Position numbers and translations under genes: made by a program. Shown here one piece after another: positions 1 to 64,000 of a stretch of 64,000 bases of DNA. The notes under the pieces were generated by a model that saw only the letters and a list, made by a program, of their open reading frames with translations, made no database searches and was not told the DNA's origin. Numbering within the stretch: the stretch's first letter is position 1; every line of letters starts with the position of its first letter. Origin of the DNA: Sphingomonas sp. (GTDB taxonomy: Bacteria > Pseudomonadota > Alphaproteobacteria > Sphingomonadales > Sphingomonadaceae); assembly GCF_017304615.1 (NCBI RefSeq), contig NZ_JAFKLZ010000003.1, positions 186,001-250,000 on the forward strand. Direction: 5' to 3'.

Positions 1-2
1 CG

Positions 3-605
3 CGCTGGCTCGAACGCCAGCTCAACGACCCCTATGTGAAGCGCGCGAAAGCGGAAGGCTATCGCAGCCGCGCCGCCTACAAGCTGATCGAGCTGGACGA
101 GAAATTCGCGTTCCTGAAAGGCGTCAAGCGCGTGGTCGATCTCGGCCTCGCGCCCGGCGGGTGGAGCCAGGTCGTGCGCAAGGTATCGCCCAAGGCGGCG
201 ATCGTGGGGATCGACCTGTTGCCGGTCGACCCGATCGACGGCGTCACGATCCTGCAGATGGATTTCATGGACGACGCCGCGCCCGACCGGCTGATGGCGG
301 AACTGGGCGGCGCGCCCGACCTCGTCATGTCGGACATGGCGGCCAACACGGTCGGCCATCCGCAGACCGATGCGCTTCGCACGATGGCGCTGGTCGAAAC
401 CGCGCTGGCGTTCGCGATCGACGTGCTGCAGCCGGGCGGGACTTTCGTGTCGAAGGTGTTCGCCGGGGGCGCGGATTCGGCGCTGGTCGCCGAAATGAAG
501 CGCAACTTCGCGACCGTGAAGCACGCCAAGCCCCCCGCCAGCCGCAAGGGGAGCGTGGAATGGTTCGTCGTGGCGCAAGGATTCAAGGGCCGAGCCGTAG
601 AATAA
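3..605 (+). CDS. rlmE: 23S rRNA (uridine-2'-O)-methyltransferase, 5' end outside window
   Basis: RlmE (FtsJ/RrmJ) 2'-O-methylates U2552 in the A-loop of 23S rRNA late in 50S assembly, using SAM. The reading frame is open from the left edge, so the true start lies upstream; about 200 residues are visible of a family usually 205-230 long. The SAM motif reads [12 protein letters not shown]. The family's K-D-K-E catalytic set is present: K in SRAAYKL, D in SDMAAN, K in VSKVFAG, and E in EWFVV near the C terminus. No fusion or damage is seen. The next gene on this strand starts 225 bases downstream, so no operon partner is visible here. Confidence 0.95.
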
Positions 606-830
606 TGAACCACGTTCGCGCCCGGCGACGCAGTTACCGCCAAAGCGTCGCCCCGAAACAACACTATAGCCGTCAAATTGCCGCCGATCCCAAAGTGGGT
701 CTTTCGCAATGCGCCCAAAACCGCGTAAGGCCTTGTTAGCTGTTTTCGCGTTTATGCGCTCGGCGGTGCCGTGTATCGTGCTTCGGCAGTGGCGTCGCTT
801 TCGCGATCGGTGGGCGTTTGGGGAGTGTTT

Positions 831-1205
831 ATGCGGCAAGTGCGATTGACGGCAGCGATGCTCGCACTTCTGACCGTGCTGATTGCGATCCTGTTCTGGT
901 TTCTTCCCGATGTCAGCGTCGAAACCGTCCTTTGCACGGCGATCGCGGCGGGATGCCTGGCGATTATCGTCCCGTTCGAAGCGCGCGAGCCGCCCGCCCG
1001 CAAACGCGTCCTGGCTGCGTGTGTCGTCTATGTCGGGCTGATCGGCGGCGCGCTGGCGTTCGCGTTGCAGGGGATCGCCGATCATGTGGCGCCGATGGGT
1101 GCGCTCGTGGCGCTGGCGGCGGCCGGACTGGCCCTGGTGTTATGGTCGTTCGGGATCCGGAACCGCGTGTCGCGGCCGCAGTGGCGCGATTATTACGATC
1201 GGTAG
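831..1205 (+). CDS. Small hypothetical inner-membrane protein (four predicted TM segments)
   Basis: A 124-residue protein that is almost entirely hydrophobic. Likely membrane spans lie at about residues 7-27, 31-47, 58-80 and 86-106, and the short polar tail ends RPQWRDYYDR. I recognise no family or catalytic motif. The ATG at 831 was chosen because the 20 codons upstream, back to a GTG at 771, are polar and unlike a membrane-protein N terminus. It stands alone between rlmE and the convergent rpoZ, and the hairpin at 1214-1236 follows its stop by a few bases. The function is unknown; four-helix small membrane proteins like this are common in sphingomonads. Confidence 0.6.
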   Translation: MRQVRLTAAMLALLTVLIAILFWFLPDVSVETVLCTAIAAGCLAIIVPFEAREPPARKRVLAACVVYVGLIGGALAFALQGIADHVAPMGALVALAAAGLALVLWSFGIRNRVSRPQWRDYYDR

Positions 1206-1209
1206 ATAG

Positions 1210-1236
1210 AAAAACGACGCGGCTAAGCCGCGTCGT
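1210..1236 (-). terminator. Intrinsic terminator, rpoZ side
   Basis: Perfect 10-bp stem (1214-1223 with 1227-1236) around a 3-nt loop. On the minus strand it is followed by TTTT (1213-1210), so it is oriented to stop rpoZ transcripts. It may also serve the convergent membrane-protein gene ending at 1205, although no T-run follows on that side. Confidence 0.7.
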
Positions 1237-1285
1237 GGTCGTCGGTCGGGCCTTGCGGCCCGCCGTCCGGGCTAAGGCCGGGACA

Positions 1286-1307
1286 CGGATTAGCTCACGC
1301 TAATCCG
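1286..1307. repeat. GATTAGC-type palindrome behind rpoZ
   Basis: Hairpin with 9-bp arms (cggattagc / gctaatccg) and loop tcac, six bases past the rpoZ stop. Outer pairing of gctaagg (1271-1277) with ccttagc (1311-1317) could extend it. Near-identical hairpins occur at 16743-16762 and 16562-16584 beside fdxA, which suggests a small repeat family that may form or protect mRNA 3' ends. Confidence 0.5.
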
Positions 1308-1312
1308 CTGCC

Positions 1313-1657
1313 TTAGCCGTCGTAGTCCCCGCCCAGGTTCTGGTTGCGCGGCGGCGCGGCGGCGGTCAGGCGCAGCGCCTCGGCCGACTGCGACAGCGAA
1401 CCGACTTCGTCCGGTGTGTCGTCGTCGTCCATCTGGACCTTCTGCATGCCGCTGACGACCGCATCGTGCAGGTCTTCGGGACGGACCGTCTCGTCGGCGA
1501 TCTCGCGGAGGGCAACGACCGGGTTTTTGTCGCGATCGCGATCGATCGTCAGTTCGGCGCCGCCCGAGATCTGACGGGCGCGCTGCGCCGCGAGCAGCAC
1601 CAGATCGAAACGGTTGGAAACCTTGTCGACGCAATCTTCGACGGTGACGCGCGCCAT
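1313..1657 (-). CDS. rpoZ: DNA-directed RNA polymerase omega subunit
   Basis: Omega is the small RNA polymerase subunit that helps fold and recruit beta' and, in many proteobacteria, contributes to a ppGpp site. The 114-residue product begins [13 protein letters not shown] and continues [17 protein letters not shown], the conserved omega core, followed by the usual acidic variable tail. The length is typical for alphaproteobacteria. The start at 1657 is supported by an AAGGAAAG ribosome-binding site about 7 bases upstream on the minus strand. The gene is single here; the stringent-response gene (rel/spoT) that often follows it elsewhere is absent, and a terminator closes the unit. Confidence 0.97.
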
Positions 1658-1752
1658 GAAACGCTTTCCTTCGTGAAAAACCGGAATATGGGAAGGAGCG
1701 CGCCCTAAGGCAACGGGCCTGTCCGAGTCAAGAAAATCGCGGAGGTAGCCGC

Positions 1753-1872
1753 ATGGCCGAACTCAAAAGCCAGATCGACAAGTTTGACCTTGGAACGGAC
1801 GACGACGAAGCCCGGTTCGATGACAGGCTGTGTAAGATCGTGAAGCATAAGCCGGTGGAGCAGCCCGAATGA
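1753..1872 (+). CDS. Tiny hypothetical protein 1 of a coupled trio (39 aa)
   Basis: ATG at 1753, preceded by a strong GGAGG at 1741-1745, opens a 39-residue acidic reading frame starting [11 protein letters not shown] and ending HKPVEQPE. Its stop overlaps the next start (ATGA at 1869-1872), a typical translational-coupling junction. No family is recognised. The last eight residues closely match the end of the next protein (HKPVEKPE), and 15 bases (1846-1860) recur exactly at 2040-2054, so the two genes share a duplicated 3' end. Support for its being real rests on the SD sequence, the coupling and the shared tail. Confidence 0.5.
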
Positions 1873-2066
1873 CGATACTCGCGCGCATCGCGGATTGGCT
1901 GCGTGGGTCAGAGCGCGGCGAATGGCCAGACGGCTATAACGGGCTGACAGGTTCAGAAAAGTTCGAGGCCCTAACCGGGGGCGGAACCTACAGCCGTGCC
2001 CGCAAGATAATGGACGAGGTTGAAGCCGAGTGCGCGGATCATAAGCCGGTGGAGAAGCCGGAGTGA
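1869..2066 (+). CDS. Small hypothetical protein 2 of a coupled trio (65 aa)
   Basis: A 65-residue soluble protein starting [13 protein letters not shown] and ending DHKPVEKPE. Its ATG overlaps the stop of the 1753-1872 gene, and its own stop overlaps a GTG that opens the next gene (GTGA at 2063-2066), so the three genes look translationally coupled. The middle is rich in Gly, Ser and Thr, and the C-terminal half is charged and probably helical. No known domain is recognised. Its C-terminal end duplicates that of the preceding gene. Codon use is less strictly G/C-ending than in neighbours such as rpoZ, hinting at foreign or fast-evolving sequence. Confidence 0.55.
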   Translation: MTILARIADWLRGSERGEWPDGYNGLTGSEKFEALTGGGTYSRARKIMDEVEAECADHKPVEKPE

Positions 2067-2266
2067 AGGACGGCGAAAGCTTCACACAGATAATCGTATC
2101 GCAGCTCGGAGCGCCGCGAGATTACACGTCGGAAATCATAGGCGGCGCAATCGTCCTGCTTGTCCTGTTGGCCTACGTTGCCTTCGAATACAGCTTGGTC
2201 GTCGCGCTTCGCAAACTGTGGCGAATTATCACGACCGGATCGGCGAAAAGGAACGATCAGCCTTAG
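2063..2266 (+). CDS. Small single-span membrane protein 3 of a coupled trio (67 aa)
   Basis: GTG start coupled by a 4-base overlap to the gene before it. The 67-residue product has a polar N terminus (MKDGESFTQIIVSQ), one strongly hydrophobic segment at about residues 27-46, and a basic juxtamembrane tail containing RKLWR. That layout suggests a bitopic inner-membrane protein with its C terminus in the cytoplasm. No family is recognised. With its two soluble partners it could be a small envelope or stress module, or a phage-derived cassette; the sequence does not decide between these. Confidence 0.5.
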   Translation: MKDGESFTQIIVSQLGAPRDYTSEIIGGAIVLLVLLAYVAFEYSLVVALRKLWRIITTGSAKRNDQP

Positions 2267-2342
2267 CGGGTTTGTCAAATACCCAATCGCCAAGAAAATC
2301 GCGCCGCTTGCCCCGCCGCCTCCGTCCCGCGATAGAGAGGGG

Positions 2343-3506
2343 ATGCCGGGCGAACCCAGTTTCACGATTGGCGACGACACGCTCCGGCTGATTACCGAGG
2401 GGCCCGAGCGCCTGACGGCCTTGCTCGATCTGATCGACGGCGCGACGCGGTCGTTGCGCATCCTCTATTACATCTATGTCGACGACGATGCCGGGGCAAA
2501 GGTGCGCAGCAGCCTGATCGCGGCGGTGCGGCGCGGCGTTCAGGTCAAGCTGATCGTCGACGGGCTGGGCAGCGAGCATGCCGAGAACCACCGCTTTTTC
2601 GATCCGCTGAAGGACGCCGGGGTCGACGTCTGCCGCTTCGTGCCGCGCTGGGGACGCCGCTACCTGTTGCGCAACCACCAGAAGCTTGCCTTGGCCGATG
2701 AAAGCCGCGTTATCATCGGCGGGTTCAACATCCAGGATTCGTATTTCGGCACCGCCGAGGATCAGGCGTGGCGCGACCTGGGATTTTATGTCGAGGGTCC
2801 GGCGGCGGCACATCTGACCGGCTATTTCGATGCGCTCGCCGTGTGGGCGCAGGACGAGCACCCGCCGCTTCGTTCGCTTCGCGTCCTGCTGTCGAAATGG
2901 AGCGAACCGACGGGCACGCGGCGCTGGCTGTTCGGCGGCCCGACGCGCAGGCTGTCGCCCTGGGCGCGGGCGATCCGCAAGGATTTGAAGAAGGCGCGGC
3001 GCGCCGACCTGATCAGCGCCTATTTCGCGCCGAGTCCCGGGATGCTGCGCCGGCTCGACCGGATCGGCGAACGCGGGCGGGCGCGGATCGTGCTGGCGTC
3101 GAAGAACGACCATGGCGCCGCGATCTGGGCATCGCGCTTCACTTATGCCGGACTACTCAGGAAAGGCGTGGAGATATTCGAATATCAGCCCACCAAGCTC
3201 CACACCAAGCTCTTCCTGATCGACGACATCGTCTATATCGGATCCGCGAATTACGACATTCGTAGCCTCTACCTGAATCTGGAGCTGATGCTCCGGATCG
3301 AGGACGAGGCGTTCGCGGCACATGTCCGCGGCTATATCGAGGGCGAAATCGCCAACTCCGAACGGATCACCCCGGCGATCTACAAGGCGCGCACCAGCCT
3401 ATGGATGCGCGTCAAGCAAGCCGCGGCGTTCTTCGTGATGACAGTGCTGGACTATAACGTGACTAGGCGGCTCAATTTCGGCCGCGAGCGGCTCAAGCGG
3501 CCTTAG
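2343..3506 (+). CDS. Phospholipase D-like / cardiolipin-synthase-type protein
   Basis: A 387-residue member of the PLD superfamily with two HKD motifs: HQKLALAD in the first half and HTKLFLID in the second, each followed by the usual hydrophobic strand and Gly/Asn turn (IGGFN, IGSAN). Two HKD motifs form one active site that transfers phosphatidyl groups (cardiolipin synthesis) or hydrolyses phosphodiesters. There are no N-terminal membrane spans, unlike ClsA, so it resembles ClsB/ClsC-type enzymes. ATG 2343 was chosen because the open frame reaches further upstream only by overlapping the coupled small gene; the SD (GAGAGGGG) is close to this ATG. It converges with, and overlaps by 14 bases, a PmtA-like methyltransferase gene. 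Confidence 0.8.
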   Translation: MPGEPSFTIGDDTLRLITEGPERLTALLDLIDGATRSLRILYYIYVDDDAGAKVRSSLIAAVRRGVQVKLIVDGLGSEHAENHRFFDPLKDAGVDVCRFVPRWGRRYLLRNHQKLALADESRVIIGGFNIQDSYFGTAEDQAWRDLGFYVEGPAAAHLTGYFDALAVWAQDEHPPLRSLRVLLSKWSEPTGTRRWLFGGPTRRLSPWARAIRKDLKKARRADLISAYFAPSPGMLRRLDRIGERGRARIVLASKNDHGAAIWASRFTYAGLLRKGVEIFEYQPTKLHTKLFLIDDIVYIGSANYDIRSLYLNLELMLRIEDEAFAAHVRGYIEGEIANSERITPAIYKARTSLWMRVKQAAAFFVMTVLDYNVTRRLNFGRERLKRP

Positions 3507-4128
3507 CCTCTTCCTTGTCCTTCCACGCCCAGAAATTGTGGCTGGGCGGGATGGCGATCCATTCGATCGAATAGTCGATGTTCGACCAGTGCGGCTCCAG
3601 GAAGTCGCGTACCTTGGGGCGGAACTGATAGACCAGGAACGCGCCGCCCGGCCTCAGCACGCGATGCGTCGCGGCGGCGATGGCGGGCGCCACGCCCTTG
3701 GGCAGCGTCGAGAAGGGGAGGCCAGACAGGACGTAATCGGCGTTCTCGAAACCGTGGTCGGCGACGATCTTTTCGACGTCTTCGGCCGAACCGAGCACCG
3801 GAATGAACCGCGAATCGGTGAACTTGATGCTGAGATAGTCGATGAAGTCGGGATTGGTGTCGATCGCGATATAAGTGCCGTCGGCGGGCAGGCGATCGAG
3901 GATGTTCTGCGTATAGGTGCCGACGCCGGGGCCGTATTCGACGAACAGCTTGGTGTTCGCCCAATCGACGCGCTTGAGCATGGTGTTCTGCAGCGTCTTG
4001 GTCGATGCGATCACCGACCCGACCATCACCGGGCGCTTGAGGAAGCCACCGAGAAACATCGCCCATGGGCTGGGGAGCTTGCGCGCGCGCGTCTCCGCAT
4101 GGTCGAGGGCGAAGCGGTGTTGGGCCAT
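3493..4128 (-). CDS. SAM-dependent methyltransferase, PmtA-like (possible phospholipid N-methyltransferase)
   Basis: A 211-residue class I methyltransferase. Motif I is VEYGPGVGTYT, an acidic residue ends strand 2 (IAIDTNPDF), and a post-motif LRPGGAFLVYQF is present. The pattern and length fit the PmtA-like group (COG3963) that methylates phosphatidylethanolamine towards phosphatidylcholine; substrate assignment is inference only. The start at 4128 is set by AAGGAAG about 4 bases upstream; an in-frame ATG 13 codons further up lacks such a site. The 3' end overlaps the convergent PLD-type gene, so two candidate lipid-modifying genes face each other. Confidence 0.7.
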   Translation of the reverse strand: MAQHRFALDHAETRARKLPSPWAMFLGGFLKRPVMVGSVIASTKTLQNTMLKRVDWANTKLFVEYGPGVGTYTQNILDRLPADGTYIAIDTNPDFIDYLSIKFTDSRFIPVLGSAEDVEKIVADHGFENADYVLSGLPFSTLPKGVAPAIAAATHRVLRPGGAFLVYQFRPKVRDFLEPHWSNIDYSIEWIAIPPSHNFWAWKDKEEAKAA

Positions 4129-4241
4129 GGTCTTCCTTAGCAATTGTCGAGGTGCGACCGGGCGCACGCCGATCCCCCTCTCGCAAAGCTGAAAGGTTCG
4201 ATCAAGCCTTTAGGGCGCATCGGCGGGTTGCGCGGAGGCGA

Positions 4242-4586
4242 ATGCGCGTCCATCCGCAGGCGATGACCAAGCGAGCGGCAGGCGAAATCGCGGTGATCTT
4301 CGTGTCGCGGATCACCGGCGCCGATCCCGACGGCTATGCGGCCGCGGCGGCGGCGATGGAAGTGCTCGCCGCCGGGCAGCCCGGCTATCGCGGCATCGAC
4401 AGCGCAAGGGGCGGGGACGGGCTGGGCATTACCATCTCCTATTGGGCGGACGAGGCGGCGGCAGTCGCGTGGCGCGGGCACGCGGAGCACACCGAAATCC
4501 GCGAGCGAGGGCGGGGCGTCTGGTACGAATCCTATTCGGTCCACGTCGCCGAAATCGTCCGCAGCTACGACTGGACCAGGCCATGA
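4242..4586 (+). CDS. ABM-domain (antibiotic biosynthesis monooxygenase-like) protein
   Basis: A 114-residue protein with the small ferredoxin-like ABM fold signature: a first strand IAVIFVSRITG, a central GYRGIDSARG strand-turn and the aromatic YWADEAAAVAWRGHAEH helix typical of YgiN/YdhR relatives. These proteins act as cofactor-free monooxygenases, heme-degrading enzymes or simple dimeric binders, and the role here is not predictable. ATG 4242 follows GGAGG by only 3-4 bases; ATG 4263 is an alternative that would shorten the protein by 7 residues. The stop overlaps the next gene's start (ATGA), so it is coupled to the MFS transporter. Confidence 0.7.
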   Translation: MRVHPQAMTKRAAGEIAVIFVSRITGADPDGYAAAAAAMEVLAAGQPGYRGIDSARGGDGLGITISYWADEAAAVAWRGHAEHTEIRERGRGVWYESYSVHVAEIVRSYDWTRP

Positions 4587-5881
4587 GCCGGCGCTTCGAT
4601 CGCGATTTCACGATCCTGTTCATCGTCATGCTGACGATCGCGGCGGGCAATACCGCGCTGCAATCGGTGCTCCCCGCGATCGGGCGTTCGCTCCACGTCC
4701 GCGACAATGCGGTCGCGGCGGCGTTCTCGGTGTCGGCGCTGCTCTGGGTGCTGGCCGCGCCGTTCTGGGCCAATCGATCGGACCGGCAGGGGCGCCGGAC
4801 GATGATCCTGCTCGGTCTCGGCGGCTTCGCGGTATCGCTGTCGCTATGCGGCGCGTTCCTGCTCGCCGGAATCAACGGCTGGATCGGCGGGACGGCGGCC
4901 TTCCTGCTCTTTATCCTGGGGCGGCTGATCTACGGCAGCCTCGGCGCGGCGGCGCCGCCTGCGATTCAGGCGATCGTCGCGGGCCGCACCACGCGCGATG
5001 AACGCACCAAGGCGCTGACGTTGCTTGGCTCGGCGTTCGGCCTCGGCACGATCCTCGGCCCGGCGGTTGCGCCCTACCTGTTGTTGGGCAGTATCGGCGC
5101 GGTGACGATCGGGCTGTCGGGGCCGGCGTTCCTGTTCGCACTGTTCGGGCTGGCCATGTTCGTCGTGGTGCGACGAATGCTGCCCGACGATCGGACCGAA
5201 GCGTTGCTGGACGAACCCGGCAGCCACGGGGCGGCCAACGCATATCCGTCGATCGGTGGTCAGTCTTCGGGGGCGAGCATCACCGCCGCCACGGCCCCGC
5301 GCAGCGAACACATCGCGATGTTCGACCCGCGCGTGCGACCCTGGATGATCGCGGGTCTGGTGTTCGGCCATGCCCAGGCGATGACCGGTCAGGCGATCGG
5401 CTTCCTGGTGATCGACCGCCTGGCGCTGCCCCCGACGGAGGCGCTGGAGCCGACCGGCATCGTGCTGATGATGGGCGCTGGCGCGGCGTTATTAGTGCAA
5501 TGGGGCCTGATCCCGATCCTCAACATGCAACCGCGGGCGATGATGCTGGTCGGGCTGGCGATCGGTGCGGCCGGATGTGCGCTGACCGGTATCGCGACAT
5601 CGCTTTACGGCATCGCCACAGCCTACGCGCTCGCCAGCATCGGGTTCGGCTTTACGCGTCCCGCCTTCACCGCGGGATCGAGTCTGGCGGTCGGGTCGGA
5701 GGCGCAGGGATCGGTGGCGGGCAAGGTCACGAGCGTCAACGGCGCGAGCTTCGTGCTCGGCCCGTCGATCGGCGTCGGGCTGTACGAGGCGCAGCATTCG
5801 CTGCCCTATCTGACTGCGGGTGCGGCGTGCCTGGTGCTGGTCGGCTATTGCGCGGTCGCGTTGAAACCCGCGCGGGGCTGA
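4583..5881 (+). CDS. MFS transporter (TetA/multidrug exporter-like)
   Basis: A 432-residue, 12-span major facilitator. The loop 2-3 signature is NRSDRQGRR (motif A), and the conserved glycine-rich span-5 stretch LGSAFGLGTILGPAV resembles the antiporter motif C of drug exporters. The central loop after span 6 is unusually long (about residues 195-245, Ser/Ala/Pro rich). It overlaps the ABM-domain gene by 4 bases, so the two are expected to be co-expressed; an ABM enzyme plus an exporter suggests handling of a small quinone-like or aromatic compound, but that is inference. The convergent gene begins 3 bases after its stop. Confidence 0.85.
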   Translation: MSRRFDRDFTILFIVMLTIAAGNTALQSVLPAIGRSLHVRDNAVAAAFSVSALLWVLAAPFWANRSDRQGRRTMILLGLGGFAVSLSLCGAFLLAGINGWIGGTAAFLLFILGRLIYGSLGAAAPPAIQAIVAGRTTRDERTKALTLLGSAFGLGTILGPAVAPYLLLGSIGAVTIGLSGPAFLFALFGLAMFVVVRRMLPDDRTEALLDEPGSHGAANAYPSIGGQSSGASITAATAPRSEHIAMFDPRVRPWMIAGLVFGHAQAMTGQAIGFLVIDRLALPPTEALEPTGIVLMMGAGAALLVQWGLIPILNMQPRAMMLVGLAIGAAGCALTGIATSLYGIATAYALASIGFGFTRPAFTAGSSLAVGSEAQGSVAGKVTSVNGASFVLGPSIGVGLYEAQHSLPYLTAGAACLVLVGYCAVALKPARG

Positions 5882-5884
5882 CCC

Positions 5885-6622
5885 TCAGCGGATGTCCTTA
5901 TAGCCCTTCGTCACGGGCTTGCCGCTGAACAGGATCGAGAAATAGTTGATGAAGTAGATGCTCGCCATCTTGACGAACCCCTGCTTCTGCATCCGCCGTG
6001 CGGAGGTGGGCATCACGAAGCCGGGGCAGAACAGGACCTTGCCGAACTTCTTGGCGCGTTTGCCGATATCGACGTCCTCGCCATAGAATTCGATCTTCTC
6101 GTCAAACCCGCCCATCTTCTCCAGCACGTCGCGGCGGATCGCGAAATTCCCGCCGACCATCATGTGCCCGGTGACGCCGTATAGCGGGCGAGCAGCGACG
6201 AACCATCCGGTCGAAATCCTGTTACGGATGCCGCTCAGGTCATAAAAGCTGTAGGGGCCGGACAGGCAGGCGAGCCCGGGGTCCTTGCCGAACTGGTCCC
6301 AGATCTGGTCGATCCAGCCCGCAGGCGGGTGCGTATCCGCGTCGACATAAGCGAGGATGTCGCCAGTCGACACCACGAAGCCGCGCTGGCGCGCGCGCGT
6401 GATGCCCTTGGCTGGCTCGAACACGTATTTTACCGCCGGATAGCGTTCGACCACCGCCTTCGTGCCGTCGGTGCTATTATTGTCCACAACGACGATCTCC
6501 GTTGCGTACGGCGCGACGTTCGCCATCACGGCATCGAGGCACGCGGGCAGATAGGCTTCCTCGTTGTAGGCGGGGATAACGAGGCTGATCGTCGGCCTTC
6601 GCGCTTCGGTAGCGGCGGTCAT
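5885..6622 (-). CDS. Family 2 glycosyltransferase
   Basis: A 245-residue GT-A fold glycosyltransferase. The N-terminal nucleotide-binding strand is ISLVIPAYNEE, the first acidic motif is VVVDNNSTDGT and the metal-binding DxD-type motif is AYVDADTH. A later EDVDIG matches the catalytic-base ED motif. There is no obvious membrane span until a weak C-terminal hydrophobic stretch (MASIYFINYFSILFSG), so it may be peripheral. Such short GT2 enzymes add sugars to lipid carriers or envelope glycans; acceptor and donor are unknown. It lies 41 bases downstream of the CDC48-type ATPase on the same strand and could share its transcript. Confidence 0.85.
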   Translation of the reverse strand: MTAATEARRPTISLVIPAYNEEAYLPACLDAVMANVAPYATEIVVVDNNSTDGTKAVVERYPAVKYVFEPAKGITRARQRGFVVSTGDILAYVDADTHPPAGWIDQIWDQFGKDPGLACLSGPYSFYDLSGIRNRISTGWFVAARPLYGVTGHMMVGGNFAIRRDVLEKMGGFDEKIEFYGEDVDIGKRAKKFGKVLFCPGFVMPTSARRMQKQGFVKMASIYFINYFSILFSGKPVTKGYKDIR

Positions 6623-6663
6623 CCGGCGGCTACTGCCTTACTATCCCTCGCCTGACCAGACTT

Positions 6664-8967
6664 TTAGTCGCTCCCCTTCGGCCCGTGCGGACGCAATTGC
6701 CCGGGCGCGATGAAACCGATCGGCTGGAGGGCGGCGGCATCCTGCTTGATCGTCGCGGCGATCCGCTCGTAGTCGCGCTCCATCTCCTGGGTGACGCTGG
6801 CGCGGGCATCGGCCAGCCCTTCCTCGAAATCGGCCATCGTCACCGATCTGGCGTCGATGTTCCGGCGCAGCGCGATCAACCCGGCGCGGCGGGTCAGGTC
6901 CTCCAGATCGGCGCCGGTGAAGCGTTCTGTCCGCGCCGCCAGCGTATCGAGGTCGACATCGTCGGCGAGCGGCATCTTCGCGGTCTGGATCGCCAGGATG
7001 CGCCGCCGCCCGTTCTGGTCGGGAACTCCGACATAGATCAACTCGTCGAAGCGTCCGGGGCGAAGCAACGCGGGATCGACCAGGTTGGGCCGGTTGGTCG
7101 CGCCGATCACCACGACCGACTGCAGCTCCTCCAGCCCGTCCATCTCCGACAGGATGGTGTTGACCACGCGTTCGGTGACTTGCGGCTCGCCCATGCCGCC
7201 GCCGCGCGCCGGTACCAGGCTGTCGATCTCGTCGATGAAGATCACGGTCGGCGCGACCTGGCGGGCGCGCGCGAACAGTTTGGCGATCTGCTGTTCGCTT
7301 TCCCCATACCATTTGCTGAGCAGGTCGGACGATTTGGTCGAGATGAAGTTCGCCTCCGCCTCGCGCGCTACCGCCTTCGCCAGCAGTGTCTTGCCGGTCC
7401 CCGGCGGGCCGTAGAGCAGGAAGCCCTTGGCCGGGCGGATGCCGAGGCGACGGAACGCGTCGGGGTCCTTGAGCGGGAGTTCGACGCCTTCCTTCAGCCG
7501 CATCTGAGCGTCGTCGAGGCCGCCGACATCGTCCCAGCGGACACGCGGCGCCTCGACCATCACTTCGCGCATCGCCGAGGGCTGGACTCGCTTGAGCGCG
7601 CCCAGAAAATCCTCGCGCGTCACTGCGAGCGTATCGAGCACGTCGGGCGGGATCGTGCGTTCCTCAAGGTTGAGCTGGGGCATGATCCGCCGTACCGCCT
7701 CGATCGCCGCCTCGCGCGCCAGCGCCGCCAGGTCCGCACCGACAAAGCCGTAAGTCGTGCGCGCCAGCTCGTCGAGGTCGACCCGGTCGCCCAGCGGCAT
7801 GCCGCGCGTGTGGATCGCCAGAATCTCGCGGCGACCGCGCTCGTCGGGCACGCCGACCACGATCTCGCGGTCGAAACGGCCGGGCCGCCGCAGCGCTTCG
7901 TCGATCGCTTCCGGACGGTTGGTCGCGGCGATCACCACCAGGTTGGCGCGCGCTTCCAGCCCGTCCATCAGCGTGAGAAGCTGGGCGACGAGGCGCTTTT
8001 CCGCCTCTCCGGTGACCTGGCCGCGCTTGGGCGCGATCGAATCGATCTCATCGATGAACACGATCGACGGCGCGTTCTTGCTCGCTTCCTCGAACACCTG
8101 GCGCAGCTTCGATTCGCTCTCGCCATAGGCCGACCCCATGATCTCCGGGCCGTTGATCAGGAAGAATTGCGCGTCCGATTCGTTGGCGACGGCGCGCGCG
8201 AGCCGCGTCTTGCCGGTGCCGGGCGGGCCGTGGAGCAGTACCCCCTTGGGCGGATCGACGCCGAGCCGCTGGAACAGTTCGGGATAGCGCAGCGGCAGTT
8301 CGACCATCTCGCGCAGCTGGTCGATCGTCGCCGCCATCCCGCCGATGTCGTCATACGTGACATCGGCGCGGCGCGCGTCCTTCGGTTCCTCATATTCAGG
8401 GCGCAGTTCGATCTCGGTGTTGGCGTCGATCTGGACGACGCCCTTGGGAACGGTCGAAATCACCGCGAGGCGCACTTCCTGGAGCGCATAGGCCGGCGCG
8501 CGGAGATATTGCGCGACGTTGGGCGGCATGCCTTCGGGATCGACGCGCTGCTGGCCGGCGGTGGCGACAATATCCCCCTGGCAGATCGGGCGGCCGATGA
8601 AGGTGCGGTGCAACGCGCCCGTCGATCCCTGCAATCGCAGATTCTGTTGCGCGGGGGCGAATACCACGCGAGTCGCGGCCTTCACCTCGGCCTTGCGAAT
8701 GTCGACATAGTCGCCCGATCCGACCCCGGCATTGGCGCGCTGGAGGCCGTCGATGCGAATCAGTTCGAGCCCCTCGTCCTCGGGATAGGGGGCCACGGCG
8801 CGGGCGGGCGTCGTGGTCTTGCCGACAATCTCGATCACGTCGCCTTCGCCGATGCCCAGCGCCGCCATCAGGGCACGCGGGACATGCGCCAGGCCACGGC
8901 CGCTATCCTCCGGCCGCGCGTTGGCGACCTGTAGTTTGCGCGGGGGAGCGTCGTCGCCGTCAGCCAT
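6664..8967 (-). CDS. CDC48/VCP-type AAA+ ATPase with two ATPase domains
   Basis: A 767-residue protein with the complete CDC48 plan: an N-terminal substrate-binding domain (about residues 1-185, double-psi barrel with the [14 protein letters not shown] stretch), then two AAA domains. Walker A motifs are [10 protein letters not shown] near residue 246 and [10 protein letters not shown] near 520; the Walker B motifs are VFIDEIDS and IFIDEIDS. Arginine-finger regions ([17 protein letters not shown]) are intact. CDC48/VAT hexamers pull proteins out of complexes or feed the proteasome in archaea and eukaryotes; the bacterial role is poorly known. The start at 8967 was picked because upstream codons are in a non-conserved polar frame. 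No protease gene is adjacent. Confidence 0.93.
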
Positions 8968-9065
8968 CGAAAAACCTGTCCGTTCCGGGGAAATGGGAGC
9001 GAACGAGATAGCGACGCGGTTCCCGATGTGCGAGGGGCGCGGTTCAACGCGAGCGAATCGCGGAT

Positions 9066-9094
9066 AAAAAAAGGCCGGACCCAAGGGCCCGGCC
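9066..9094 (-). terminator. Orphan intrinsic terminator
   Basis: GC-rich hairpin 9073-9094 (GGCCGGACCC, loop AA, GGGCCCGGCC; one mismatch) followed on the minus strand by seven T (9072-9066). It would end a transcript entering from the right, yet the next gene there (LysR) is on the plus strand. On the plus strand the T-run is weaker (GTTTTT after seven bases). Confidence 0.6.
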
Positions 9095-9179
9095 GGAAAA
9101 GTTTTTAGGAGAGGATGCCTGAAAGGCCTGCTCTATGTGCGGTGCAGCACGGCATTGTGCAAGTGCGAAAAGAAATCGG

Positions 9180-9198
9180 TTGCATGCACGAAATGCAA
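9180..9198 (+). promoter_or_regulatory. Candidate LysR-type binding box
   Basis: The dyad TTGCAT-N7-ATGCAA satisfies the T-N11-A rule for LysR-type regulators and lies 97 bases upstream of the LysR start. It is a likely autoregulatory site, by position and form only. Confidence 0.4.
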
Positions 9199-9294
9199 TC
9201 GTAAGTTGATTTCCGTAAGAGGAGGAATGGCGACATTCCTGGAATCGGTATGTGCGGCAATGCACAACCGCGAGGATGACGTAAGGGAAAGCGA

Positions 9295-10173
9295 ATGCGC
9301 CGCCTGCCGCCATTGACCGCGATCGAGGCCTTTGTTCAAGTTGCCCGCACAGGGTCGGTAAAAGCCGCCGCGCAGGAACTGTCCTTGTCCGCGCCCGCGC
9401 TCAGCCGGCGAATCCAGTCGCTCGAGGGTTTTCTCGGCAAGCCGCTGTTCGAGCGGCGGCACCAGGCGGTCGCGCTCAACGAGGATGGCGAGCGGTTGCT
9501 GCAACAGATCGCGCCGGTGCTCGATCGGCTGACCGATGCGGTCGAGTTCATGACCAGCGGGATCGAGGTGATGCGGCTTCGGCTCGGCGTGCTGCCGCTG
9601 TTCGCGTCACAGCGTATCTTTCCGCATCTGGCCGAGTTGCGCGCCAGGCATCCGCAGCTTCACCTCGACATCGACACGGCCGGACATAACATGGCGCGGG
9701 TCGGCGACGGGCTCGATGTCGCGATCGCGCTGGCGCGGGAACCCGATCCCAGCCTCTATTCGAAACGGCTCGATCGCAATCAGGTCTATCTCATCGCCGC
9801 GCGGTCGTTGGTCGAGGGAGCCGATCCGGTCACGCGGCCCGAACAGCTCGCCGGGCTGACCGCACTGATCCATCGCGACATGCCCGACACGTTCAGCGCC
9901 TGGCGGCACGCGGCGGGACTCGACGATCTCGAGCCGCTGGCGGTCGACCATTTCGATTCGGGCGCGCTGATGCTCGAAGCGGCGGCGCAGGGACTGGGCG
10001 TCGCCTTCATGCATGCCAGCCATTTCGACGAAGCGCACGACCCGCGATTGGTAAAGCTGTTCGATATTAAAGTGGACAGTCCGTACAGCTATTGGTTCGT
10101 CTGCCGGCCCCGCGCGATGCAACAAAAGCCGGTTAAAATCTTCCACGATTGGCTCGTCGAAACCTTGATGTAA
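9295..10173 (+). CDS. LysR-family transcriptional regulator (GcvA-like)
   Basis: 292 residues. The N-terminal winged HTH is clear: PPLTAIEAFVQVARTGSVKA, then LSLSAPALSRRIQSLE as recognition region and FERRHQAVALNEDGERLL as wing, within residues 1-65. The remainder matches the LysR two-lobe effector domain. The opening RRLPPLTAIEAF is typical of the GcvA/AmpR branch. An AGGGAAA sequence lies 5 bases before the ATG. No divergently transcribed enzyme gene sits beside it, so the usual neighbour-based guess at its target fails; the dyad at 9180-9198 may be its own operator. Confidence 0.93.
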   Translation: MRRLPPLTAIEAFVQVARTGSVKAAAQELSLSAPALSRRIQSLEGFLGKPLFERRHQAVALNEDGERLLQQIAPVLDRLTDAVEFMTSGIEVMRLRLGVLPLFASQRIFPHLAELRARHPQLHLDIDTAGHNMARVGDGLDVAIALAREPDPSLYSKRLDRNQVYLIAARSLVEGADPVTRPEQLAGLTALIHRDMPDTFSAWRHAAGLDDLEPLAVDHFDSGALMLEAAAQGLGVAFMHASHFDEAHDPRLVKLFDIKVDSPYSYWFVCRPRAMQQKPVKIFHDWLVETLM

Positions 10174-10256
10174 GTTAGGGTAAAATCTCTGCCTTATTAA
10201 CCCCATTTAAATTGGTTCGCCATACGAACGATCCGGTCAAAAGTCGGGGGAATGAA

Positions 10257-10424
10257 ATGATGAATTTGTTGAAGCGTCTTCGTGAGACGCGTGCCGCCAC
10301 CGCGATCGAGTATGGCTTGATCGCCGCGTTGATCGCCGTCGCCGCGATCGCCGCAATGCAGGGTCTCGGCAACAAGCTGAAGACGACCTTCACCAACGTG
10401 TCGTCGAACATGAAGGCTTCGTAA
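10257..10424 (+). CDS. Flp/Fap-type type IVb pilin
   Basis: A 55-residue prepilin, MMNLLKRLRETRAATAIEYG onward, followed by a single hydrophobic segment LIAALIAVAAIAAMQGLG. The short basic leader, the processing region before ATAIEYG (with Ala where Gly is more usual) and the conserved E-Y pair at mature positions 5-6 are diagnostic of Flp pilins assembled by the Tad machine and used for tight adherence. A GGGGG-type SD precedes the tandem ATGs. No tad/cpa assembly genes or TadV peptidase lie in the window, so this is a detached pilin copy. A GC hairpin follows its stop. Confidence 0.92.
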   Translation: MMNLLKRLRETRAATAIEYGLIAALIAVAAIAAMQGLGNKLKTTFTNVSSNMKAS

Positions 10425-10430
10425 GTCGCG

Positions 10431-10452
10431 GGCCGGCGGTTCGCCGCCGGCC
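10431..10452 (+). terminator. GC hairpin after the pilin gene
   Basis: Perfect 9-bp stem GGCCGGCGG / CCGCCGGCC closed by a TTCG tetraloop, 7 bases after the pilin stop. There is no T-run, so it may stabilise the short pilin mRNA or attenuate read-through into the MarR gene rather than terminate fully. Confidence 0.5.
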
Positions 10453-10477
10453 TTCGCACCGCCGTGGTGGACGTTCG

Positions 10478-10912
10478 ATGACCGCACCTGCCCCTGCCGA
10501 GACGCCTGCGATGGAAGCCGCCGATTATCGGGGGTTGGCCGATTTCCGCTACCACGTCCGCCGTTTTTTCGCGTTCAGCGAGGAAACGACCAAGAAAGCC
10601 GGCGTCGCGCCCGCGCAATATCAGGCGATGCTCGCGATCCGCGCCCATGACGAAGCGCGGCCGATGAGCGTGTCGGTGCTCGCCGACCGCTTGTTCATCA
10701 AGCTCAACAGCGCGGTCGAACTGGCCCAGCGGCTCGAAACCGCCGGCATGGTCGAACGCAAGCGTTCATCGCGCGACCATCGCCGCATCGAACTGGCGCT
10801 GACGGCGCTGGGAGCGCTGATGATCGAACAGCTGGCAGCCCTGCACCTTGACGAACACCGCCGCGGCCTGGCCGAATTGGCGCGGATCGTCAGCGAACTC
10901 GGAATGTTCTGA
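10478..10912 (+). CDS. MarR-family winged-helix regulator
   Basis: 144 residues. The helix-turn-helix runs through MSVSVLADRLFIKLNSAVELAQRLETAG and is followed by the MarR wing signature VERKRSSRDHRRIELALT (about residues 60-115), flanked by the N- and C-terminal dimer helices. MarR proteins bind palindromes as dimers and usually respond to phenolic ligands or oxidation. No divergent target gene is visible; it stands 53 bases after the pilin gene and converges on the cyclophilin gene. The region before residue 20 is Pro/Ala-rich and could be non-conserved, with ATG 10511 as an alternative start. Confidence 0.88.
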   Translation: MTAPAPAETPAMEAADYRGLADFRYHVRRFFAFSEETTKKAGVAPAQYQAMLAIRAHDEARPMSVSVLADRLFIKLNSAVELAQRLETAGMVERKRSSRDHRRIELALTALGALMIEQLAALHLDEHRRGLAELARIVSELGMF

Positions 10913-10930
10913 CGCGCTTGGGCGCAGCGG

Positions 10931-11389
10931 TTATTCCGCGCGCGCCTTCACGATCTTGCCCGGCTCGCGCGGCGGCTCGCCCTTGGGCAGCGCGTCGATA
11001 TGCTCCATGCCGCTCTCGACCTGACCCCAGACGGTGTATTGCCCGTCGAGGAAGCGCGCGTCGTCGAAGCAGATGAAGAACTGGCTGTTGGCCGAATTGG
11101 GGTCGTTGGTCCGGGCCATCGACGCGGTGCCACGCACGTGCGGCTCGCGGCTGAATTCCTGCGGGATGTTGGGCTTGCTCGACCCGCCGGTGCCGTTGTG
11201 ATTCCCGCCGTCGCCGCCCTGCGCCATGAAGCCGGGGATCACGCGGTGGAACGGTACGCCGTCGTAGAAGCCTTCGTTGGCCAGCGCCGCGATCTGCTCG
11301 ACGTGCTTTGGCGCGAGGTCGGGGCGCAGCTTGATCACGACGTCGCCGCCGTCGAGTGTCAGGGTCAGTTTTTCGGGGGCGTCGGTCAT
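10931..11389 (-). CDS. Cyclophilin-type peptidyl-prolyl cis-trans isomerase
   Basis: 152 residues, a compact cytoplasmic cyclophilin that accelerates X-Pro isomerisation. Conserved elements are FYDGVPFHRVIPGFMAQGG (catalytic Arg in FHRV), the SMARTNDPNSANSQFFI core and the VWGQVESGM turn. The length and the GGNHNGTGG insertion match the short bacterial PpiB/PpiA group. There is no signal peptide with the start at 11389; an upstream extension in frame is possible but has no ribosome-binding site and no signal-like sequence. It converges with the MarR gene and is divergent from mgtE. Confidence 0.95.
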   Translation of the reverse strand: MTDAPEKLTLTLDGGDVVIKLRPDLAPKHVEQIAALANEGFYDGVPFHRVIPGFMAQGGDGGNHNGTGGSSKPNIPQEFSREPHVRGTASMARTNDPNSANSQFFICFDDARFLDGQYTVWGQVESGMEHIDALPKGEPPREPGKIVKARAE

Positions 11390-11517
11390 GATTCTTGCTC
11401 CGTGAAATAAATGCGTTGAGCGGCCCGTAGCGACGTCGTTCGGCGCTGGCAAACCGCGGAAAATGGGGCTAACGGCCCCCGATATGGACATTCCCGCGCC
11501 CGAACCAAGGTCAGACG

Positions 11518-12936
11518 ATGAGCGAGACCGATCTGGCGCCTGCGGAAGGCGAAGCCGAACTCGATAACGTCGCGGATCAGCTGGACGAGGACGACCGGCT
11601 GAAGCCAGAATTCGTGTCCGCCGTGCTCGACGCGGTCGAGGCCGGGGACAATGATGCGGCGCGCGCGCTGGTCGAGCCGCTGCATCCCGCCGACATCGCC
11701 GACCTGTTCGAGCTGACCCCGCACGAGGATCGCGCCCCGCTTGCCAAGGCGCTCAGCGACTTGCTCGACGCCGACGTGTTCGCGGAAATGAACGATTATG
11801 TCCGCGAGGACCTGATCGACGCGCTCGAGCCGCAGGAAGTAGCGGACATCGCGTCCGAACTCGATACCGACGACGCCGTCGCGATCATCGAGGACATGGA
11901 GCCGGCGGACCAGCGCGAGGTCCTGGAGGCGATGCAGCCCGACGATCGCGCTGCGATCGAGGAAGCGCTTTCCTTCCCCGAGGAATCCGCCGGCCGCCTG
12001 ATGCAGCGCGACCTGGTCGCGGTGCCGGAGCATTGGACCGTCGGCGACGTCCTCGATTACCTGCGCGGGCATGACGAGCTGACGACCGATTTCTGGGAAA
12101 TCTTCGTCGTCGATCCAGGGCATAAGCCGATCGGAACCTGCGCGCTGTCGTGGATCCTGCGCACCCCGCGCGGCATCGCGATCGGCGACGTGATGAAGCG
12201 CGAACAAACGCTGATCCCGGTCGATATGGACCAGGAAGAGGTGGCGCTGCGCTTCCAGAAATACGCGCTGATCTCAGCCGCGGTGGTCGACGCGAACGGG
12301 CGGCTGGTCGGCATGATCACCGTCGACGACATCGTCCACATCATCCAGCAGGAAGCGGGCGAGGACATCACCCTGCTGTCCGGCGCGGGCGAGGGCGACA
12401 TCAACGAACCGATCCGCATGACGGTGCGGACGCGCGTCATCTGGCTGGTGGTCAATCTGGGCGCCACGATCTGCTCGGCGTCGGTGGTCGGGCTGTTCCA
12501 GGGCGAGATTGCGCGATTTGCGTTGCTCGCCGCGCTGATGCCGATCGTTTCGGCGCTGGGCGGCAATGCCGGCACGCAGACGCTGGCGGTGGTGGTGCGC
12601 GCGCTCGCGACCAATCAGCTGACGAGTTCGAACACGGGATGGATGCTGTTTCGCGAGTTCCGCATTGCGATCTTCAACGGTTTGTCGCTCGGGATCGTCG
12701 GCGCGGTGGGCAGCTATCTGATCCTTGGCAACATGCAGCTATCGACCGTGTTCGCGCTGGCGATGGTGATCAACAGCCTGGTCGCGGGGCTGGTCGGTGT
12801 GATCGTGCCGGTGGCGCTCGACAAGGCGAATATCGACCCGGCGGTTTCGTCCGCCGTCTTCGTGACGACGATGACCGACGTCATGGGGTTCTTTTCGTTT
12901 CTCGGCCTTGCGACCTTGTGGGGCCTGGGCGGTTAG
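11518..12936 (+). CDS. mgtE: Magnesium transporter MgtE
   Basis: 472 residues in the standard order: an acidic N-terminal superhelical domain (about 10-135, with repeated HPADIADLFE and LEPQEVADIA segments), a CBS pair (about 140-265) and a five-span pore domain (about 290-470). The pore begins with RTRVIWLVVNLGATI and contains PIVSALGGNAGTQ, the conserved selectivity region. MgtE is a dimeric Mg2+ channel gated by Mg2+ binding to the N and CBS domains. The gene is monocistronic here; the 33-bp-arm inverted repeat at 12951-13030 begins 14 bases past its stop and may form its transcript end. Confidence 0.96.
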   Translation: MSETDLAPAEGEAELDNVADQLDEDDRLKPEFVSAVLDAVEAGDNDAARALVEPLHPADIADLFELTPHEDRAPLAKALSDLLDADVFAEMNDYVREDLIDALEPQEVADIASELDTDDAVAIIEDMEPADQREVLEAMQPDDRAAIEEALSFPEESAGRLMQRDLVAVPEHWTVGDVLDYLRGHDELTTDFWEIFVVDPGHKPIGTCALSWILRTPRGIAIGDVMKREQTLIPVDMDQEEVALRFQKYALISAAVVDANGRLVGMITVDDIVHIIQQEAGEDITLLSGAGEGDINEPIRMTVRTRVIWLVVNLGATICSASVVGLFQGEIARFALLAALMPIVSALGGNAGTQTLAVVVRALATNQLTSSNTGWMLFREFRIAIFNGLSLGIVGAVGSYLILGNMQLSTVFALAMVINSLVAGLVGVIVPVALDKANIDPAVSSAVFVTTMTDVMGFFSFLGLATLWGLGG

Positions 12937-12950
12937 CGCGTTGAAGCGCA

Positions 12951-13030
12951 CGGCACCGGCCCGCTCCCCCACCCGACCGCCCATAGAATGAACTGATTGG
13001 GCGGTCGGGTGGGGGAGCGGGCCGGTGCCG
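12951..13030. repeat. REPIN-like palindrome, copy 1 (33-14-33)
   Basis: Perfect inverted repeat: 33-base arms at 12951-12983 and 12998-13030 around a 14-base loop. The arm core is ccggcccgctcccccacccg. A diverged copy with the same 33-14-33 geometry lies at 17510-17589, and half an arm at 37397-37420, so this is a dispersed family and not just a terminator. Confidence 0.85.
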
Positions 13031-13068
13031 CCCTTGCCGACGCAAAACACCAAACCCACATCGGCGCG

Positions 13069-13473
13069 ATGCCGCTCCATCTCACCAAGGTCGCGTTCGG
13101 GATCAGCAATCTGGACCAGTTCGCCGCGCGCTGGAAGGCACGGGAGAGTGAGCCGCCCTACGAACTCGGTACGCGCTACCTGCCCAAACGCTGGGAGGAG
13201 ATTGCGGGGCAGGGGTCGCTCTACTGGATCCTCAAGCATCAGCTCGTCGCGCGGTCGCCGATCGTCGGGTTCGGCGAGCTGCCGGGCGGGCGCGTGTCGA
13301 TCCGGCTCGATCCGCACCTGGTGCTGGTCCAGGCGCGGCCCAAGCGCGCGCATCAGGGCTGGCGGTATCTGGAGGACGGTGACGCGCCCGCCGATCTGGG
13401 CGCTGGCGGTGAGGGCGTCGGATCGCTCCCTGCCGATCTGGTCGGCCGTCTCGCCGAACTGGCGTTGATCTAG
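13069..13473 (+). CDS. DUF1489 family protein
   Basis: 134 residues, starting MPLHLTKVAFGISNLDQFAA and containing YLPKRWEEIAGQGSLYWI and RGWRYLEDGDAP-like strand-turns characteristic of DUF1489 (PF07370), a family almost confined to alphaproteobacteria. No biochemical role is established and no catalytic motif is evident. The start at 13069 avoids including the REPIN-like repeat (12951-13030), through which the frame is accidentally open. The stop overlaps the stop of the convergent DUF2807 gene (13470-13473). Confidence 0.85.
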   Translation: MPLHLTKVAFGISNLDQFAARWKARESEPPYELGTRYLPKRWEEIAGQGSLYWILKHQLVARSPIVGFGELPGGRVSIRLDPHLVLVQARPKRAHQGWRYLEDGDAPADLGAGGEGVGSLPADLVGRLAELALI

Positions 13474-14180
13474 GGTTTCGCGTCGGGTCCGCACAGGATC
13501 GGCCCGCCGGCCTGTGCCTTGGTGGTGCACTTGGCGGTGCCCGCGACGACGATCCGCCCAAGCCCGGTCGAGGTCAGGTCGGCGGTGTAGCGCGCCGTCG
13601 CGCGCGTCTCGCCCGGCCCGTCGAGCCGCACCACCAGGTCGCTGACCGTCAGCGGCGTCGCCATGATCGTGCCGGACCCGTTGGTCAGCAATCGCGCACG
13701 GTTGCTCTTGCCGGCAAGCGCCACCGTGCCGGTGCCGATCACCGCGACCGACAATTCGTCGCTGCCGATTCCCCGCGCGTCGATCGACCCGGCACCAGTA
13801 ATCTGGAAATCGAGCTTCTGGCCGCGCATGCTGCCGCTCGCCGCCACCTTGCCGCCGCCGATCACCGTGACGGCGCGAAGGTTGGACGTAACCAGGGTGA
13901 TGACCGGCGCGGGACCGCTCGTCGCGCCGCGCTCGCCCCAGCCGGCCGATCCCTTGCGGACGATCAGCGTCGTCCCCTGCACCTCGATGTCGAGGTTGGC
14001 GAGCACGTCCGAACTGCCGCTCGCTTTGGCCGACTGCCCGGCATTGCCGACCGTCACTTGCACGTCGAACGGTCCTTCGACCCGGATGCGGTCGAAGCTG
14101 GTGACCGTGAAGCCACGATCGGCGGCGTTCGCGGGAAGCGCCAGCGCGGTCAGCGCCAGACCGAGGATGAAGCGGACCAT
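13470..14180 (-). CDS. Exported DUF2807 (GIN-domain) beta-helical protein
   Basis: 236 residues with a Sec signal peptide (MVRFILGLALTALALPANAA) and a repetitive right-handed beta-solenoid body: FDRIRVEGPFDVQVTVG begins the GIN/DUF2807 domain, followed by many G-x-G turns (VIGGGKV, ITGAGS, VIGTGT, NGSGT). Such proteins are periplasmic or surface-bound and may bind polysaccharide, but no function is established. It lacks a lipobox, unlike its paralogue at 14243-14962 on the same strand; the two are separated by 62 bases and are probably co-transcribed. An ATG four codons upstream (14192) is an equally possible start. Confidence 0.85.
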   Translation of the reverse strand: MVRFILGLALTALALPANAADRGFTVTSFDRIRVEGPFDVQVTVGNAGQSAKASGSSDVLANLDIEVQGTTLIVRKGSAGWGERGATSGPAPVITLVTSNLRAVTVIGGGKVAASGSMRGQKLDFQITGAGSIDARGIGSDELSVAVIGTGTVALAGKSNRARLLTNGSGTIMATPLTVSDLVVRLDGPGETRATARYTADLTSTGLGRIVVAGTAKCTTKAQAGGPILCGPDAKP

Positions 14181-14242
14181 AGCGGCGAGCATCGCATCGC
14201 CGGGGCGGCGGGCGCAAGCGCAATCGGTGGTTAGCGGTCGGC

Positions 14243-14962
14243 TCAGCTACAGGTGACGCGCCCGGACCCCAGCTTGCTGGTCGTGCACTTGGCGCCGCCG
14301 GTCAGCGTTACGTCGCCCGATCCCATGACGTCGACCTTGGCCGGACCCGCGACGGCGGCGGACACGTCGCCCGATCCCGTCACGCTGATCTCGGCCTGGC
14401 TCAGCGTCAGCTTGGCCGCGTCGATGCTGCCCGATCCCAGGACGGAAAAGCTGCCGGCCTTGGCGCTGCCGCTGGTGCTGACACTGCCTGACCCGGTCAG
14501 CGAGAAGTCCGCGCGCTGGACGTTGATCGACGCGATAGAGAGATCGCCCGATCCGGTCGCCTCGACCTTGAAGCCGTCACCCTCGACATGGTCGATCGCC
14601 ACATCGCCCGATCCGGTCGACCTGGCGGCGGTGATGCGCGGCATCGTGACATAGATTTTCAGGTGCCCGCGATCGCTCTTCCCCCAACTGAACCCGGAAT
14701 TCGACTTGCGCCGGATTTCGAGCGTGTCGCCGTTCCTGACGATCTCCAGTCGCGCCATGATCCCGGTGTCGCCCTCGGCGCGAACCGAAAAGCCCGACCC
14801 GACGCGAACGTCTACGTCGTCCGGCCCGGTCGAATCGACCGCGCTGAAACCGTCGAGCGCGAAGGTCTTGCTACCGTTGACGCCACTGGTGGTCGTCTTG
14901 GCGTCGACGTTACCGGAACAGGCGGCGAGGGGGATCAAAACGAGCAGAGCGAGCGGGCGCAT
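14243..14962 (-). CDS. DUF2807 (GIN-domain) lipoprotein
   Basis: 239 residues. The N terminus is a lipoprotein signal, with lipobox LAAC at Cys15 (MRPLALLVLIPLAAC). The body is a DUF2807 beta-solenoid: DGFSAVDSTGPDDVDVRVG opens the domain, and at least seven S/T-G-S-G turns follow at regular spacing (STGSGD, ATGSGD, LTGSGS, VLGSGS, VTGSGD, VMGSGD, KLGSGR). GGAGG lies about 8 bases before the ATG. It precedes the non-lipidated paralogue, giving a tandem of a membrane-anchored and a secreted GIN protein. Confidence 0.88.
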   Translation of the reverse strand: MRPLALLVLIPLAACSGNVDAKTTTSGVNGSKTFALDGFSAVDSTGPDDVDVRVGSGFSVRAEGDTGIMARLEIVRNGDTLEIRRKSNSGFSWGKSDRGHLKIYVTMPRITAARSTGSGDVAIDHVEGDGFKVEATGSGDLSIASINVQRADFSLTGSGSVSTSGSAKAGSFSVLGSGSIDAAKLTLSQAEISVTGSGDVSAAVAGPAKVDVMGSGDVTLTGGAKCTTSKLGSGRVTCS

Positions 14963-15116
14963 GGAAAAGCCTCCGTTGTGTATTGCTCTAATAACACACA
15001 GGGGAGGGTCCGGCAAGCCCGCAAGCACCGTCGCTCAGCAAGCAATCACCGCACTCGCGGCGTTACGTCGGACAAACGGGGCGCCTCCTTTCGAGCCGGC
15101 CCCGTTGTCGCAGCGT

Positions 15117-15617
15117 TCATTCGGCGGGTTCGAGCGCCTTGTCGTTGGCCAGTTGCTCGGCGAGGGCGGTGAGCGATTCGTCGGTGTTGCTTTCCTCGGT
15201 CAGCGTCTGGTCGAGGAGCGTCGCTGCATCGTCCAATCCGAGCATCGTCGCCCAACGCTTGAGCGTCCCATATCGTGCGATCTCATAATGCTCGACCGCC
15301 TGCGCGGCCGCGACCAGACCGGCGTCCAGCGCAGCCGTGCCCTTATAGTCGGACGCGATCTCGTCGCCTTCCTCAAGGATCCCCTCGATGGCATCGCATT
15401 TCTTGCCGCGTGCCGCCTTGCCGATCAGATCGAACACTCGCTCGAGCCGGTCGATCTGACCCTCGGTCTCGTCATAATGCTTGTCGAACGCCGCCTTGAG
15501 TTCCGGCAATTCGGCGGCCTTGCTCATCTTGGTCAGGCCCTTGAGGATCTTTTTCTCCGCGTAGTAAATGTCACGCAGCGTATCGTAGAACAGGTCGTTC
15601 AATGTCTTGTCGGTCAT
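15117..15617 (-). CDS. DUF892 / YciE-like ferritin-fold protein
   Basis: 166 residues, all helical, opening LNDLFYDTLRDIYYAEKKIL, the DUF892 (PF05974) signature. Metal-ligand candidates of the ferritin-like four-helix bundle are visible: E in YYAEKK, E and H in KHYDETEGQ, and E and H in AVEHYEIARY. YciE/YciF-type proteins are di-iron or manganese proteins induced by stress; the exact role is unknown. GAGGGAG lies 5-10 bases upstream of the ATG at 15617. It is monocistronic, between the DUF2807 pair and carD. Confidence 0.9.
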   Translation of the reverse strand: MTDKTLNDLFYDTLRDIYYAEKKILKGLTKMSKAAELPELKAAFDKHYDETEGQIDRLERVFDLIGKAARGKKCDAIEGILEEGDEIASDYKGTAALDAGLVAAAQAVEHYEIARYGTLKRWATMLGLDDAATLLDQTLTEESNTDESLTALAEQLANDKALEPAE

Positions 15618-15704
15618 TTTCCGGCTCCCTCTGATGAGAGGGAACAACCGTTTCCGACGGCCCCGTAGTTCCGCGAAATCGTGGTGATCTCGATCAACCA
15701 GACG

Positions 15705-15731
15705 AAAAAGGGCGGCCCCGCAGGACCGCCC
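15705..15731 (-). terminator. Intrinsic terminator of carD
   Basis: Hairpin GGGCGG (15710-15715) / CCGCCC (15726-15731), followed on the minus strand by TTTTT (15709-15705). A second perfect 11-bp hairpin (15792-15802 with 15806-15816) sits directly behind the carD stop and may be the processed 3' end. Confidence 0.7.
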
Positions 15732-15822
15732 TCTTACGCCAAGCCGTCAGACGGTCACGCTACGCGCGACCGCTGGCCGGGCTTGGCGAGTCTTCGGATT
15801 GCTGCGCAATCCGAAGCTTGCC

Positions 15823-16356
15823 TCAAGCCGGCACCTTGTCCTTGTTCCAGATCGCGGCGGCCTTGCGCAGGATGTCGAGGATCTTCTCCAGCGCGCCCTT
15901 TTCGTCGGTCTCTTCCATCGCCGCGAGTTCGCGGGCGAGGCGGCTGGCGGCCGCTTCGAAGATCTGGCGTTCGGAATAGCTCTGCTCGGGCTGGTCCTCG
16001 GCGCGGAACAGGTCGCGGACCACTTCGGCGATCGACACCAGGTCGCCCGAATTGATCTTCGCTTCATATTCCTGCGCGCGGCGCGACCACATGGTGCGCT
16101 TGACCTTGGGCTTGCCCTTCAGCGTCTCCATCGCTTCCTTCATCGTCTTGTCCGACGAAAGCTTGCGCATGCCGACGCTCTCGGCCTTGTTGGTCGGCAC
16201 GCGGAGCGTCATGCGCTCCTTTTCGAACCGGAGCACGTACAGCTCCAGCGTCATGCCCGCGATTTCCTGCTTCAGAAGCTCAACGACACGACCAACGCCG
16301 TGCTTGGGGTAAACAACGTAATCACCGACGTCGAAGGACAGCGCCTTGGCAGCCAT
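15823..16356 (-). CDS. carD: CarD-family transcriptional regulator
   Basis: 177 residues. The N-terminal Tudor-like RNA-polymerase-interacting domain is SFDVGDYVVYPKHGVGRV onward (residues 6-65); the C-terminal half is the helical DNA-binding domain with the conserved Trp (RTMWSRRAQEYEAKI). CarD/CdnL binds the RNA polymerase beta subunit and stabilises the open complex at rRNA and housekeeping promoters. The length equals the family's usual 160-180. It lies in the alphaproteobacterial order fdxA-carD, both on the minus strand but separated by a 418-base spacer with its own candidate promoter. Confidence 0.96.
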   Translation of the reverse strand: MAAKALSFDVGDYVVYPKHGVGRVVELLKQEIAGMTLELYVLRFEKERMTLRVPTNKAESVGMRKLSSDKTMKEAMETLKGKPKVKRTMWSRRAQEYEAKINSGDLVSIAEVVRDLFRAEDQPEQSYSERQIFEAAASRLARELAAMEETDEKGALEKILDILRKAAAIWNKDKVPA

Positions 16357-16497
16357 GTAACTTCAACCTTTCATTGGGAAGCGCCCTAATAACGCCGCAG
16401 CGCCCAACATGGCGCCGAACGTGGGCTGTTATGATGCGTGTGTCTCCACACGAGAGACTCAAGGAATGGCTCTCGTCTGCGCCTATTTAACAGAGTC

Positions 16498-16526
16498 GTA
16501 ATAAAATTACCAGTGCTGCGTTGCAA
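16498..16526 (-). promoter_or_regulatory. Candidate sigma-70-type promoter for carD
   Basis: On the minus strand TTGCAA (16526-16521) is followed after 17 bases by TATTAC (16503-16498), close to the consensus, with an AT-rich spacer end unusual in this GC-rich sequence. It would give a 5' leader of about 130 bases before carD. Confidence 0.4.
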
Positions 16527-16742
16527 ATTAGGACCGGTATGCTTCCCAATTGGCGGGTCGAGGCGATTAGCGGCGCTAATCGCCGCTTAGCGACGCGCCA
16601 CGGCCGGTGGGTCGCGAAGCGAACCCATCCGACGGCGGCTTTGCCGCCGGCGCGGCCTGATGATGTTGAGAATTGCCGCCGGCAAAGCCGTCGGCCGGAT
16701 CGGCTCAACGCCGTCCGCCGGCCGTGCTCTGCCGTACGGTGC

Positions 16743-16762
16743 CGATTAGCTAACGCTAATCG
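16743..16762. repeat. GATTAGC-type palindrome behind fdxA
   Basis: Arms cgattagc / gctaatcg (8 bp) with loop taac, 12 bases past the fdxA stop. Same form and same 3'-end position as the hairpin behind rpoZ (1286-1307). No T-run follows on either strand. Confidence 0.5.
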
Positions 16763-16774
16763 TCACGGCCGAGC

Positions 16775-17116
16775 TTAATCGCCTTGGCCGGGTTCCGCAG
16801 AAAAGTACTTGTCGTACTTGCCCTCTTCGCCCTTGTGCTCGTCGGCATCGGCGGGGGTCTGGTCGTTCTTGCGCGTGACGTTGGGCCATTGCGCGCTGAA
16901 CGTATTGTTGAGTTCCAGCCACTTTTCCAGCCCGCTCTCGGTGTCGGGCAGGATCGCCTCGGCCGGGCATTCCGGCTCGCACACGCCGCAATCGATGCAT
17001 TCGCTGGGGTTGATGACGAGCATGTTCTCGCCTTCGTAGAAGCAGTCGACCGGGCACACCTCGACGCAATCCATATACTTGCAGCGGATGCAGGCGTCGG
17101 TGACGACGTAAGTCAT
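16775..17116 (-). CDS. fdxA: Seven-iron ferredoxin FdxA
   Basis: 113 residues with the cysteine pattern of a [3Fe-4S][4Fe-4S] ferredoxin: C9, C17 and C50 for the 3Fe cluster, and C21, C40, C43 and C46 for the 4Fe cluster, plus extra C12 and C25. After residue 55 comes the charged, non-cluster C-terminal extension ([19 protein letters not shown]) typical of alphaproteobacterial FdxA. It is a low-potential electron carrier in the cytoplasm; its partners are not identified here. It sits downstream of the S4-domain gene and helicase on the same strand, a conserved arrangement. Confidence 0.96.
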
Positions 17117-17237
17117 TTCGGGCTCCCCAACGGACGATTTCGGGCCGTGCTATGCCTGTGATTCGCACAGGTCAATCGATCCGGGCTTGATGCGAGACGT
17201 TCTTAAGTTGTGCCTGGTCTGTCGCGGGGCGGCACCG

Positions 17238-17498
17238 CTATTCACCGACTAGAAGTTCTTGGTAACACGCCTGCGCCTCGCTCGGCGGGCCGCGCCGGAT
17301 TGGGAGTATCTCGACCCGGATGGTGCGGACTTCGCCGTGGTGCGCGACGAAGGTCAGGATATTGCCGATACGGACGGCGGCGGCGGCGCGATCCACCGGG
17401 CGGCCGTCGATGCGGAAGCGGCCCCGTTCGACCAGGTCCTGCGCCAGGCTGCGCGTCTTCGCGAACCGCGCGAACCACAGGAACTTGTCGAGGCGCAT
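17238..17498 (-). CDS. S4-domain RNA-binding protein (HslR/Hsp15-like)
   Basis: 86 residues containing one S4 RNA-binding domain: MRLDKFLWFARFAKTRSLAQ at the start, then VERGRFRIDGRPVDR, the classic S4 loop. The related Hsp15 binds 50S subunits carrying stalled nascent chains. The tail after residue 60 is variable. The start at 17498 gives the conserved M-R-L-D-K N terminus; the longer open frame upstream runs into a repeat (17510-17589) and is not real. It lies between fdxA and the helicase gene and is probably transcribed with the helicase. Confidence 0.9.
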   Translation of the reverse strand: MRLDKFLWFARFAKTRSLAQDLVERGRFRIDGRPVDRAAAAVRIGNILTFVAHHGEVRTIRVEILPIRRGPPSEAQACYQELLVGE

Positions 17499-17509
17499 GG
17501 TGCCATAGG

Positions 17510-17589
17510 CGGTACCGGCCCGCTCCCCGTCCCGACCGCCCATCTAGGGTATCCTCTGGGTGGCCGGGAGGGGGAGCGGGCCGGCACCG
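17510..17589. repeat. REPIN-like palindrome, copy 2 (33-14-33)
   Basis: Imperfect inverted repeat with 33-base arms (17510-17542 and 17557-17589) and a 14-base loop, 80 bases in all, exactly the geometry of 12951-13030. Arms differ from copy 1 at a few positions, while the loop sequence is unrelated. It fills the gap between the helicase stop and the S4 gene start. Confidence 0.8.
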
Positions 17590-17604
17590 CGCAAGACAAA
17601 AACG

Positions 17605-20163
17605 TCATCCATTCAGCATGTCCGCCAGCACCGCGAAGGCGTTGTCCTTGCGCGGTGCGGCCGGTTTGGCGTTGGGGGTGAGGCCCTGCCACAGCCATTG
17701 CGGCCGTCCCTCGGCATCGGGCCGCGCGGTGCGGAAGCCGAGTTGCGCCATCAGCCGCGCCAGCGTGTCGGGTTGCAACCCGATCGAGGTCGCGAGCGCG
17801 GGATCGAGCGGGAAGGGCGCGCGGCCGGTCTTCGACTGTTGGAGCCGCGCGTCGTGCGCGGCGCGGGCGATGCGTTCGGCGAGATCGACGCGCACCGCCT
17901 GTTGGCCGAGCGGGCGGAAGCCGTGCGACAGGTCGCCGCCGGGCGCCCCCCTAGGTAGCACCGTCGCGCCCTCGCGCGGACCGTCGCCGAGCCCCATCAG
18001 CATCCGCCGCCACCCCGCCGCCTGCGGCTTGAGCAAGCCGGGCGCGAACAGGTCGAGCGTGCCGATCGTCACGCCGATCTTCGCGAGCCGCTTGCGCGCG
18101 GGCGGATCGAGCGCCTCGACTTGCCGCCCGATCGCGCGGCGGGGGAGGAGGCCGCCCGCTTCGAGCAACGTGCCAGCGATCGCCCGGAGCGGCGCGCCCG
18201 CGGCGGGATCGCGCAGGATTGCGTCGAGTTGCACGAACACCGGGAGCTGTCGTGCGATCTGGCCCGTCAGCCAAGCGTCGAGACGCGCCTGAACCGGCTT
18301 GCGCACCGCCGGGTCGAGCGCCGCGACGGAGCGGTCGAGCACCACGCGGGGCTGGGCAAGGCTGGGGCCGGGCGCGATGTGCGCTACGGGATACCCGCGC
18401 CACACCACCTCCGTTCGTCCTGAGCCTGTCCAAGCACGTGGGGAGCGAGGTTCACCCGCAACACGCCCTTCGACAGGCTCAGGGCGAACGGCAATGGAGA
18501 AGGCGTCATCCCCCGACCCCGCCAATTCCCCCGCTCGCCGCGCCAGTTCCGCGCCCAGCCGCTTATCGGCCGCCGCCAGCAACAGGCGCTTGTCAGCCGC
18601 GCGCGCATTCGGTGCGACGGTAAAGCTAAATCCCGCCAGCGTCCCGATCGGGTGATCCTCGACCAGCACCTCGCCCTGCTCGCCGATCACGACGGGCAAC
18701 GCGCCGGCGTCCTTGCCGATCTGGCGCATCAGCACCGTGGTGCGCTTGTCGACGAAGCGCTGCGTCAGGCTGGTGTGGAGCGCATCCGACAGCCGCTCCT
18801 CGACCTCGCCGGCGCGCGCCGCCCAGTGCGCCGGATCGGCCAGCCAGTCGCTGCGGTGCGCGATATAGGCCCAGGTGCGGATCGCCGCGATGCGGCCCGC
18901 GATCGTCTCGACATCGCCCGTCACGTCGTCGAGCCGCGCGACTTCGCTCGCGAACCATGGCGCGGGGATCCGCCCGTTGCCCTCGCTCAGGTGCTGGAAC
19001 ACACGCGATACCAGCCGCGTATGCGGCTCCGCGCCGAGCTTGCGGAAATCGGGCACGCCGCATGCCGCCCATAATCGTGCGGCCATCGCGGGCGATCGCG
19101 CGCGGTCGCGCACCCAATTCTCCTCGGTCAACCGCTTGAGTACGCCGAGATCGACCGCAGGCGGCGCGGCGCGGAGCGCGGGGTGGGCGGGCCGGGTCTC
19201 CAGGCTCGCGATCAGCGCGTCGATCGAACCGAGATCCGGCTCACCCTCGCGCCAATAGAGGAAATCTAGCGCGGGAAAGCGATGCTCCTCGATCGCGTAC
19301 ACTTCCTCCGGGGTGAACGCGCCGGGGCCTTCCTCGCTCAGCGACCCGAACGTCCCGTCCTTCTGGTGCCGCCCGGCGCGCCCGGCGATCTGCGCCATTT
19401 CGCTCACCGTCAGGCGTCGCTGGCGCTGACCGTCGAACTTGGACAGGCTGGCGAACGCGACGTGGCTGACGTCCATGTTCAGCCCCATCCCGATCGCGTC
19501 GGTCGCGACCAGATAATCGACCTCGCCCGCCTGGAACATCGCAACCTGCGCGTTGCGCGTGCGAGGGCTCAGCGCGCCCATCACCACCGCCGCGCCGCCC
19601 CGCAGCCGCCGGATCATCTCCGCGACGGCATAGACTTCCTCGGCGCTGAACGCGACGATCGCGGATCGCTTGGGCAGCCGCGACAGCTTTTTCGCCCCTG
19701 CATAGCTCAGCGTCGAGAAGCGCGGGCGGTTGACGATCTCCGCGTCGGGGACCAGCGCCTTGATCATCGGCTTCAGCGTTTCGGAGCCGAGGATCATCGT
19801 CTCGGCCCGGCCCCGCGCGCGGAGCAGCCGGTCGGTGAAGACATGCCCCCGCTCCGGATCGGCACCGAGTTGCGCCTCGTCCAACGCCACGAACGACACA
19901 TCCCGATCGGTCGGCATGCTTTCCGCCGTGCACAGGAACCAGCGTGCATCGGGCGGGACGATGCGCTCCTCGCCGGTCATCAGCGCGACGCTGTCCTTGC
20001 CCTTGATCGCGACCACCCGGTCATAGACCTCGCGCGCCAGCAAGCGCAGCGGAAAGCCGATCATCCCGCTCGAATGCCCGCACATCCGCTCGATGGCCAA
20101 GTGCGTCTTGCCGGTGTTGGTGGGCCCGAGCACAGCGGTGACCGGGTTACTGTACGCGCTCAT
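17605..20163 (-). CDS. SUV3-like DEAQ-box RNA helicase
   Basis: 852 residues. Walker A is GPTNTGKTH at residues 13-21, motif II is LDEAQ near 105, and motif VI is AQIAGRAGRH; together with the GSETLKP and IGMGLNMD stretches this is the SUV3/mitochondrial-degradosome helicase type found across alphaproteobacteria. The C-terminal third is a variable helical region. Residues about 558-585 (RPEPVEGRVAG...) are encoded by an 81-base palindromic repeat inserted in frame (18411-18491). The start at 20163 (MSAYSNPVTAVLGPTN) was chosen over one five codons upstream because the nucleotide motif then sits at the family's usual position; neither has a clear SD. Confidence 0.9.
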   Translation of the reverse strand: MSAYSNPVTAVLGPTNTGKTHLAIERMCGHSSGMIGFPLRLLAREVYDRVVAIKGKDSVALMTGEERIVPPDARWFLCTAESMPTDRDVSFVALDEAQLGADPERGHVFTDRLLRARGRAETMILGSETLKPMIKALVPDAEIVNRPRFSTLSYAGAKKLSRLPKRSAIVAFSAEEVYAVAEMIRRLRGGAAVVMGALSPRTRNAQVAMFQAGEVDYLVATDAIGMGLNMDVSHVAFASLSKFDGQRQRRLTVSEMAQIAGRAGRHQKDGTFGSLSEEGPGAFTPEEVYAIEEHRFPALDFLYWREGEPDLGSIDALIASLETRPAHPALRAAPPAVDLGVLKRLTEENWVRDRARSPAMAARLWAACGVPDFRKLGAEPHTRLVSRVFQHLSEGNGRIPAPWFASEVARLDDVTGDVETIAGRIAAIRTWAYIAHRSDWLADPAHWAARAGEVEERLSDALHTSLTQRFVDKRTTVLMRQIGKDAGALPVVIGEQGEVLVEDHPIGTLAGFSFTVAPNARAADKRLLLAAADKRLGAELARRAGELAGSGDDAFSIAVRPEPVEGRVAGEPRSPRAWTGSGRTEVVWRGYPVAHIAPGPSLAQPRVVLDRSVAALDPAVRKPVQARLDAWLTGQIARQLPVFVQLDAILRDPAAGAPLRAIAGTLLEAGGLLPRRAIGRQVEALDPPARKRLAKIGVTIGTLDLFAPGLLKPQAAGWRRMLMGLGDGPREGATVLPRGAPGGDLSHGFRPLGQQAVRVDLAERIARAAHDARLQQSKTGRAPFPLDPALATSIGLQPDTLARLMAQLGFRTARPDAEGRPQWLWQGLTPNAKPAAPRKDNAFAVLADMLNG
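18411..18491. repeat. Palindromic repeat (24-bp arms) inside helicase gene
   Basis: Arms 18411-18434 and 18468-18491 are inverted copies with two mismatches; the core is cttcgacaggctcagggcga. The same family occurs at 49501-49567 between etfA and etfB. Its length (81, a multiple of 3) and phase keep the helicase frame open, adding about 27 residues on the minus strand. Confidence 0.85.
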
Positions 20164-20411
20164 TACGCGGGGTAACATCGGCGCGGACGGACCGGTAAGC
20201 AACCCGCCGTGCGATAGAAAACTCCGCCTCGATTCACGTACCTTTAAACGGGTCTCGCCTGTCCCATTCACCTGTCCCTCGCGCTGCACGGTTTGCCGCA
20301 GGGAGGTGCGCATATGGCGGCCTTTAAATTGACATTAACCAGCCGGCCCCACAGTGCTGGCCGCCTGCGCCGGGGGTGGATCGGCGATACGGTTCGAGGA
20401 CGTTTTTCGCC

Positions 20412-21899
20412 GTGTATTTGCGCAACGACCAGTTCGATTCCGCGGGCGGCAGCGCCGCGCGCGCGACCGAGTTGGTCTTGCTGCCCCAACCGGCCCGGCT
20501 CGACCGCATCCGCCACGCCATCGAAAGCATCGACTGGACGCCCGATCTCGGCGCGCGGATCGGATCGCGCGATTGGTTCCGCGGGGCCGCGACCTGCGCC
20601 GCCTTGCTGGGCGCGACCTGGGCGCTGTCGCCCGGTTTCGCGCGTCCGATCGTCGGTGACACGCCCGCGGCGCTGAAGGGGCAGGCCTGGGACAATGCCC
20701 GCGCGCAAGGCATCGCGCCGCTCGCCTGGGGTGCCGATACCGGCCAGCGGATGGCAGCGAACGACCTCGTACGTCCGCTGGGCGAAACGCCCGACCGCCC
20801 GCATCTGCCCTTTTCCTCGGCGATGAGCGACGGCGACAGCCTCGCCGCGTTGCTGCGTCGCGCGGGGACGGCGAAGGCCGACATTGCGGCGATTGCCGAT
20901 CTGGTCGGCGGCACGATGGGGCTGGACGACATCCGTCCCGGCACCCGCTTCGAAGGCGTGCTCGGCCCGCGCGCCAAGAAGTCCGACCCGCGTCCGATCG
21001 AAAGCCTCAGCTTCCAGCCGGCGTTCGATTTCCGCCTGACCATCACGCGCACCGCCAACGGCCTGTCGATGCAGCGCCAGTCGATCGCGGTCGACGACAC
21101 GCCGCTCCGCATCCAGGGACTGGCGGGTGCGAGCCTCTACAAATCGCTGCGCGCCGCGGGCGTGCCGTCCAAGGCCGCCGCGGATTACCTGAAGGCGATC
21201 GCGACGCGCATCTCGGTCGGCGGCGAAGTCACTGCGGGCGACCCGTTCGACATCATCCTGAAGCAACGTCGCGCCGCGACCGGCGAGGTCGAAGTGGGCG
21301 ACATCCTGTTCGCCGGACTCGATATGGGTAACCGCAAGATCCAGCTCGTCAAATGGGCGGGGCAGGACAGCGGCGACGCGGACAGCGGCAGCTGGTACGA
21401 CGCCAACGGCCAGACGCGGCGCGAAGGGTTCGCCGGACTGCCCTGCGGCGGGCGCGTCAGCTCGTCGTTCGGCATGCGGCTTCACCCGATCCTCGGCTAT
21501 TACCGCATGCACAAGGGTATCGACGTCGCCTGTGCGTACGGCTCGCCGGTCTATGCCGTCATCGACGGCACCGTCGATTATGCCGGCTACAAGGGCGGCT
21601 ACGGCCAGTATATCGGCATCAATGGCCCCGGCGGGGTCGGCACCGGCTACGGCCATCTCAGCCGCATCGCGGTGCGTTCGGGCACCCACGTGTCGCGCGG
21701 CCAGATTGTAGGCTATTCGGGCAATTCGGGCCTGTCGACCGGTCCGCACCTGCACTTCGAGACCTACCGCTACGGCGCCACGGTCAACCCGCGCGGCTTC
21801 TCCTTCTCGTCGATGGCGGCACTCAGCGGCAGCGCGCTGCGCGCGTTCAAGGCGAAGGTCGCGGAATTGCTGGCGGTGAAGGTGGGGACGACGCGGTAG
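20412..21899 (+). CDS. M23-family metallopeptidase, membrane-anchored (putative murein hydrolase)
   Basis: 495 residues. An N-terminal cytoplasmic stretch is followed by one hydrophobic segment (TCAALLGATWALSPGF), which would place the rest in the periplasm. The C-terminal LytM/M23 domain is intact: H367-K-G-I-D371 and H446-L-H448 supply the zinc ligands and the general base. The middle region, with a DSLAALLRRAG-type helix, resembles the OapA/LysM-like segment of MepM relatives, which cut peptidoglycan cross-links during growth. The start is uncertain: GTG 20412 has GAGGA 13 bases upstream, and a GTG at 20376 would add 12 residues. It is divergent from the helicase gene. Confidence 0.87.
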   Translation: MYLRNDQFDSAGGSAARATELVLLPQPARLDRIRHAIESIDWTPDLGARIGSRDWFRGAATCAALLGATWALSPGFARPIVGDTPAALKGQAWDNARAQGIAPLAWGADTGQRMAANDLVRPLGETPDRPHLPFSSAMSDGDSLAALLRRAGTAKADIAAIADLVGGTMGLDDIRPGTRFEGVLGPRAKKSDPRPIESLSFQPAFDFRLTITRTANGLSMQRQSIAVDDTPLRIQGLAGASLYKSLRAAGVPSKAAADYLKAIATRISVGGEVTAGDPFDIILKQRRAATGEVEVGDILFAGLDMGNRKIQLVKWAGQDSGDADSGSWYDANGQTRREGFAGLPCGGRVSSSFGMRLHPILGYYRMHKGIDVACAYGSPVYAVIDGTVDYAGYKGGYGQYIGINGPGGVGTGYGHLSRIAVRSGTHVSRGQIVGYSGNSGLSTGPHLHFETYRYGATVNPRGFSFSSMAALSGSALRAFKAKVAELLAVKVGTTR

Positions 21900-21952
21900 T
21901 CGCAAGTCGGCTAAGGGTCGAAGCCGACCCGAGGCATATGACTGCAATCGGC

Positions 21953-21986
21953 AAAAAAAGGGGCGCCGGTTTGCGAACCAGCGCCC
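21953..21986 (-). terminator. Intrinsic terminator of the PEP-CTERM gene
   Basis: Stem GGGCGC (21961-21966) / GCGCCC (21981-21986), extended by GGTT/AACC past one mismatch. On the minus strand it runs into seven T (21959-21953), 21 bases past the stop at 22008. Confidence 0.8.
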
Positions 21987-22007
21987 TCAATAGTGCCGGC
22001 GGGAGCG

Positions 22008-23063
22008 TCAGGCGAAGCGGATGCGCGTGGCGGCCCCGGAACGACGGCGCAGCGCACCACCCACGAAGCCGAAGCCCATCAGCATCATCGCCCAGGTCGC
22101 CGGTTCGGGAACGCCGGCAACCGGCTGCTGATTACGTCCCGAAAACAGCGTCCCCGACGCTGACGTGAAGCTCAGCCCCGTCGGCAGCGGGTCGAAATTG
22201 AAGGCGCTGGTGTTGCCGAAGTCGCAGGTCGAGCCGCTCACGCGGCAGGTAAGATCGAGCGAGAGCGTAAAGCCCAGGCTCGATTGGCCGACGGGAATGG
22301 ATATGAGCGTGCTGATTCCGCCGCCGAACGGGCCGCTCACCGGATTGCCGAAGCTGGTGATGTCGAAGTCCGAAGAATTGCCGGCAAAGAACCACTGCTG
22401 GTCGAAAAATCCGTCGGCCCAGCCCCGGCTGAGGCCGTAGCCGCCAACCCCAAAACCGCTATTGGCGAAGGTTATGTTCGACGATGGAGAGTTGAGCGCC
22501 AGATAGACGTTTGCGTTGTCGAAATTGTTGTTCTGGCCGTTCGTGAACTGGCCGTCGAACGAATAGCCGATCCGCAGATTGATCGCCGACCCCGTCGTGT
22601 TGTTGAAGGTCACGATGTCGCTGATCGTCGACAGTACGAAGCCTTGGCCGGTGTTCGGCGTGGGATTGGATGCGAATGCCTTGACGGTCCCATCTGCGAG
22701 GCTGGCGGTTCCGCGCGCGACGGAGCTGGCGTTCGATGTTGTAATCGTGCCGTTGGTCCAGCCGTTGTCGGACCAGCTTGTGGATGCCGTACCCGCCTCG
22801 GAAACGCCGGTATTGGGAACGTCCTCCCGGCCGTTGATAATGGACGCGCGGGCGCCAGTGATTTGGCCACCGCCCCCCGGGAAACCGCTGACCGACGACG
22901 CCACGCAGGAGCGCGGATTGACGGCAACGATGTTGCCATTCGCCGAGCCGACGCAGCTGTTATAGGCCGGAGGAGCGGTCGGGCCGCTCTGGGCCGACGC
23001 CGGCATGGCGGCGATAAAGGCTGTGCCCGCGACGGCGGCGGCAAGCAGAGTTCTGATAGTCAC
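22008..23063 (-). CDS. Exported PEP-CTERM (PEPxxWA type) surface protein
   Basis: 351 residues. It has a Sec signal peptide (about residues 1-24, ending PASAQ) and a beta-rich, Asn/Ser/Gly-rich body with two cysteine pairs. The C terminus is a sorting signal: VPEPATWAMMLMGFGFVGGA followed by RRR. This tripartite tail (PEP motif, hydrophobic span, arginines) marks substrates of exosortase-type transpeptidases that remodel proteins at the outer surface, often in exopolysaccharide producers. No exosortase is in the window. The body has no recognised domain. It is transcribed alone, with a terminator behind it. Confidence 0.85.
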   Translation of the reverse strand: MTIRTLLAAAVAGTAFIAAMPASAQSGPTAPPAYNSCVGSANGNIVAVNPRSCVASSVSGFPGGGGQITGARASIINGREDVPNTGVSEAGTASTSWSDNGWTNGTITTSNASSVARGTASLADGTVKAFASNPTPNTGQGFVLSTISDIVTFNNTTGSAINLRIGYSFDGQFTNGQNNNFDNANVYLALNSPSSNITFANSGFGVGGYGLSRGWADGFFDQQWFFAGNSSDFDITSFGNPVSGPFGGGISTLISIPVGQSSLGFTLSLDLTCRVSGSTCDFGNTSAFNFDPLPTGLSFTSASGTLFSGRNQQPVAGVPEPATWAMMLMGFGFVGGALRRRSGAATRIRFA

Positions 23064-23114
23064 GTTTACCCTCCCGTTGATTGGTCCAATGCAACAGAAG
23101 GCGGGAGCGCGATA

Positions 23115-23142
23115 AAAAGGGGGCCACGCAAAATCGCGTGGC
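23115..23142 (-). terminator. Intrinsic terminator of the HerA-like gene
   Basis: Stem GCCACGC (23123-23129) / GCGTGGC (23136-23142), followed on the minus strand by CCCC and TTTTT (23119-23115), 55 bases beyond the stop at 23197. Confidence 0.65.
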
Positions 23143-23196
23143 GATCAATTAGTTCGGATTCGGACCTCGCAAAGGCGAGACCGGCTGGGGTGTGGC

Positions 23197-24864
23197 TTAC
23201 CGCCCCTGCGATCGCCACCGGCGGATGGTGCGCCCGATGATCTGGTCCTCGCCGCCTGTTTCGCGCCACAAGTCGGAGAAGATCGGGTCGGCCGAGGCCG
23301 GACGCTTGCTCTCTTCGAGCCCGTCGAACGCGACGCGGATCGGGATCGCGACACCCTCGCCGCAGATGATGCACTCGCGATTGCGCAAGGCGGGAATCGA
23401 ATCGAGGAAGCCGCGTGCGCCCTCGGGCATGGCGGCCCGGACGAACGCCTGGTCGCGATCGTTGTTGAGGCGCATCGAAATGATCGTGCCGCACTGCGAC
23501 AGCACGCCTTCGGCGAGGTCGGACGGACGCTGCGTGATCAGGCCCAGCGACACGCCGTACTTGCGGCCTTCCTTCGCGATGCGGCTGAGGATCTTGCCGA
23601 CCGACGATCCGTCGGCGTTGCGCTCGTTGGGTATATAGCGGTGCGCTTCTTCGCAGATCAGCAGGATCGGACGCTGCGGTTCGTGGCGGCTCCAGATCGC
23701 AAAGTCGAACACCATGCGGCTCAGCATGGCGACCACGACGCTGGTGATTTCGTTCGGCACGCCGGACACGTCGATGATCGAGATCGGCTTGCCGTCGCCC
23801 GGCAGGCGGAAGACGCGGCTGATAAAGTCGCTCATCGTGTCGGCGACCAGCATGCCCGAAAACATGAAGCTGTAGCGCGGATCGGCCTTGATCTCGTCGA
23901 TCTTGGTCTTGAGGCGCAGGTACGGCGCGGTATCGCCGGCGCGATCCATCTTGCCCATTTCGAGTTGGATCAGGTTCGTCAGGTCGCTCAGCAGGTAGGG
24001 GACCGGCGCATCGACCGTCAGCTTGGTGATTTCCTGGCCCAGCCGGCTCTTGCTGCGCGCCATCAACAGGCACTTGGCCAGAATGTCGCGGTCGATCTGC
24101 GCTTCGTTGCCGCTGGTCGTCAGGAACACTTCGCAATGTTCCTCGAAGTTCATCAGCCAGTACGGCATCTGCAGGTTCGACACGTCGAAGATCGCGCCCG
24201 TCGTGTCGAACGCCGCCGAATATTCGCCGTGCGGGTCGATCATCACGATATGGCCCTGCGGCGCGAGTTCGCAGATGCGGTGGAGGATCAGGGCGGCGCT
24301 GGTCGACTTGCCGGTGCCGGTCGAACCGAGCAGCGCGAAATGCTTGCCCAGCATCGCGTCGATATAGAGAGAGGCTCGGATGTCCTTGGTCGGATAGACC
24401 GTGCCGATTTCCACGTTGGCGCGATTGTCGGCGGCGTAGATTTGCTTGAGATCGGCGGTCGAGACGGGGAAGGATTCGGCGCCGGGGCTTGGATAACGAG
24501 TCACGCCGCGGCGGAAATTGTAGAGCTTGCCGGTCAGCCGCTCCTCGTCGCCTTCGCCGAGAAAGTCGATCTGCGCCAGGACGCCTGCGTCGGCGAGACG
24601 GAGCGAACGGATGTTGGCGATCATCCACGTCGCTCCCACGCGAATCTTGATCTGCGCGCCAACCGATCCGGCGTTGGCCAGCACGGGGTCGGGATCGCCT
24701 GCATAGCTGTCTATCGCCTCACGATCGAGCAGCACGGTACCGCCCGACCCGGCAATATCGATCAGCCCGCCGATCAGGCGCAGATGACTTTGCTCCGTGG
24801 GCGCCACGGACCCCATTGTGGGTGTCGCATTGGCGAACGCGCTGCCGCCCGGCATCTCAGTCAT
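23197..24864 (-). CDS. HerA-like (DUF87) ATPase
   Basis: 555 residues. The N-terminal HAS-barrel-like region (about 25-150) precedes a RecA/FtsK-type motor: Walker A GSTGTGKST near residue 180, a Walker B aspartate-glutamate in ILLICEEAHRYIP, and a sensor-like LGLITQRPSDLAEGVLSQCG. HerA proteins form hexameric DNA translocases; in archaea they work with NurA nuclease, and in bacteria many stand alone or belong to defence systems. No nuclease or sirtuin gene is adjacent here, and the surroundings are housekeeping, so a core chromosomal role is more likely than defence. Confidence 0.88.
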   Translation of the reverse strand: MTEMPGGSAFANATPTMGSVAPTEQSHLRLIGGLIDIAGSGGTVLLDREAIDSYAGDPDPVLANAGSVGAQIKIRVGATWMIANIRSLRLADAGVLAQIDFLGEGDEERLTGKLYNFRRGVTRYPSPGAESFPVSTADLKQIYAADNRANVEIGTVYPTKDIRASLYIDAMLGKHFALLGSTGTGKSTSAALILHRICELAPQGHIVMIDPHGEYSAAFDTTGAIFDVSNLQMPYWLMNFEEHCEVFLTTSGNEAQIDRDILAKCLLMARSKSRLGQEITKLTVDAPVPYLLSDLTNLIQLEMGKMDRAGDTAPYLRLKTKIDEIKADPRYSFMFSGMLVADTMSDFISRVFRLPGDGKPISIIDVSGVPNEITSVVVAMLSRMVFDFAIWSRHEPQRPILLICEEAHRYIPNERNADGSSVGKILSRIAKEGRKYGVSLGLITQRPSDLAEGVLSQCGTIISMRLNNDRDQAFVRAAMPEGARGFLDSIPALRNRECIICGEGVAIPIRVAFDGLEESKRPASADPIFSDLWRETGGEDQIIGRTIRRWRSQGR

Positions 24865-24935
24865 CGAATAAATCCCCTGCTCATCGGGCCACGCCTTACG
24901 CGCGCAGGGGTAAAGAATAGGTGATTAACCGCGAT

Positions 24936-25706
24936 CTAGACGCGGCGCGCGATATAGCCCGCCGCCCAGCCGAGCAGCACCGACAGTGCCACCGTGACAA
25001 GGCCGTAGGTGATCGACCATCGTTGCGCCGATCGCGCGACGAAGCGCTCGAACCCCGACTTGCGGATCTCGATTTCCTTGGTCGCGACGGCGAGGACATG
25101 GCCGTCGCGGATCAGGAAGGTCTCCGCCGTGAACCGCCCGACCGGCACACGCGCCGGAATATCGACGCGCGCGCGATACAGCACGCCGTCGCTGATCTCG
25201 ACCGCATTTGGCTTCTGGTAATAGAGGCCGGTTCGCTCCTTGAGATCGGACAGCCCGCGCGCAAAGCGTTCCTGTTCGTCGGCGGGCGCGTTCGACGCAG
25301 GCGATAGTTGCAGGCTGTCGAGGCCAAGTTCGTAGATCGCCCGGCTGCGTTCGTCGACGATCTGGTCGATCGGGCGCGACGACACCATGCCGTAGAAACT
25401 CGGGGCGGAGCGGTAGCGCAGCCGCGCGGCATTGACCCAGATGCCCGCGATCTTCTCCTTCTCGCGCACCAGGATCGACTGGGTCGGCCCCCTGACGACG
25501 ACGACGATGTCGGTCGGCTTGTCGTCATCGGGCAGCCGTCCGCCGGGATAGAGTATCGCCCCGAACAGCAGCAATTCGGCCCCGGCGAACGAATAAGCGA
25601 TGTCGATCTGGCGTTGCGACACGTCGGGGACGAGGACGGGTTTGGGTGCCGGCCTGGCTTGTCCCATCAGTAGCGGCGCCAGCAGGATGAGCGGCGTCGC
25701 CCTCAC
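24936..25706 (-). CDS. TIGR02186 family membrane-anchored protein
   Basis: 256 residues. It starts with a signal peptide (GTG start, RATPLILLAPLLMGQARP) and ends with a single hydrophobic anchor (WSITYGLVTVALSVLLGWAA) and a basic tail, so the body is periplasmic. SQRQIDIAYSFAGAELLLFG matches the N-terminal region of the alphaproteobacterial TIGR02186/PF09608 family, which is nearly always coupled to a TauE/SafE transporter. That is also true here: its GTG overlaps the stop of the transporter gene (GTGA, 25703-25706). The proposed role, helping export of sulfur oxyanions or organosulfur, is inference from the partner family. Confidence 0.87.
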   Translation of the reverse strand: MRATPLILLAPLLMGQARPAPKPVLVPDVSQRQIDIAYSFAGAELLLFGAILYPGGRLPDDDKPTDIVVVVRGPTQSILVREKEKIAGIWVNAARLRYRSAPSFYGMVSSRPIDQIVDERSRAIYELGLDSLQLSPASNAPADEQERFARGLSDLKERTGLYYQKPNAVEISDGVLYRARVDIPARVPVGRFTAETFLIRDGHVLAVATKEIEIRKSGFERFVARSAQRWSITYGLVTVALSVLLGWAAGYIARRV

Positions 25707-26617
25707 GACAACTCAACCGAGAATATCTCGTCGGGCCGCCAGGTCAGGCCGATGAAGATGCGCAATCCGACCAGCAGCACCAGCGCCGCGAGCGCGAGGC
25801 GGAGATATTCCGGCTTCACCTTGGTCGCGAACCGCGCGCCGAGTTGCGCGCCCGTCACCGACCCGACCAGCAGCAGCGCCGCGAGTACGATGTCGACCGC
25901 TTTGGTCGTTGTCGCATGGACCATCGTCGCCCAGGCGGTGACGAACAATGTCTGGAACAGGCTGGTCCCGACGACGACCTGCGTCGCCATGCCGAGCAGA
26001 TAGATCATCGCCGGCACCAGGATGAACCCGCCGCCGACCCCGAGCAGGATCGTCAGGATGCCGACGAAGAACCCTAGCAGCAACGGCGCGAGCGGCGAAA
26101 TGTAGAGGCCGGAGCGGTAGAAGCGCATCCGGAAGGGCAGGCTGGAAACCAACGGATGGTGGCGGCGCTTGGCGGCGCGCGGCGCCTGGCCGGCGCGGGT
26201 CGCGCGGATGAACTGGATCGATTCCTTCGCCATCATCGAGCCGATCCACCCGAGCATGACGACATAGACGATCGCGATCACCGTATCGAGCTGGCCGCTC
26301 GCCTGGAGCGCCTTGAAGATCCACGCGCCCGCAGCCGAGCCGGCGAAGCCGCCCGCGACCATGATCCCGCCCATCTGGAAATCGACTCCGCGCCGCTGGA
26401 GATGCGCGAACACGCCGGACACGCTCGCGCCCGTCACCTGGCTCGCGGCGGACGCGGCGGCGACGGTCGGCGGGATTCCGTAGATGATCAAAAGCGGCGT
26501 CGTCAGAAACCCGCCGCCGACCCCGAACATCCCCGACAGTAACCCGACGAACCCGCCGAGCAGTACGATGACCAGCGCGTTGACCGACAGGTTGGCGATG
26601 GGGAGGTAGAGGTCCAC
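25703..26617 (-). CDS. TauE/SafE (TSUP) family sulfite/anion exporter
   Basis: 304 residues and eight or nine spans. Two inverted TSUP halves each carry a glycine-rich signature: GLLSGMFGVGGGFLTTPLL near the N terminus and FFVGILTILLGVGGGFILVP in the second half. TSUP carriers export sulfite, sulfoacetate or related anions. An extra basic cytoplasmic loop (RATRAGQAPRAAKRRHH) separates the halves. The gene is the first of a two-gene unit with the TIGR02186 protein. A second, shorter TSUP gene lies far away at 52188-52937. Confidence 0.92.
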   Translation of the reverse strand: MDLYLPIANLSVNALVIVLLGGFVGLLSGMFGVGGGFLTTPLLIIYGIPPTVAAASAASQVTGASVSGVFAHLQRRGVDFQMGGIMVAGGFAGSAAGAWIFKALQASGQLDTVIAIVYVVMLGWIGSMMAKESIQFIRATRAGQAPRAAKRRHHPLVSSLPFRMRFYRSGLYISPLAPLLLGFFVGILTILLGVGGGFILVPAMIYLLGMATQVVVGTSLFQTLFVTAWATMVHATTTKAVDIVLAALLLVGSVTGAQLGARFATKVKPEYLRLALAALVLLVGLRIFIGLTWRPDEIFSVELS

Positions 26618-26662
26618 GACCCCGCTTATCGCGTGGATGCGATTTGCGGAAGGACGTGGAGG

Positions 26663-27675
26663 CTAGAAATCGCCGCCGATGACCAGCACGGGTCCCGATC
26701 CGGGCCGCGCGCCGCCCGCCACACGCTGCCTCCAGTCGAGCGAGGCGCGGATCGCCGTGCCGAGAACGGGTAACCGGACGCCGAGCGACGGGCCGACGTC
26801 GAGCCGCTCGGCGCCGCGCTGTGCGCCGCCCCAACCGCCGAGCCCGAGATCGACTGTGGCATTGCCGACCGACAGGAAGCGGCGGGAGAGCCGTGCCGCG
26901 CCTTCGGCATAGGGTTCGGCGCGCCGTCGCCGGATAAGCCCTGCCTGGCGTAGGTTTCGAGGTCGAAGCCGAAGGCGACGGGCGCGGGTCCAGTCCCCGC
27001 GATGATCCCGGCCGCCGGGCCGCTTGCGCCGCCATCGAGCGCGACGCGATATTCGGCCACGATCCGCACGGGAAGGGCGGTCGGCCGCCATTCGATGCCG
27101 ACCGCCGCTTCGCGACCCTGTCCTTTGAGCGGCGTCGCGACGCGTCCGACGATCGCGACGCGGCGCGCGTCGCCGATCGCATAGGCGATACGCAGTCCGG
27201 CCTGGCTCCCGCCCAGTTGTCCGCCGCTCAGTCCCGGCGCGATGCCGCGGCCGTCGCGCAGGACGAACCACGCGCTTGCAGACCAGCGGCTCTCGGCCTT
27301 GTTCGCCGGGCGCGCGATGGCGGGTGGTGGCATGAGAAGGGATTGCGGCGGGGGCGCGGGGTCGGCGGCCCGGACCGGGGTGGTTGGCGCTACACTCTCC
27401 ACTCGCGAATTCAGGATGAGCAGGGTGCCGGGTCCGGCAATTGAACGTAGTGGAACTGTCGAGACTGATTGCGACTGCGGAGGTTCCGACGCGATTGTCA
27501 GCGGCTGCGAGGGTGCGACGGTCGGGGCGACGAATGACTTTCGGTCGAAAGCGATGGGCGCGATTGCGCGCGGGATCGCTGCGGGGACTGCGGTCGTTGG
27601 CCACAACATGAACGCGCGAATGGCGACCCAGCCGACCAGGGTCGCGCCGAGGAAACGGATCGGGCGGCCGCTCAT
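26663..27675 (-). pseudogene. nfrA-like C-terminal-type protein gene, interrupted by a frameshift
   Basis: Starting at ATG 27675, overlapping the stop of the nfrB-like gene by 4 bases, the frame encodes a membrane-anchored protein (signal-like FLGATLVGWVAIRAFMLWP), a Pro-rich linker and a beta-strand-rich domain (SASAWFVLRDGRGIAPG, AAVGIEWRPTALPVRIVAEY). Near 26948 the frame breaks: DLETYA reads on into a low-quality frame, while the -1 frame continues sensibly as AGLIRRR, EPYAEGAARL and VGNATVDLGLGGWGG to a stop at 26663. Restoring one C would rejoin the frames, so this is a 1-base deletion or a sequencing error. The domain resembles the C-terminal region of NfrA, the partner of NfrB; that identity is inferred mainly from position. 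Confidence 0.6.
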
Positions 27676-29096
27676 GGCTCGATCGCTTCGGGAAAGCGGT
27701 GGCGGGTCTTGTCCCAGACCGGCCGCCGTCCGCGTAGCGCGGCCACATAGCGTGACATCGCCGCGCGCGCCGCCATCAGCGCGATGAAATTGCCGACCAG
27801 CACGCGGGGCAGCGACAGGAAGGCTTGCCACCAGCCATAGGCGCGTCCGGTGAACCACGCCCGCATTACCAGCCGCCATGCCAACATCGCTGCGTTTATC
27901 GTGAGCAGCACCATCATCGGTTCGCTCGGTTGCGGGGCTCGATCGCCCGCCAGCCAATGCAACGCGAGCGACGCCCCCCATGCCATCAGCGCGACATAGG
28001 CCGTGAACAGCACCAATAGGGACAGTGGCGCGCGGCGGTCGCGCAAGCGCATCCAATGATCGCGCCAGTCGCTTGCCCGTCCCCAGCCGAGCCGGTCCCA
28101 GCCGTCGAGCGCGATGCCGATCATCCAGCGCGCCTTCTGCGCCACTGCCTCCCGGACCGTGTTCGGGAAATATTCGGCGACGGCGATCACCCGCCCATCG
28201 GCATCGCGAACCCGCGCGAAGATCTGCCGCCCACCGAGCATCGCGGTGCGCAGGCCAAGCTCGTAATCCTCGGTCAGGCTGTCGGCGTCGAACGGCAGGC
28301 CGCCGCGCGCTTCCGCTACCCGTTCGAGCAGCGCGCGATCGATCGCGCACCCCACGCCGGCGAGAGGCATGGGTGCGCCGAGCCAGCCGCGCGCTACAAG
28401 GCGCAGACCGTGGGCCTCGGCGAACTCGTCGATATAGTGCCCGGCGACGAGCGGCGATCCGCGATCGACCAGCGGCATGACCGGCAACTGAATGACCTGG
28501 TGCTTGCCGAGCAACGCGCGATAGACGCGCAATTCGTCGCGATGGACGACGTCCTCCGCGTCGTGGAACGCGACCGCCTTTGCCGACCAGCCCTCCGCCC
28601 CCTCTTCCCGAAGCAACGCATCCCACAATTGGTTGAGGCAATCGGCCTTGGTCGTCGGCCCTGATCGTATGTTGATCACCAAGCGAACGCGAGGATCGGT
28701 TTCGGCGACGACGGAAACCGCGTCGATCGTCGCGCGATCATTGGGATAAACGCCGACATAGAGTCTAAAATCGTCGTCGCCGAACCGCGCTAGCGTTGTC
28801 GCCAGCATCCGTCCGATCACCCCGGCTTCGTCCCATGCGGGCACGAAGATGGCGATGCGACCGGCGGTTGGCGCGGGCAGGTCTTCGATCCGCATATCCG
28901 GTCGCCGGCCCGTCAGTCGGCCGAGCCAATACACCGCGTCGAGCGCGAGGTCGTCGATCCCCCCGATCAGGAAGCCGATACAGGCAAGGATAACGGTCTC
29001 GCGCGCGATCGCGTCGATCGCCGCTATAATTCCCCCCAAAAGCGATCCCCCGATTCGCCAATGACTTAGCTTGGCCGTGTAATGATTTTCGATCAA
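27672..29096 (-). CDS. nfrB: NfrB-like membrane glycosyltransferase (phage N4 receptor type)
   Basis: 474 residues. An N-terminal span is followed by a GT-A domain (AIFVPAWDEAGVIGRM, NIRSGPTTKADCLNQLWD, FHDAEDVVH) and the QxxRW-like region AVAQKARWMIGIALDGW, then three or four C-terminal spans ending WDKTRHRFPE. Order and motifs match E. coli NfrB, which polymerises an ManNAc-containing surface glycan used as phage N4 receptor; the C-terminal MshEN-type domain of E. coli NfrB is missing. The start is uncertain: no ATG lies between the upstream neighbour and residue ~70, and TTG at 29096 or TTG at 29039 are the candidates. It is coupled to the frameshifted nfrA-like gene. Confidence 0.8.
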   Translation of the reverse strand: MIENHYTAKLSHWRIGGSLLGGIIAAIDAIARETVILACIGFLIGGIDDLALDAVYWLGRLTGRRPDMRIEDLPAPTAGRIAIFVPAWDEAGVIGRMLATTLARFGDDDFRLYVGVYPNDRATIDAVSVVAETDPRVRLVINIRSGPTTKADCLNQLWDALLREEGAEGWSAKAVAFHDAEDVVHRDELRVYRALLGKHQVIQLPVMPLVDRGSPLVAGHYIDEFAEAHGLRLVARGWLGAPMPLAGVGCAIDRALLERVAEARGGLPFDADSLTEDYELGLRTAMLGGRQIFARVRDADGRVIAVAEYFPNTVREAVAQKARWMIGIALDGWDRLGWGRASDWRDHWMRLRDRRAPLSLLVLFTAYVALMAWGASLALHWLAGDRAPQPSEPMMVLLTINAAMLAWRLVMRAWFTGRAYGWWQAFLSLPRVLVGNFIALMAARAAMSRYVAALRGRRPVWDKTRHRFPEAIEP

Positions 29097-29187
29097 GTAT
29101 CCGTTTGGCGGCGAAATCGCGTTGGACTTCGTCTGTCGTTGGGATAGCGTGTCATTCTGCTTACCGAGCCTTGTGGAGGGGGATGGA

Positions 29188-32100
29188 ATGAAGCTCGCGG
29201 TCCGTGTCGCGTTGCTGGCCCTGGCGTTCGCGCCGATCGCCGCGTTCGGCGACAATTCCCCGCATGTCGTGGTCGCCACGCCGGGGGTGGGTGACGGGTC
29301 GATCGAGCGGTTCACGGTCCGCTTCGACCAGCCGATGGTGGCGCTGGGCGATCCGCGCGCCGCCTCGCCCTTCGATGTCGAATGCCCGGTGTCGGGCACG
29401 GGCCGCTGGGCTGACCAGCAGACCTTCGTCTACGAGTTCGCCAGCCCGCTGCCCGGCGGCACCAAATGCACATTTACCACCAAGGCCGGGGTCAAGAGCG
29501 TTTCCGGCTATGCGCTGATGCAGTCGCAGGTATTCACGGTCGATTCCGGCGGCCCGATGGTCCGCGCGATCCTGCCCGGCGAGTATAGCGACGAGATCGA
29601 GGAGGATCAGGTCTTCCTCGTCGCCGCCAACCTGCCCGCGACTGCGCAATCGGTTGCCGCCAACGCTTATTGTTCGGTCGAGGGGCTGGGCGAGAAGATT
29701 CCGGTCGACGTCCTTCCCGCAGATACTGCCGCGAAGATCCTGGGCGAGATGGGGACCGAAAACAATTACCAGGTCTCGAGCTTCCTCGACAGCGGCGGCA
29801 TGCCCAACACGCTTCCCGCAAGCATGACCGACCGGCAGAAGATGCTGGCGAGCGTCACCGCGCTCAAATGCCGCCGCCCGCTCCCGCCCGGACATGACAT
29901 GGCGCTGGTCTGGTCGGGCAAGATCGTCAGCGCGAGCGGCAAGCCCGCGGGTACCGACCAGCGCTTCGACTATACGGTGCGCAAGCCGTTTGCAGTGAAA
30001 TTCGAGTGCAGCCGCACCAATGCGCAGGCGGGCTGCAACCCGGTCGAGAAGGCATATCTGCGCTTCACCGCGCCGATCGCGATGAGCCTGGCGCAACAGA
30101 TGCGGATCACCACCGCCGACGGCACGGTCATCAAGCCGGTGTTCGACAAGGACGAACAGAAATCGGCGACGATCAGCGACATTACTTTCGCCGCGCCAAT
30201 GCCCTATTCGACCACCGCCAAGGTCACGATCCCGGCGGGCGTGAAGGACGAAAGCGGCCGGGCGCTGACCAATGCCGAGCGCTTCCCGCTCGACATCCGC
30301 ATCGACGCCGCGCCGCCGCTGGTGAAGTTCGCCGCGTCGTTCGGCATTCTCGAGCTGAAGGAAGGCGGTGTGCTGCCGGTGACGGTGCGCAACGTTGAAC
30401 CGTCGCTGCAGGGCCAGAATCTCGGCATCGGCGGCAAGTCGCTGCGCATCGAGGGCACCGACGGCCAGATCGCCGAATGGCTCCGCACGGTCGGCAAGGC
30501 CGACGACTATGACGTGGAGGACATCACCGACAAGGATGGCAACGTCACCGGGCACGTCCAGAATACCGGGTCGAAACCGATCCTGACCGGCGATAACGGC
30601 GCGTCGCCGATGAAAATCGGCCTGCCCGGCAAGGGCAAGGATTTCGAAGTCGTCGGCATCCCGCTTACCAAGCCCGGCTTCTATGTCGTCGAACTGGCGA
30701 GCCCGGTGTTGGGACAGGCGCTGCTCGGCCGCAAAGCCCCGCGCTATGTCGCGACAGCGGCGCTCGTCACCAACATGGCGGTGCATTTCAAATGGGGGCG
30801 GGAGCGCAGCCTGGCCTGGGTGACCAGCCTCGACAGCGGCCAGCCGGTCGCGAACGCCGCGGTGACGGTGACCGACAGTTGTTCGGGGCAAGTGCTCGCC
30901 ACCGGCAAGACCGACAAATCGGGCGCGGTATTCATCCCGGAAGGATTGCCCGAACCCCAGGCCTATGGCGGATCATGCTATCCCGGATCGTCCGATCAGC
31001 CGCTGATGATCTCGGCGCGCGCGGGCGACGATTACAGCTTCACGCTGACCGGCTGGGGTCAGGGCATCCGGCCCTATGACTTCGATCTGCCCTATGGTTA
31101 TTCGAAGGCCGGCGAGGTGTTCCACACCGTGTTCGACCGAGCGCTCGTGCGTCAGGGCGAAACGATCCACATGAAGCATATCGTCCGCCAGCCGATGGGC
31201 GCGGGCTTCTCGATCGGCGCGGGGTTCACCGGGACGCTGCGCCTGTCGCATCGCGGTTCGGACACGACATTCGACATTCCGCTGACGATCGACGCCAACG
31301 GGATCGGCGAAACTGAATGGGTGGCGCCGAAGGGCGCGCCGATGGGCGACTACGACATTCAGGTGATCGGCAAGGATGGCGGGACGACCTATACCGATCA
31401 GTCTTTCAAGGTCGATGAGTACAAGCTCCCGACGATGCGCGCGACGGTGACCGGGCCGAAGGAAGCCGCGGTGCGCCCGACGACGCTGCCGCTCGATCTG
31501 TTCGTCGGCTATCTGTCGGGCGGCGGCGCGTCGAACCTGCCCGTCGAAATGCGCGTCGGCTATTTCGGCCGATCGGCGACGCCCGAGGGTTATGACGGCT
31601 ATACCTTTGGCGGGACCGAGGTGAAGGAGGGCACCAAGCCCCTCAACGGCGACGGCGAGAAAGAGGAAACCCCGCTGCCCCCGACCCAGACGATCCCCGC
31701 GACGCTCCGCGCAGACGGCACGGCGCAGACATCGGTCGATATTCCGACGCTCGACAGCCCGACCGACATGCTGGTCGAGATGGATTATCAGGACGCGAAC
31801 GGCGAAGTGCTGACCGCATCGAAACGCATCCCGATCTTCCCGTCCGCGGTCCAGCTCGGCGTCAAGACCGATGGCTGGCTGATGAAGCAGGACGACCTGC
31901 GCCTGAACTTCGTCGCGCTCGATACCGACGGCAAGCCGAAGAAGGGCCAGAACGTCTCGGTCGCGCTCTACAGCCGTCAGGTGCTGACGGCGCGGCGCCG
32001 GCTGATCGGCGGTTTCTACGCGTACGACAACCAAATGAAGACCGCGAAAATCCCGGGCACGTGCTCGGCGACGACGGACGAACTAGGCCTCGCCAAGTGC

Positions 32101-35004
32101 AGCATCAATCCTGGCGTGTCGGGCGAAGTCTATATCGTCGCGACGACGACCGACGCGAACGGCAATGTCAGCCGCGCGGTGCGATCGGTCTGGCTGGCGG
32201 GCGACAACGACTGGTGGTTCGGCGGCGACAATGGCGACCGCATGGACGTCGTCCCCGAAAAGACATCGTACAAGGCGGGCGAGATCGCGCGGTTCCAGGT
32301 GCGTATGCCTTTCCGCGAGGCCGAGGCGCTGGTGACGGTCGAGCGCGAAGGCGTATTGTCGAGCTTCGTCGCCAAGCTGTCGGGGTCGAACCCGGTGGTC
32401 GAAGTGGCGATGCCGAGCAGCTACGCGCCCGACGTCTATGTCTCGGTGATGGCCGTCCGTGGTCGCGCCAAGTCGGGCGGGTGGAGCTGGCTGCAGAGCA
32501 TCGGCCGATCGCTGGGTCTGAGCAGCGCGCCGGTCGAGGCGCAGGAACCGACCGCCTTGGTCGACCTCGCCAAGCCGAGCTACCGGCTTGGTATCGCGAA
32601 GGTGAAGGTCGGCTGGGAAGGGCATCAGCTCGCGGTCAACGTCAAGGCCGACAAGCAGCGCTATGCCGCGCGCGACACCGCGATGGCCGACATCACGGTC
32701 AAGACCCCCGACGGCAAACCGGCCAAGACCGCCGATGTCACTTTCGTTGCGGTCGATCAGGCATTGCTCCAGCTCGCGCCCAACGACAGCTGGGACGTGC
32801 TGACCGCGATGATGGGCGATCGGCCGCTGTCGGTTGTAACCTCGACCGCGCAGACGCAAGTCGTCGGTAAACGGCACTATGGCAAGAAGGCAGTCGAGGC
32901 GGGCGGCGGCGGGGGCGGCGATCTGTCGGGCCTCAATCGTGAGAATTTCCAGCCGGTGCTGCTGTGGCAAGGCAAGGTCCCGCTCGACGGCAATGGCCAT
33001 GCCGCTGTCCGCGTGCCGCTCAACGATGCGCTAACCAGCTTCAAGCTGGTCGCGATCGCCACGGACGGCGCGCAATTGTTCGGCACCGGCAGTGCGGACA
33101 TCCGCACCGCGCAGGATCTGAGCGTCTATGCCGGTATCCCGCAACTGGTGCGGACGGGCGACCAGTTCGCGGCGGGCTTCACGCTGCGCAACGGCTCCGA
33201 CAAGCCGATGACGGTCACCGCTAACGTCGATCTCGAGCCCCGCATCGCAACCGGCAAGCCACTGACCGTGACGATCCCGGCGGGCGGTGCGGCGCCGGTC
33301 GCGTGGAACCTCACCGCGCCGATGGCGTCGGGTCAGCTGAAATGGACTGTCAGCGCCAGATCGGCGGACGGCAAGGCGGTCGACAAATTGACGACGACGC
33401 AGCAGGTCATCGACACCTACCCCACCGACGTGTGGGCGGCGACGCTGACACGTGTCGGCGCCAATAACGGCATGATCCAGGTCGCGCCGCCGGCGGGCGC
33501 TATACCCGGACGCGGGGTGGTCGACATCCAGCTGACCGACACGCTCGCGCCGCCCCTGGTGGGCGTGCGTCGGTTCATGGCGCTCTATCCATACGACTGC
33601 TTCGAGCAGCGGCTGAGCCGCGCCATCGCGCTCGGCGATATGGGCATGTGGCAGTCGCTGGTCGGCGATCTGCCGACCTACCAAGCCAGTGACGGCCTGC
33701 TGCGCTACTGGCCCGATTCGAAGATGGCGGGGTCGGAAGCGCTGACGTCCTATGTCCTGTCGGTCACGGCGGACGCCGGCCTCCCGATCCCCGAAGCCGC
33801 CAAGACCAAGATGGTCGAGGGGCTGAAGGCGGTGCTCGACGGGCGCTTGCGGCATGAGGATTATGGCGATGTCCGGCTGATGCGGCTCGCAGCGTTCAAC
33901 GCGATCGCGCGGGCGGGGGCGGCGACGCCTGCGATGCTCGGCCAGATCAGCATGACGCCGCAGGAAATGCCGACCTCGAACCTGGCCGACTATCTCGTCG
34001 CGCTCGACAAGGTCCCCGGCCTCGCCAACGCCAACGCGCTGAAGGCCAAGGTCGAGGCGGTGCTGCGCACGCGGTTGGTCTACGAAGGTACGCGGCTCGA
34101 CCTGTCCGATCAGGACAAGGCGCCGTGGTGGCTGATGTCGTCGGCGGACGAGGGATCGATCAAGGCGGTGATCGCCACGCTCGGCCGGCCGGGCTGGAAC
34201 GACGAGGCGGCGAAGATGATGGTCGGCGTTTCGTTCCGTCAGGTGCGCGGACGCTGGGATACGACCACCGCCAACGCCTGGGGCACAATCGCGGCGAAGA
34301 AGTTCGGCACGCTTTATCCGGCCAGCGCGATCACTGGAACGACGACGATGATGCTCGGCGGCCAGACGATCAGCAAGGCGTGGCCGTTGGCGAACGACCA
34401 GCGTCAGGTCAGCTTCCCGCTCCCTGCGGGACCGATGCCGCTGACCCTTGGCCAAAACGGCGGTGCGGCGCCGTGGGCGACGGTGCAGGTGTCGGCGGCC
34501 GTCCCGCTCAAGCAGGCGGCGTTCTTCGGCTATCGCATGGCCAAGAAGATCGAACCCGTCAGCCAGCGTGTGAAGGGCCAATGGACGCGTGGCGACGTCG
34601 CCCGCGTGACGATCACCGTGGAGGCGACCGCGGAACGCAACTGGGTGGTCGTCAATGATCCGATCCCGGCGGGCGCGACGATCATCGGCAATTTCGCCAA
34701 CCAGTCGCAGATGCTGGGGTCGCAGGAAAATGGCGGCGGCGGGACCAACTTCCAGGCGACAGATGCCGACGGCAAGTTGTGGGACGTCCAGGTCGGGGTG
34801 CAGCCCTCGTACATCGAACGGCGCAACGATTCGTGGCGCGGCTATTTCGGCTGGGTGCCGCGCGGGAGCTTCACGATCGCTTATGTCATGCGGCTGAACG
34901 CGCCGGGGACATACAACCTGCCGTCGAGCCGGGTCGAGGCCATGTATTCGCCGTCGATCAACGCCCAGTTGCCCAACGCGGCCTTCACGATCCGGGACAA
35001 GTGA
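29188..35004 (+). CDS. Alpha-2-macroglobulin family protein (YfhM-like)
   Basis: 1938 residues, the size of bacterial type 1 macroglobulins. It has a Sec signal peptide (KLAVRVALLALAFAPIAAFG) without a lipobox, so it is probably soluble or otherwise held in the periplasm rather than lipid-anchored as in E. coli. MG-type beta domains fill the first 1200 residues. The thioester motif C1471-F-E-Q1474 lies in YPYDCFEQRLSRA and is intact, so covalent trapping of proteases is plausible. The C-terminal receptor-like domain ends IRDK. GGAGGGGG precedes the ATG. It is followed by pbpC, the conserved partner that repairs peptidoglycan after breach. Confidence 0.95.
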   Translation: MKLAVRVALLALAFAPIAAFGDNSPHVVVATPGVGDGSIERFTVRFDQPMVALGDPRAASPFDVECPVSGTGRWADQQTFVYEFASPLPGGTKCTFTTKAGVKSVSGYALMQSQVFTVDSGGPMVRAILPGEYSDEIEEDQVFLVAANLPATAQSVAANAYCSVEGLGEKIPVDVLPADTAAKILGEMGTENNYQVSSFLDSGGMPNTLPASMTDRQKMLASVTALKCRRPLPPGHDMALVWSGKIVSASGKPAGTDQRFDYTVRKPFAVKFECSRTNAQAGCNPVEKAYLRFTAPIAMSLAQQMRITTADGTVIKPVFDKDEQKSATISDITFAAPMPYSTTAKVTIPAGVKDESGRALTNAERFPLDIRIDAAPPLVKFAASFGILELKEGGVLPVTVRNVEPSLQGQNLGIGGKSLRIEGTDGQIAEWLRTVGKADDYDVEDITDKDGNVTGHVQNTGSKPILTGDNGASPMKIGLPGKGKDFEVVGIPLTKPGFYVVELASPVLGQALLGRKAPRYVATAALVTNMAVHFKWGRERSLAWVTSLDSGQPVANAAVTVTDSCSGQVLATGKTDKSGAVFIPEGLPEPQAYGGSCYPGSSDQPLMISARAGDDYSFTLTGWGQGIRPYDFDLPYGYSKAGEVFHTVFDRALVRQGETIHMKHIVRQPMGAGFSIGAGFTGTLRLSHRGSDTTFDIPLTIDANGIGETEWVAPKGAPMGDYDIQVIGKDGGTTYTDQSFKVDEYKLPTMRATVTGPKEAAVRPTTLPLDLFVGYLSGGGASNLPVEMRVGYFGRSATPEGYDGYTFGGTEVKEGTKPLNGDGEKEETPLPPTQTIPATLRADGTAQTSVDIPTLDSPTDMLVEMDYQDANGEVLTASKRIPIFPSAVQLGVKTDGWLMKQDDLRLNFVALDTDGKPKKGQNVSVALYSRQVLTARRRLIGGFYAYDNQMKTAKIPGTCSATTDELGLAKCSINPGVSGEVYIVATTTDANGNVSRAVRSVWLAGDNDWWFGGDNGDRMDVVPEKTSYKAGEIARFQVRMPFREAEALVTVEREGVLSSFVAKLSGSNPVVEVAMPSSYAPDVYVSVMAVRGRAKSGGWSWLQSIGRSLGLSSAPVEAQEPTALVDLAKPSYRLGIAKVKVGWEGHQLAVNVKADKQRYAARDTAMADITVKTPDGKPAKTADVTFVAVDQALLQLAPNDSWDVLTAMMGDRPLSVVTSTAQTQVVGKRHYGKKAVEAGGGGGGDLSGLNRENFQPVLLWQGKVPLDGNGHAAVRVPLNDALTSFKLVAIATDGAQLFGTGSADIRTAQDLSVYAGIPQLVRTGDQFAAGFTLRNGSDKPMTVTANVDLEPRIATGKPLTVTIPAGGAAPVAWNLTAPMASGQLKWTVSARSADGKAVDKLTTTQQVIDTYPTDVWAATLTRVGANNGMIQVAPPAGAIPGRGVVDIQLTDTLAPPLVGVRRFMALYPYDCFEQRLSRAIALGDMGMWQSLVGDLPTYQASDGLLRYWPDSKMAGSEALTSYVLSVTADAGLPIPEAAKTKMVEGLKAVLDGRLRHEDYGDVRLMRLAAFNAIARAGAATPAMLGQISMTPQEMPTSNLADYLVALDKVPGLANANALKAKVEAVLRTRLVYEGTRLDLSDQDKAPWWLMSSADEGSIKAVIATLGRPGWNDEAAKMMVGVSFRQVRGRWDTTTANAWGTIAAKKFGTLYPASAITGTTTMMLGGQTISKAWPLANDQRQVSFPLPAGPMPLTLGQNGGAAPWATVQVSAAVPLKQAAFFGYRMAKKIEPVSQRVKGQWTRGDVARVTITVEATAERNWVVVNDPIPAGATIIGNFANQSQMLGSQENGGGGTNFQATDADGKLWDVQVGVQPSYIERRNDSWRGYFGWVPRGSFTIAYVMRLNAPGTYNLPSSRVEAMYSPSINAQLPNAAFTIRDK

Positions 35005-35024
35005 GGTTGCGGGTTACGTTAGGC

Positions 35025-35130
35025 GCCACCCCGGCGCAGGCCGGGGTCCAGTTGCCATGAGCTGAGTTATGATGCCCGTCGCTTCCCTACTCCTTCATCG
35101 CGGCTGGACCCCGGCCTGCGCCGGGGTGGC
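35025..35130. repeat. Inverted repeat with 27-bp perfect arms between a2m and pbpC
   Basis: Arms 35025-35051 and 35104-35130 are perfect inverted copies (core ccccggcgcaggccggggtc) around a 52-base spacer. The right arm ends 3 bases before the pbpC start, so if transcribed from the macroglobulin gene it could hide or insulate the pbpC ribosome-binding site. The arm sequence resembles a dispersed palindrome seen in many sphingomonad genomes. Confidence 0.8.
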
Positions 35131-35133
35131 ATA

Positions 35134-37359
35134 ATGGAGAGGGTCTTGGCCCTGCTCAAAGCCGCCTGGGCGTGGGCGAGACGGGTCGAGGCGCGTGTCG
35201 ATATGGGGATGGCGCGGGCGGGGCGCTGGCTGATCGAGCATCGCCCGCGCACTCGGCGGCACTGGATATGGACCGGGTTCGGCGGGCTATTCGTCGCTGT
35301 CCTGACGCTGAACTTCCTGACGATGCCGCCGCCGATGCCCGATTACGCGTCGGTCCGCGCGGCGTGGCGGCCGTCCGAGGCGTGGCTCTACGATCGCAAT
35401 GGCGTGCTGATCGATTCGTCGCGGGTCGATTTCGCGCGGCGGCGGTTGGGCTGGACGCCGCTCGACAAGGTCGCGCCGCCGGTCGCCGAGGCGCTGGTCG
35501 CGGCGGAGGACCATCGTTTCTATACGCATGGCGGGGTCGACTGGCTGGCGACGCTGGCGGCGTTGCGCGAGCGGCTGGAGGGCAAGCCGTCGCGCGGCGC
35601 TTCGACCCTGTCGATGCAAGTCGCGGGGTTCCTCGCGCCCGATCTCGCGCGGCCCGGCGCGCGCGGGTGGCTCGACAAGATCCGCCAGATGCGCGCCGGT
35701 CTCGCGATCGACGGGGCGTGGAGCAAGCCCCAGATACTCGAAGCCTATCTCAACCTCGCCGGCTATCGTGGAGAAGCGCAGGGGATCGCAGCGGCGGCAC
35801 TCGCGCTGTTCGGCAAGACGCCCGATGCATTGAGCCGCGACGATGCGCTGCTGCTCGTCGCGCTGCTGCCCGATCCGCAGGCCAATGCCCCCACGGTCGC
35901 GCGGCGTGCGTGCACGATGGCGCACGGCAAGGACTGCGCGCCGTTCGAGTCAGCCGCTTATTCGATGTTCGGCCCGGCGCGCAGCCTGCAACTCGACCCC
36001 GGTCTCGCACCGCACTTGGCCCAGCGACTACTTACCAAGCCGGGTCTCCGGGTCACCACCACGCTCGATATCGACATTCAGCGCACCGCCATCGCCGCGC
36101 TTAAGCGCCAGCTGGAGGGACTCGGCGGCAGCCGCGCGCGTGACGGCGCGGTGGTCGTGCTCGACAATGCGAGCGGCGACGTATTGGCGTACGTCGGCGG
36201 GATCGGCGGCAATTCGACCGCTCCCGCCGTCGATGGTGCCAGCGCCTATCGCCAGGCGGGTTCGACGCTAAAACCGTTCCTGTACGCCCAGGCGATCGAG
36301 AAGGGGTATCTGACCGCCGCCTCGATCCTCGACGATTCGCCGGTCCAGCTGGACACCGCGTCGGGACTCTACGTGCCGCAGAATTACGACAAGGGGTTCA
36401 AGGGGCCGGTGTCGGTGCGCTCGGCGTTGGCCGGGTCGCTCAATGTCCCGGCGGTTCGAACGCTGTTGCTGGTCGGGGTCGACGCGTTTCGCGACCGGCT
36501 TTGGGACACGGGGTACAAGGGCCTGGTCGAGGACGGCGATTATTACGGCTACAGCTTGGCGCTGGGTTCCGCCGAGGTCACGTTGCTTGAGCAGGCCGAC
36601 GCCTATCGCAGCCTCGCCAATGGCGGGCGCTGGGCGCCGTGGCGGCTGACCGCGACCGATCCGCGTGAGGACGCGCGCCCCGTCACGACACCGCAATCCG
36701 CGTGGATCGTTGCCAACATGATGGCCGATCCCAATGCGCGCGCCGTCACGTTCGGGCTCGATTCGTCGCTCCGGCTGCCATTTTGGGCGGCGGTGAAGAC
36801 CGGAACGTCGAAGGCGATGCGCGACAATTGGTGTGTCGGCTTTTCGGATCGTTACACGGTCGCCGTCTGGGTCGGGAACGTCGAGGGGGATGCGATGCGC
36901 GCTGTTTCGGGAACCAGCGGCGCGGCGCCGGTGTGGCGCGACGTCATGCTCGCCCTGCACGCCGACCGGCCCGGCCGGGCACCGGCGATGCCATCGGGCA
37001 TCGAGATGCGGACGATCGCCTATACCGGCAATATCGAGCAGCCGCGGCGCGAATATTTCCTGAAGGGCACGGGCATGACGCTGATCGCCAACGCGCCACC
37101 CGAATCGCGCCGCCCGCGCATCACCAATCCGGTATCGGGCAGCGTCTATGCAATCGATCCCGACATTCCGATGGATCGCCAACGGCTCGCGGTGGCGGTG
37201 GCGGGCGATGCGATGACTCACCGGCTAGTGCTCGACAAGCAGGATCTGGGGGATGCCAGCACCGCGCCGCTGATCCTGCCCGGACCGGGGCGGCATCGCT
37301 TGGCACTGCTCGACCTATCGGGGAAGGTGGTCGATCAGGTGGTGTTTACGATGCGCTGA
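35134..37359 (+). CDS. pbpC: Penicillin-binding protein 1C
   Basis: 741 residues, inner membrane. The N-terminal span is about 47-65 (GFGGLFVAVLTLNFLTMP). The GT51 glycosyltransferase domain has the catalytic-Glu motif EDHRFYTHGGVD near 125 and RGASTLSMQVA; the transpeptidase has S377-T-L-K380, S435-L-N437 and K555-T-G557. A C-terminal BiPBP_C domain (about 650-741) completes the PBP1C architecture. PBP1C polymerises glycan and is thought to act with alpha-2-macroglobulin in envelope repair; the two genes are adjacent here as in E. coli. There is no clear SD at ATG 35134, because the repeat arm occupies that position. Confidence 0.96.
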   Translation: MERVLALLKAAWAWARRVEARVDMGMARAGRWLIEHRPRTRRHWIWTGFGGLFVAVLTLNFLTMPPPMPDYASVRAAWRPSEAWLYDRNGVLIDSSRVDFARRRLGWTPLDKVAPPVAEALVAAEDHRFYTHGGVDWLATLAALRERLEGKPSRGASTLSMQVAGFLAPDLARPGARGWLDKIRQMRAGLAIDGAWSKPQILEAYLNLAGYRGEAQGIAAAALALFGKTPDALSRDDALLLVALLPDPQANAPTVARRACTMAHGKDCAPFESAAYSMFGPARSLQLDPGLAPHLAQRLLTKPGLRVTTTLDIDIQRTAIAALKRQLEGLGGSRARDGAVVVLDNASGDVLAYVGGIGGNSTAPAVDGASAYRQAGSTLKPFLYAQAIEKGYLTAASILDDSPVQLDTASGLYVPQNYDKGFKGPVSVRSALAGSLNVPAVRTLLLVGVDAFRDRLWDTGYKGLVEDGDYYGYSLALGSAEVTLLEQADAYRSLANGGRWAPWRLTATDPREDARPVTTPQSAWIVANMMADPNARAVTFGLDSSLRLPFWAAVKTGTSKAMRDNWCVGFSDRYTVAVWVGNVEGDAMRAVSGTSGAAPVWRDVMLALHADRPGRAPAMPSGIEMRTIAYTGNIEQPRREYFLKGTGMTLIANAPPESRRPRITNPVSGSVYAIDPDIPMDRQRLAVAVAGDAMTHRLVLDKQDLGDASTAPLILPGPGRHRLALLDLSGKVVDQVVFTMR

Positions 37360-37396
37360 GTCTTCGTGGGGCGATTGGGCCTCCGCCCAATCGCTG

Positions 37397-37420
37397 CGGC
37401 ACCGGCCCGCTCCTCGCCCA
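37397..37420. repeat. Solitary half of the REPIN-like repeat
   Basis: The first 17 bases (cggcaccggcccgctcc) equal the outer part of the left arm at 12951-12983, and the next bases (tcgccca) partly match its end. No inverted partner follows, so it is a single REP-like half or a decayed element. Confidence 0.5.
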
Positions 37421-37440
37421 GAGGCGAGCAAACGCGCAAA

Positions 37441-37475
37441 GGCGCCCGGGCGGGCATTGAAAACGCCCGGGCGCC
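37441..37475 (-). terminator. Hairpin between pbpC and the RcnB-like gene
   Basis: Perfect 12-bp stem GGCGCCCGGGCG / CGCCCGGGCGCC (37441-37452 with 37464-37475) with an 11-base loop. On the minus strand TTTGCGCGTTTG follows, a weak T-rich end for the RcnB-like gene, which stops at 37490. Confidence 0.5.
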
Positions 37476-37489
37476 TGCCACTACTGGGG

Positions 37490-37930
37490 TTACCAGTAGA
37501 AGTTGTTGATCACGCGGATCACGACGCCGCGGCGCGTATCGACGAGCAGCAGATCGTCATAGTGACGCACCCAGCGCTGGTTATAGCCGGCGGGTGGCAA
37601 GCGATAGCGCCACGGATCGGCGAGCCAGTAACGCGACCCGTAATAGGTGGGTGCGATCCGCACGCCCGGGCGGAAAGCATAGTAACGAAACGGCGCACGC
37701 CACTCGCCGCGGGCATAGACGCCGCGGTTGCGATTGCGCCAGTCGCGCCAGTCATTGTCGCCCCAGCGGCGGTTGCGGTCGTCGCGATAGTCGCGACGAT
37801 CCTCGCGCAGGTCGCGGCGATCGTCACGGATCTCGCGGCGGTCGCGGCGCATATCGTCGCGCGATTGCGCTTCGGCGGCAACTGGCATGACGGTCGCGGC
37901 CACGAGCGCAGTGAGGATCAGTTTACGCAT
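37490..37930 (-). CDS. RcnB-like periplasmic protein
   Basis: 146 residues. It has a signal peptide (RKLILTALVAATVMPVAAEA), then a striking Arg/Asp-rich helical segment (MRRDRREIRDDRRDLREDRR, residues about 26-60), and a conserved C-terminal part rich in aromatics ending RRGVVIRVINNFYW. The ending and the YAFRPG / ADPWRYRLPP stretch fit the RcnB family (PF11776), periplasmic proteins tied to Ni/Co homeostasis in E. coli; in sphingomonads several such paralogues exist with no proven metal role. GGAGA lies 6 bases upstream of ATG 37930. No efflux gene is adjacent. Confidence 0.75.
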   Translation of the reverse strand: MRKLILTALVAATVMPVAAEAQSRDDMRRDRREIRDDRRDLREDRRDYRDDRNRRWGDNDWRDWRNRNRGVYARGEWRAPFRYYAFRPGVRIAPTYYGSRYWLADPWRYRLPPAGYNQRWVRHYDDLLLVDTRRGVVIRVINNFYW

Positions 37931-38042
37931 GATCGTTCTCCATTGCTTCGGCGACACGGAAAGACTGCGCCGCCATGAAGAACGATTTAGGTGGGTCGGA
38001 CTGAACGGCCCGCGAATGCAATAGTCAGGCTAGAGCAAGGCT

Positions 38043-38522
38043 TCAGGGTTGCGAGTCGTCCCCGCCGCCCCTGCCGGCGCCAGCGGCGCCGACCGCGCCG
38101 ATATTGCCGAACAGTTCCTCAAAGAAGCTGCGCTTGCGGCCGAGCGTCGGGGTCGTCTTGCCATAGGGCTTGATCGTCGCGACTCGATCGACGCCAGTCC
38201 GGGTCATGCTGGAAACGACGCCGGTATCCGTGAAGCTGACCTTCAACGTGAACTGGCTCGCCGCTTTGGGGTTCAAGTAGGCGAAGTTGCGGCTGTCGCG
38301 CGCAATGTAATACCAATCGCCCTGGTTGAACTGGCTGGCGAGGCTGGGCTTGCCGAGCACCTTAAGCACCGAATTGCGATTATCGACGCCCGGCTGAACC
38401 GAATTAACGAGGTCGGCGTCGATGATATAGCCCTGGTGCGAGCGCAGCGGCACGCAGGCCCCGGTCAGCGTCAGCGCCGATCCTATCGCGGTGAGGGCCA
38501 TGATCCGGCCGGCTTTGGTCAA
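38043..38522 (-). CDS. bamE: BamE/SmpA outer-membrane lipoprotein
   Basis: 159 residues. The lipobox LTGAC follows a short hydrophobic signal. The SmpA/OmlA domain is clear: DADLVNSVQPGVDNRNSVLKVLGKPS, then WYYIARDSRNFAYL. BamE is an accessory subunit of the BAM complex that inserts outer-membrane beta-barrels. A TTG start at 38522 was chosen because it adds the basic MTKAGR n-region and has GGGAGA 5-6 bases upstream; the ATG at 38501 would leave a signal without positive charge. The Gly/Ala-rich tail [15 protein letters not shown] is a local extension. It is divergent from the bc1-chaperone gene. Confidence 0.92.
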   Translation of the reverse strand: MTKAGRIMALTAIGSALTLTGACVPLRSHQGYIIDADLVNSVQPGVDNRNSVLKVLGKPSLASQFNQGDWYYIARDSRNFAYLNPKAASQFTLKVSFTDTGVVSSMTRTGVDRVATIKPYGKTTPTLGRKRSFFEELFGNIGAVGAAGAGRGGGDDSQP

Positions 38523-38635
38523 TTCGATTCTCCCGCGCACGCGCTCGTCACCCGGCGCTCGCGATTGCATCGCGCGCCGATCGCCTCAATATGCGGACCA
38601 TGCCGGTGGCACAAGGCCGCTGCGATCAAGGGCGA

Positions 38636-39142
38636 ATGATGGGTTTTTTCGACCGATTTAAGGCGAAGCGCGACGAAACGGCGGCGCTCTATAGGGCCGT
38701 GGTGGAGCGCGCGCGCGCGCCGTATTGGTATGTCGAGGGCGGGGTGCCCGACACGATCGACGGCCGGTTCGATATGATAGCGGCTGTGCTGGCAATGGTA
38801 ATGCTGCGGTTGGAGAGCGATCCCGCGGGCAACGCGGCGGCGACTCATCTGGCGGAGGCGTTCGTCGACGACATCGACCCGCAATTGCGCGAGATCGGTA
38901 TCGGCGACCTGATGGTGGGCAAGCATGTCGGACGGATGATGGGAATGCTCGGCGGGCGGCTGGGCGCGTATCGCGAGGGAATCGCGGCGGGCGAACTGAA
39001 GCCGGCGCTGATCCGCAACCTGTACCGGGGCGAAGCGCCTGCCGATTCGGCGCTGGCCCATGTCGAGCGCGAACTGCTGGCGTTGCGCGCGGCGGTGGCG
39101 AGCCTCGCGATCGATCGGTTGATCGCCGGCGACCTTGCATGA
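38636..39142 (+). CDS. Ubiquinol-cytochrome c chaperone family protein (CBP3-like)
   Basis: 168 residues, starting MMGFFDRFKAKRDETAALYR, with the helical CBP3/UQCC1 domain (PF03981): WYVEGGVPDTIDGRFDMIAA, then THLAEAFVDDIDPQLREIGIGD. The eukaryotic relatives assist translation and assembly of cytochrome b in complex III; the alphaproteobacterial homologue probably has a similar bc1 assembly role. The start is at the tandem ATG after a purine-rich GGGCGAATG. It is coupled to the YceD gene by a 4-base overlap (39139-39142), a pairing conserved in alphaproteobacteria. Confidence 0.9.
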   Translation: MMGFFDRFKAKRDETAALYRAVVERARAPYWYVEGGVPDTIDGRFDMIAAVLAMVMLRLESDPAGNAAATHLAEAFVDDIDPQLREIGIGDLMVGKHVGRMMGMLGGRLGAYREGIAAGELKPALIRNLYRGEAPADSALAHVERELLALRAAVASLAIDRLIAGDLA

Positions 39143-39672
39143 GCGTGCCAGAATTCTCGCGACCCGAACGGATCGACACGATCGGCGAGCCGCGGACAGT
39201 ATCGATCGAGGCGAATGAAGCCGAGCGCGCCGCGCTCGCCAAGCGCTTCGATCTGATCGGAATCGACCGGCTCGCGGCCAGCTTCACAATCCGCAGCGAA
39301 GCCGCCGGGATCGCGGTCGAGGGCCGCGTCACCGCCGCGCTGATTCAGGCCTGCAGCGTGACTGGCGATCCGCTCCCCGCGACGGTGGACGAGCCTGTCG
39401 CGTTGCTGTTCGTGGCGGCGACTGGCGCCGGAGCGGACGAAGTAGAACTCGACGCCGGTGACATCGACGTGGTTCCCTACGAAGGCGGTGCAATCGACCT
39501 GGGCGAAACCGGAGCGGAAACGATGGCGCTGGCGCTCGATCCCTTCCCGCGCGGGCCGGGAGCTGCGGCGGCGCTCAAAGCCGCGGGCGTCATCAGCGAG
39601 GAAGAAGCAGGACCGTTCGGTGCGCTGGCGGGGCTGAAGGCGAAGCTTGGTGGACGATCGGAGCCTAGTTAG
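39139..39672 (+). CDS. DUF177 family protein (YceD-like)
   Basis: 177 residues with the DUF177/YceD fold: an N-terminal part ending FDLIGIDRLAASFTI, the central VEGRVTAALIQACSVTGDPL (the Q-x-C-x-V-x-x-x-P signature) and the acidic C-terminal DVVPYEGGAIDLGE. YceD is linked to 23S rRNA accumulation in plants and bacteria. In most bacteria it precedes rpmF; here rpmF is absent and a 52-residue unrelated gene comes next. Its ATG overlaps the stop of the bc1-chaperone gene. Confidence 0.9.
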   Translation: MSVPEFSRPERIDTIGEPRTVSIEANEAERAALAKRFDLIGIDRLAASFTIRSEAAGIAVEGRVTAALIQACSVTGDPLPATVDEPVALLFVAATGAGADEVELDAGDIDVVPYEGGAIDLGETGAETMALALDPFPRGPGAAAALKAAGVISEEEAGPFGALAGLKAKLGGRSEPS

Positions 39673-39805
39673 CCGATCTGGTGTGTCGTTCAGCGCAATG
39701 GAACACGCTTAGTCGGAGGTATTTGGCCGTCAGCTACGCATAATTCCCAATGTCGCCGCTGTGCCGTCGAACCCTACACCGCCCTTCCGAAAGGATGGGT
39801 GGGAC

Positions 39806-39964
39806 ATGGAAGACTTCTTCAGCGCAAACTTCGCGACGTTCGTCTCCGCGGCAATGACGCTGTTCGGTATCGCGTTGCTAGGCGCAAGCGTCGAGGATGC
39901 GCTGTTTCGCCGCAGGGCTGCTCGCGACGCCGATGTTTCGCCCGAGGATCGCACGTCGATCTAG
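39806..39964 (+). CDS. Small single-span membrane protein
   Basis: 52 residues: a short N terminus MEDFFSANF, one hydrophobic span (about 9-30, including SAAMTLFGIALLGASVEDAL) and a strongly charged C-terminal tail RRRAARDADVSPEDRTSI. No family is recognised. It could be a genuine small inner-membrane protein, since the amphipathic layout and codon bias look coding, but a purine-rich stretch GGATGGGTGGGAC is the only translation signal. It sits alone between YceD and the convergent ompA-like gene. Confidence 0.45.
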   Translation: MEDFFSANFATFVSAAMTLFGIALLGASVEDALFRRRAARDADVSPEDRTSI

Positions 39965-40012
39965 CGACAGAAGGAGACTTGCGCGGGGCGCTCAAAAAAC
40001 CGTTTCAGACGC

Positions 40013-40036
40013 CGGGGCGGGCCGAGACCCGCCCCG
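40013..40036 (-). terminator. Hairpin behind the OmpA-family gene
   Basis: Perfect 9-bp stem CGGGGCGGG / CCCGCCCCG (40013-40021 with 40028-40036), 9 bases past the stop at 40045. A run of six T lies about 14 bases further on the minus strand, so termination may be imperfect. Confidence 0.55.
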
Positions 40037-40044
40037 AGGTCGTC

Positions 40045-40926
40045 TTACATCCCGTCGACGGCCTTGCTGACCATGACGTTCACGGCGACGCGTCGATTCT
40101 GCGCCTTGCCCTCCGGCGTCGAATTGTCCGCCGCCGGATCGGCGGTCGCCATGCCGGTTGGCGTCAGCATGCGATACGGCTTCCAACCGCACTTCTGCTG
40201 CAGGTAGTTGACCACCTTCGCGGCGCGCTTCTCGCTGAGCGCCTGGTTTGTTTCCTCACTGCCGGTCGAATCGGTGTAGCCCAGAACCAGCAACAACGAG
40301 TTGTTGGTCGCCTGTGCTGACGCTGCGGCGGCGCAGAGATCGGCCTTCGCCTGCGGCGACAGATCGGCCTTGCCGGTGTCGAAGTTCACGTTGGTCGTCG
40401 CCTTGACGATGTAATTGTCGATGTCGGCGACGCGGCCGCGCAACGCCTCGGTCGCGGCGGTCTGTTCGTCGAAGCGCTGGTCGGTGCCGTTGCGGATCAT
40501 CGACGCGGTGCGCAGATCCTTGGTCTTCAGCGTAACCTTGCTCGCGACCAGATTGCCATTATCCCACTGCACCGTCTTGATGCTTACCGGCAGACCGTTG
40601 AGCAACTGGTCCGCGCCGAGCTTCTGCGTGCTGGCGCCAAGGAAGCCGCCGCTGGAGCGGATCTGTGTCGCGTCGCTGACGAACACGATCGTCTTGCCGG
40701 CTGGCGTAGTGACCTGAACCTTGTTGCCCTTGCGTGCCGAAATGAACCCTTCGACCACCGGTCCGGCCGGCATGCCGGACAGGTCCGTAGGCACCGGCAT
40801 CGTATCGGTGACGGTGATGTCGCGGGCCTGCGGTGTGGGCTGCGCGTCCTGGGCGTATAGGCCGCCCGACACCGAAACTGCGGCCAGGGCCAGGATGAAT
40901 TTTGAACTCGTGGACATCAAACGCAT
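40045..40926 (-). CDS. OmpA-family outer-membrane/peptidoglycan-binding protein
   Basis: 293 residues. The signal peptide ends GGLYAQ near residue 26. The middle region (about 45-150) has OB-like strands (VVEGFISARKGNKVQVTT) rather than an 8-strand barrel. The C-terminal OmpA-like domain has the VNFDTGKADLSPQAKADL opening, the LVLGYTDSTGSEETNQALSE peptidoglycan-binding stretch and the NRRVAVNV end with the conserved Asp and Arg. It therefore probably tethers an envelope component to murein. GAGGAGA lies 5 bases before the ATG. It is monocistronic. Confidence 0.88.
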   Translation of the reverse strand: MRLMSTSSKFILALAAVSVSGGLYAQDAQPTPQARDITVTDTMPVPTDLSGMPAGPVVEGFISARKGNKVQVTTPAGKTIVFVSDATQIRSSGGFLGASTQKLGADQLLNGLPVSIKTVQWDNGNLVASKVTLKTKDLRTASMIRNGTDQRFDEQTAATEALRGRVADIDNYIVKATTNVNFDTGKADLSPQAKADLCAAAASAQATNNSLLLVLGYTDSTGSEETNQALSEKRAAKVVNYLQQKCGWKPYRMLTPTGMATADPAADNSTPEGKAQNRRVAVNVMVSKAVDGM

Positions 40927-41195
40927 TGCGTTCTCCTCTCAATGGCGACCGCCGGCGCTGCGGGGGTCACAGCACATCATCGGGCGGTCTTCTCGCATTG
41001 CCGTGAAACGGCAGATTCAACTCGCTGCGCCGCGCCAGGAAGGGCGGCCCGCAGCCGTACTCGAACACCGGAAAACTCGGTGTTGGGGCCAACCTTGCGG
41101 AGGCATTAACGTTCCGCTTGCGACGGGCCGTTGCCGGATAATTGGAGGCTAATGCGCGGCGAGCCGAGAAACCGGCGTGGACTCCCGCCATCCGG

Positions 41196-41738
41196 TCAGT
41201 CGGCGTCCGGCCCGAGTCCCGGATCAAGATCGCGCGGGCGCGTGAACAAGGTGAGCGTGCATTTGCCGGCCGTGATCGCGCCCCAATTATCGCCGTTGCA
41301 TGTCATCACGGCGAGGCTGGCGGTGGGGAATTTCGCTTCCACCTCGTCGCGTAGCGGATCACCCGTTCGGTCGGGGACGAGCATCAGCACCAGTTCCTCC
41401 AACCCGGGATTGTGCCCCGACATCAGCAGCGTTTCGGCCTCGGCAGGGGCGGCATGGATCAGGTCGAGCAACATGCTGGCGGACGCCAAATAAGCGCGGC
41501 GGTCCCATTCAGGTTCGATCGTGCGGCCATAGCCCACCGAAACCTGTTCGAGCGTCTCGACCACGCGCGCGGCGGGGCTGGCGATGGCGTGGTCCCAACT
41601 AAGGCCGCGGTCGCGCATGAGCTGGCCCATCAGGCGGGCGGCGCGTTCGCCCTTCGCATTCAAGCGGCGGTCGAAATCGCGCGTGCCATGATCGTCCCAG
41701 CCGGATTTGGCGTGTCGGAGGAGGATCAGGGTCTTCAT
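41196..41738 (-). CDS. SixA-like histidine phosphatase
   Basis: 180 residues of the histidine phosphatase superfamily. The catalytic LLRHAKSGWDD (R8-H9) and the second histidine in MSGHNPGLEELV are present, as in SixA, which removes phosphate from the ArcB HPt domain or PTS NPr. Alphaproteobacteria have no ArcB, so the substrate here is unknown. The frame is open upstream for 39 codons, but MKTLILLRHAK is the family start. It follows the DinG-like gene on the same strand by 16 bases and is likely co-transcribed. Confidence 0.92.
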   Translation of the reverse strand: MKTLILLRHAKSGWDDHGTRDFDRRLNAKGERAARLMGQLMRDRGLSWDHAIASPAARVVETLEQVSVGYGRTIEPEWDRRAYLASASMLLDLIHAAPAEAETLLMSGHNPGLEELVLMLVPDRTGDPLRDEVEAKFPTASLAVMTCNGDNWGAITAGKCTLTLFTRPRDLDPGLGPDAD

Positions 41739-41754
41739 CGCGGCCTTTTGGTCG

Positions 41755-44457
41755 TCAGGGATCGACCGCCTCTTGCACGACCCGCGTGACGGAAGAAAGA
41801 CGCGATTGCACCCGCGCGACCGCTTCGTCGAGTGGCACGCGCGCCACGGGGACACCCGGCGGGAAGGCGGCGAGTAAGCGGCTCGGCATCGCGGCGGACA
41901 GCAGGACGAACGCGCCGCGATCGTCGGCGCGGCGGATCAGGCGCCCGAATGCCTGCGCGAGCTTGGCGCGGACGAGGCGGTCGTCGAACGCGCTGCCGCC
42001 CCCCGCGAGGCGGCGCGCGGCGTGGAGCACGGTCGGCTTGGCCCAGGGTACGCCCTCCAGAATGACCTGGCGCAGGCTCTCGCCGGGAACGTCGACGCCG
42101 TCGCGCAAGGCATCGGTGCCGATCAGCGATGCGCGCGGCTCGTCGCGGAACATGTCGACCAGCGTGCCCGGGTCGATCGGGTCGACGTGCTGGGCGTAGA
42201 GCGGCAGGCCCTCGCGCGCGAGGCGGTCGGCGATCCGGGCATGGACGCCGCGCAGCCGCCGGATCGCGGTGAACAGGCCGAGCGTCCCGCCTCCGGCTGC
42301 CGCGATCAGCCTAGCATAGGCGTTGGCGAGCGCGGCCAGGTCGCCGCGCTTGATATCGGTGACGATCAACACCTCGGCCTGGCTGGCGTAGTCGAACGGG
42401 CTGGCGACCTCGAAATGTCCGGCGGCGCGGTCGAGGTGCGGCACGCCGGCGCGCGCGTCGGCGATCTGCCAGTCGGGGTCGCCGCCCTTCAGCGTCGCGG
42501 AGGTGACGAGCACGCCATGCGCGGGCTTGAGCACCGTTGCCGCCAGCGGGCGGGTCGGGTCGAGCCAGCGGCGGTGGAGGCCGATGTCGAACTCGCGCCC
42601 CTCGATCCGGTCGACCCCGAGCCAGTCGACAAAATCGGGATCGGCCGGGCCGCCGATCCGCGCGAGCAGGCCGATCCACGCGCCGACCGTATCGGTGCGC
42701 CACGCCAGCGACGCGACCGCGCCCTCGACCCGGGCGCGGGCCTGGCCGTCGAGCCAGTCGGGACCTTCCGCCAATACCGCCTCGAGCCGTTGGCCGAGGG
42801 TCATCAGCGGGCGAAGCAATGCTTCCAGCGCCTGCGCGGCCACGGCGGCAGCTTCGATCAGCGCGGGGAGCGGTTCGGCGAGTTCGGTTTCCAGGCCGTA
42901 CCCGGCGTCGCCATCGTGTGCGGCGCGGGCGTAGACCATCCCGCGTGCGGCGCTCAGCAGCTTCTCGACCGCGCCGAACGGCTCGCCCTCCGCCACGCGC
43001 TGCAGCCAGCCGTCCGAGGCAAGCGCGCGCGCCGCCTCGACCGCGTCCTGGATCGCGATGCCGCCCGCCTCGTCATAGCTCGCGACGTCCGACAGCCGCG
43101 CTGCCAAGCCGCGCCGCCGCCCGCGCGCATTGCTTTCGGGGCCGACGATCCAGCGGCGCAGTTCGATCGTTTCCTGCCCGGTCAGCGCCACGCCGAACAT
43201 CGCGTCGGCGGCGTCGAACAGGTGATGGCCCTCATCGAACACGTAGCGCGTGGGGCGGCTGCTCGCTTCGCGCCCGCGCGCCGCGTTGACCATCACCAGC
43301 GCGTGATTGGCGATGACGATGTCGGCTTGGGCGGAGGCGCGGGCGGCGCGTTCGATGAAGCACTTCCGGTAATGCGGGCACCCGGCATAGACGCACTCGC
43401 CGCGCCGATCGGTCAGCGCGGTCGATCCGTTGCGGCGGAACAAGGTGGGCAGCCAGCCCGGCAAGTCGCCGCCGATCATGTCGCCGTCGGCGCTATACGC
43501 TGCCCAGCGCGCGACGAGGTGAGCGAGGACGGCGGCGCGCCCCGCGAACCCGCCTTGCAGCGCATCCTCTAGGTTGAGCAGGCAGAGGTAGTTCTCGCGC
43601 CCCTTGCGCGTCACGACGCGGCGGCGGCGCTCGGCAGGGTCGGGGATCAGCCGCGCCGTTTCGTGGTTGAGCTGGCGTTGGAGCGCCTTGGTGAAGGTCG
43701 AGATCCACACCGCGCCGTTCGCCTGTTCGGACCAGAGCGACGCGGGGGCGAGGTAGCCGAGTGTCTTGCCGATGCCGGTGCCAGCTTCGGCGAGTAGCAT
43801 ATTGGGATTGTCGCGCATCATGCGCGGCGCGAACGCGGCGGCGGCGGCCTCGGCGAAGGCGCGCTGGCCGATGCGTTGCTCAGCACCGTGGCCGGTCATG
43901 TAGGCGAGACGGTCGACGATGTCGGCGTCGTCAAGCGTGACGGTCTTGGGCGCGGGACGGGGGGCGACCTCGTCCCATTCAGGCAATTTGGAAAACAGCC
44001 AGCGCTCGTTCTCTTGAGGTCTCGCGATGCGATCGGCGAGCAGCGGCGCCCAGGGCCAGCGCAGCCGCGCCAGGCTTTGCGTTGCGGTCCACGCCCCTTC
44101 GCGCTCAGGCCAGTCGCCGGCCGGGATAGCAAGCAACGCGCCCGCCGCATCGCGCAGGAATACGGCGATGTTCGCCTCGTCCTCAGGCGGGATCAGCCCC
44201 AGCATCCGGGCGAGACCCCGCGGTGTAGGCGGCAGGAAGCTCGCGGGGCGCAGGAAAGCGAACAGTTCTAACAGGTCTAGGCCCGACAGCTCGGCATAGC
44301 CTAGCCGCTGGCCGACGAGCGGCGCGTTGAGCACGATCATTGGCGTATCGGCGGCGCGCCGGATCGCCTCCCCCCGCCCGACCGCGCGGCACCCCGCCGC
44401 ATCGGCGATCCAGGCCCCGGCGTGGCTGGCGTGGAGGGCGGGATAGGGGATTGTCAC
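41755..44457 (-). CDS. DinG/XPD-like ATP-dependent DNA helicase
   Basis: 900 residues, superfamily 2. Walker A is EAGTGIGKT near residue 225 and the DEAH-type motif is VFDEGHHLFDAAD near 406. The late motif QAFGRLIRRADDRGAFVLL is the DinG signature. An iron-sulfur cluster is likely: Cys in NYLCLL, then Cys in GECVYAG, GCPHY and RKCF, four cysteines in the XPD/DinG spacing class. DinG unwinds R-loops, D-loops and forked DNA. The N-terminal 150 residues are a sphingomonad-type extension. The start overlaps the stop of the upstream cupin gene (44454-44457). Confidence 0.92.
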   Translation of the reverse strand: MTIPYPALHASHAGAWIADAAGCRAVGRGEAIRRAADTPMIVLNAPLVGQRLGYAELSGLDLLELFAFLRPASFLPPTPRGLARMLGLIPPEDEANIAVFLRDAAGALLAIPAGDWPEREGAWTATQSLARLRWPWAPLLADRIARPQENERWLFSKLPEWDEVAPRPAPKTVTLDDADIVDRLAYMTGHGAEQRIGQRAFAEAAAAAFAPRMMRDNPNMLLAEAGTGIGKTLGYLAPASLWSEQANGAVWISTFTKALQRQLNHETARLIPDPAERRRRVVTRKGRENYLCLLNLEDALQGGFAGRAAVLAHLVARWAAYSADGDMIGGDLPGWLPTLFRRNGSTALTDRRGECVYAGCPHYRKCFIERAARASAQADIVIANHALVMVNAARGREASSRPTRYVFDEGHHLFDAADAMFGVALTGQETIELRRWIVGPESNARGRRRGLAARLSDVASYDEAGGIAIQDAVEAARALASDGWLQRVAEGEPFGAVEKLLSAARGMVYARAAHDGDAGYGLETELAEPLPALIEAAAVAAQALEALLRPLMTLGQRLEAVLAEGPDWLDGQARARVEGAVASLAWRTDTVGAWIGLLARIGGPADPDFVDWLGVDRIEGREFDIGLHRRWLDPTRPLAATVLKPAHGVLVTSATLKGGDPDWQIADARAGVPHLDRAAGHFEVASPFDYASQAEVLIVTDIKRGDLAALANAYARLIAAAGGGTLGLFTAIRRLRGVHARIADRLAREGLPLYAQHVDPIDPGTLVDMFRDEPRASLIGTDALRDGVDVPGESLRQVILEGVPWAKPTVLHAARRLAGGGSAFDDRLVRAKLAQAFGRLIRRADDRGAFVLLSAAMPSRLLAAFPPGVPVARVPLDEAVARVQSRLSSVTRVVQEAVDP

Positions 44458-45461
44458 CGGTTGAGCGGGCCGGCGAGCATCGCGCGCAACGCTTTCATCA
44501 TCTCGTCGCTACGGTCGCCAAGCACGCCGCGCGCGCCCTCCGGCAGATGCGGCACGGGATCGCCGTTCGCGTGGAACACGTAATGCTCGAAGAACGCCCG
44601 CCACGCCGCGCGCTCGTTCTCCGGCAGTTCGTGCATCGTCATCGCGGCGTGGAGCAGCGAGTGGAACGGCGTGAGGGTCCGCGCCGGGCCATCGCGCCAC
44701 CAGTAATTGACCATCGCGCCGACCTCGTCGCGCCCCGCTACGCCGTGCCACCACAGGCTCGGCAGATAGAGCGCGTCGCCCGGCTCGAGCGTCGCAGTCT
44801 GGGCGACCTGTTGCGCCTCCGCGAATTTCGGAAAGCGGGAGAGATCGGGATGTTCGAGATCGACCAGGCTCGACGGCTGACCCGCCGGCGTGAAGTCGAT
44901 CGGGCCGACATAGAGGTTGGCGACCTGATCCGGCGGGAACACCGTGAAGGCGCGCCGCCCGCTGACTACGCATGCCAGGTTCTGTGGTAAGTCCCAATGC
45001 GCCGCAGTTTGCGTGCGATTGCCGAGCCATAGCGACACCAGCATGTGGCGGTCGGCGTCGAGCAGCGGCATCGGATTGTCGGCGCGAAAACCGGGGACGT
45101 GCTTCGCCACCGGCAGCGCCCCGGCATAGACGCTCCACGGCGCATCCGCTCCCCGCTGGCGCAGGATCAGGTCCAGGATCTGCGCGACGCTCGCCAGCTT
45201 GCGCTCATGGTTGAACCCCGAAAAATCGGCGGTGAAATCGAACCGCCCCGCGATCTCGGGCGGGCCGAACCAAGCTTCGGCGGGTTCCCCGGTGGCGCGC
45301 GAGATCAGATAACCGGCCAGGGCGTCCGCCGATTCCTTTGCCGCCGCGACCACCGGCCAGTCCGCGATCAGCCCGCGCAGCACCGCGGGCCGTCCGGCCG
45401 GCACAACCTCGTCCTCGAACCGCCCGCGATCGACATGGTGGAATTCCGGAATCGGCTGCAT
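44454..45461 (-). CDS. JmjC/cupin-like protein (possible 2-oxoglutarate-dependent hydroxylase)
   Basis: 335 residues, cupin_8/JmjC fold. The probable iron ligands are H and D in [10 protein letters not shown] and the distal H in [30 protein letters not shown] and [15 protein letters not shown] are the usual strands of bacterial JmjC proteins related to FIH and tRNA/ribosomal-protein hydroxylases. The substrate is unknown. The start is uncertain: ATG 45461 ([11 protein letters not shown]) is preferred, while ATG 45521 would overlap the promoter region of the divergent lysK, whose start is at 45523. The gene is coupled to the DinG-like helicase by a 4-base overlap. Confidence 0.85.
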
Positions 45462-45522
45462 TTCTTGTACGGAAGCCTCGACAGGTTGCAAAACCGGGTC
45501 GCTTCGCGCACTCGGCACCATC

Positions 45523-47115
45523 ATGGTAGCCGATGTGGAACAGACAGGAAACGCCTTGCGCGACGCGGCGATGGGATCGAAGGCCTGGCCGTATGAGGAA
45601 GCGCGCAAGCTCCTCAAGCGCTATCCGGACGGCAAGCCCGGCGGCGCGCCCGTGTTGTTCGAGACCGGCTATGGCCCCTCGGGCCTGCCGCACATCGGCA
45701 CGTTCAACGAAGTGCTGCGCACGACGATGGTGCGCCATGCGTTCGAGACCCTCTCGGACACGCCGACCCGGTTGATCGCGTTTTCGGACGACATGGACGG
45801 GCTGCGCAAGGTGCCCGACAACGTGCCGAACAAGGAGATGCTCAGCGAATATCTCGGCAAGCCGCTGACCAAGATTCCCGATCCGTTCGGCACGCACGAC
45901 AGCTTCGCCGCACACAACAATGCGATGCTGCGCGACTTTCTCGACCGTTACGGGTTCGAATACGAGTTCGTGTCCTCGACCGATTACTACACCTCGGGCA
46001 AGTTCGACGACGCGCTCAGGAACGTGCTGCGCAATTATCAGGCGGTGATGGACATCATGCTGCCGACTCTTCGCGCCGAACGCCGCGCGACCTATTCGCC
46101 GGTCCTGCCGATCAGTCGAAAGTCGGGCATCGTGCTGCAGGTGCCGGTCGAGGTGGTCGATGCCGAAGCCGGGATCGTGCGCTTCGTGGACGAGGGCGAG
46201 ACGGTCGAGCAGTCGATCCTGTCGGGGAACGCGAAGCTGCAGTGGAAGGTCGACTGGGCGATGCGCTGGGTCGCGCTGGGCGTAGATTACGAAATGGCGG
46301 GCAAGGACTTGATCGATTCGGTGATCCAGTCTGGCAAGATCGCGCGCGCGCTTGGCGGTCGCCCGCCCGAGGGCTTCAACTACGAGATGTTCCTCGACGA
46401 AAAGGGCGAGAAGATTTCGAAGTCGAAGGGCAATGGCCTGTCGATCGAGCAGTGGCTGACTTATGGTCCCGACGAAAGCCTGGCCTTCTACATCTATCGT
46501 GAACCCAAGAAGGCGAAGTCGCTGCACCTCGGGCTGATTCCTCGCGCGGTCGACGATTACTGGCAGTTCCGAGGCAATTATGCCGGGCAACCGGTTGAAC
46601 AGCGGCTCGGCAATCCGGTCCACCACATCCATAACGGCCCGCCGCCCGCCGATACCTTGCCGGTGACGTTCGGGCTGCTGCTCAACCTGGTCGGGGTGAT
46701 GGGCGGCGACGCGACCAAGGATCAGGTGTGGGGGTACCTCGGCAATTACCTGCCCGGCGCTTCGGCGGCGGATTATCCCGAACTCGACAAATTGATCGGC
46801 TATGCGCTCGCTTATGCCCGCGATTTCGTCGCGCCGACGCTGGTGCGGCGCAAGCCGGGAGGGGTGGAGGTCGCGGCGCTGGAGCGGCTCGACGCCGACC
46901 TTGCGGCGTTGCCCGAGGGCGCGACGGCGGAGGACATCCAGAACATCGTCTACGAGATCGGCAAGACGGGCGGGTTCGCCGAACTGCGCGACTGGTTCAA
47001 GGCGCTCTACGAGACGTTGCTCGGATCGAGCCAGGGGCCGCGCATGGGCAGCTTCATCGCGCTCTACGGTGTCGCTAACACGCGCAAGCTGATCGCCGAG
47101 GCGTTGGCGCAGTGA
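45523..47115 (+). CDS. lysK: Lysyl-tRNA synthetase, class I
   Basis: 530 residues. The class I signatures are H57-I-G-T60 ([11 protein letters not shown]) and K297-I-S-K-S301 ([10 protein letters not shown]), with the alpha-helical anticodon domain after residue 380. This is the archaeal-type enzyme that replaces the usual class II LysS in alphaproteobacteria and spirochaetes; no class II gene is in the window. ATG 45523 was kept; ATG 45571 ([15 protein letters not shown]) would also preserve the conserved region. It is coupled to nhaA through a GTGA overlap. Confidence 0.95.
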
Positions 47116-48314
47116 GCGGGAAGTCGCGCGGCGTGCGATCGACCCTGCGCGATTTCCTGCACGACGAGGCTGCGGGCGGCATCGTCCTGATCGCCGCCGC
47201 CCTGCTCGCGATGGTCGCGGCCAATTCGCCGCTCGCGCATGATTACGAGCATCTGCTCCATCTGAAGACCGGTCCGACGCTCGCGCCCGCGTTGGGGCCG
47301 ATGACGGTGCATCTGTGGATCAACGACGGTCTGATGGCGATATTCTTCCTGCTCGTCGGGCTGGAGATCAAGCGCGAGCTGGTCGATGGCGAGCTGTCCC
47401 GTCCCGCGGACCGCAGACTGCCGGTGATCGCGGCCGCAGCGGGAATGGTCGCGCCGGCGATCGTCTACCTTGCGGCGACCGGCGGTGACCCCGCGCTGAT
47501 CCGCGGTTGGGCAATCCCGGCGGCGACCGACATCGCGTTCGCGGTCGGGGTGATGGCGCTACTCGGCAAGCGCGTGCCCGCCGCACTCAAGCTGTTCCTG
47601 ACGACGGTCGCGATCGTCGATGACATGGGCGCCGTGGCGATCATCGCGGTCGCTTATAGCGCGGGGCTGGATTTCGTCGCACTGGGCGGGGCGGCTGGCG
47701 TGCTGCTGATCATGATGGCGATGAACCGGCGCGGCGTGACGATGTTGTGGCCGTACCTGGTCGCGGCGGCGGGCTTGTGGTGGTTGGTGCTGCTGTCGGG
47801 CGTCCATGCGACGGTTGCCGGCGTGCTCGCCGCGATGCTGATCCCCATCCGCACATCCCGGGGCGCCCCCGATAATGCCGAGTCGCCCCTTCACCGGCTC
47901 GAACATGCGCTCAGTCCCTGGGTCGCCTTTGCGATCGTGCCGTTGTTCGGGTTCGCCAATGCCGGAGTCTCGCTCGGCGGCCAGGGTCTTCAAGTCCTTG
48001 CCGAGCCGCTGGTGATCGCGGTCGCCGCTGGGCTGTTCGTGGGCAAGCAAAGCGGGATGCTCGGCGCGGTCGCGCTGGCGGTGAAGATGGGCTGGGCGGA
48101 ACGCCCCGGCGGCGCGTCTTGGACGCAGGTCTATGGTGTGCTGCTGCTGGCGGGGATCGGCTTCACGATGAGCCTGTTCATCGGCGGTCTGGCTTTTACC
48201 GATGCGGCACTGATCGACGAGGTGAAGGTCGGGGTGCTGGTCGGGTCGATCCTGTCGGGGATGGCCGGGTTCGCGGTGCTGCGATGGGTCGCGAAGCCAG
48301 CGCGCGATTCCTGA
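47112..48314 (+). CDS. nhaA: Na+/H+ antiporter NhaA
   Basis: 400 residues, 12 spans. The paired aspartates of the ion site are visible in [16 protein letters not shown] (span 5), and the N-terminal amphipathic helix region [23 protein letters not shown] and [16 protein letters not shown] match NhaA. It exchanges 2 H+ per Na+ or Li+ and is usually activated by alkaline pH and sodium. The GTG start overlaps the lysK stop, so translation is probably coupled to lysyl-tRNA synthetase, an unusual functional pairing. Confidence 0.96.
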
Positions 48315-48482
48315 GTCGATTTTGGAACCGGCCGGACGCGAGGGCGTTATTACCCTGCTTGAACGAAAGAGAGAGCGTTTTGGACGATCGGAAGCCTTGC
48401 GCGGACGATCGACCTAGGGAGCCCCGCCGCGCCATGCGCGACGGGGTTTACTCGTTTTGTGCTACGCCAATTTATGTCGTGG

Positions 48483-48511
48483 AAAAAGGGCGACGCCTTG
48501 CGACGCCGCCC
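48483..48511 (-). terminator. Intrinsic terminator of etfA
   Basis: A 10-bp stem (48488-48497 with 48502-48511, loop of four) followed on the minus strand by TTTTT (48487-48483). Two stem positions pair only as G-U in minus-strand RNA and would be A-C mismatches in plus-strand RNA, so the hairpin is built for the etfA direction. Confidence 0.8.
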
Positions 48512-48537
48512 TTGCCGAACCAATAATCGATCTTGAT

Positions 48538-49467
48538 CTACAGCTTCTCGGTCAATTCCGGCACGACTTTGAACAGGTCGCCGACCAAGCCGATGTCCGC
48601 GACCTGGAAGATCGGGGCGTCCTCGTCCTTGTTGATCGCGATGATCGTCTTGGAGTCCTTCATCCCCGCCAGGTGCTGGATCGCGCCGGAAATGCCGACC
48701 GCGATATAGACTTCGGGGGCGACGATCTTACCGGTCTGGCCGACCTGATAGTCGTTGGGGACGTAACCCGCATCGACCGCCGCGCGGCTCGCGCCGACCG
48801 CGGCGCCGAGCTTGTCGGCGAGCGGTTCGATGATCGTGTGGAAGTTCTCGCTGTTCTGCAACGCCCGGCCGCCGGACACGATGACCTTGGCGCTGGTCAG
48901 TTCGGGGCGTTCGAGCTTGGCGATCTCGGCGTTGACGAAGGACGACACGCCCTTGTCGCCGGTCGAGGCGACCTTCTCGATACTGCCCGAGCCGCCCTCG
49001 GGCGACGCCTTCTCGAACGCGGTGCCGCGCACGGTGATGACCTTTTTCGCGTCCTTGGTCTGGACGGTCGCGATCGCGTTGCCGGCGTAAATCGGGCGCG
49101 TGAACGTGTCCTCGCCTTCGACCGACAGGATGTCGCTGATCTGCATGACGTCGAGCAAGGCGGCGACGCGCGGCGCGATGTTCTTGCCGTTAGACGTCGC
49201 GGGCGCAAGGAACGCGTCGTGGTGGTCCATCAGCGACGCAACGAGCGGCGCGACGTTTTCGGCGAGCGCGTGTGCATAAGCCGCATCGTCGGCGACATGG
49301 ACCTTGCCGACGCCGGCGATCTTGGCGGCTTCGGCGGCGACGCCGTCCATGCCTTGCCCGGCGACCACCAAATGAACTTCGCCGAGCTTCGACGCGGCAG
49401 TGACCACGGCGAGCGTGGCATCCTTGACGGCCTTGCCGTCATGTTCGACCCAAACCAGAGTCTTCAT
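48538..49467 (-). CDS. etfA: Electron transfer flavoprotein alpha subunit
   Basis: 309 residues. The C-terminal FAD-binding domain contains [15 protein letters not shown], then [20 protein letters not shown] and [18 protein letters not shown], the standard EtfA/FixB sequence. With EtfB it forms the soluble FAD/AMP heterodimer that carries electrons from acyl-CoA and other dehydrogenases to ETF-ubiquinone oxidoreductase. It is separated from etfB by 113 bases containing a palindromic repeat (49501-49567), so the two subunits may not be translated at equal rates from one mRNA. Confidence 0.97.
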
Positions 49468-49500
49468 ATTCTCAAACCTTCCCGGGGGCTGCCCCCTCTA

Positions 49501-49567
49501 CCGTTCGGGCTGAGCTTGTCGAAGCCCGTGCCCGGAACACGCCCTTCGACAAGCTCAGGGCGAACGG
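49501..49567. repeat. Palindromic repeat (24-bp arms) between etfB and etfA
   Basis: Arms 49501-49524 and 49544-49567 with two mismatches; core cttcgacaagctcagggcga. Same family as 18411-18491 in the helicase gene, here with a shorter 19-base loop. In the sucC-etfB-etfA transcript it would fold into a large hairpin. Confidence 0.85.
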
Positions 49568-49580
49568 ATTTATGTGATCG

Positions 49581-50327
49581 CTACTTGGCGACGCCCATGG
49601 CTTTCAGCTTGGCCACCAGTTCGTCGGTATCGGCGACCTTGACCCCCGCGGTGCGCTTGGGCGGCTCGACGACCTTGAGCGTGGTGAGGCGCGGCGCCAC
49701 GTCGACGCCGTAATCGGCGGGCGTCTTCTGATCGAGGGGCTTCGACTTCGCCTTCATGATGTTGGGCAGCGAGGCGTAGCGCGGCTCGTTGAGGCGAAGG
49801 TCGGTGGTGATGATCGCGGGGAGCGTCAGTCTGTCGGTTTCCGACCCGCCGTCGACTTCGCGCGTCACCGTCACGCTGTCGGCGGCGAGCTCGACCTTCG
49901 ACGCGAAGGTCGCCTGGCCGACGCCGAGCAGCCCGGCGAGCATCTGGCCGGTCTGGTTGTTGTCGTCGTCGATCGCCTGCTTGCCCAGGATGATCAGGTC
50001 GGGCTTCTCCGCCTCGACGATCGCCTTCAACAGCTTGGCGACGCCCAGCGGCTCGACCTTTTCGTCGCTGACCACGAGGATCGCGCGGTCGGCGCCCATC
50101 GCCAGCGCGGTGCGCAGCGTTTCCTGCGACTTCGCCTCGCCGATCGACACCGCGACGATCTCGGTCACGCCCTTGTCCTTGAGGCGGATCGCTTCCTCGA
50201 CCGCGATCTCGTCGAACGGGTTCATCGACATCTTCACGTTGGCCAGATCGACCCCCGTCCCGTCCGCCTTCACGCGGGGCTTTACGTTGTAGTCAAGCAC
50301 GCGCTTGACCGGCACCAGCACCTTCAT
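49581..50327 (-). CDS. etfB: Electron transfer flavoprotein beta subunit
   Basis: 248 residues. The AMP-binding beta-subunit core is intact: [20 protein letters not shown] at the start, [16 protein letters not shown], and [20 protein letters not shown], followed by the [20 protein letters not shown] recognition loop region that contacts dehydrogenases. The length is the normal 245-260. It lies 44 bases downstream of sucC on the same strand, so sucC-etfB-etfA reads as one unit. Confidence 0.97.
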
Positions 50328-50371
50328 CGCATTCTCTCCGTCAATCCGAAACGCTTCCTGGGGAGGGAGCG

Positions 50372-51571
<1,200 letters not shown>

Positions 51572-51663
51572 GGGAAGGCTCGGGCCTTTCGATGGTGGGG
51601 TCGCGATGGCCTTAAGCACAAGGGGACGGGCGAATCCACCCCCGCTCGCCTTGCCGCCGCGCA

Positions 51664-52191
51664 ATGGATATAGGCATCGCGATGAGTTGGCCGCTGGGTA
51701 TCCTGCTGTTTGTCGCCACCGTGCTAGGCATGGAGGGGTTCGCGTACGTGATGCACCGCTGGGTGATGCACGGGCCGGGCTGGTTCCTGCACGCCAGCCA
51801 CCACACCCCGCGCACCGGCAACTGGGAGCTCAACGACTTGTATGCGGCGATCTTCGCGGTGCCTTCGATCGTGCTGCTACTCGGCGGGGCGCAACTCGGC
51901 TGGTGGCCGGGATGGGCGTGGATCGGCGCGGGAATTGCGGCCTATGGCGCGATCTATTTCGGGTTCCACGACGTCATCGTCCACCGCCGCATCGCCACGC
52001 GATACCTGCCCAAATCGGCTTACATGAAGCGAATCGTCCAGGCGCACCGGCTGCACCATGCGGTCGAGACGAAGCACGGCACGGTGAGCTTCGGGTTCCT
52101 CTGGGCGCTGCGGCCGGAGGCGCTCAAGGCCGAACTCAAGCGCCGCGACCTCGCCGGCATCCGCAGCCCCCGAGTCACGCCCGTCGATTGA
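51664..52191 (+). CDS. crtZ: CrtZ-like beta-carotene hydroxylase (fatty acid hydroxylase superfamily)
   Basis: 175 residues, four predicted spans, with the eight-histidine di-iron pattern in membrane-facing loops: [20 protein letters not shown] and HRLHHA. Length and motif spacing match bacterial CrtZ, which hydroxylates beta-ionone rings at C3 to give zeaxanthin, a precursor of the yellow nostoxanthin of sphingomonads. The wider crt cluster is not here. An internal ATG at 51682 is an alternative start. The stop overlaps a TTG that opens the following TSUP gene. Confidence 0.88.
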
Positions 52192-52937
52192 ACGAATCGG
52201 CGCTCTTTTTCGCGCTGGCGATTCCGGCGGTGATCCTGCTCGGCCTGTCGAAGGGCGGGTTCGTCGGGATGGGGGCGCTGTCGCTGCCGATCATGGCGCT
52301 CGCGGTCTCCCCGTTGCGCGCGGCGGCGATCCTGTTGCCCGTGCTGATTGTGCAGGACGTGGTTGGCGTGTGGGCGTTCCGGCGATCGTGGGACGGCTAT
52401 GTCGTCGGCTGGATGCTGCCCGGTGCGGTCATTGGTATCGCCCTCGGCTGGTGGTACGCGGCGAGCGTGTCGGAAGCAGCGGTGCTGGGGCTGGTCGGCG
52501 CGATTTCCGTGATTTTCGGACTGTATCGGCTGTGGACCGGACGCGGCGGGCGGATCGCCGCACCGGCGCGCTCGCCGGGATGGGTCGGGACTCTTTGCGG
52601 CGTCGTGTCGGGGTTCACCAGCCAGATCGCGCACGCCGGCCAGCCCCCCTATCAGGTCTGGGTGTTGCCGCGCGGGCTCGACCGCGACACGTTGGTCGGG
52701 ACCACCGCGATCTTCTTCGCTGCAACCAACTGGTTGAAAATACCCGCTTATTGGAAGCTTGGCCAGTTCACGCACGCCAATCTAGTCGCCTCGGCCAGCC
52801 TGATCCCGGTGGCGATCGCATCGACGCTGGCGGGCGTGTGGCTGGTGCGGCGGGTGTCGCCGACGCGTTTCTATACCGCCATTTACGTCCTTATGGTGCT
52901 CGTCGGTGCGAAACTGGTATGGGACGCGTTGGCCTAA
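52188..52937 (+). CDS. TauE/SafE (TSUP) family transporter
   Basis: 249 residues, seven or eight spans. LGLSKGGFVGMGALSLPIMA opens the first TSUP half and CGVVSGFTSQIAHAGQPPYQ the second; the G-F-x(2)-M-G-A-L and the Gly/Ala replacements are typical of the shorter YfcA-like branch. The substrate is unpredictable beyond an organic or sulfur anion. A TTG start overlapping the crtZ stop (TTGA, 52188-52191) was chosen because it places a short polar N terminus before the first span; no ATG is nearby. It is coupled to the carotenoid gene. Confidence 0.85.
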   Translation: MNESALFFALAIPAVILLGLSKGGFVGMGALSLPIMALAVSPLRAAAILLPVLIVQDVVGVWAFRRSWDGYVVGWMLPGAVIGIALGWWYAASVSEAAVLGLVGAISVIFGLYRLWTGRGGRIAAPARSPGWVGTLCGVVSGFTSQIAHAGQPPYQVWVLPRGLDRDTLVGTTAIFFAATNWLKIPAYWKLGQFTHANLVASASLIPVAIASTLAGVWLVRRVSPTRFYTAIYVLMVLVGAKLVWDALA

Positions 52938-53011
52938 ATTGTCCGAGAAATCGCGCCTCCAGTGTCCGAATTTGCGGAAATTTAACGTCTGATAACCATT
53001 AACTGAGCGCA

Positions 53012-53347
53012 ATGAACGCGCATGTCTTCGGTATCGATGCCCCTGTCGCCACGCGGGACGATAATCGTCGTCAGCCGCGACATGAGGTGGTGCTGCGTGC
53101 CCGTCTGCGTAACCGCGCCACCGCTAAATTCGACATACGTATCATCGATATGTCCGTAACCGGATTCCGGGCGGAGGCGCATTACGGGCTGAACGTCGGC
53201 GACATCGTCTGGATCAAACTGCCGGGGCTGCAAGGTCTGGAGGCGAATATCGCCTGGCGGCACAAGGAAATTGTCGGCGGGCATTTCCGCCAGCCGCTGC
53301 ATCCGGCCGTGCTCGATCACCTCATCGCAAACGGCGCGCGTTACTAG
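53012..53347 (+). CDS. PilZ-domain protein
   Basis: 111 residues with both c-di-GMP-binding elements of PilZ: the basic [10 protein letters not shown] stretch (R-x3-R class) and [11 protein letters not shown] (D/N-x-S-x2-G) about 25 residues later, then a beta-barrel ending [13 protein letters not shown]. Stand-alone PilZ proteins transmit c-di-GMP to motility, secretion or polysaccharide systems through protein contacts. No such system is adjacent. Its 3' end overlaps the convergent prs gene by 4 bases. The upstream 74 bases are AT-rich and may carry its promoter. Confidence 0.88.
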
Positions 53348-54279
53348 TCGAACAGGCTGGAGACGGACGTTTCCTCCGCCGTCCGGCGGATCGCTTCGGC
53401 GAGCAATGGCGCGATGGTCAGGTGGCGGACGTTCGCTGACTGGCCGATGACGGCGTGATTGCCGATCGAATCGGTGATTACCAGTTCCTCGAGCACCGAC
53501 CCTTCGACTCGGGCGATTGCGCCGCCCGATAGCACTCCGTGGGTGATATAGGCGACGACACCCTCGGCACCCGCCTGTTTCAGCGCGGCGGCGGCGTTGC
53601 AGAGCGTGCCGCCAGAATCGACAATGTCGTCAATCAGCACGCAGAACCGCCCTTCGACATCGCCGATGATGTTCATCACTTCAGATTCGCCCGCACGCTC
53701 GCGGCGCTTGTCGACGATCGCCAGCGGCGCGTTGTTGAGCCGCTTCGCCAGCGCGCGCGCCCGGACCACGCCGCCCACGTCGGGGGACACGACCATCAGG
53801 TTCCGGGTGGCGTAGCGAGCGAGGATGTCGGCCGACATCACGGGCGCGGCGAACAGATTGTCGGTCGGGATGTCGAAGAAACCCTGGATCTGCCCGGCGT
53901 GGAGATCGACCGACAGCACGCGGTTGGCCCCCGCCTGCGTAATCAGGTTGGCGACGAGTTTCGCGGAGATCGGGGTGCGCGACCCCGACTTACGATCCTG
54001 CCGCGCGTAGCCGAAATAGGGCACCACTGCGGTGATCCGCCGCGCCGATGCGCGTTTCAGCGCGTCGATGCAGATCAGCAATTCCATCAGATTGTCGTTG
54101 GCGGGGTAGCTGGTCGATTGCAGGACGAATACGTCCTCGCCCCGGACATTTTCGTTGATCTCGACGAAAATCTCCTCGTCGGCGAAGCGGCGGACGAGCG
54201 CGTCGGTCAGCGGGATTTCGAGATAGTCGGCAACTGCCTTCGCCAGCGGCAGGTTGGAATTGCCGGTCATCAACTTCAT
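53344..54279 (-). CDS. prs: Ribose-phosphate pyrophosphokinase
   Basis: 311 residues. It begins [20 protein letters not shown] and contains the flexible-loop and ATP region [20 protein letters not shown], the catalytic [14 protein letters not shown] and the PRPP-binding [18 protein letters not shown]. It makes PRPP from ribose 5-phosphate and ATP for nucleotide, His and Trp synthesis. The start at 54279 is the family one; the open frame upstream is non-conserved. A perfect 9-bp hairpin (54356-54364 with 54370-54378) lies in its 5' leader. It is the last core gene before the accessory region. Confidence 0.97.
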
Positions 54280-54830
54280 CGCGCGGGCCCCTTCGGTGAT
54301 GCGGGTTCCCTTAGGGGTGTCATGTAACTTTCGCAAAGGGGGAAGGTGAAGGCAGCGGCGCGAAGTGAATTCGCGCCGTCGGCCGAGCGGCGTTGCCGCT
54401 CGCCGGCCGGGCAAGCACTATTCGCTCAATAGTTCCACTATTTCGCTGTGCTTGCTTTGGTGCCCCATGCACCACCCAAGGGGGCACTCAGATCAATGGG
54501 AAATTTCAATCAAGTTAGAACGCTAGCGATGCGATCGGCGAAGCGATTCATTCGTTATCCGTCGGCGTTCACCAGACGGCCGCCATCATCAACACGATAC
54601 TGGCCGAACAGTCGATGGCCTCGGGTCGAGACCACGAGGATCAATTCGCTCCGATTGCCCTCTTACCAGCCTAGGTCGCGGAGGAAGAACCGGACCCGAG
54701 GTTCGGAACTCGCCAGATAGTCCATAGGCAGCATCGGGCGCTAATACGATGGCGAGCGTGCGTTGCCGATCAATACGATCCGGCAGTCATAGCCGTGCGC
54801 GCAAAGTGCACCAGATGCCGAGCACTTTGC
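54280..54830. other. Gene-free boundary between core chromosome and accessory region
   Basis: 551 bases without an intact gene. GC-rich at the prs side, it becomes visibly AT-richer after about 54,440. Contents: the prs leader hairpin (54356-54378); a looser stem gcaagcac/gtgcttgc (54411-54418 with 54448-54455); and one minus-strand frame, 54740 down to 54555, that reads plausibly (LPMDYLASSEPRVRFFLRDL, then STRGHRLFGQYRVDDGGRL) but is split by a stop at 54663-54665, as expected of a decayed gene end. No tRNA that could be an integration site is visible. Confidence 0.5.
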
Positions 54831-55562
54831 TCAGGTTAAACCGTTTACGTGTTCCAAATGATCCAAAATAGTGTCTAAATTATCAACAATCATAGATTGA
54901 ACCAACACTTTCTCGTTTATGCCGATGTCGGTCCAGCCCGTCGTTGTGACAACAGTGGCGCGCGCTGCCCTGAATATGATGACCTGACCCACTAGCATCA
55001 ACGCCTGCAATCTTGCGGCTTTGGTGTCGAGCTTGCCGTTCGATACCACCTGGATAAGGTGCGCGATCCGTGTCAATATACCGGCCATCGCACCGCGATA
55101 GATGCGTTGAAAGGCTTCGGTTGGTTCAGCCTGTTCGCGAATAAGGAACCTAGTATATGCCTCCGCATCTTGCCGCGTAAACACCTCGGTTATCGCCTGG
55201 AACATATTGTGGAGAGAGGCACGAGCCGTGGGAACGCCGCAGCCGTCAGCTTCGGCCTTCATGCCGTCTTCGACGAGCGAGGCGATCATTTGCGCTACTC
55301 CAGATGCGACCCGGTCGGCGGCGGCCAAATACAGGCCTTCCTTTCCGCCAAAGTGATAGGTGATCGACGAAATCACTGTTCCTGCACCTGCGGCAATGGC
55401 CCTCGTGCTAGTCCCGTCCAGACCCTTCACGCCGAATTGCTCGATCGCGATATCTATCAGCAATGAATGAGTTTCTCTGGTCTTGGACAAGCGTCTTACT
55501 CGAAAAGCCCCTTCGGTCGATCCATCATATACACGTTGGCAGTCGCGCCTTTTTGGCAACAT
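54831..55562 (-). CDS. TetR-family regulator
   Basis: 243 residues. The N-terminal HTH runs LIDIAIEQFGVKGLDGTSTRAIA, then GTVISSITYHFGGKEGLYLAAADR (about residues 35-82), a textbook TetR DNA-binding domain; the C-terminal domain resembles the CerR/DUF1956 type (TRFLIREQAEPTEAF). The first 30 residues are basic and unconserved, so the real start may be later; ATG 55562 has no clear SD. It is divergent from the IclR gene, with 258 bases between the chosen starts and a dyad at 55716-55732. It probably regulates part of the neighbouring catabolic genes or the MFS permease. Confidence 0.88.
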   Translation of the reverse strand: MLPKRRDCQRVYDGSTEGAFRVRRLSKTRETHSLLIDIAIEQFGVKGLDGTSTRAIAAGAGTVISSITYHFGGKEGLYLAAADRVASGVAQMIASLVEDGMKAEADGCGVPTARASLHNMFQAITEVFTRQDAEAYTRFLIREQAEPTEAFQRIYRGAMAGILTRIAHLIQVVSNGKLDTKAARLQALMLVGQVIIFRAARATVVTTTGWTDIGINEKVLVQSMIVDNLDTILDHLEHVNGLT

Positions 55563-55715
55563 GCTGGCGTGAACGACACTCCGCAACGCTAAGCGACGCT
55601 GACCGCTTGCCATCCGCCTTGATTCTGCGCGTCCGTCATCGCGCTCCTCTCAATCCCCGATCGACAAACGAAAAAACCGGCCCCGATGCGGACGACAAAA
55701 TTCGACATCGATCTT

Positions 55716-55732
55716 GGACGTTAATACCGTCC
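55716..55732. promoter_or_regulatory. Candidate operator in the TetR-IclR intergenic region
   Basis: The dyad ggacg-N7-cgtcc (55716-55732) sits between the divergent TetR and IclR genes in AT-rich sequence. Form and position suit a TetR or IclR dimer site. Confidence 0.3.
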
Positions 55733-55820
55733 ATTGACGTTGACAAACCCTCCAGTCCCTGTTTTTGTAGCCTGTTAAGAGCAAAAAAAGACCATAACCC
55801 TTTTTCAACGCGGTGTCGTC

Positions 55821-56588
55821 TTGGAGAGAAGCGTCAAATCTGCCGAGAGAGTGCTCGAGCTCCTTGAGTATGTCTCAAGTATCGGGGCAACTGGAGTGCG
55901 GGCGAGGGATATCCGTAGAGAGTTAAACTGTCCACAGTCGAGTTGTTCGATACTGCTTAAAAATCTCGTCAAGCTGGGCTATCTGAGTTATGATCCTGTC
56001 GGTCGGAGGTTTTTGCCCACGCTCCGGATTGGGGCCCTTGGCTACGGAGCCGTAGCTCAATCGAAGCATTTCAGGACAATGCTGGATTACCTTGATGAGC
56101 TCAGCGATTTTACGGGAGAGTTATGTTTCATTGCTCAGCGCAATGGGCCAAATCTGCAATACGTGATTTTTCGACATTTTGGTGAGGTAGATGGGGCTAT
56201 ACCAAAGGCTGGACTCGAACGACCTCTGGCTCACGCTGCTTCGGGGAAAGTTTTGCTGTCCTTTTTGCGTGAAGATGAAATCGTTGGGATCGTAAACCGC
56301 AATAACCAGTTTGACAGAGAATTCCGCATCTCACCAAATTCGCTTCTACCGGAATTGGATGCTGTTAGGTCGACTGGTATTGCGAGCAGCAGTCCCCAGT
56401 TTACACCGGGGCTGATCGGATATGCGACGTGGCTTGGTGCATCATCGCAGGAAACTCCTTGCGCGATTGGCGTTGCGGTTTCGACCGTGCGCGATGGAGC
56501 AAAGCGTGAGCGGGTAATATCGGCCCTCAATGATCTTCACGATCGGAATACGTCGGACTTCGGTGCGTATTCGGTACATGCAATGTAG
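55821..56588 (+). CDS. IclR-family regulator
   Basis: 255 residues. The N-terminal winged HTH is VKSAERVLELLEYVSSIGAT, then RDIRRELNCPQSSCSILLKNLVKLGYL (residues 5-57). The C-terminal effector domain contains LERPLAHAASGKVLLSFL, the highly conserved IclR ligand-pocket stretch. Many IclR members (PcaR, PobR, PhtR-like) govern aromatic-acid catabolism, which suits the operon starting at 59037. The start is a TTG at 55821 without an obvious SD; no ATG fits. GC content is clearly lower than that of the core genes to the left. Confidence 0.9.
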   Translation: MERSVKSAERVLELLEYVSSIGATGVRARDIRRELNCPQSSCSILLKNLVKLGYLSYDPVGRRFLPTLRIGALGYGAVAQSKHFRTMLDYLDELSDFTGELCFIAQRNGPNLQYVIFRHFGEVDGAIPKAGLERPLAHAASGKVLLSFLREDEIVGIVNRNNQFDREFRISPNSLLPELDAVRSTGIASSSPQFTPGLIGYATWLGASSQETPCAIGVAVSTVRDGAKRERVISALNDLHDRNTSDFGAYSVHAM

Positions 56589-56755
56589 GTTTGTCACCGA
56601 GCATTGCATTCCGATTTTCGGTTGAAGCCTGAAACCACCGGCGCAATCGCTTGTTAACTAAGCTGATTTCATCATTGTGTCGTGGAAATTGAGGTCCGGA
56701 TTCATCGGGAGCATGTCGCTGCCAGCTTTCAAAGGCATTTAAGCTTTCCATACTT

Positions 56756-57336
56756 TTATATTGGGTAGGGGGGTGCGACGAGACGTGCTCCCCATTTCTC
56801 CTCCAGCAGTAGCTGGAGTCCGAGGTTGTCATGGTGCCCTTGCGGGCGGGATTGCACAAGCCACCTGGCAGCGTTGGCGGGAGTCAGCCCCTCTATCCCG
56901 CTTTGCTGTCGCATATGGTTGTAGCCGTCGCGCCAGCTGCTCAGCATCGGGCGGGCATTGCTCAACGAGGCAAACAGCATCTCGTTCAGGAATCGTCACG
57001 CAAGCGGCCATCGAAGCTCTCGACTTAGCCGTTCTGTTGCGGCTTGCCCGGCGCGATGTAATGCCACTCGATCTGCCGGTCCTGCGCCCAACGCAGGATC
57101 GCCAGGCTCATCAACTCGGTCCCGTTATCGCTTACCATCATCGTCGGCCTGCCGCGCACCGCGATGATCGCGTCCAACTCCCGTGCGACGCCGGCACCCG
57201 ATTTCGACTTGTCGACCACCAGCGCGAGGTTTTTGCACGTAAAGTCATCGACGACGGCGAGGACAGGGCCATGCCACCGTAGGTCGCCTTCAATTTGCAG
57301 ATCGTCGCGCTGATCACTCCGTCGAAGCATCAGGAG
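56756..57336 (-). mobile_element. IS3-family element remnant with internal deletion
   Basis: Read on the minus strand from the right: a piece of OrfA (GVISATICKLKATYGGM, the end of its HTH region) is joined straight to the second half of OrfB (VLAVVDDFTCKNLALVVDKS, MMVSDNGTELMS, IAPGKPQQNG), so the end of orfA and the first half of orfB are deleted. OrfB then has a stop (TAA where Tyr is expected before VESFDGRLRD), a 1-base deletion a few codons later, and resumes as NEMLFASLSNARPMLSSW to its natural end at 56756. Of the DDE triad two Asp and the Glu region can be traced, but the enzyme cannot be made. Terminal inverted repeats were not identified. Confidence 0.85.
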
Positions 57337-57350
57337 CTATGATCCGTGCA

Positions 57351-58739
57351 CTAGCTGATCGATTTGTCGGGAAGCAAACGTTCCGCTCGCCAGAAACAAA
57401 ACGCCGAGAAGAATACGGGCAATGTTGTAATTACCATCGCCCACCGTAGACCTGCGTCGTTGCCCATGTGAGCTCCGAGGGCGTCGCTGAGAGCGCCTAA
57501 CGCGAGCGGCCCTAGTCCCATTCCGATTCCATTCATTATGGTCAGGAAGACAGATACCGCGGTGGCGCGTGACCGCGAACCCACCAAACCTTGTATCGTC
57601 GCAAAGACGGGCCCGTACCACATGCTTTTCAAAAGCGAAGCTGATGCAAGTAGCATGAGTGCAAGCGCAGCATCGTGCACCAACAACGCGGCAATGGTTA
57701 GCGGCGTGCCCACCGCCGTCGCCACCACCGGTATTCGCAAATAGCCTTTGAAGCTGGCCGCTGCGCATTTGTCGCCAAGGCGGCCCCCGAGCGCTGTGCC
57801 GATCATGCCCGTGATTCCAATAGCAAGACCTAGCGTGAGCCCGAGAAAGGCTAGTGAGCCACCCAAGTGAGTGGCCGTAGCAAAGCTGCTTATCTCTTCT
57901 GCATGGTTGCGCAGGAAAAAGGACGCATAAAATGTTGCTTGTCCATAGCCTGCCAGGGAAAGGGAAGAAGCAGCCACCGTCATCCAGATAAAACTTCGAG
58001 TCTGGAGCAAGCATCTCATCGCGTTACGAAACGGCGGCACGCGCAAGTCATCGGTGGGCGGCTGACTAGACCCCAAATCGTCGATCGGCGGCAGCCGATC
58101 GATTCTGGCCAGCCCTCGGGCGTTATCTGCCCGTGGGTCTGCGACAGTAGCGTAAAGAAGCGCTGCGAATATCAGGCCCGGTGCGCCCACAATGAAGAAT
58201 GCTGCGCGCCAGCTGAAATGGTCGGCAATAAAGCCACCAGCAGCCAGACCAATCAACGAGCCGAGCGGCAGCCCCATAGAGAACACCGCGAGGGCCGTAG
58301 CGCGCTTAGACCGCGGCGTCATGTCGGAGATTAGCGAATGTGCGCACGGGACACAGCCTGCTTCGCTAGCACCGACAAGAATGCGCGCAACCAACAGGTG
58401 GACAAAACTGAACGCCAAACCAGACAGCGCGGTAAATCCACTCCATATCGTGAGTATACCCGACAACAAGTAAACCCGGTTCCTGTGTTCAGCGAGCCTT
58501 GCCAGAGGAACGCCTGCTAGAACATAAAACAATGCGAATGCTGGACCGGCGAGTGCGCCGATCTGCCAGTCTGTCAGGTCAAGATCAACCTTGATCCTCT
58601 CAGCCAAAATATTAACGACTTGGCGATCAACAAACGCGAGCGCATAAATGGCAGTGAGCAGCGCCATCAAAAAGTGCCATTGATTTGCCGATGCGGAAAG
58701 ATCCGACACGGCGATGTTCGAACGTGCAATTTTGACCAT
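57351..58739 (-). CDS. MFS transporter, probable aromatic-acid permease
   Basis: 462 residues, 12 spans. Span 1 carries AIYALAFVDRQVVNILAERI, and the loop 2-3 motif is GVPLARLAEHRNRVYLL, a pattern of the spinster-like/anion:cation MFS branch frequent in sphingomonad catabolic clusters. Its substrate is inferred from position: it is divergent from the Rieske-led operon with a shared 297-base control region. GGAGAG lies 5 bases before ATG 58739; the 21 codons further upstream in frame are Cys/Arg-rich and unlikely to be translated. Its 3' end lies 14 bases from the IS3 remnant. Confidence 0.88.
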   Translation of the reverse strand: MVKIARSNIAVSDLSASANQWHFLMALLTAIYALAFVDRQVVNILAERIKVDLDLTDWQIGALAGPAFALFYVLAGVPLARLAEHRNRVYLLSGILTIWSGFTALSGLAFSFVHLLVARILVGASEAGCVPCAHSLISDMTPRSKRATALAVFSMGLPLGSLIGLAAGGFIADHFSWRAAFFIVGAPGLIFAALLYATVADPRADNARGLARIDRLPPIDDLGSSQPPTDDLRVPPFRNAMRCLLQTRSFIWMTVAASSLSLAGYGQATFYASFFLRNHAEEISSFATATHLGGSLAFLGLTLGLAIGITGMIGTALGGRLGDKCAAASFKGYLRIPVVATAVGTPLTIAALLVHDAALALMLLASASLLKSMWYGPVFATIQGLVGSRSRATAVSVFLTIMNGIGMGLGPLALGALSDALGAHMGNDAGLRWAMVITTLPVFFSAFCFWRAERLLPDKSIS

Positions 58740-59036
58740 CAGACTCTCCGCGTCGCACCATATACGCACCTGAATTTTATCCATGCGGCAGCGACAAACC
58801 ACATCTGATTTGTCCTCCGGCGGAAAATCACATCTGTGATATTCGCTTCTTGCCGGCAGGGTCGATTGACAGTCCCCACCCGCCGGCCGCTAAAACAACA
58901 TACCACACGGCTCGGGAGTCGTGCTTAACGTAAGCGTGTTATGGACACTTGCAGATAGCGGTAAATACCAAGGGTAGCGCCATTACTTTTTGCAAGTCTT
59001 ATCTTGAACACTCTCGTCAGAATAGGTGACTGGGGA
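58740..59036. promoter_or_regulatory. Divergent control region of permease and catabolic operon
   Basis: Holds ATCACA-TC-TGTGAT (58827-58840), preceded 29 bases upstream by a direct half copy CACATCTGAT (58800-58809), and gctta-acg-taagc (58923-58935). A TTGACA (58866-58871) with a weak CTAAAA-type -10 about 18 bases on could serve the Rieske operon. The dyads are candidate IclR or TetR operators by form and position only. Confidence 0.4.
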
Positions 59037-60395
59037 ATGGTTATGGTCGATAATCCCAACAAAGTTTTCAGTCGGGTTGGACCCGGAACGCCAATGGGAA
59101 ACCTCTTTAGGCGCTTCTGGTTGCCGGCTGTTCTTTCCAAGCAATTGCCAGAATCAGACGGGACGCCAGTCCGATTGAGAATTTTATGCGAAGATCTGGT
59201 GGCTTTTCGTGATTCTGATGGGGAGGTCGGCATCATCGACGCTTTTTGCCGTCATAGACTGGCACCACTTTATTTCGGCCGAAATGAAGAATGCGGCCTA
59301 CGCTGCGTCTACCACGGATGGAAATGGAATCGGAAAGGTGAATGCGTCGACATTCCCAATATTCAGCCGCCCGACAATTATGATGATCTCAAGGAGAAAG
59401 CTCGGATCAAGAGCTATCCGACTTTCGAGAAGAACGGGCTTGTCTGGGTATATATGGGGCCGGCTGACAAGCAGCCTCCGGTGCCCGGATTTGAATGGAT
59501 GAACGTGCCGGCGGATCAGGTTATGATCTCGAGCTGGATTCACCATTCGAACTTTCATTTGGCAATGGAAGGCGAGATCGATACGTCCCACATTTCCTTC
59601 CTTCACAGTTCGAAGCCCGACCCAGACGCTACCGGGCCCGCGAGCGCACTACAGTATGCTACGGACGGCGCACCGGAAATCACGTTGCACGAAACCGACT
59701 ATGGATACGTCTACGGCTCGCGCCGAAATATTCCTGACCAATACTACTGGCGCATCACACAGTGGATGCTGCCTATGTGGAGTGCGATCCCCGGGGGCTT
59801 GGAAGAATTCGTCGGCAACGGTCGCGGATGGGTGCCGATTGACGACAACACGACGATGGCTTTCGGATACATGTACCGCGCAGATCGCCCGTTCGCTCCT
59901 CAGGAGCGGGCGTTTGTGGAAAGCGGAGCAGCGTTTCCGCCGAGGACGGAGTATCGACCTGTGGAGATTTCCGGAGGTCGAATGATCGACGCCTACGATA
60001 CAGTAGCAAACAAGGGCAACGACTATCTAATTGACCGGCAGATACAAAAGACCAAAACCTATACAGGGATCTGGGGAATTAATGAGCAGGATCGCGGCCT
60101 GATAGAGTCTATGCCGTGGGCAAATGAGGCGGACCCGGGAGTTGTAGACACGACGCGGGAGATGCTTGTCCGATCGGATTATCCGATCATGGTTGCGCGC
60201 CGGCGTCTTATCAAAATGGCTACCGATCTAGAAAAGGGCATCGAGCCGGTCGAACCATCTCTCGGCGGAAATAATCTTGGAGTCCGGGCTGTAAGTATCA
60301 TTTCGAAAATCGGAGATTTCGACGAACTGATGGTCGAGCATGGCGAACAGACGAAGGCGGCTGGGCCAGCAAAACGGTTCGAGAACGTAAGTTAG
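59037..60395 (+). CDS. Rieske non-heme iron oxygenase, phthalate 4,5-dioxygenase-like
   Basis: 452 residues. Rieske [2Fe-2S] ligands are C71-R-H73 and C90-x2-H93 (FCRHRLAPLYFGRNEECG, then LRCVYHGWKW); the mononuclear iron site has D182-x2-H185-x4-H190 (EIDTSHISFLH). The GTPMGNLFRRFWLPA opening and the FGRNEE-GLRCVYHGWK block place it in the phthalate dioxygenase / O-demethylase (OMO) branch, single-component homo-oligomers fed by a separate FMN-[2Fe-2S] reductase. No reductase gene is in the window. It could dihydroxylate a phthalate-like acid or demethylate a methoxybenzoate. The start could be ATG 59037 or 59043; an in-frame TTG lies at 59004. Confidence 0.9.
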   Translation: MVMVDNPNKVFSRVGPGTPMGNLFRRFWLPAVLSKQLPESDGTPVRLRILCEDLVAFRDSDGEVGIIDAFCRHRLAPLYFGRNEECGLRCVYHGWKWNRKGECVDIPNIQPPDNYDDLKEKARIKSYPTFEKNGLVWVYMGPADKQPPVPGFEWMNVPADQVMISSWIHHSNFHLAMEGEIDTSHISFLHSSKPDPDATGPASALQYATDGAPEITLHETDYGYVYGSRRNIPDQYYWRITQWMLPMWSAIPGGLEEFVGNGRGWVPIDDNTTMAFGYMYRADRPFAPQERAFVESGAAFPPRTEYRPVEISGGRMIDAYDTVANKGNDYLIDRQIQKTKTYTGIWGINEQDRGLIESMPWANEADPGVVDTTREMLVRSDYPIMVARRRLIKMATDLEKGIEPVEPSLGGNNLGVRAVSIISKIGDFDELMVEHGEQTKAAGPAKRFENVS

Positions 60396-60473
60396 TAGGA
60401 CACCTGGCGGAGGACAAGGCAACTTGCCCCGCGCCCTAACCGCTCGTCTTATTTCCGGCACTTGGGAGCGCTT

Positions 60474-61676
60474 ATGACGACGGCAGAAAAAAAAGATCCC
60501 GTGAGGATCGGGGTGGTTGGCCTTGGAATGGCCGGTACGATCATGATTCCCGTGATCCTGGCGCACCCAGCGACTGTACTTGCCGGTGCGTGTGACCTTA
60601 GCGCCGATCTGAGAGAAAGTTTTGCCCGAGATTTCTCGTGTCCAGTTACGGAGTCTGCAGAAGAGCTGTTTGCAAGAAGCGATATCGACGCCGTCTACAT
60701 TGCGACGCCCCATCAGTTCCATTGCGAGAACGTCAAATTGGCGGCGAGTTATGGCAAGCACGTTATCGTCGAAAAGCCAATGGCTCTGACGCTTCCAGAT
60801 TGTGACGCAATGATTGCAGCGGCCGAGGCGGCGGGTACGGTATTGGTGGTTGGGCATTCACACGGTTTCGACTCGACCACGAAGCTAGTCAGCGAAATCG
60901 TGGCAAGTGGCCGGTTGGGTCGTCTGCGCATGATCCTCACCTTCAACTATACGGATTTTGTATACCGCTTCCGCCGACCAGAAGAATTGGACACCAGTCT
61001 AGGCGGTGGCATTATTTTTAATCAAATCCCACACCAGATCGATTTTGTTCGCACGGTTGCCGGTGGTGTAAGGGTTACGGGCGTCTCTGCTGTAACCGGG
61101 CAGTTCGATCCGGGGCGCCCAACTGAGGGCGCCATGATGTCCCTTCTTGAGTTAGAAGGGGGTATCTATGCCACGCTAGTTTACAGCGGCTACGACCATT
61201 TCGACAGCGATGAGCTACACGGCTGGATTGGCGAAGGAGGCCAGACCAAAGAGCCGCGCCACGGAAAGACGCGAGCGCAACTACGATCTGTCGCCGATCC
61301 CGCGGACGAAGCTGCGATGCGCGGAAAAGTATATTCCTACGGTGGGTCTCTCTGGAAGCAACTTGGCTTCCGAGGTGATCGAAGCGATCATCCTCATTTT
61401 GGCATGGCGATAGTCACGTGCGAGCGAGGCGATATCCGCCCCGTTCCTGGCGGTGCCATGGTGTATGGCGATGGAGGTCCAGAGTTCGTCAAGCTCGATC
61501 CGCCGCGCGCTGGCGGCGGTAGGAGCGAAGTGCTCGACGAACTATGCGCGGCAGTCCGCGATGGTCAGCACCCAATGCATGACGGTGCGTTCGGACGCGA
61601 AACGCTCAGAGCGTGCTCAAACATTTTGCTCGCCGCGGCTGCAGGCCTTCCCGACGTGGGAACCTGGCGCGAGTAG
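60474..61676 (+). CDS. Gfo/Idh/MocA oxidoreductase, phthalate dihydrodiol dehydrogenase-like
   Basis: 400 residues. The Rossmann nucleotide loop is GVVGLGMAG near residue 14, the family's EKP motif occurs in HVIVEKPMALTLPDC and the catalytic-domain histidine in FNQIPHQIDFVRTVAGG. LRMILTFNYTDFVYRFRRP and ATLVYSGYDHFDSDELHGWI resemble Pht4/OphB, which oxidise cis-4,5-dihydro-4,5-dihydroxyphthalate to the catechol with NAD. Placed 78 bases after the Rieske gene, it supports a dihydroxylation rather than a demethylation as first step, though substrate identity is inference. GGGAGCG lies about 7 bases before the ATG. Confidence 0.88.
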   Translation: MTTAEKKDPVRIGVVGLGMAGTIMIPVILAHPATVLAGACDLSADLRESFARDFSCPVTESAEELFARSDIDAVYIATPHQFHCENVKLAASYGKHVIVEKPMALTLPDCDAMIAAAEAAGTVLVVGHSHGFDSTTKLVSEIVASGRLGRLRMILTFNYTDFVYRFRRPEELDTSLGGGIIFNQIPHQIDFVRTVAGGVRVTGVSAVTGQFDPGRPTEGAMMSLLELEGGIYATLVYSGYDHFDSDELHGWIGEGGQTKEPRHGKTRAQLRSVADPADEAAMRGKVYSYGGSLWKQLGFRGDRSDHPHFGMAIVTCERGDIRPVPGGAMVYGDGGPEFVKLDPPRAGGGRSEVLDELCAAVRDGQHPMHDGAFGRETLRACSNILLAAAAGLPDVGTWRE

Positions 61677-61698
61677 TTATTCAAAGAGGAACATTGCA

Positions 61699-62718
61699 AT
61701 GTACGGTGAAGTAAAAGTGTTCGATATACACGGCCATGTTTCGGCGCCGATGCACGGGACACCTGCGCTGGCGATGATGTTGGCCTCGAATACGCCATTG
61801 AGCATTGACCCGCGCAAAGCGGTGGACCCACGGCTGAATCTTACCGAAGAGGCATGGTCCGAGTCGGTTGGCCGGCATGTAGCGTTACTAGACGAATATA
61901 GAATAGACGCACAACTCATCGGTCCACGACCGTTTCTGATGCTCGGCTGGATGAGCAGCCACTTGCTACCGCAATGGACTCGCTACGTAAATAACGCGAT
62001 CGCGAAACAGGTGTCCCTCGCGCCGGATAGATTTATTGGCGCCGCGCAATTACCGCAAAATGCAGACGCGGACGATCTGGCCCATTGCCTTCCCGAACTG
62101 GAAAGATGCGTCCACGAACTAGGTTTCAAGGCGGTCTACCTTAGCCCCGACCCAACCGGCGATCGCCGGTCTCCTGGAATGGACAAGCCATACTGGCATC
62201 CCGTGTACAAAAAGTGCCAAGAACTTGGTCTGCCAATTATTGTCCATGGAACAAACTGTCTTGATCATCGGCTGGACATTATTCCACATAACTATCAGAT
62301 CGGATTCGTTTGGGAGCAATATCTAGCTACCCAGTTATTCAGTCATGGTGATGTATTTGAGCGATTTCCTGAGCTCAAAGTTCTGATCTGTCACTGCGGC
62401 GGTGCCCTCGATAGATTTATCAAGACCGACTATCATCTTGCCCAGAAAGATCTGTCTAAGAACTTATTTTTTGATACTAACGCGCCAGAACTTAACTTTC
62501 TCGAGGCAGCGATCAAGCAACGAACGCCTGAACGAATTTGTTTCGGCACCGAAGCGCCCGGGTCTGGTGCATCTGTTCGACCAGAAACGGGAAGGCCCGG
62601 CGACGACCTAGTTCCCGTCATTGGCGCCTTCGACTTTCTAAGCGAGCACCAGAAAGTCTTGATCTTCAATACAAATCCAAAGCACGTATGCCCGGCGTTC
62701 GGGCAACTCGACCACTGA
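61699..62718 (+). CDS. LigJ-like amidohydrolase-superfamily protein (4-oxalomesaconate hydratase-like)
   Basis: 339 residues, amidohydrolase_2 fold. Metal-site residues follow the family: H11-G-H13 (FDIHGHVSAP), H183 (PIIVHGTN), H232 (LICHCGGALDRF) and E285 in ICFGTEAPGSG. DAQLIGPRPF, FERFPELKVLICHCGGA and GAFDFLSEHQKVLIF match LigJ of Sphingobium closely enough to prefer that assignment over gamma-resorcylate or ACMS decarboxylases. LigJ hydrates 4-oxalomesaconate (the meta-cleavage product of gallate) to 4-carboxy-4-hydroxy-2-oxoadipate. AAAGAGGA precedes the ATG; spacing to the neighbours is 22 and 24 bases. Confidence 0.85.
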   Translation: MYGEVKVFDIHGHVSAPMHGTPALAMMLASNTPLSIDPRKAVDPRLNLTEEAWSESVGRHVALLDEYRIDAQLIGPRPFLMLGWMSSHLLPQWTRYVNNAIAKQVSLAPDRFIGAAQLPQNADADDLAHCLPELERCVHELGFKAVYLSPDPTGDRRSPGMDKPYWHPVYKKCQELGLPIIVHGTNCLDHRLDIIPHNYQIGFVWEQYLATQLFSHGDVFERFPELKVLICHCGGALDRFIKTDYHLAQKDLSKNLFFDTNAPELNFLEAAIKQRTPERICFGTEAPGSGASVRPETGRPGDDLVPVIGAFDFLSEHQKVLIFNTNPKHVCPAFGQLDH

Positions 62719-62742
62719 GATCATAGCGGCCGGAGTTAGTCG

Positions 62743-63360
62743 ATGATCGACGCTGCACTGATTGAGCGAGCGAGCAAGCTCTCGTCGGCAACGATGCATG
62801 AGGCGTCGGGGCGGAGGGGTGCGCTTCCAGCCAGTATTCGCCCGATCGATCGCGCGATGCGCCTAGCTGGTGTTGCGCTGCCGGTGCGGTGTCCGCTCGG
62901 CGACAATCTTTGGATCCACCGCGCTCTCGCAGTTGCCGAGCCCTGGGACGTTTTGGTGATCGAAGCCGGTGGAGGCACGGACTTCGGCTATTGGGGAGAG
63001 ATAATGGCGACGATGGCCGTTGCTCGAAGGTTAGCAGGCATCGTGATTTCGGGGGGTGTTCGCGACACACAGCAGTTGATTTCCCTAGGCTTGCCGACGT
63101 TCTCGAGCGGTGTGGCCATCCGAGGAACCGAGAAAGATCCCACCGGCGCTGGTGCCGTCGGCGAGCCTGTCAGAATGGGCGAAACGGTCGTCAAACGAGG
63201 CGATTTAATAGTCGGTGATGCTGACGGGGTAGCCTGCTTCGACGCGGCCACCGCTGCCAACTTGATCGCGAAATCTGAGGAGCGAGACCTAACGGAAGCC
63301 CTAATCATGGACGAGCTTCGAGGAGGAGCAAGCACGCTCGAAATATATCGGCTTGAGTAG
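62743..63360 (+). CDS. RraA-like 4-carboxy-4-hydroxy-2-oxoadipate aldolase (LigK/ProA type)
   Basis: 205 residues, class II pyruvate aldolase of the RraA-like fold. The substrate/metal signature is GIVISGGVRDTQQLISLGLP, with the Arg-Asp pair that binds pyruvate and Mg2+, preceded by FGYWGEIMATMAVARRLAG, which supplies the conserved Gly-Glu. It splits 4-carboxy-4-hydroxy-2-oxoadipate (and often HMG) into pyruvate and oxaloacetate, the last step after LigJ. RraA itself lacks the catalytic pairing, so an RNase E inhibitor role is unlikely. GGAG lies 8 bases before the ATG. Confidence 0.87.
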   Translation: MIDAALIERASKLSSATMHEASGRRGALPASIRPIDRAMRLAGVALPVRCPLGDNLWIHRALAVAEPWDVLVIEAGGGTDFGYWGEIMATMAVARRLAGIVISGGVRDTQQLISLGLPTFSSGVAIRGTEKDPTGAGAVGEPVRMGETVVKRGDLIVGDADGVACFDAATAANLIAKSEERDLTEALIMDELRGGASTLEIYRLE

Positions 63361-63430
63361 CTCTATCGAGAGCAATTTATCGGCAGGGTTCACCTGCAAA
63401 CGTGGTTCAACGAACAACGGGAGCACCGCA

Positions 63431-64000
63431 ATGGCGAAGGTCGTACTAGGAATAGGAACATCTCACAGCCCACTCTTAACGATTGCTGGCGGAGATTGGC
63501 ACGCGCGCGCCGAGGCCGATAGGCGTAACGGGAGCCTCACCCTGGCAGACGGCAGAATGCTATCTTACGATCAACTCGTCCAAGAAAGGGGTGAGCCGTA
63601 CACGGCTGTTGCAACCTCCGAGAAATTTTCGGAGCTCGCACAGGTTAGCCAGGCCGAGCTCGACAAGCTTGGTGAAGCGATTGCAGAGGCGCAGCCCGAT
63701 GTCGTTGTGATCGTCGGTGACGATCAGGACGAGCTGTACTCACCGGGTAACATGCCTGCGCTGGCCATTTTTTGGGGTCAGAAAGTAATTATGCATGCAA
63801 TGCCTGATGACTTGCCGCCTTGGATGAAGTCGATGGCCAAGGGTTACGCGATGGATGCGCGGCACGAATTTGCTGGCCACCCCGAATTGGCGCTCGACAT
63901 CATCAAGGGAATGATGGACCGTGGTGCAGACCTCGCGATCTGTAAGGATGTTCCGGACACCAATGAAGCTGGCTTTGGCCATGCATTCGGCTTTCCCGTC
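63431..64000 (+). CDS. Type II (LigB-superfamily) extradiol dioxygenase, DesZ/DesB-like, 3' end outside window
   Basis: 190 residues are visible before the window ends. The first Fe(II) ligand H12 lies in GIGTSHSPLL; LADGRMLSYDQLVQERGE and VVVIVGDDQDELYSPGNMPA are strongly reminiscent of SYK-6 DesZ (3-O-methylgallate 3,4-dioxygenase) and, less so, of LigB and gallate dioxygenase DesB. It should open a protocatechuate- or gallate-type ring next to the carboxyl-distal hydroxyls. GGGAGC lies 7 bases before ATG 63431. It is the fifth gene of the run and feeds the LigJ- and LigK-like enzymes encoded just upstream. Confidence 0.88.
   Translation, partial: MAKVVLGIGTSHSPLLTIAGGDWHARAEADRRNGSLTLADGRMLSYDQLVQERGEPYTAVATSEKFSELAQVSQAELDKLGEAIAEAQPDVVVIVGDDQDELYSPGNMPALAIFWGQKVIMHAMPDDLPPWMKSMAKGYAMDARHEFAGHPELALDIIKGMMDRGADLAICKDVPDTNEAGFGHAFGFPV

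Follow-up and report, generated by a model that had tools for sequence, protein, structure and literature searches.

The dehydrodivanillate (DDVA) module of SYK-6 is arranged as ligZ, RraA, RraA and ligY, with ligXa, ddvT and ddvK. A route from 4-carboxy-2-hydroxypenta-2,4-dienoate (CHPD) through HMG to pyruvate is proposed in PMC12673573, and Table 2 of that 2025 paper lists the hydratase of the SYK-6 dehydrodivanillate pathway as not identified. SYK-6 also has the gallate module DesB-LigJ-LigK, and in the phthalate pathway the ring is oxidised by Pht3, Pht4 and a reductase. A further Gfo/Idh enzyme is CbaC. In Comamonas testosteroni BR60, cbaABC converts 3-chlorobenzoate to 5-chloroprotocatechuate according to PMC6379261.

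Here we analysed a window of 64,000 nucleotides from Sphingomonas sp. (contig C4, positions 186001-250000; coordinates below are in window numbering, continued as window-equivalent positions beyond its end). It holds the first part of an operon in which phthalate-type ring oxidation at the front end seems to be coupled to lignin-biphenyl ring-opening machinery. Searches of an open-access library turned up no account of an operon of this kind.

Organisation of the operon

The positions and spacing given in the preliminary description held: five plus-strand genes are separated by gaps of 78, 22, 24 and 70 bases. They encode a Rieske oxygenase of the LigXa_C family (P0001, 59037-60395), a Gfo/Idh enzyme predicted to be a cis-dihydrodiol dehydrogenase (P0002, 60474-61676), an amidohydrolase (P0003, 61699-62718), the RraA-like protein RraA1 (P0004, 62743-63360) and an extradiol dioxygenase (P0005), which occupies 63431-64000 of the window and ends at window-equivalent 64420. 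Pfam matches for all five are above cut-off (Rieske and LigXa_C, PF19301; GFO_IDH_MocA; Amidohydro_2; RraA-like; LigB).

Reading of the contig past 64,000 revealed, on the same strand, a RidA-like protein (P0006, window-equivalent 64422-64808), RraA2 (P0007, about 64814-65467), RraA3 (P0008, 65475-66122), a TonB receptor (about 66154-68385) and a phthalate-dioxygenase-type reductase (P0010, 68505-69488), followed by minus-strand genes. The lower pathway, described earlier as a three-enzyme module, has more parts: two further RraA paralogues, RidA and the reductase. On the other side lie an MFS transporter gene divergent from the operon (P0012, 57351-58739, minus strand) and a gene for an IclR-type regulator (P0011, 55821-56588, plus strand). 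The bacterial operon looks foreign.

The preliminary description had named ligC or ligI together with a 4,5-dihydroxyphthalate decarboxylase just downstream as the mark of an ordinary protocatechuate 4,5-cleavage cluster, and such genes were not found there. There is no ligI or LigW-type decarboxylase downstream, since a whole-genome Amidohydro_2 search gave no match on C4 past the operon, and no ligC or Pht5-like gene was recognised by eye among the ORFs listed up to window-equivalent 89000. One query, whose Pht5-like identity is itself inferred, gave no match in the genome in a search run without a positive control. True protocatechuate-pathway relatives of LigJ, LigK and LigB sit elsewhere in the same genome.

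Ring-oxidising front end

The best PDB match of P0001 is 9ina (300 bits), cited as isophthalate dioxygenase in PMC12445078, and the two group together in the tree with support of 93/90. The carboxylate-binding Arg234 and Thr175 of the isophthalate dioxygenase are kept in P0001, and His257 is aligned with Arg263. P0001 lies outside the clade of the O-demethylase LigXa, so it was not grouped with LigXa and the operon was not filed as the DDVA pathway proper. It is also not in the clade of the phthalate dioxygenase KF1.

P0002 matches 3moi with 373 bits and 7wzd, a 4,5-dihydroxyphthalate dehydrogenase, with 359 bits over 382 residues, and P0010 matches 2pia with 183 bits. A phthalate-type three-part set is thus present, made up of a phthalate-type reductase, a Pht4-type dehydrogenase and a LigXa_C-family oxygenase. 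The dehydrogenase and reductase resemble those of the Pht3-Pht4-reductase system, which differs from the operon in that no Pht5-type decarboxylase was recognised here. The claim of a phthalate-type front end is borne out by these matches, as is that of an aromatic-acid operon by the joint presence of the Rieske oxygenase, the Pht4-like dehydrogenase and an RraA protein.

Ring-cleavage dioxygenase and amidohydrolase

P0005 had been called DesZ-like. In the dioxygenase tree it falls instead inside the LigZ superclade (98/95), outside the narrow LigZ clade itself and apart from LigB and DesB. A Gln99/Glu101 signature is present in 43/43 LigZ-superclade rows, P0005 included, in contrast to the non-LigZ rows, where position 99 is His in 12/12 and Gln in 0/12. 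By tree and signature alike, P0005 is thus not the DesB/LigB-clade dioxygenase of a gallate pathway.

In the tree, P0003 stands next to LigJ and LigY as a separate, third lineage. It is outside the LigY clade and, in both amidohydrolase trees (13 of the 48 rows were dropped before the second), outside the LigJ clade (100/100), where the hydratase of a gallate pathway would be expected. The p-AU values are 0.15 for a P0003-LigY grouping and 0.07 for a P0003-LigJ grouping, so neither sister position is rejected. P0003 scores 178 bits to LigY, 124 bits to LigJ and 50 bits each to LigW and LigW2, and at 42 diagnostic columns it is LigY-like in 12, LigJ-like in 2 and neither in 28. In a Foldseek search LigY ranks first by E-value, and TM-scores are 0.74-0.81 to LigJ and 0.74-0.76 to LigY, LigJ being as good a match as LigY. 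Judged by score and diagnostic residues, P0003 appears closer to LigY than to LigJ, while neither tree nor fold decides the assignment; the former label, LigJ-like, is not favoured by these comparisons. The low LigW and LigW2 scores and the position of P0003 outside the LigW/LigW2 clade eliminate a decarboxylase, a placement that the preliminary description had named as one that would break the gallate scheme. Across the class, at E 1e-75, P0003-type enzymes were found in 1/385 genomes, the window's own.

RraA proteins

RraA1, described earlier as LigK-like, is indeed a LigK relative, whose branch (95/90) adjoins the LigK clade in the RraA tree, and its E-X20-R-D is intact. D/E-X20-R-D is the name of the RraA-fold HMG/CHA aldolase motif. 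In a motif count for which 3 of 64 rows were dropped beforehand, the acid is E in 8/12 and D in 4/12 RraA1 rows, and D in 22/22 RraA3 rows. RraA2 lacks one acid of the motif, having Gly in 24/24 sequences (20/20 and 4/4), and keeps Arg123, Asp124 and Glu199, with which residual aldolase-type chemistry may be conceivable.

RraA2 forms a clade with support of 97/98, and the wider RraA3 set one of 99/95. In the genome that encodes a LigY with 100% identity to the PDB LigY, ligZ, RraA, RraA and ligY stand in a row; P0007 and P0008 are 48% and 54% identical to the RraA pair between ligZ and ligY and share clades with it. Among 298 family genomes treated as one sample, RraA2 is present in 17, all of them among the 21 that have a P0005 relative. 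It lies within 8 kb of a P0005-type dioxygenase in 16 of 19 places and adjoins a LigY relative in the other three, the two weakest of 21 places having been left out as cross-hits to the neighbouring RraA3.

As one acid of the aldolase motif is absent in all 24 sequences, RraA2 is a candidate, on its residues, for the hydratase that is listed as not identified in SYK-6.

Recurrence of the module

The gene order in another genome was found to match: in G187 (locus L040), the nine genes from Rieske oxygenase to TonB receptor recur in the same order at 60-84% identity, which makes the operon more than a chance assembly. IclR and MFS genes (51% and 61%) stand at the corresponding places there, and the reductase is only a remnant. 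G264 has the same parts again.

We counted neighbours at 39 loci with a LigZ-superclade dioxygenase, leaving out six loci without one and dropping L052 as a duplicate of L040. An amidohydrolase of the LigY/P0003 kind is within reach at 22/39, and several loci have none of the module; in the loci examined, these amidohydrolases score best to LigY, LigY2 or P0003, not to LigJ. RraA2 was counted in 18/39, an undercount, because a longer false ORF masked it in L095-L097, where it is present too. The Fisher value from the 39-locus count is 3e-24, a figure that ignores relatedness. Rieske oxygenase, Gfo/Idh enzyme, amidohydrolase, RraA2 and RraA3 occur together in only 3/39 loci.

RidA is found in 10/39 loci and in 0/6 of those with a LigZ-labelled dioxygenase beside LigY (L091, L093, L095-L098). 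In L003 and L040 it is one of the genes within the operon, and in L100 and L154 RraA2 is its neighbour. The upper enzymes vary among Rieske with Gfo/Idh, LigXa-type Rieske and P450; RidA accompanies the module under all of these and so follows the lower half, not one substrate.

Proposed pathway and alternatives

The operon shares with the SYK-6 DDVA module a LigZ-superclade dioxygenase, an amidohydrolase of the LigY/LigJ group, orthologous-looking RraA2 and RraA3, a LigXa_C-family Rieske oxygenase, and a TonB receptor and MFS gene nearby. It differs in that its Rieske oxygenase is on the isophthalate-dioxygenase side, not that of LigXa, in having a cis-diol dehydrogenase, RidA and RraA1, and in an amidohydrolase that does not belong to the LigY clade. 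None of the SYK-6 cluster receptors is a good match for the TonB receptor, the best reaching 28% over 205 residues, and for the MFS protein the SYK-6 cluster gave no match.

From the observed gene content, family placement, conserved residues and recurrence of the module, we infer all of the reactions, the position and nature of the substituent R, and the roles of RraA2 and RidA. In the reading that we prefer, at a probability of about 0.5, a meta-substituted benzoate would become a 5-substituted protocatechuate, to be opened in the manner of LigZ, hydrolysed in the manner of LigY and passed to the RraA enzymes. The acid, a benzoate whose position meta to the carboxylate bears a carbon substituent R, would be imported by the TonB receptor and MFS protein. 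P0001 with P0010 would add O2 next to R, and P0002 would rearomatise the cis-dihydrodiol to 5-R-protocatechuate, a front-end logic like that of cbaABC, whose product, unlike the one proposed here, enters the protocatechuate meta-fission pathway and not a LigZ/LigY-type module in the same operon. P0005 would cut the ring between C-OH and C-R, and P0003, as a putative meta-cleavage C-C hydrolase, would release R-COOH and CHPD or a close analogue. The RraA enzymes would finish the breakdown, with RraA2 as putative hydratase, and RidA may aid a tautomerisation.

The same front end and LigZ-type opening could instead precede an amidohydrolase acting as a hydratase, or as another AHS enzyme of its own kind, on a compound from which C-C hydrolysis does not free the substituent, such as an isophthalate-like diacid. 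The separate deep branch of P0003, its p-AU of 0.07 with LigJ, its equal or higher TM-scores to LigJ and the affinity of P0001 to isophthalate dioxygenase all suit this reading; the excess of LigY-type over LigJ-type residues (12 against 2) and the LigY, LigY2 or P0003 affinity of amidohydrolases near LigZ-superclade dioxygenases speak against it, and we regard it as unlikely, though to be taken seriously. More improbable is the earlier gallate scheme, in which a trihydroxylated ring is opened as gallate, hydrated by LigJ and split by LigK. All folds fit it, the Pfam families are those of DesB-LigJ-LigK, and RraA1 adjoins LigK with its motif kept, but the dioxygenase and amidohydrolase belong to other clades: the separation of P0005 from LigB/DesB and its Gln99 reject the scheme, and the nearness of P0003 to LigY weakens it. 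It also gives the RraA2/RraA3 pair no place, and the genome has LigJ, LigK and LigB relatives elsewhere. What stands of the preliminary interpretation is the aromatic-acid operon, its phthalate-type front end and the RraA aldolase motif, not the DesZ-like and LigJ-like labels.

RidA-family 2-aminomuconate deaminases exist, and RidA could be a working deaminase for an amino- or amido-substituted aromatic acid. Its places inside the operon and beside RraA2 are consistent with this, yet its company with the module under three kinds of upper enzyme speaks against it, and the chance of it seems small. Least probable is that the operon takes isophthalate or phthalate to protocatechuate in the ordinary way, the remaining genes being bystanders. 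Its oxygenase, dehydrogenase and reductase are each similar to phthalate-type enzymes, and protocatechuate 4,5-cleavage genes exist elsewhere in the genome, but G187 has the genes for ring cleavage, amidohydrolase and RraA proteins interleaved in an identical order, and the parts recur in G264.

Under the preferred reading, a more tentative and rather doubtful extension is that RraA2 would be a new RraA-fold hydratase acting on CHPD, filling the SYK-6 dehydrodivanillate step, and that the operon would be a dioxygenase-fed relative opening biaryl-type or other meta-carbon-substituted benzoates with no methoxy group to remove. The ligZ/ligY lower module recurs as a unit beneath several kinds of first-step enzyme, be they Rieske with Gfo/Idh, LigXa-type Rieske or P450, and it offers a concrete candidate gene for a step given as not identified, in Table 2 of PMC12673573, for the best-studied lignin-dimer pathway.

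Organization and surroundings of the operon

The five aromatic-acid genes, encoding a Rieske oxygenase (P0001), a Gfo/Idh dehydrogenase (P0002), an amidohydrolase (P0003), an RraA-family protein (RraA1) and a LigB-family dioxygenase (P0005), were confirmed at the places and with the gaps given in the preliminary description, and all matched the expected Pfam families above the cut-off. The contig comprises 438,574 bases of a 3.34-Mb genome. Reading it past 64,000 for a reductase, as had been proposed, showed that P0005 ends at window-equivalent 64420 and is followed by genes for a RidA-like protein (P0006), two further RraA proteins (RraA2, P0007; RraA3, P0008), a TonB receptor (P0009) and a reductase (P0010), after which minus-strand genes start. 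Upstream lie a divergently oriented MFS gene and an IclR gene; an insertion-sequence integrase-core (rve) fragment (57028-57330, minus strand) separates the two, at the place taken by an FMN oxidoreductase gene in the matching operon of genome G187 (L040). The operon G+C content is 54%, against 66% for window bases 1-50000, and no P0005 relative was found in any of the five same-genus genomes listed; both observations suggest horizontal gain.

Ring-cleavage dioxygenase and amidohydrolase

Genome G144 served as a reference, and is termed SYK-6-type on two grounds: its LigY matches PDB LigY with 100% identity over 326 residues, and its gene order agrees with the ligZ and ligY locus tags in the available text of PMC12997858, which leave space for two genes between them. 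Other G144 paralogues were labelled by us from sequence start and position.

In a 55-row tree, P0005 and LigZ share a 43-row superclade (98/95), with LigB and DesB apart. Against P0005, LigZ scored 191 bits and a second SYK-6-type enzyme 216, compared with 67 for LigB and 48 for DesB, and the earlier DesZ-like label of P0005 was abandoned. Position 99 of P0005 is Gln and position 101 is Glu in all 43 superclade rows, whereas the 12 other rows all have His at 99, the second metal-ligand histidine of LigB. Iron binding by enzymes with this replacement merits structural work.

P0003, previously called LigJ-like, forms with proteins from L040, L041 and an actinobacterium a third branch, separate from those of LigJ and LigY. 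Neither union was rejected (p-AU = 0.15 with LigY, 0.07 with LigJ). P0003 scored 178 bits to LigY and 124 to LigJ (172 and 116 against the PDB entries). At 42 diagnostic columns, each nearly fixed and differing between 11 LigY-clade and 5 LigJ rows, the four rows of the P0003 branch agree with LigY at 12, including Tyr190, and with LigJ at 2; the remaining 28 match neither. A structure model (mean pLDDT 78), built on an alignment of six sequences, had LigY as its top Foldseek match by E-value, and LigJ gave equal or higher TM-scores. Despite the undecided tree and TM-scores, the sequence scores, diagnostic columns and E-value favour P0003 as a candidate LigY-type C-C hydrolase.

The source genome has a second LigZ-type dioxygenase, 54% identical to P0005 (C1:540469-552000; L039 8469-19998), with MFS, carboxylesterase, AMP-ligase, IclR, Rieske (37%), reductase (41%), RidA (55%) and TonB plug domain neighbours; no amidohydrolase or RraA gene was found near it. 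Two other loci with Amidohydro_2, RraA and LigB matches (C7:113-120 kb and C4:65-71 kb) have members grouping with LigJ, LigI-like, LigK and LigB references.

Oxygenase, dehydrogenase and reductase

P0001 belongs to the LigXa_C family of Rieske oxygenases. Among solved structures its best match is 9ina (300 bits), cited with 9IOY in PMC12445078, which, in the part available, describes the Comamonas testosteroni KF1 isophthalate dioxygenase. A 38-row tree unites P0001 and its L040 and L045 counterparts in a clade (100/100) that joins isophthalate dioxygenase and L059 (93/90), outside both the LigXa and phthalate dioxygenase clades. Among the residues tied to the isophthalate carboxylates in that text, P0001 keeps Arg234 and Thr175, and His257 aligns with Arg263. 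The pocket differs at five further positions (Gly172 to Glu, Val178 to Ile, Phe249 to Leu, Ile294 to Phe, Phe333 to Ile), and the substrate therefore need not be isophthalate.

P0002 scored 359 bits to 4,5-dihydroxyphthalate dehydrogenase (7wzd) and 373 to an unnamed dehydrogenase (3moi); in several annotated records its plasmid relatives (42-48%) have a Rieske or PDR/VanB reductase gene as a neighbour. For P0010, phthalate dioxygenase reductase (183 bits) ranked second behind a P450 fusion (196 bits). In the G187 operon the reductase gene is only a remnant (L040 14400-14900), and its oxygenase must therefore take electrons from another reductase.

Proposed pathway and its recurrence

The phthalate-type pair was upheld and would supply the ring-cleavage substrate, with the gallate-like product replaced by a proposed 5-substituted protocatechuate, formed from a meta-substituted benzoate; cbaABC, converting 3-chlorobenzoate to 5-chloroprotocatechuate, offers a precedent in the available text of PMC6379261. 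With a carbon-attached substituent, LigZ-type cleavage would give a vinylogous ketone requiring a LigY-type hydrolase, whose product, 4-carboxy-2-hydroxypenta-2,4-dienoate, would yield pyruvate after hydration and aldolase cleavage. Such a route would account for the operon genes travelling together. Given the P0005 clade and P0003 branch, it replaces the gallate-type lower pathway. The gene read as LigK-like does encode a protein branching beside LigK (RraA1, 64-row tree). We infer the substrate, the regiochemistry and what RidA and RraA1 contribute.

Automatic counts covered 39 loci in which a LigZ-superclade dioxygenase is encoded, many of them on short contigs. Such an amidohydrolase and RraA3 were each found in 22, RraA2 in 18 (raised to at least 21 by further reading), RraA1 in 12, RidA in 10, a LigXa-type Rieske gene in 13 and Gfo/Idh in 5; several of the 39 lack any module gene. 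The full combination, including Rieske and Gfo/Idh, occurs in three (the window operon, L040 and L045). In L045 (14214-18452), the genes neighbouring RidA and RraA1 are of the CoA-transferase III, acyl-CoA dehydrogenase and HMGL-like types and may serve to process a branched diacid product. P450 genes accompany the lower module in L041 and on the conjugative Bradyrhizobium sp. CB82 plasmid pCB82_1 (L154 2978-9993), where two adjoin RraA3, RraA2 (annotated hypothetical protein), RidA, amidohydrolase and extradiol dioxygenase genes.

RraA paralogues

The same 64-row tree places P0007 in a 20-row RraA2 clade (97/98) with the first of the two RraA genes that follow ligZ; P0008 groups with the second of these. 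Position 102 of the Pseudomonas putida F1 aldolase is Gly in 20/20 RraA2 rows and in four further RraA2 proteins, Asp in 22/22 RraA3 and 7/7 LigK-type rows, and Glu or Asp in 12/12 RraA1 rows. Arg123, described as essential in the available text of PMC5065237, and the metal-binding Asp124 and Glu199 are retained in all 61 RraA rows. RraA2 is present in 17 of 298 family genomes, all within the 21 having a P0005 relative; 16 of 19 RraA2 places lie within 8 kb of a P0005-type dioxygenase, and the other three adjoin a LigY relative.

The available text of PMC12673573 gives the alkene hydration of the SYK-6 dehydrodivanillate pathway as not identified. RraA2, divergent within its family and tied to this pathway, is a natural candidate for that step; alternatively, it could partner the RraA3 aldolase as a subunit. 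The RraA2 lead is the chief interest of the operon.
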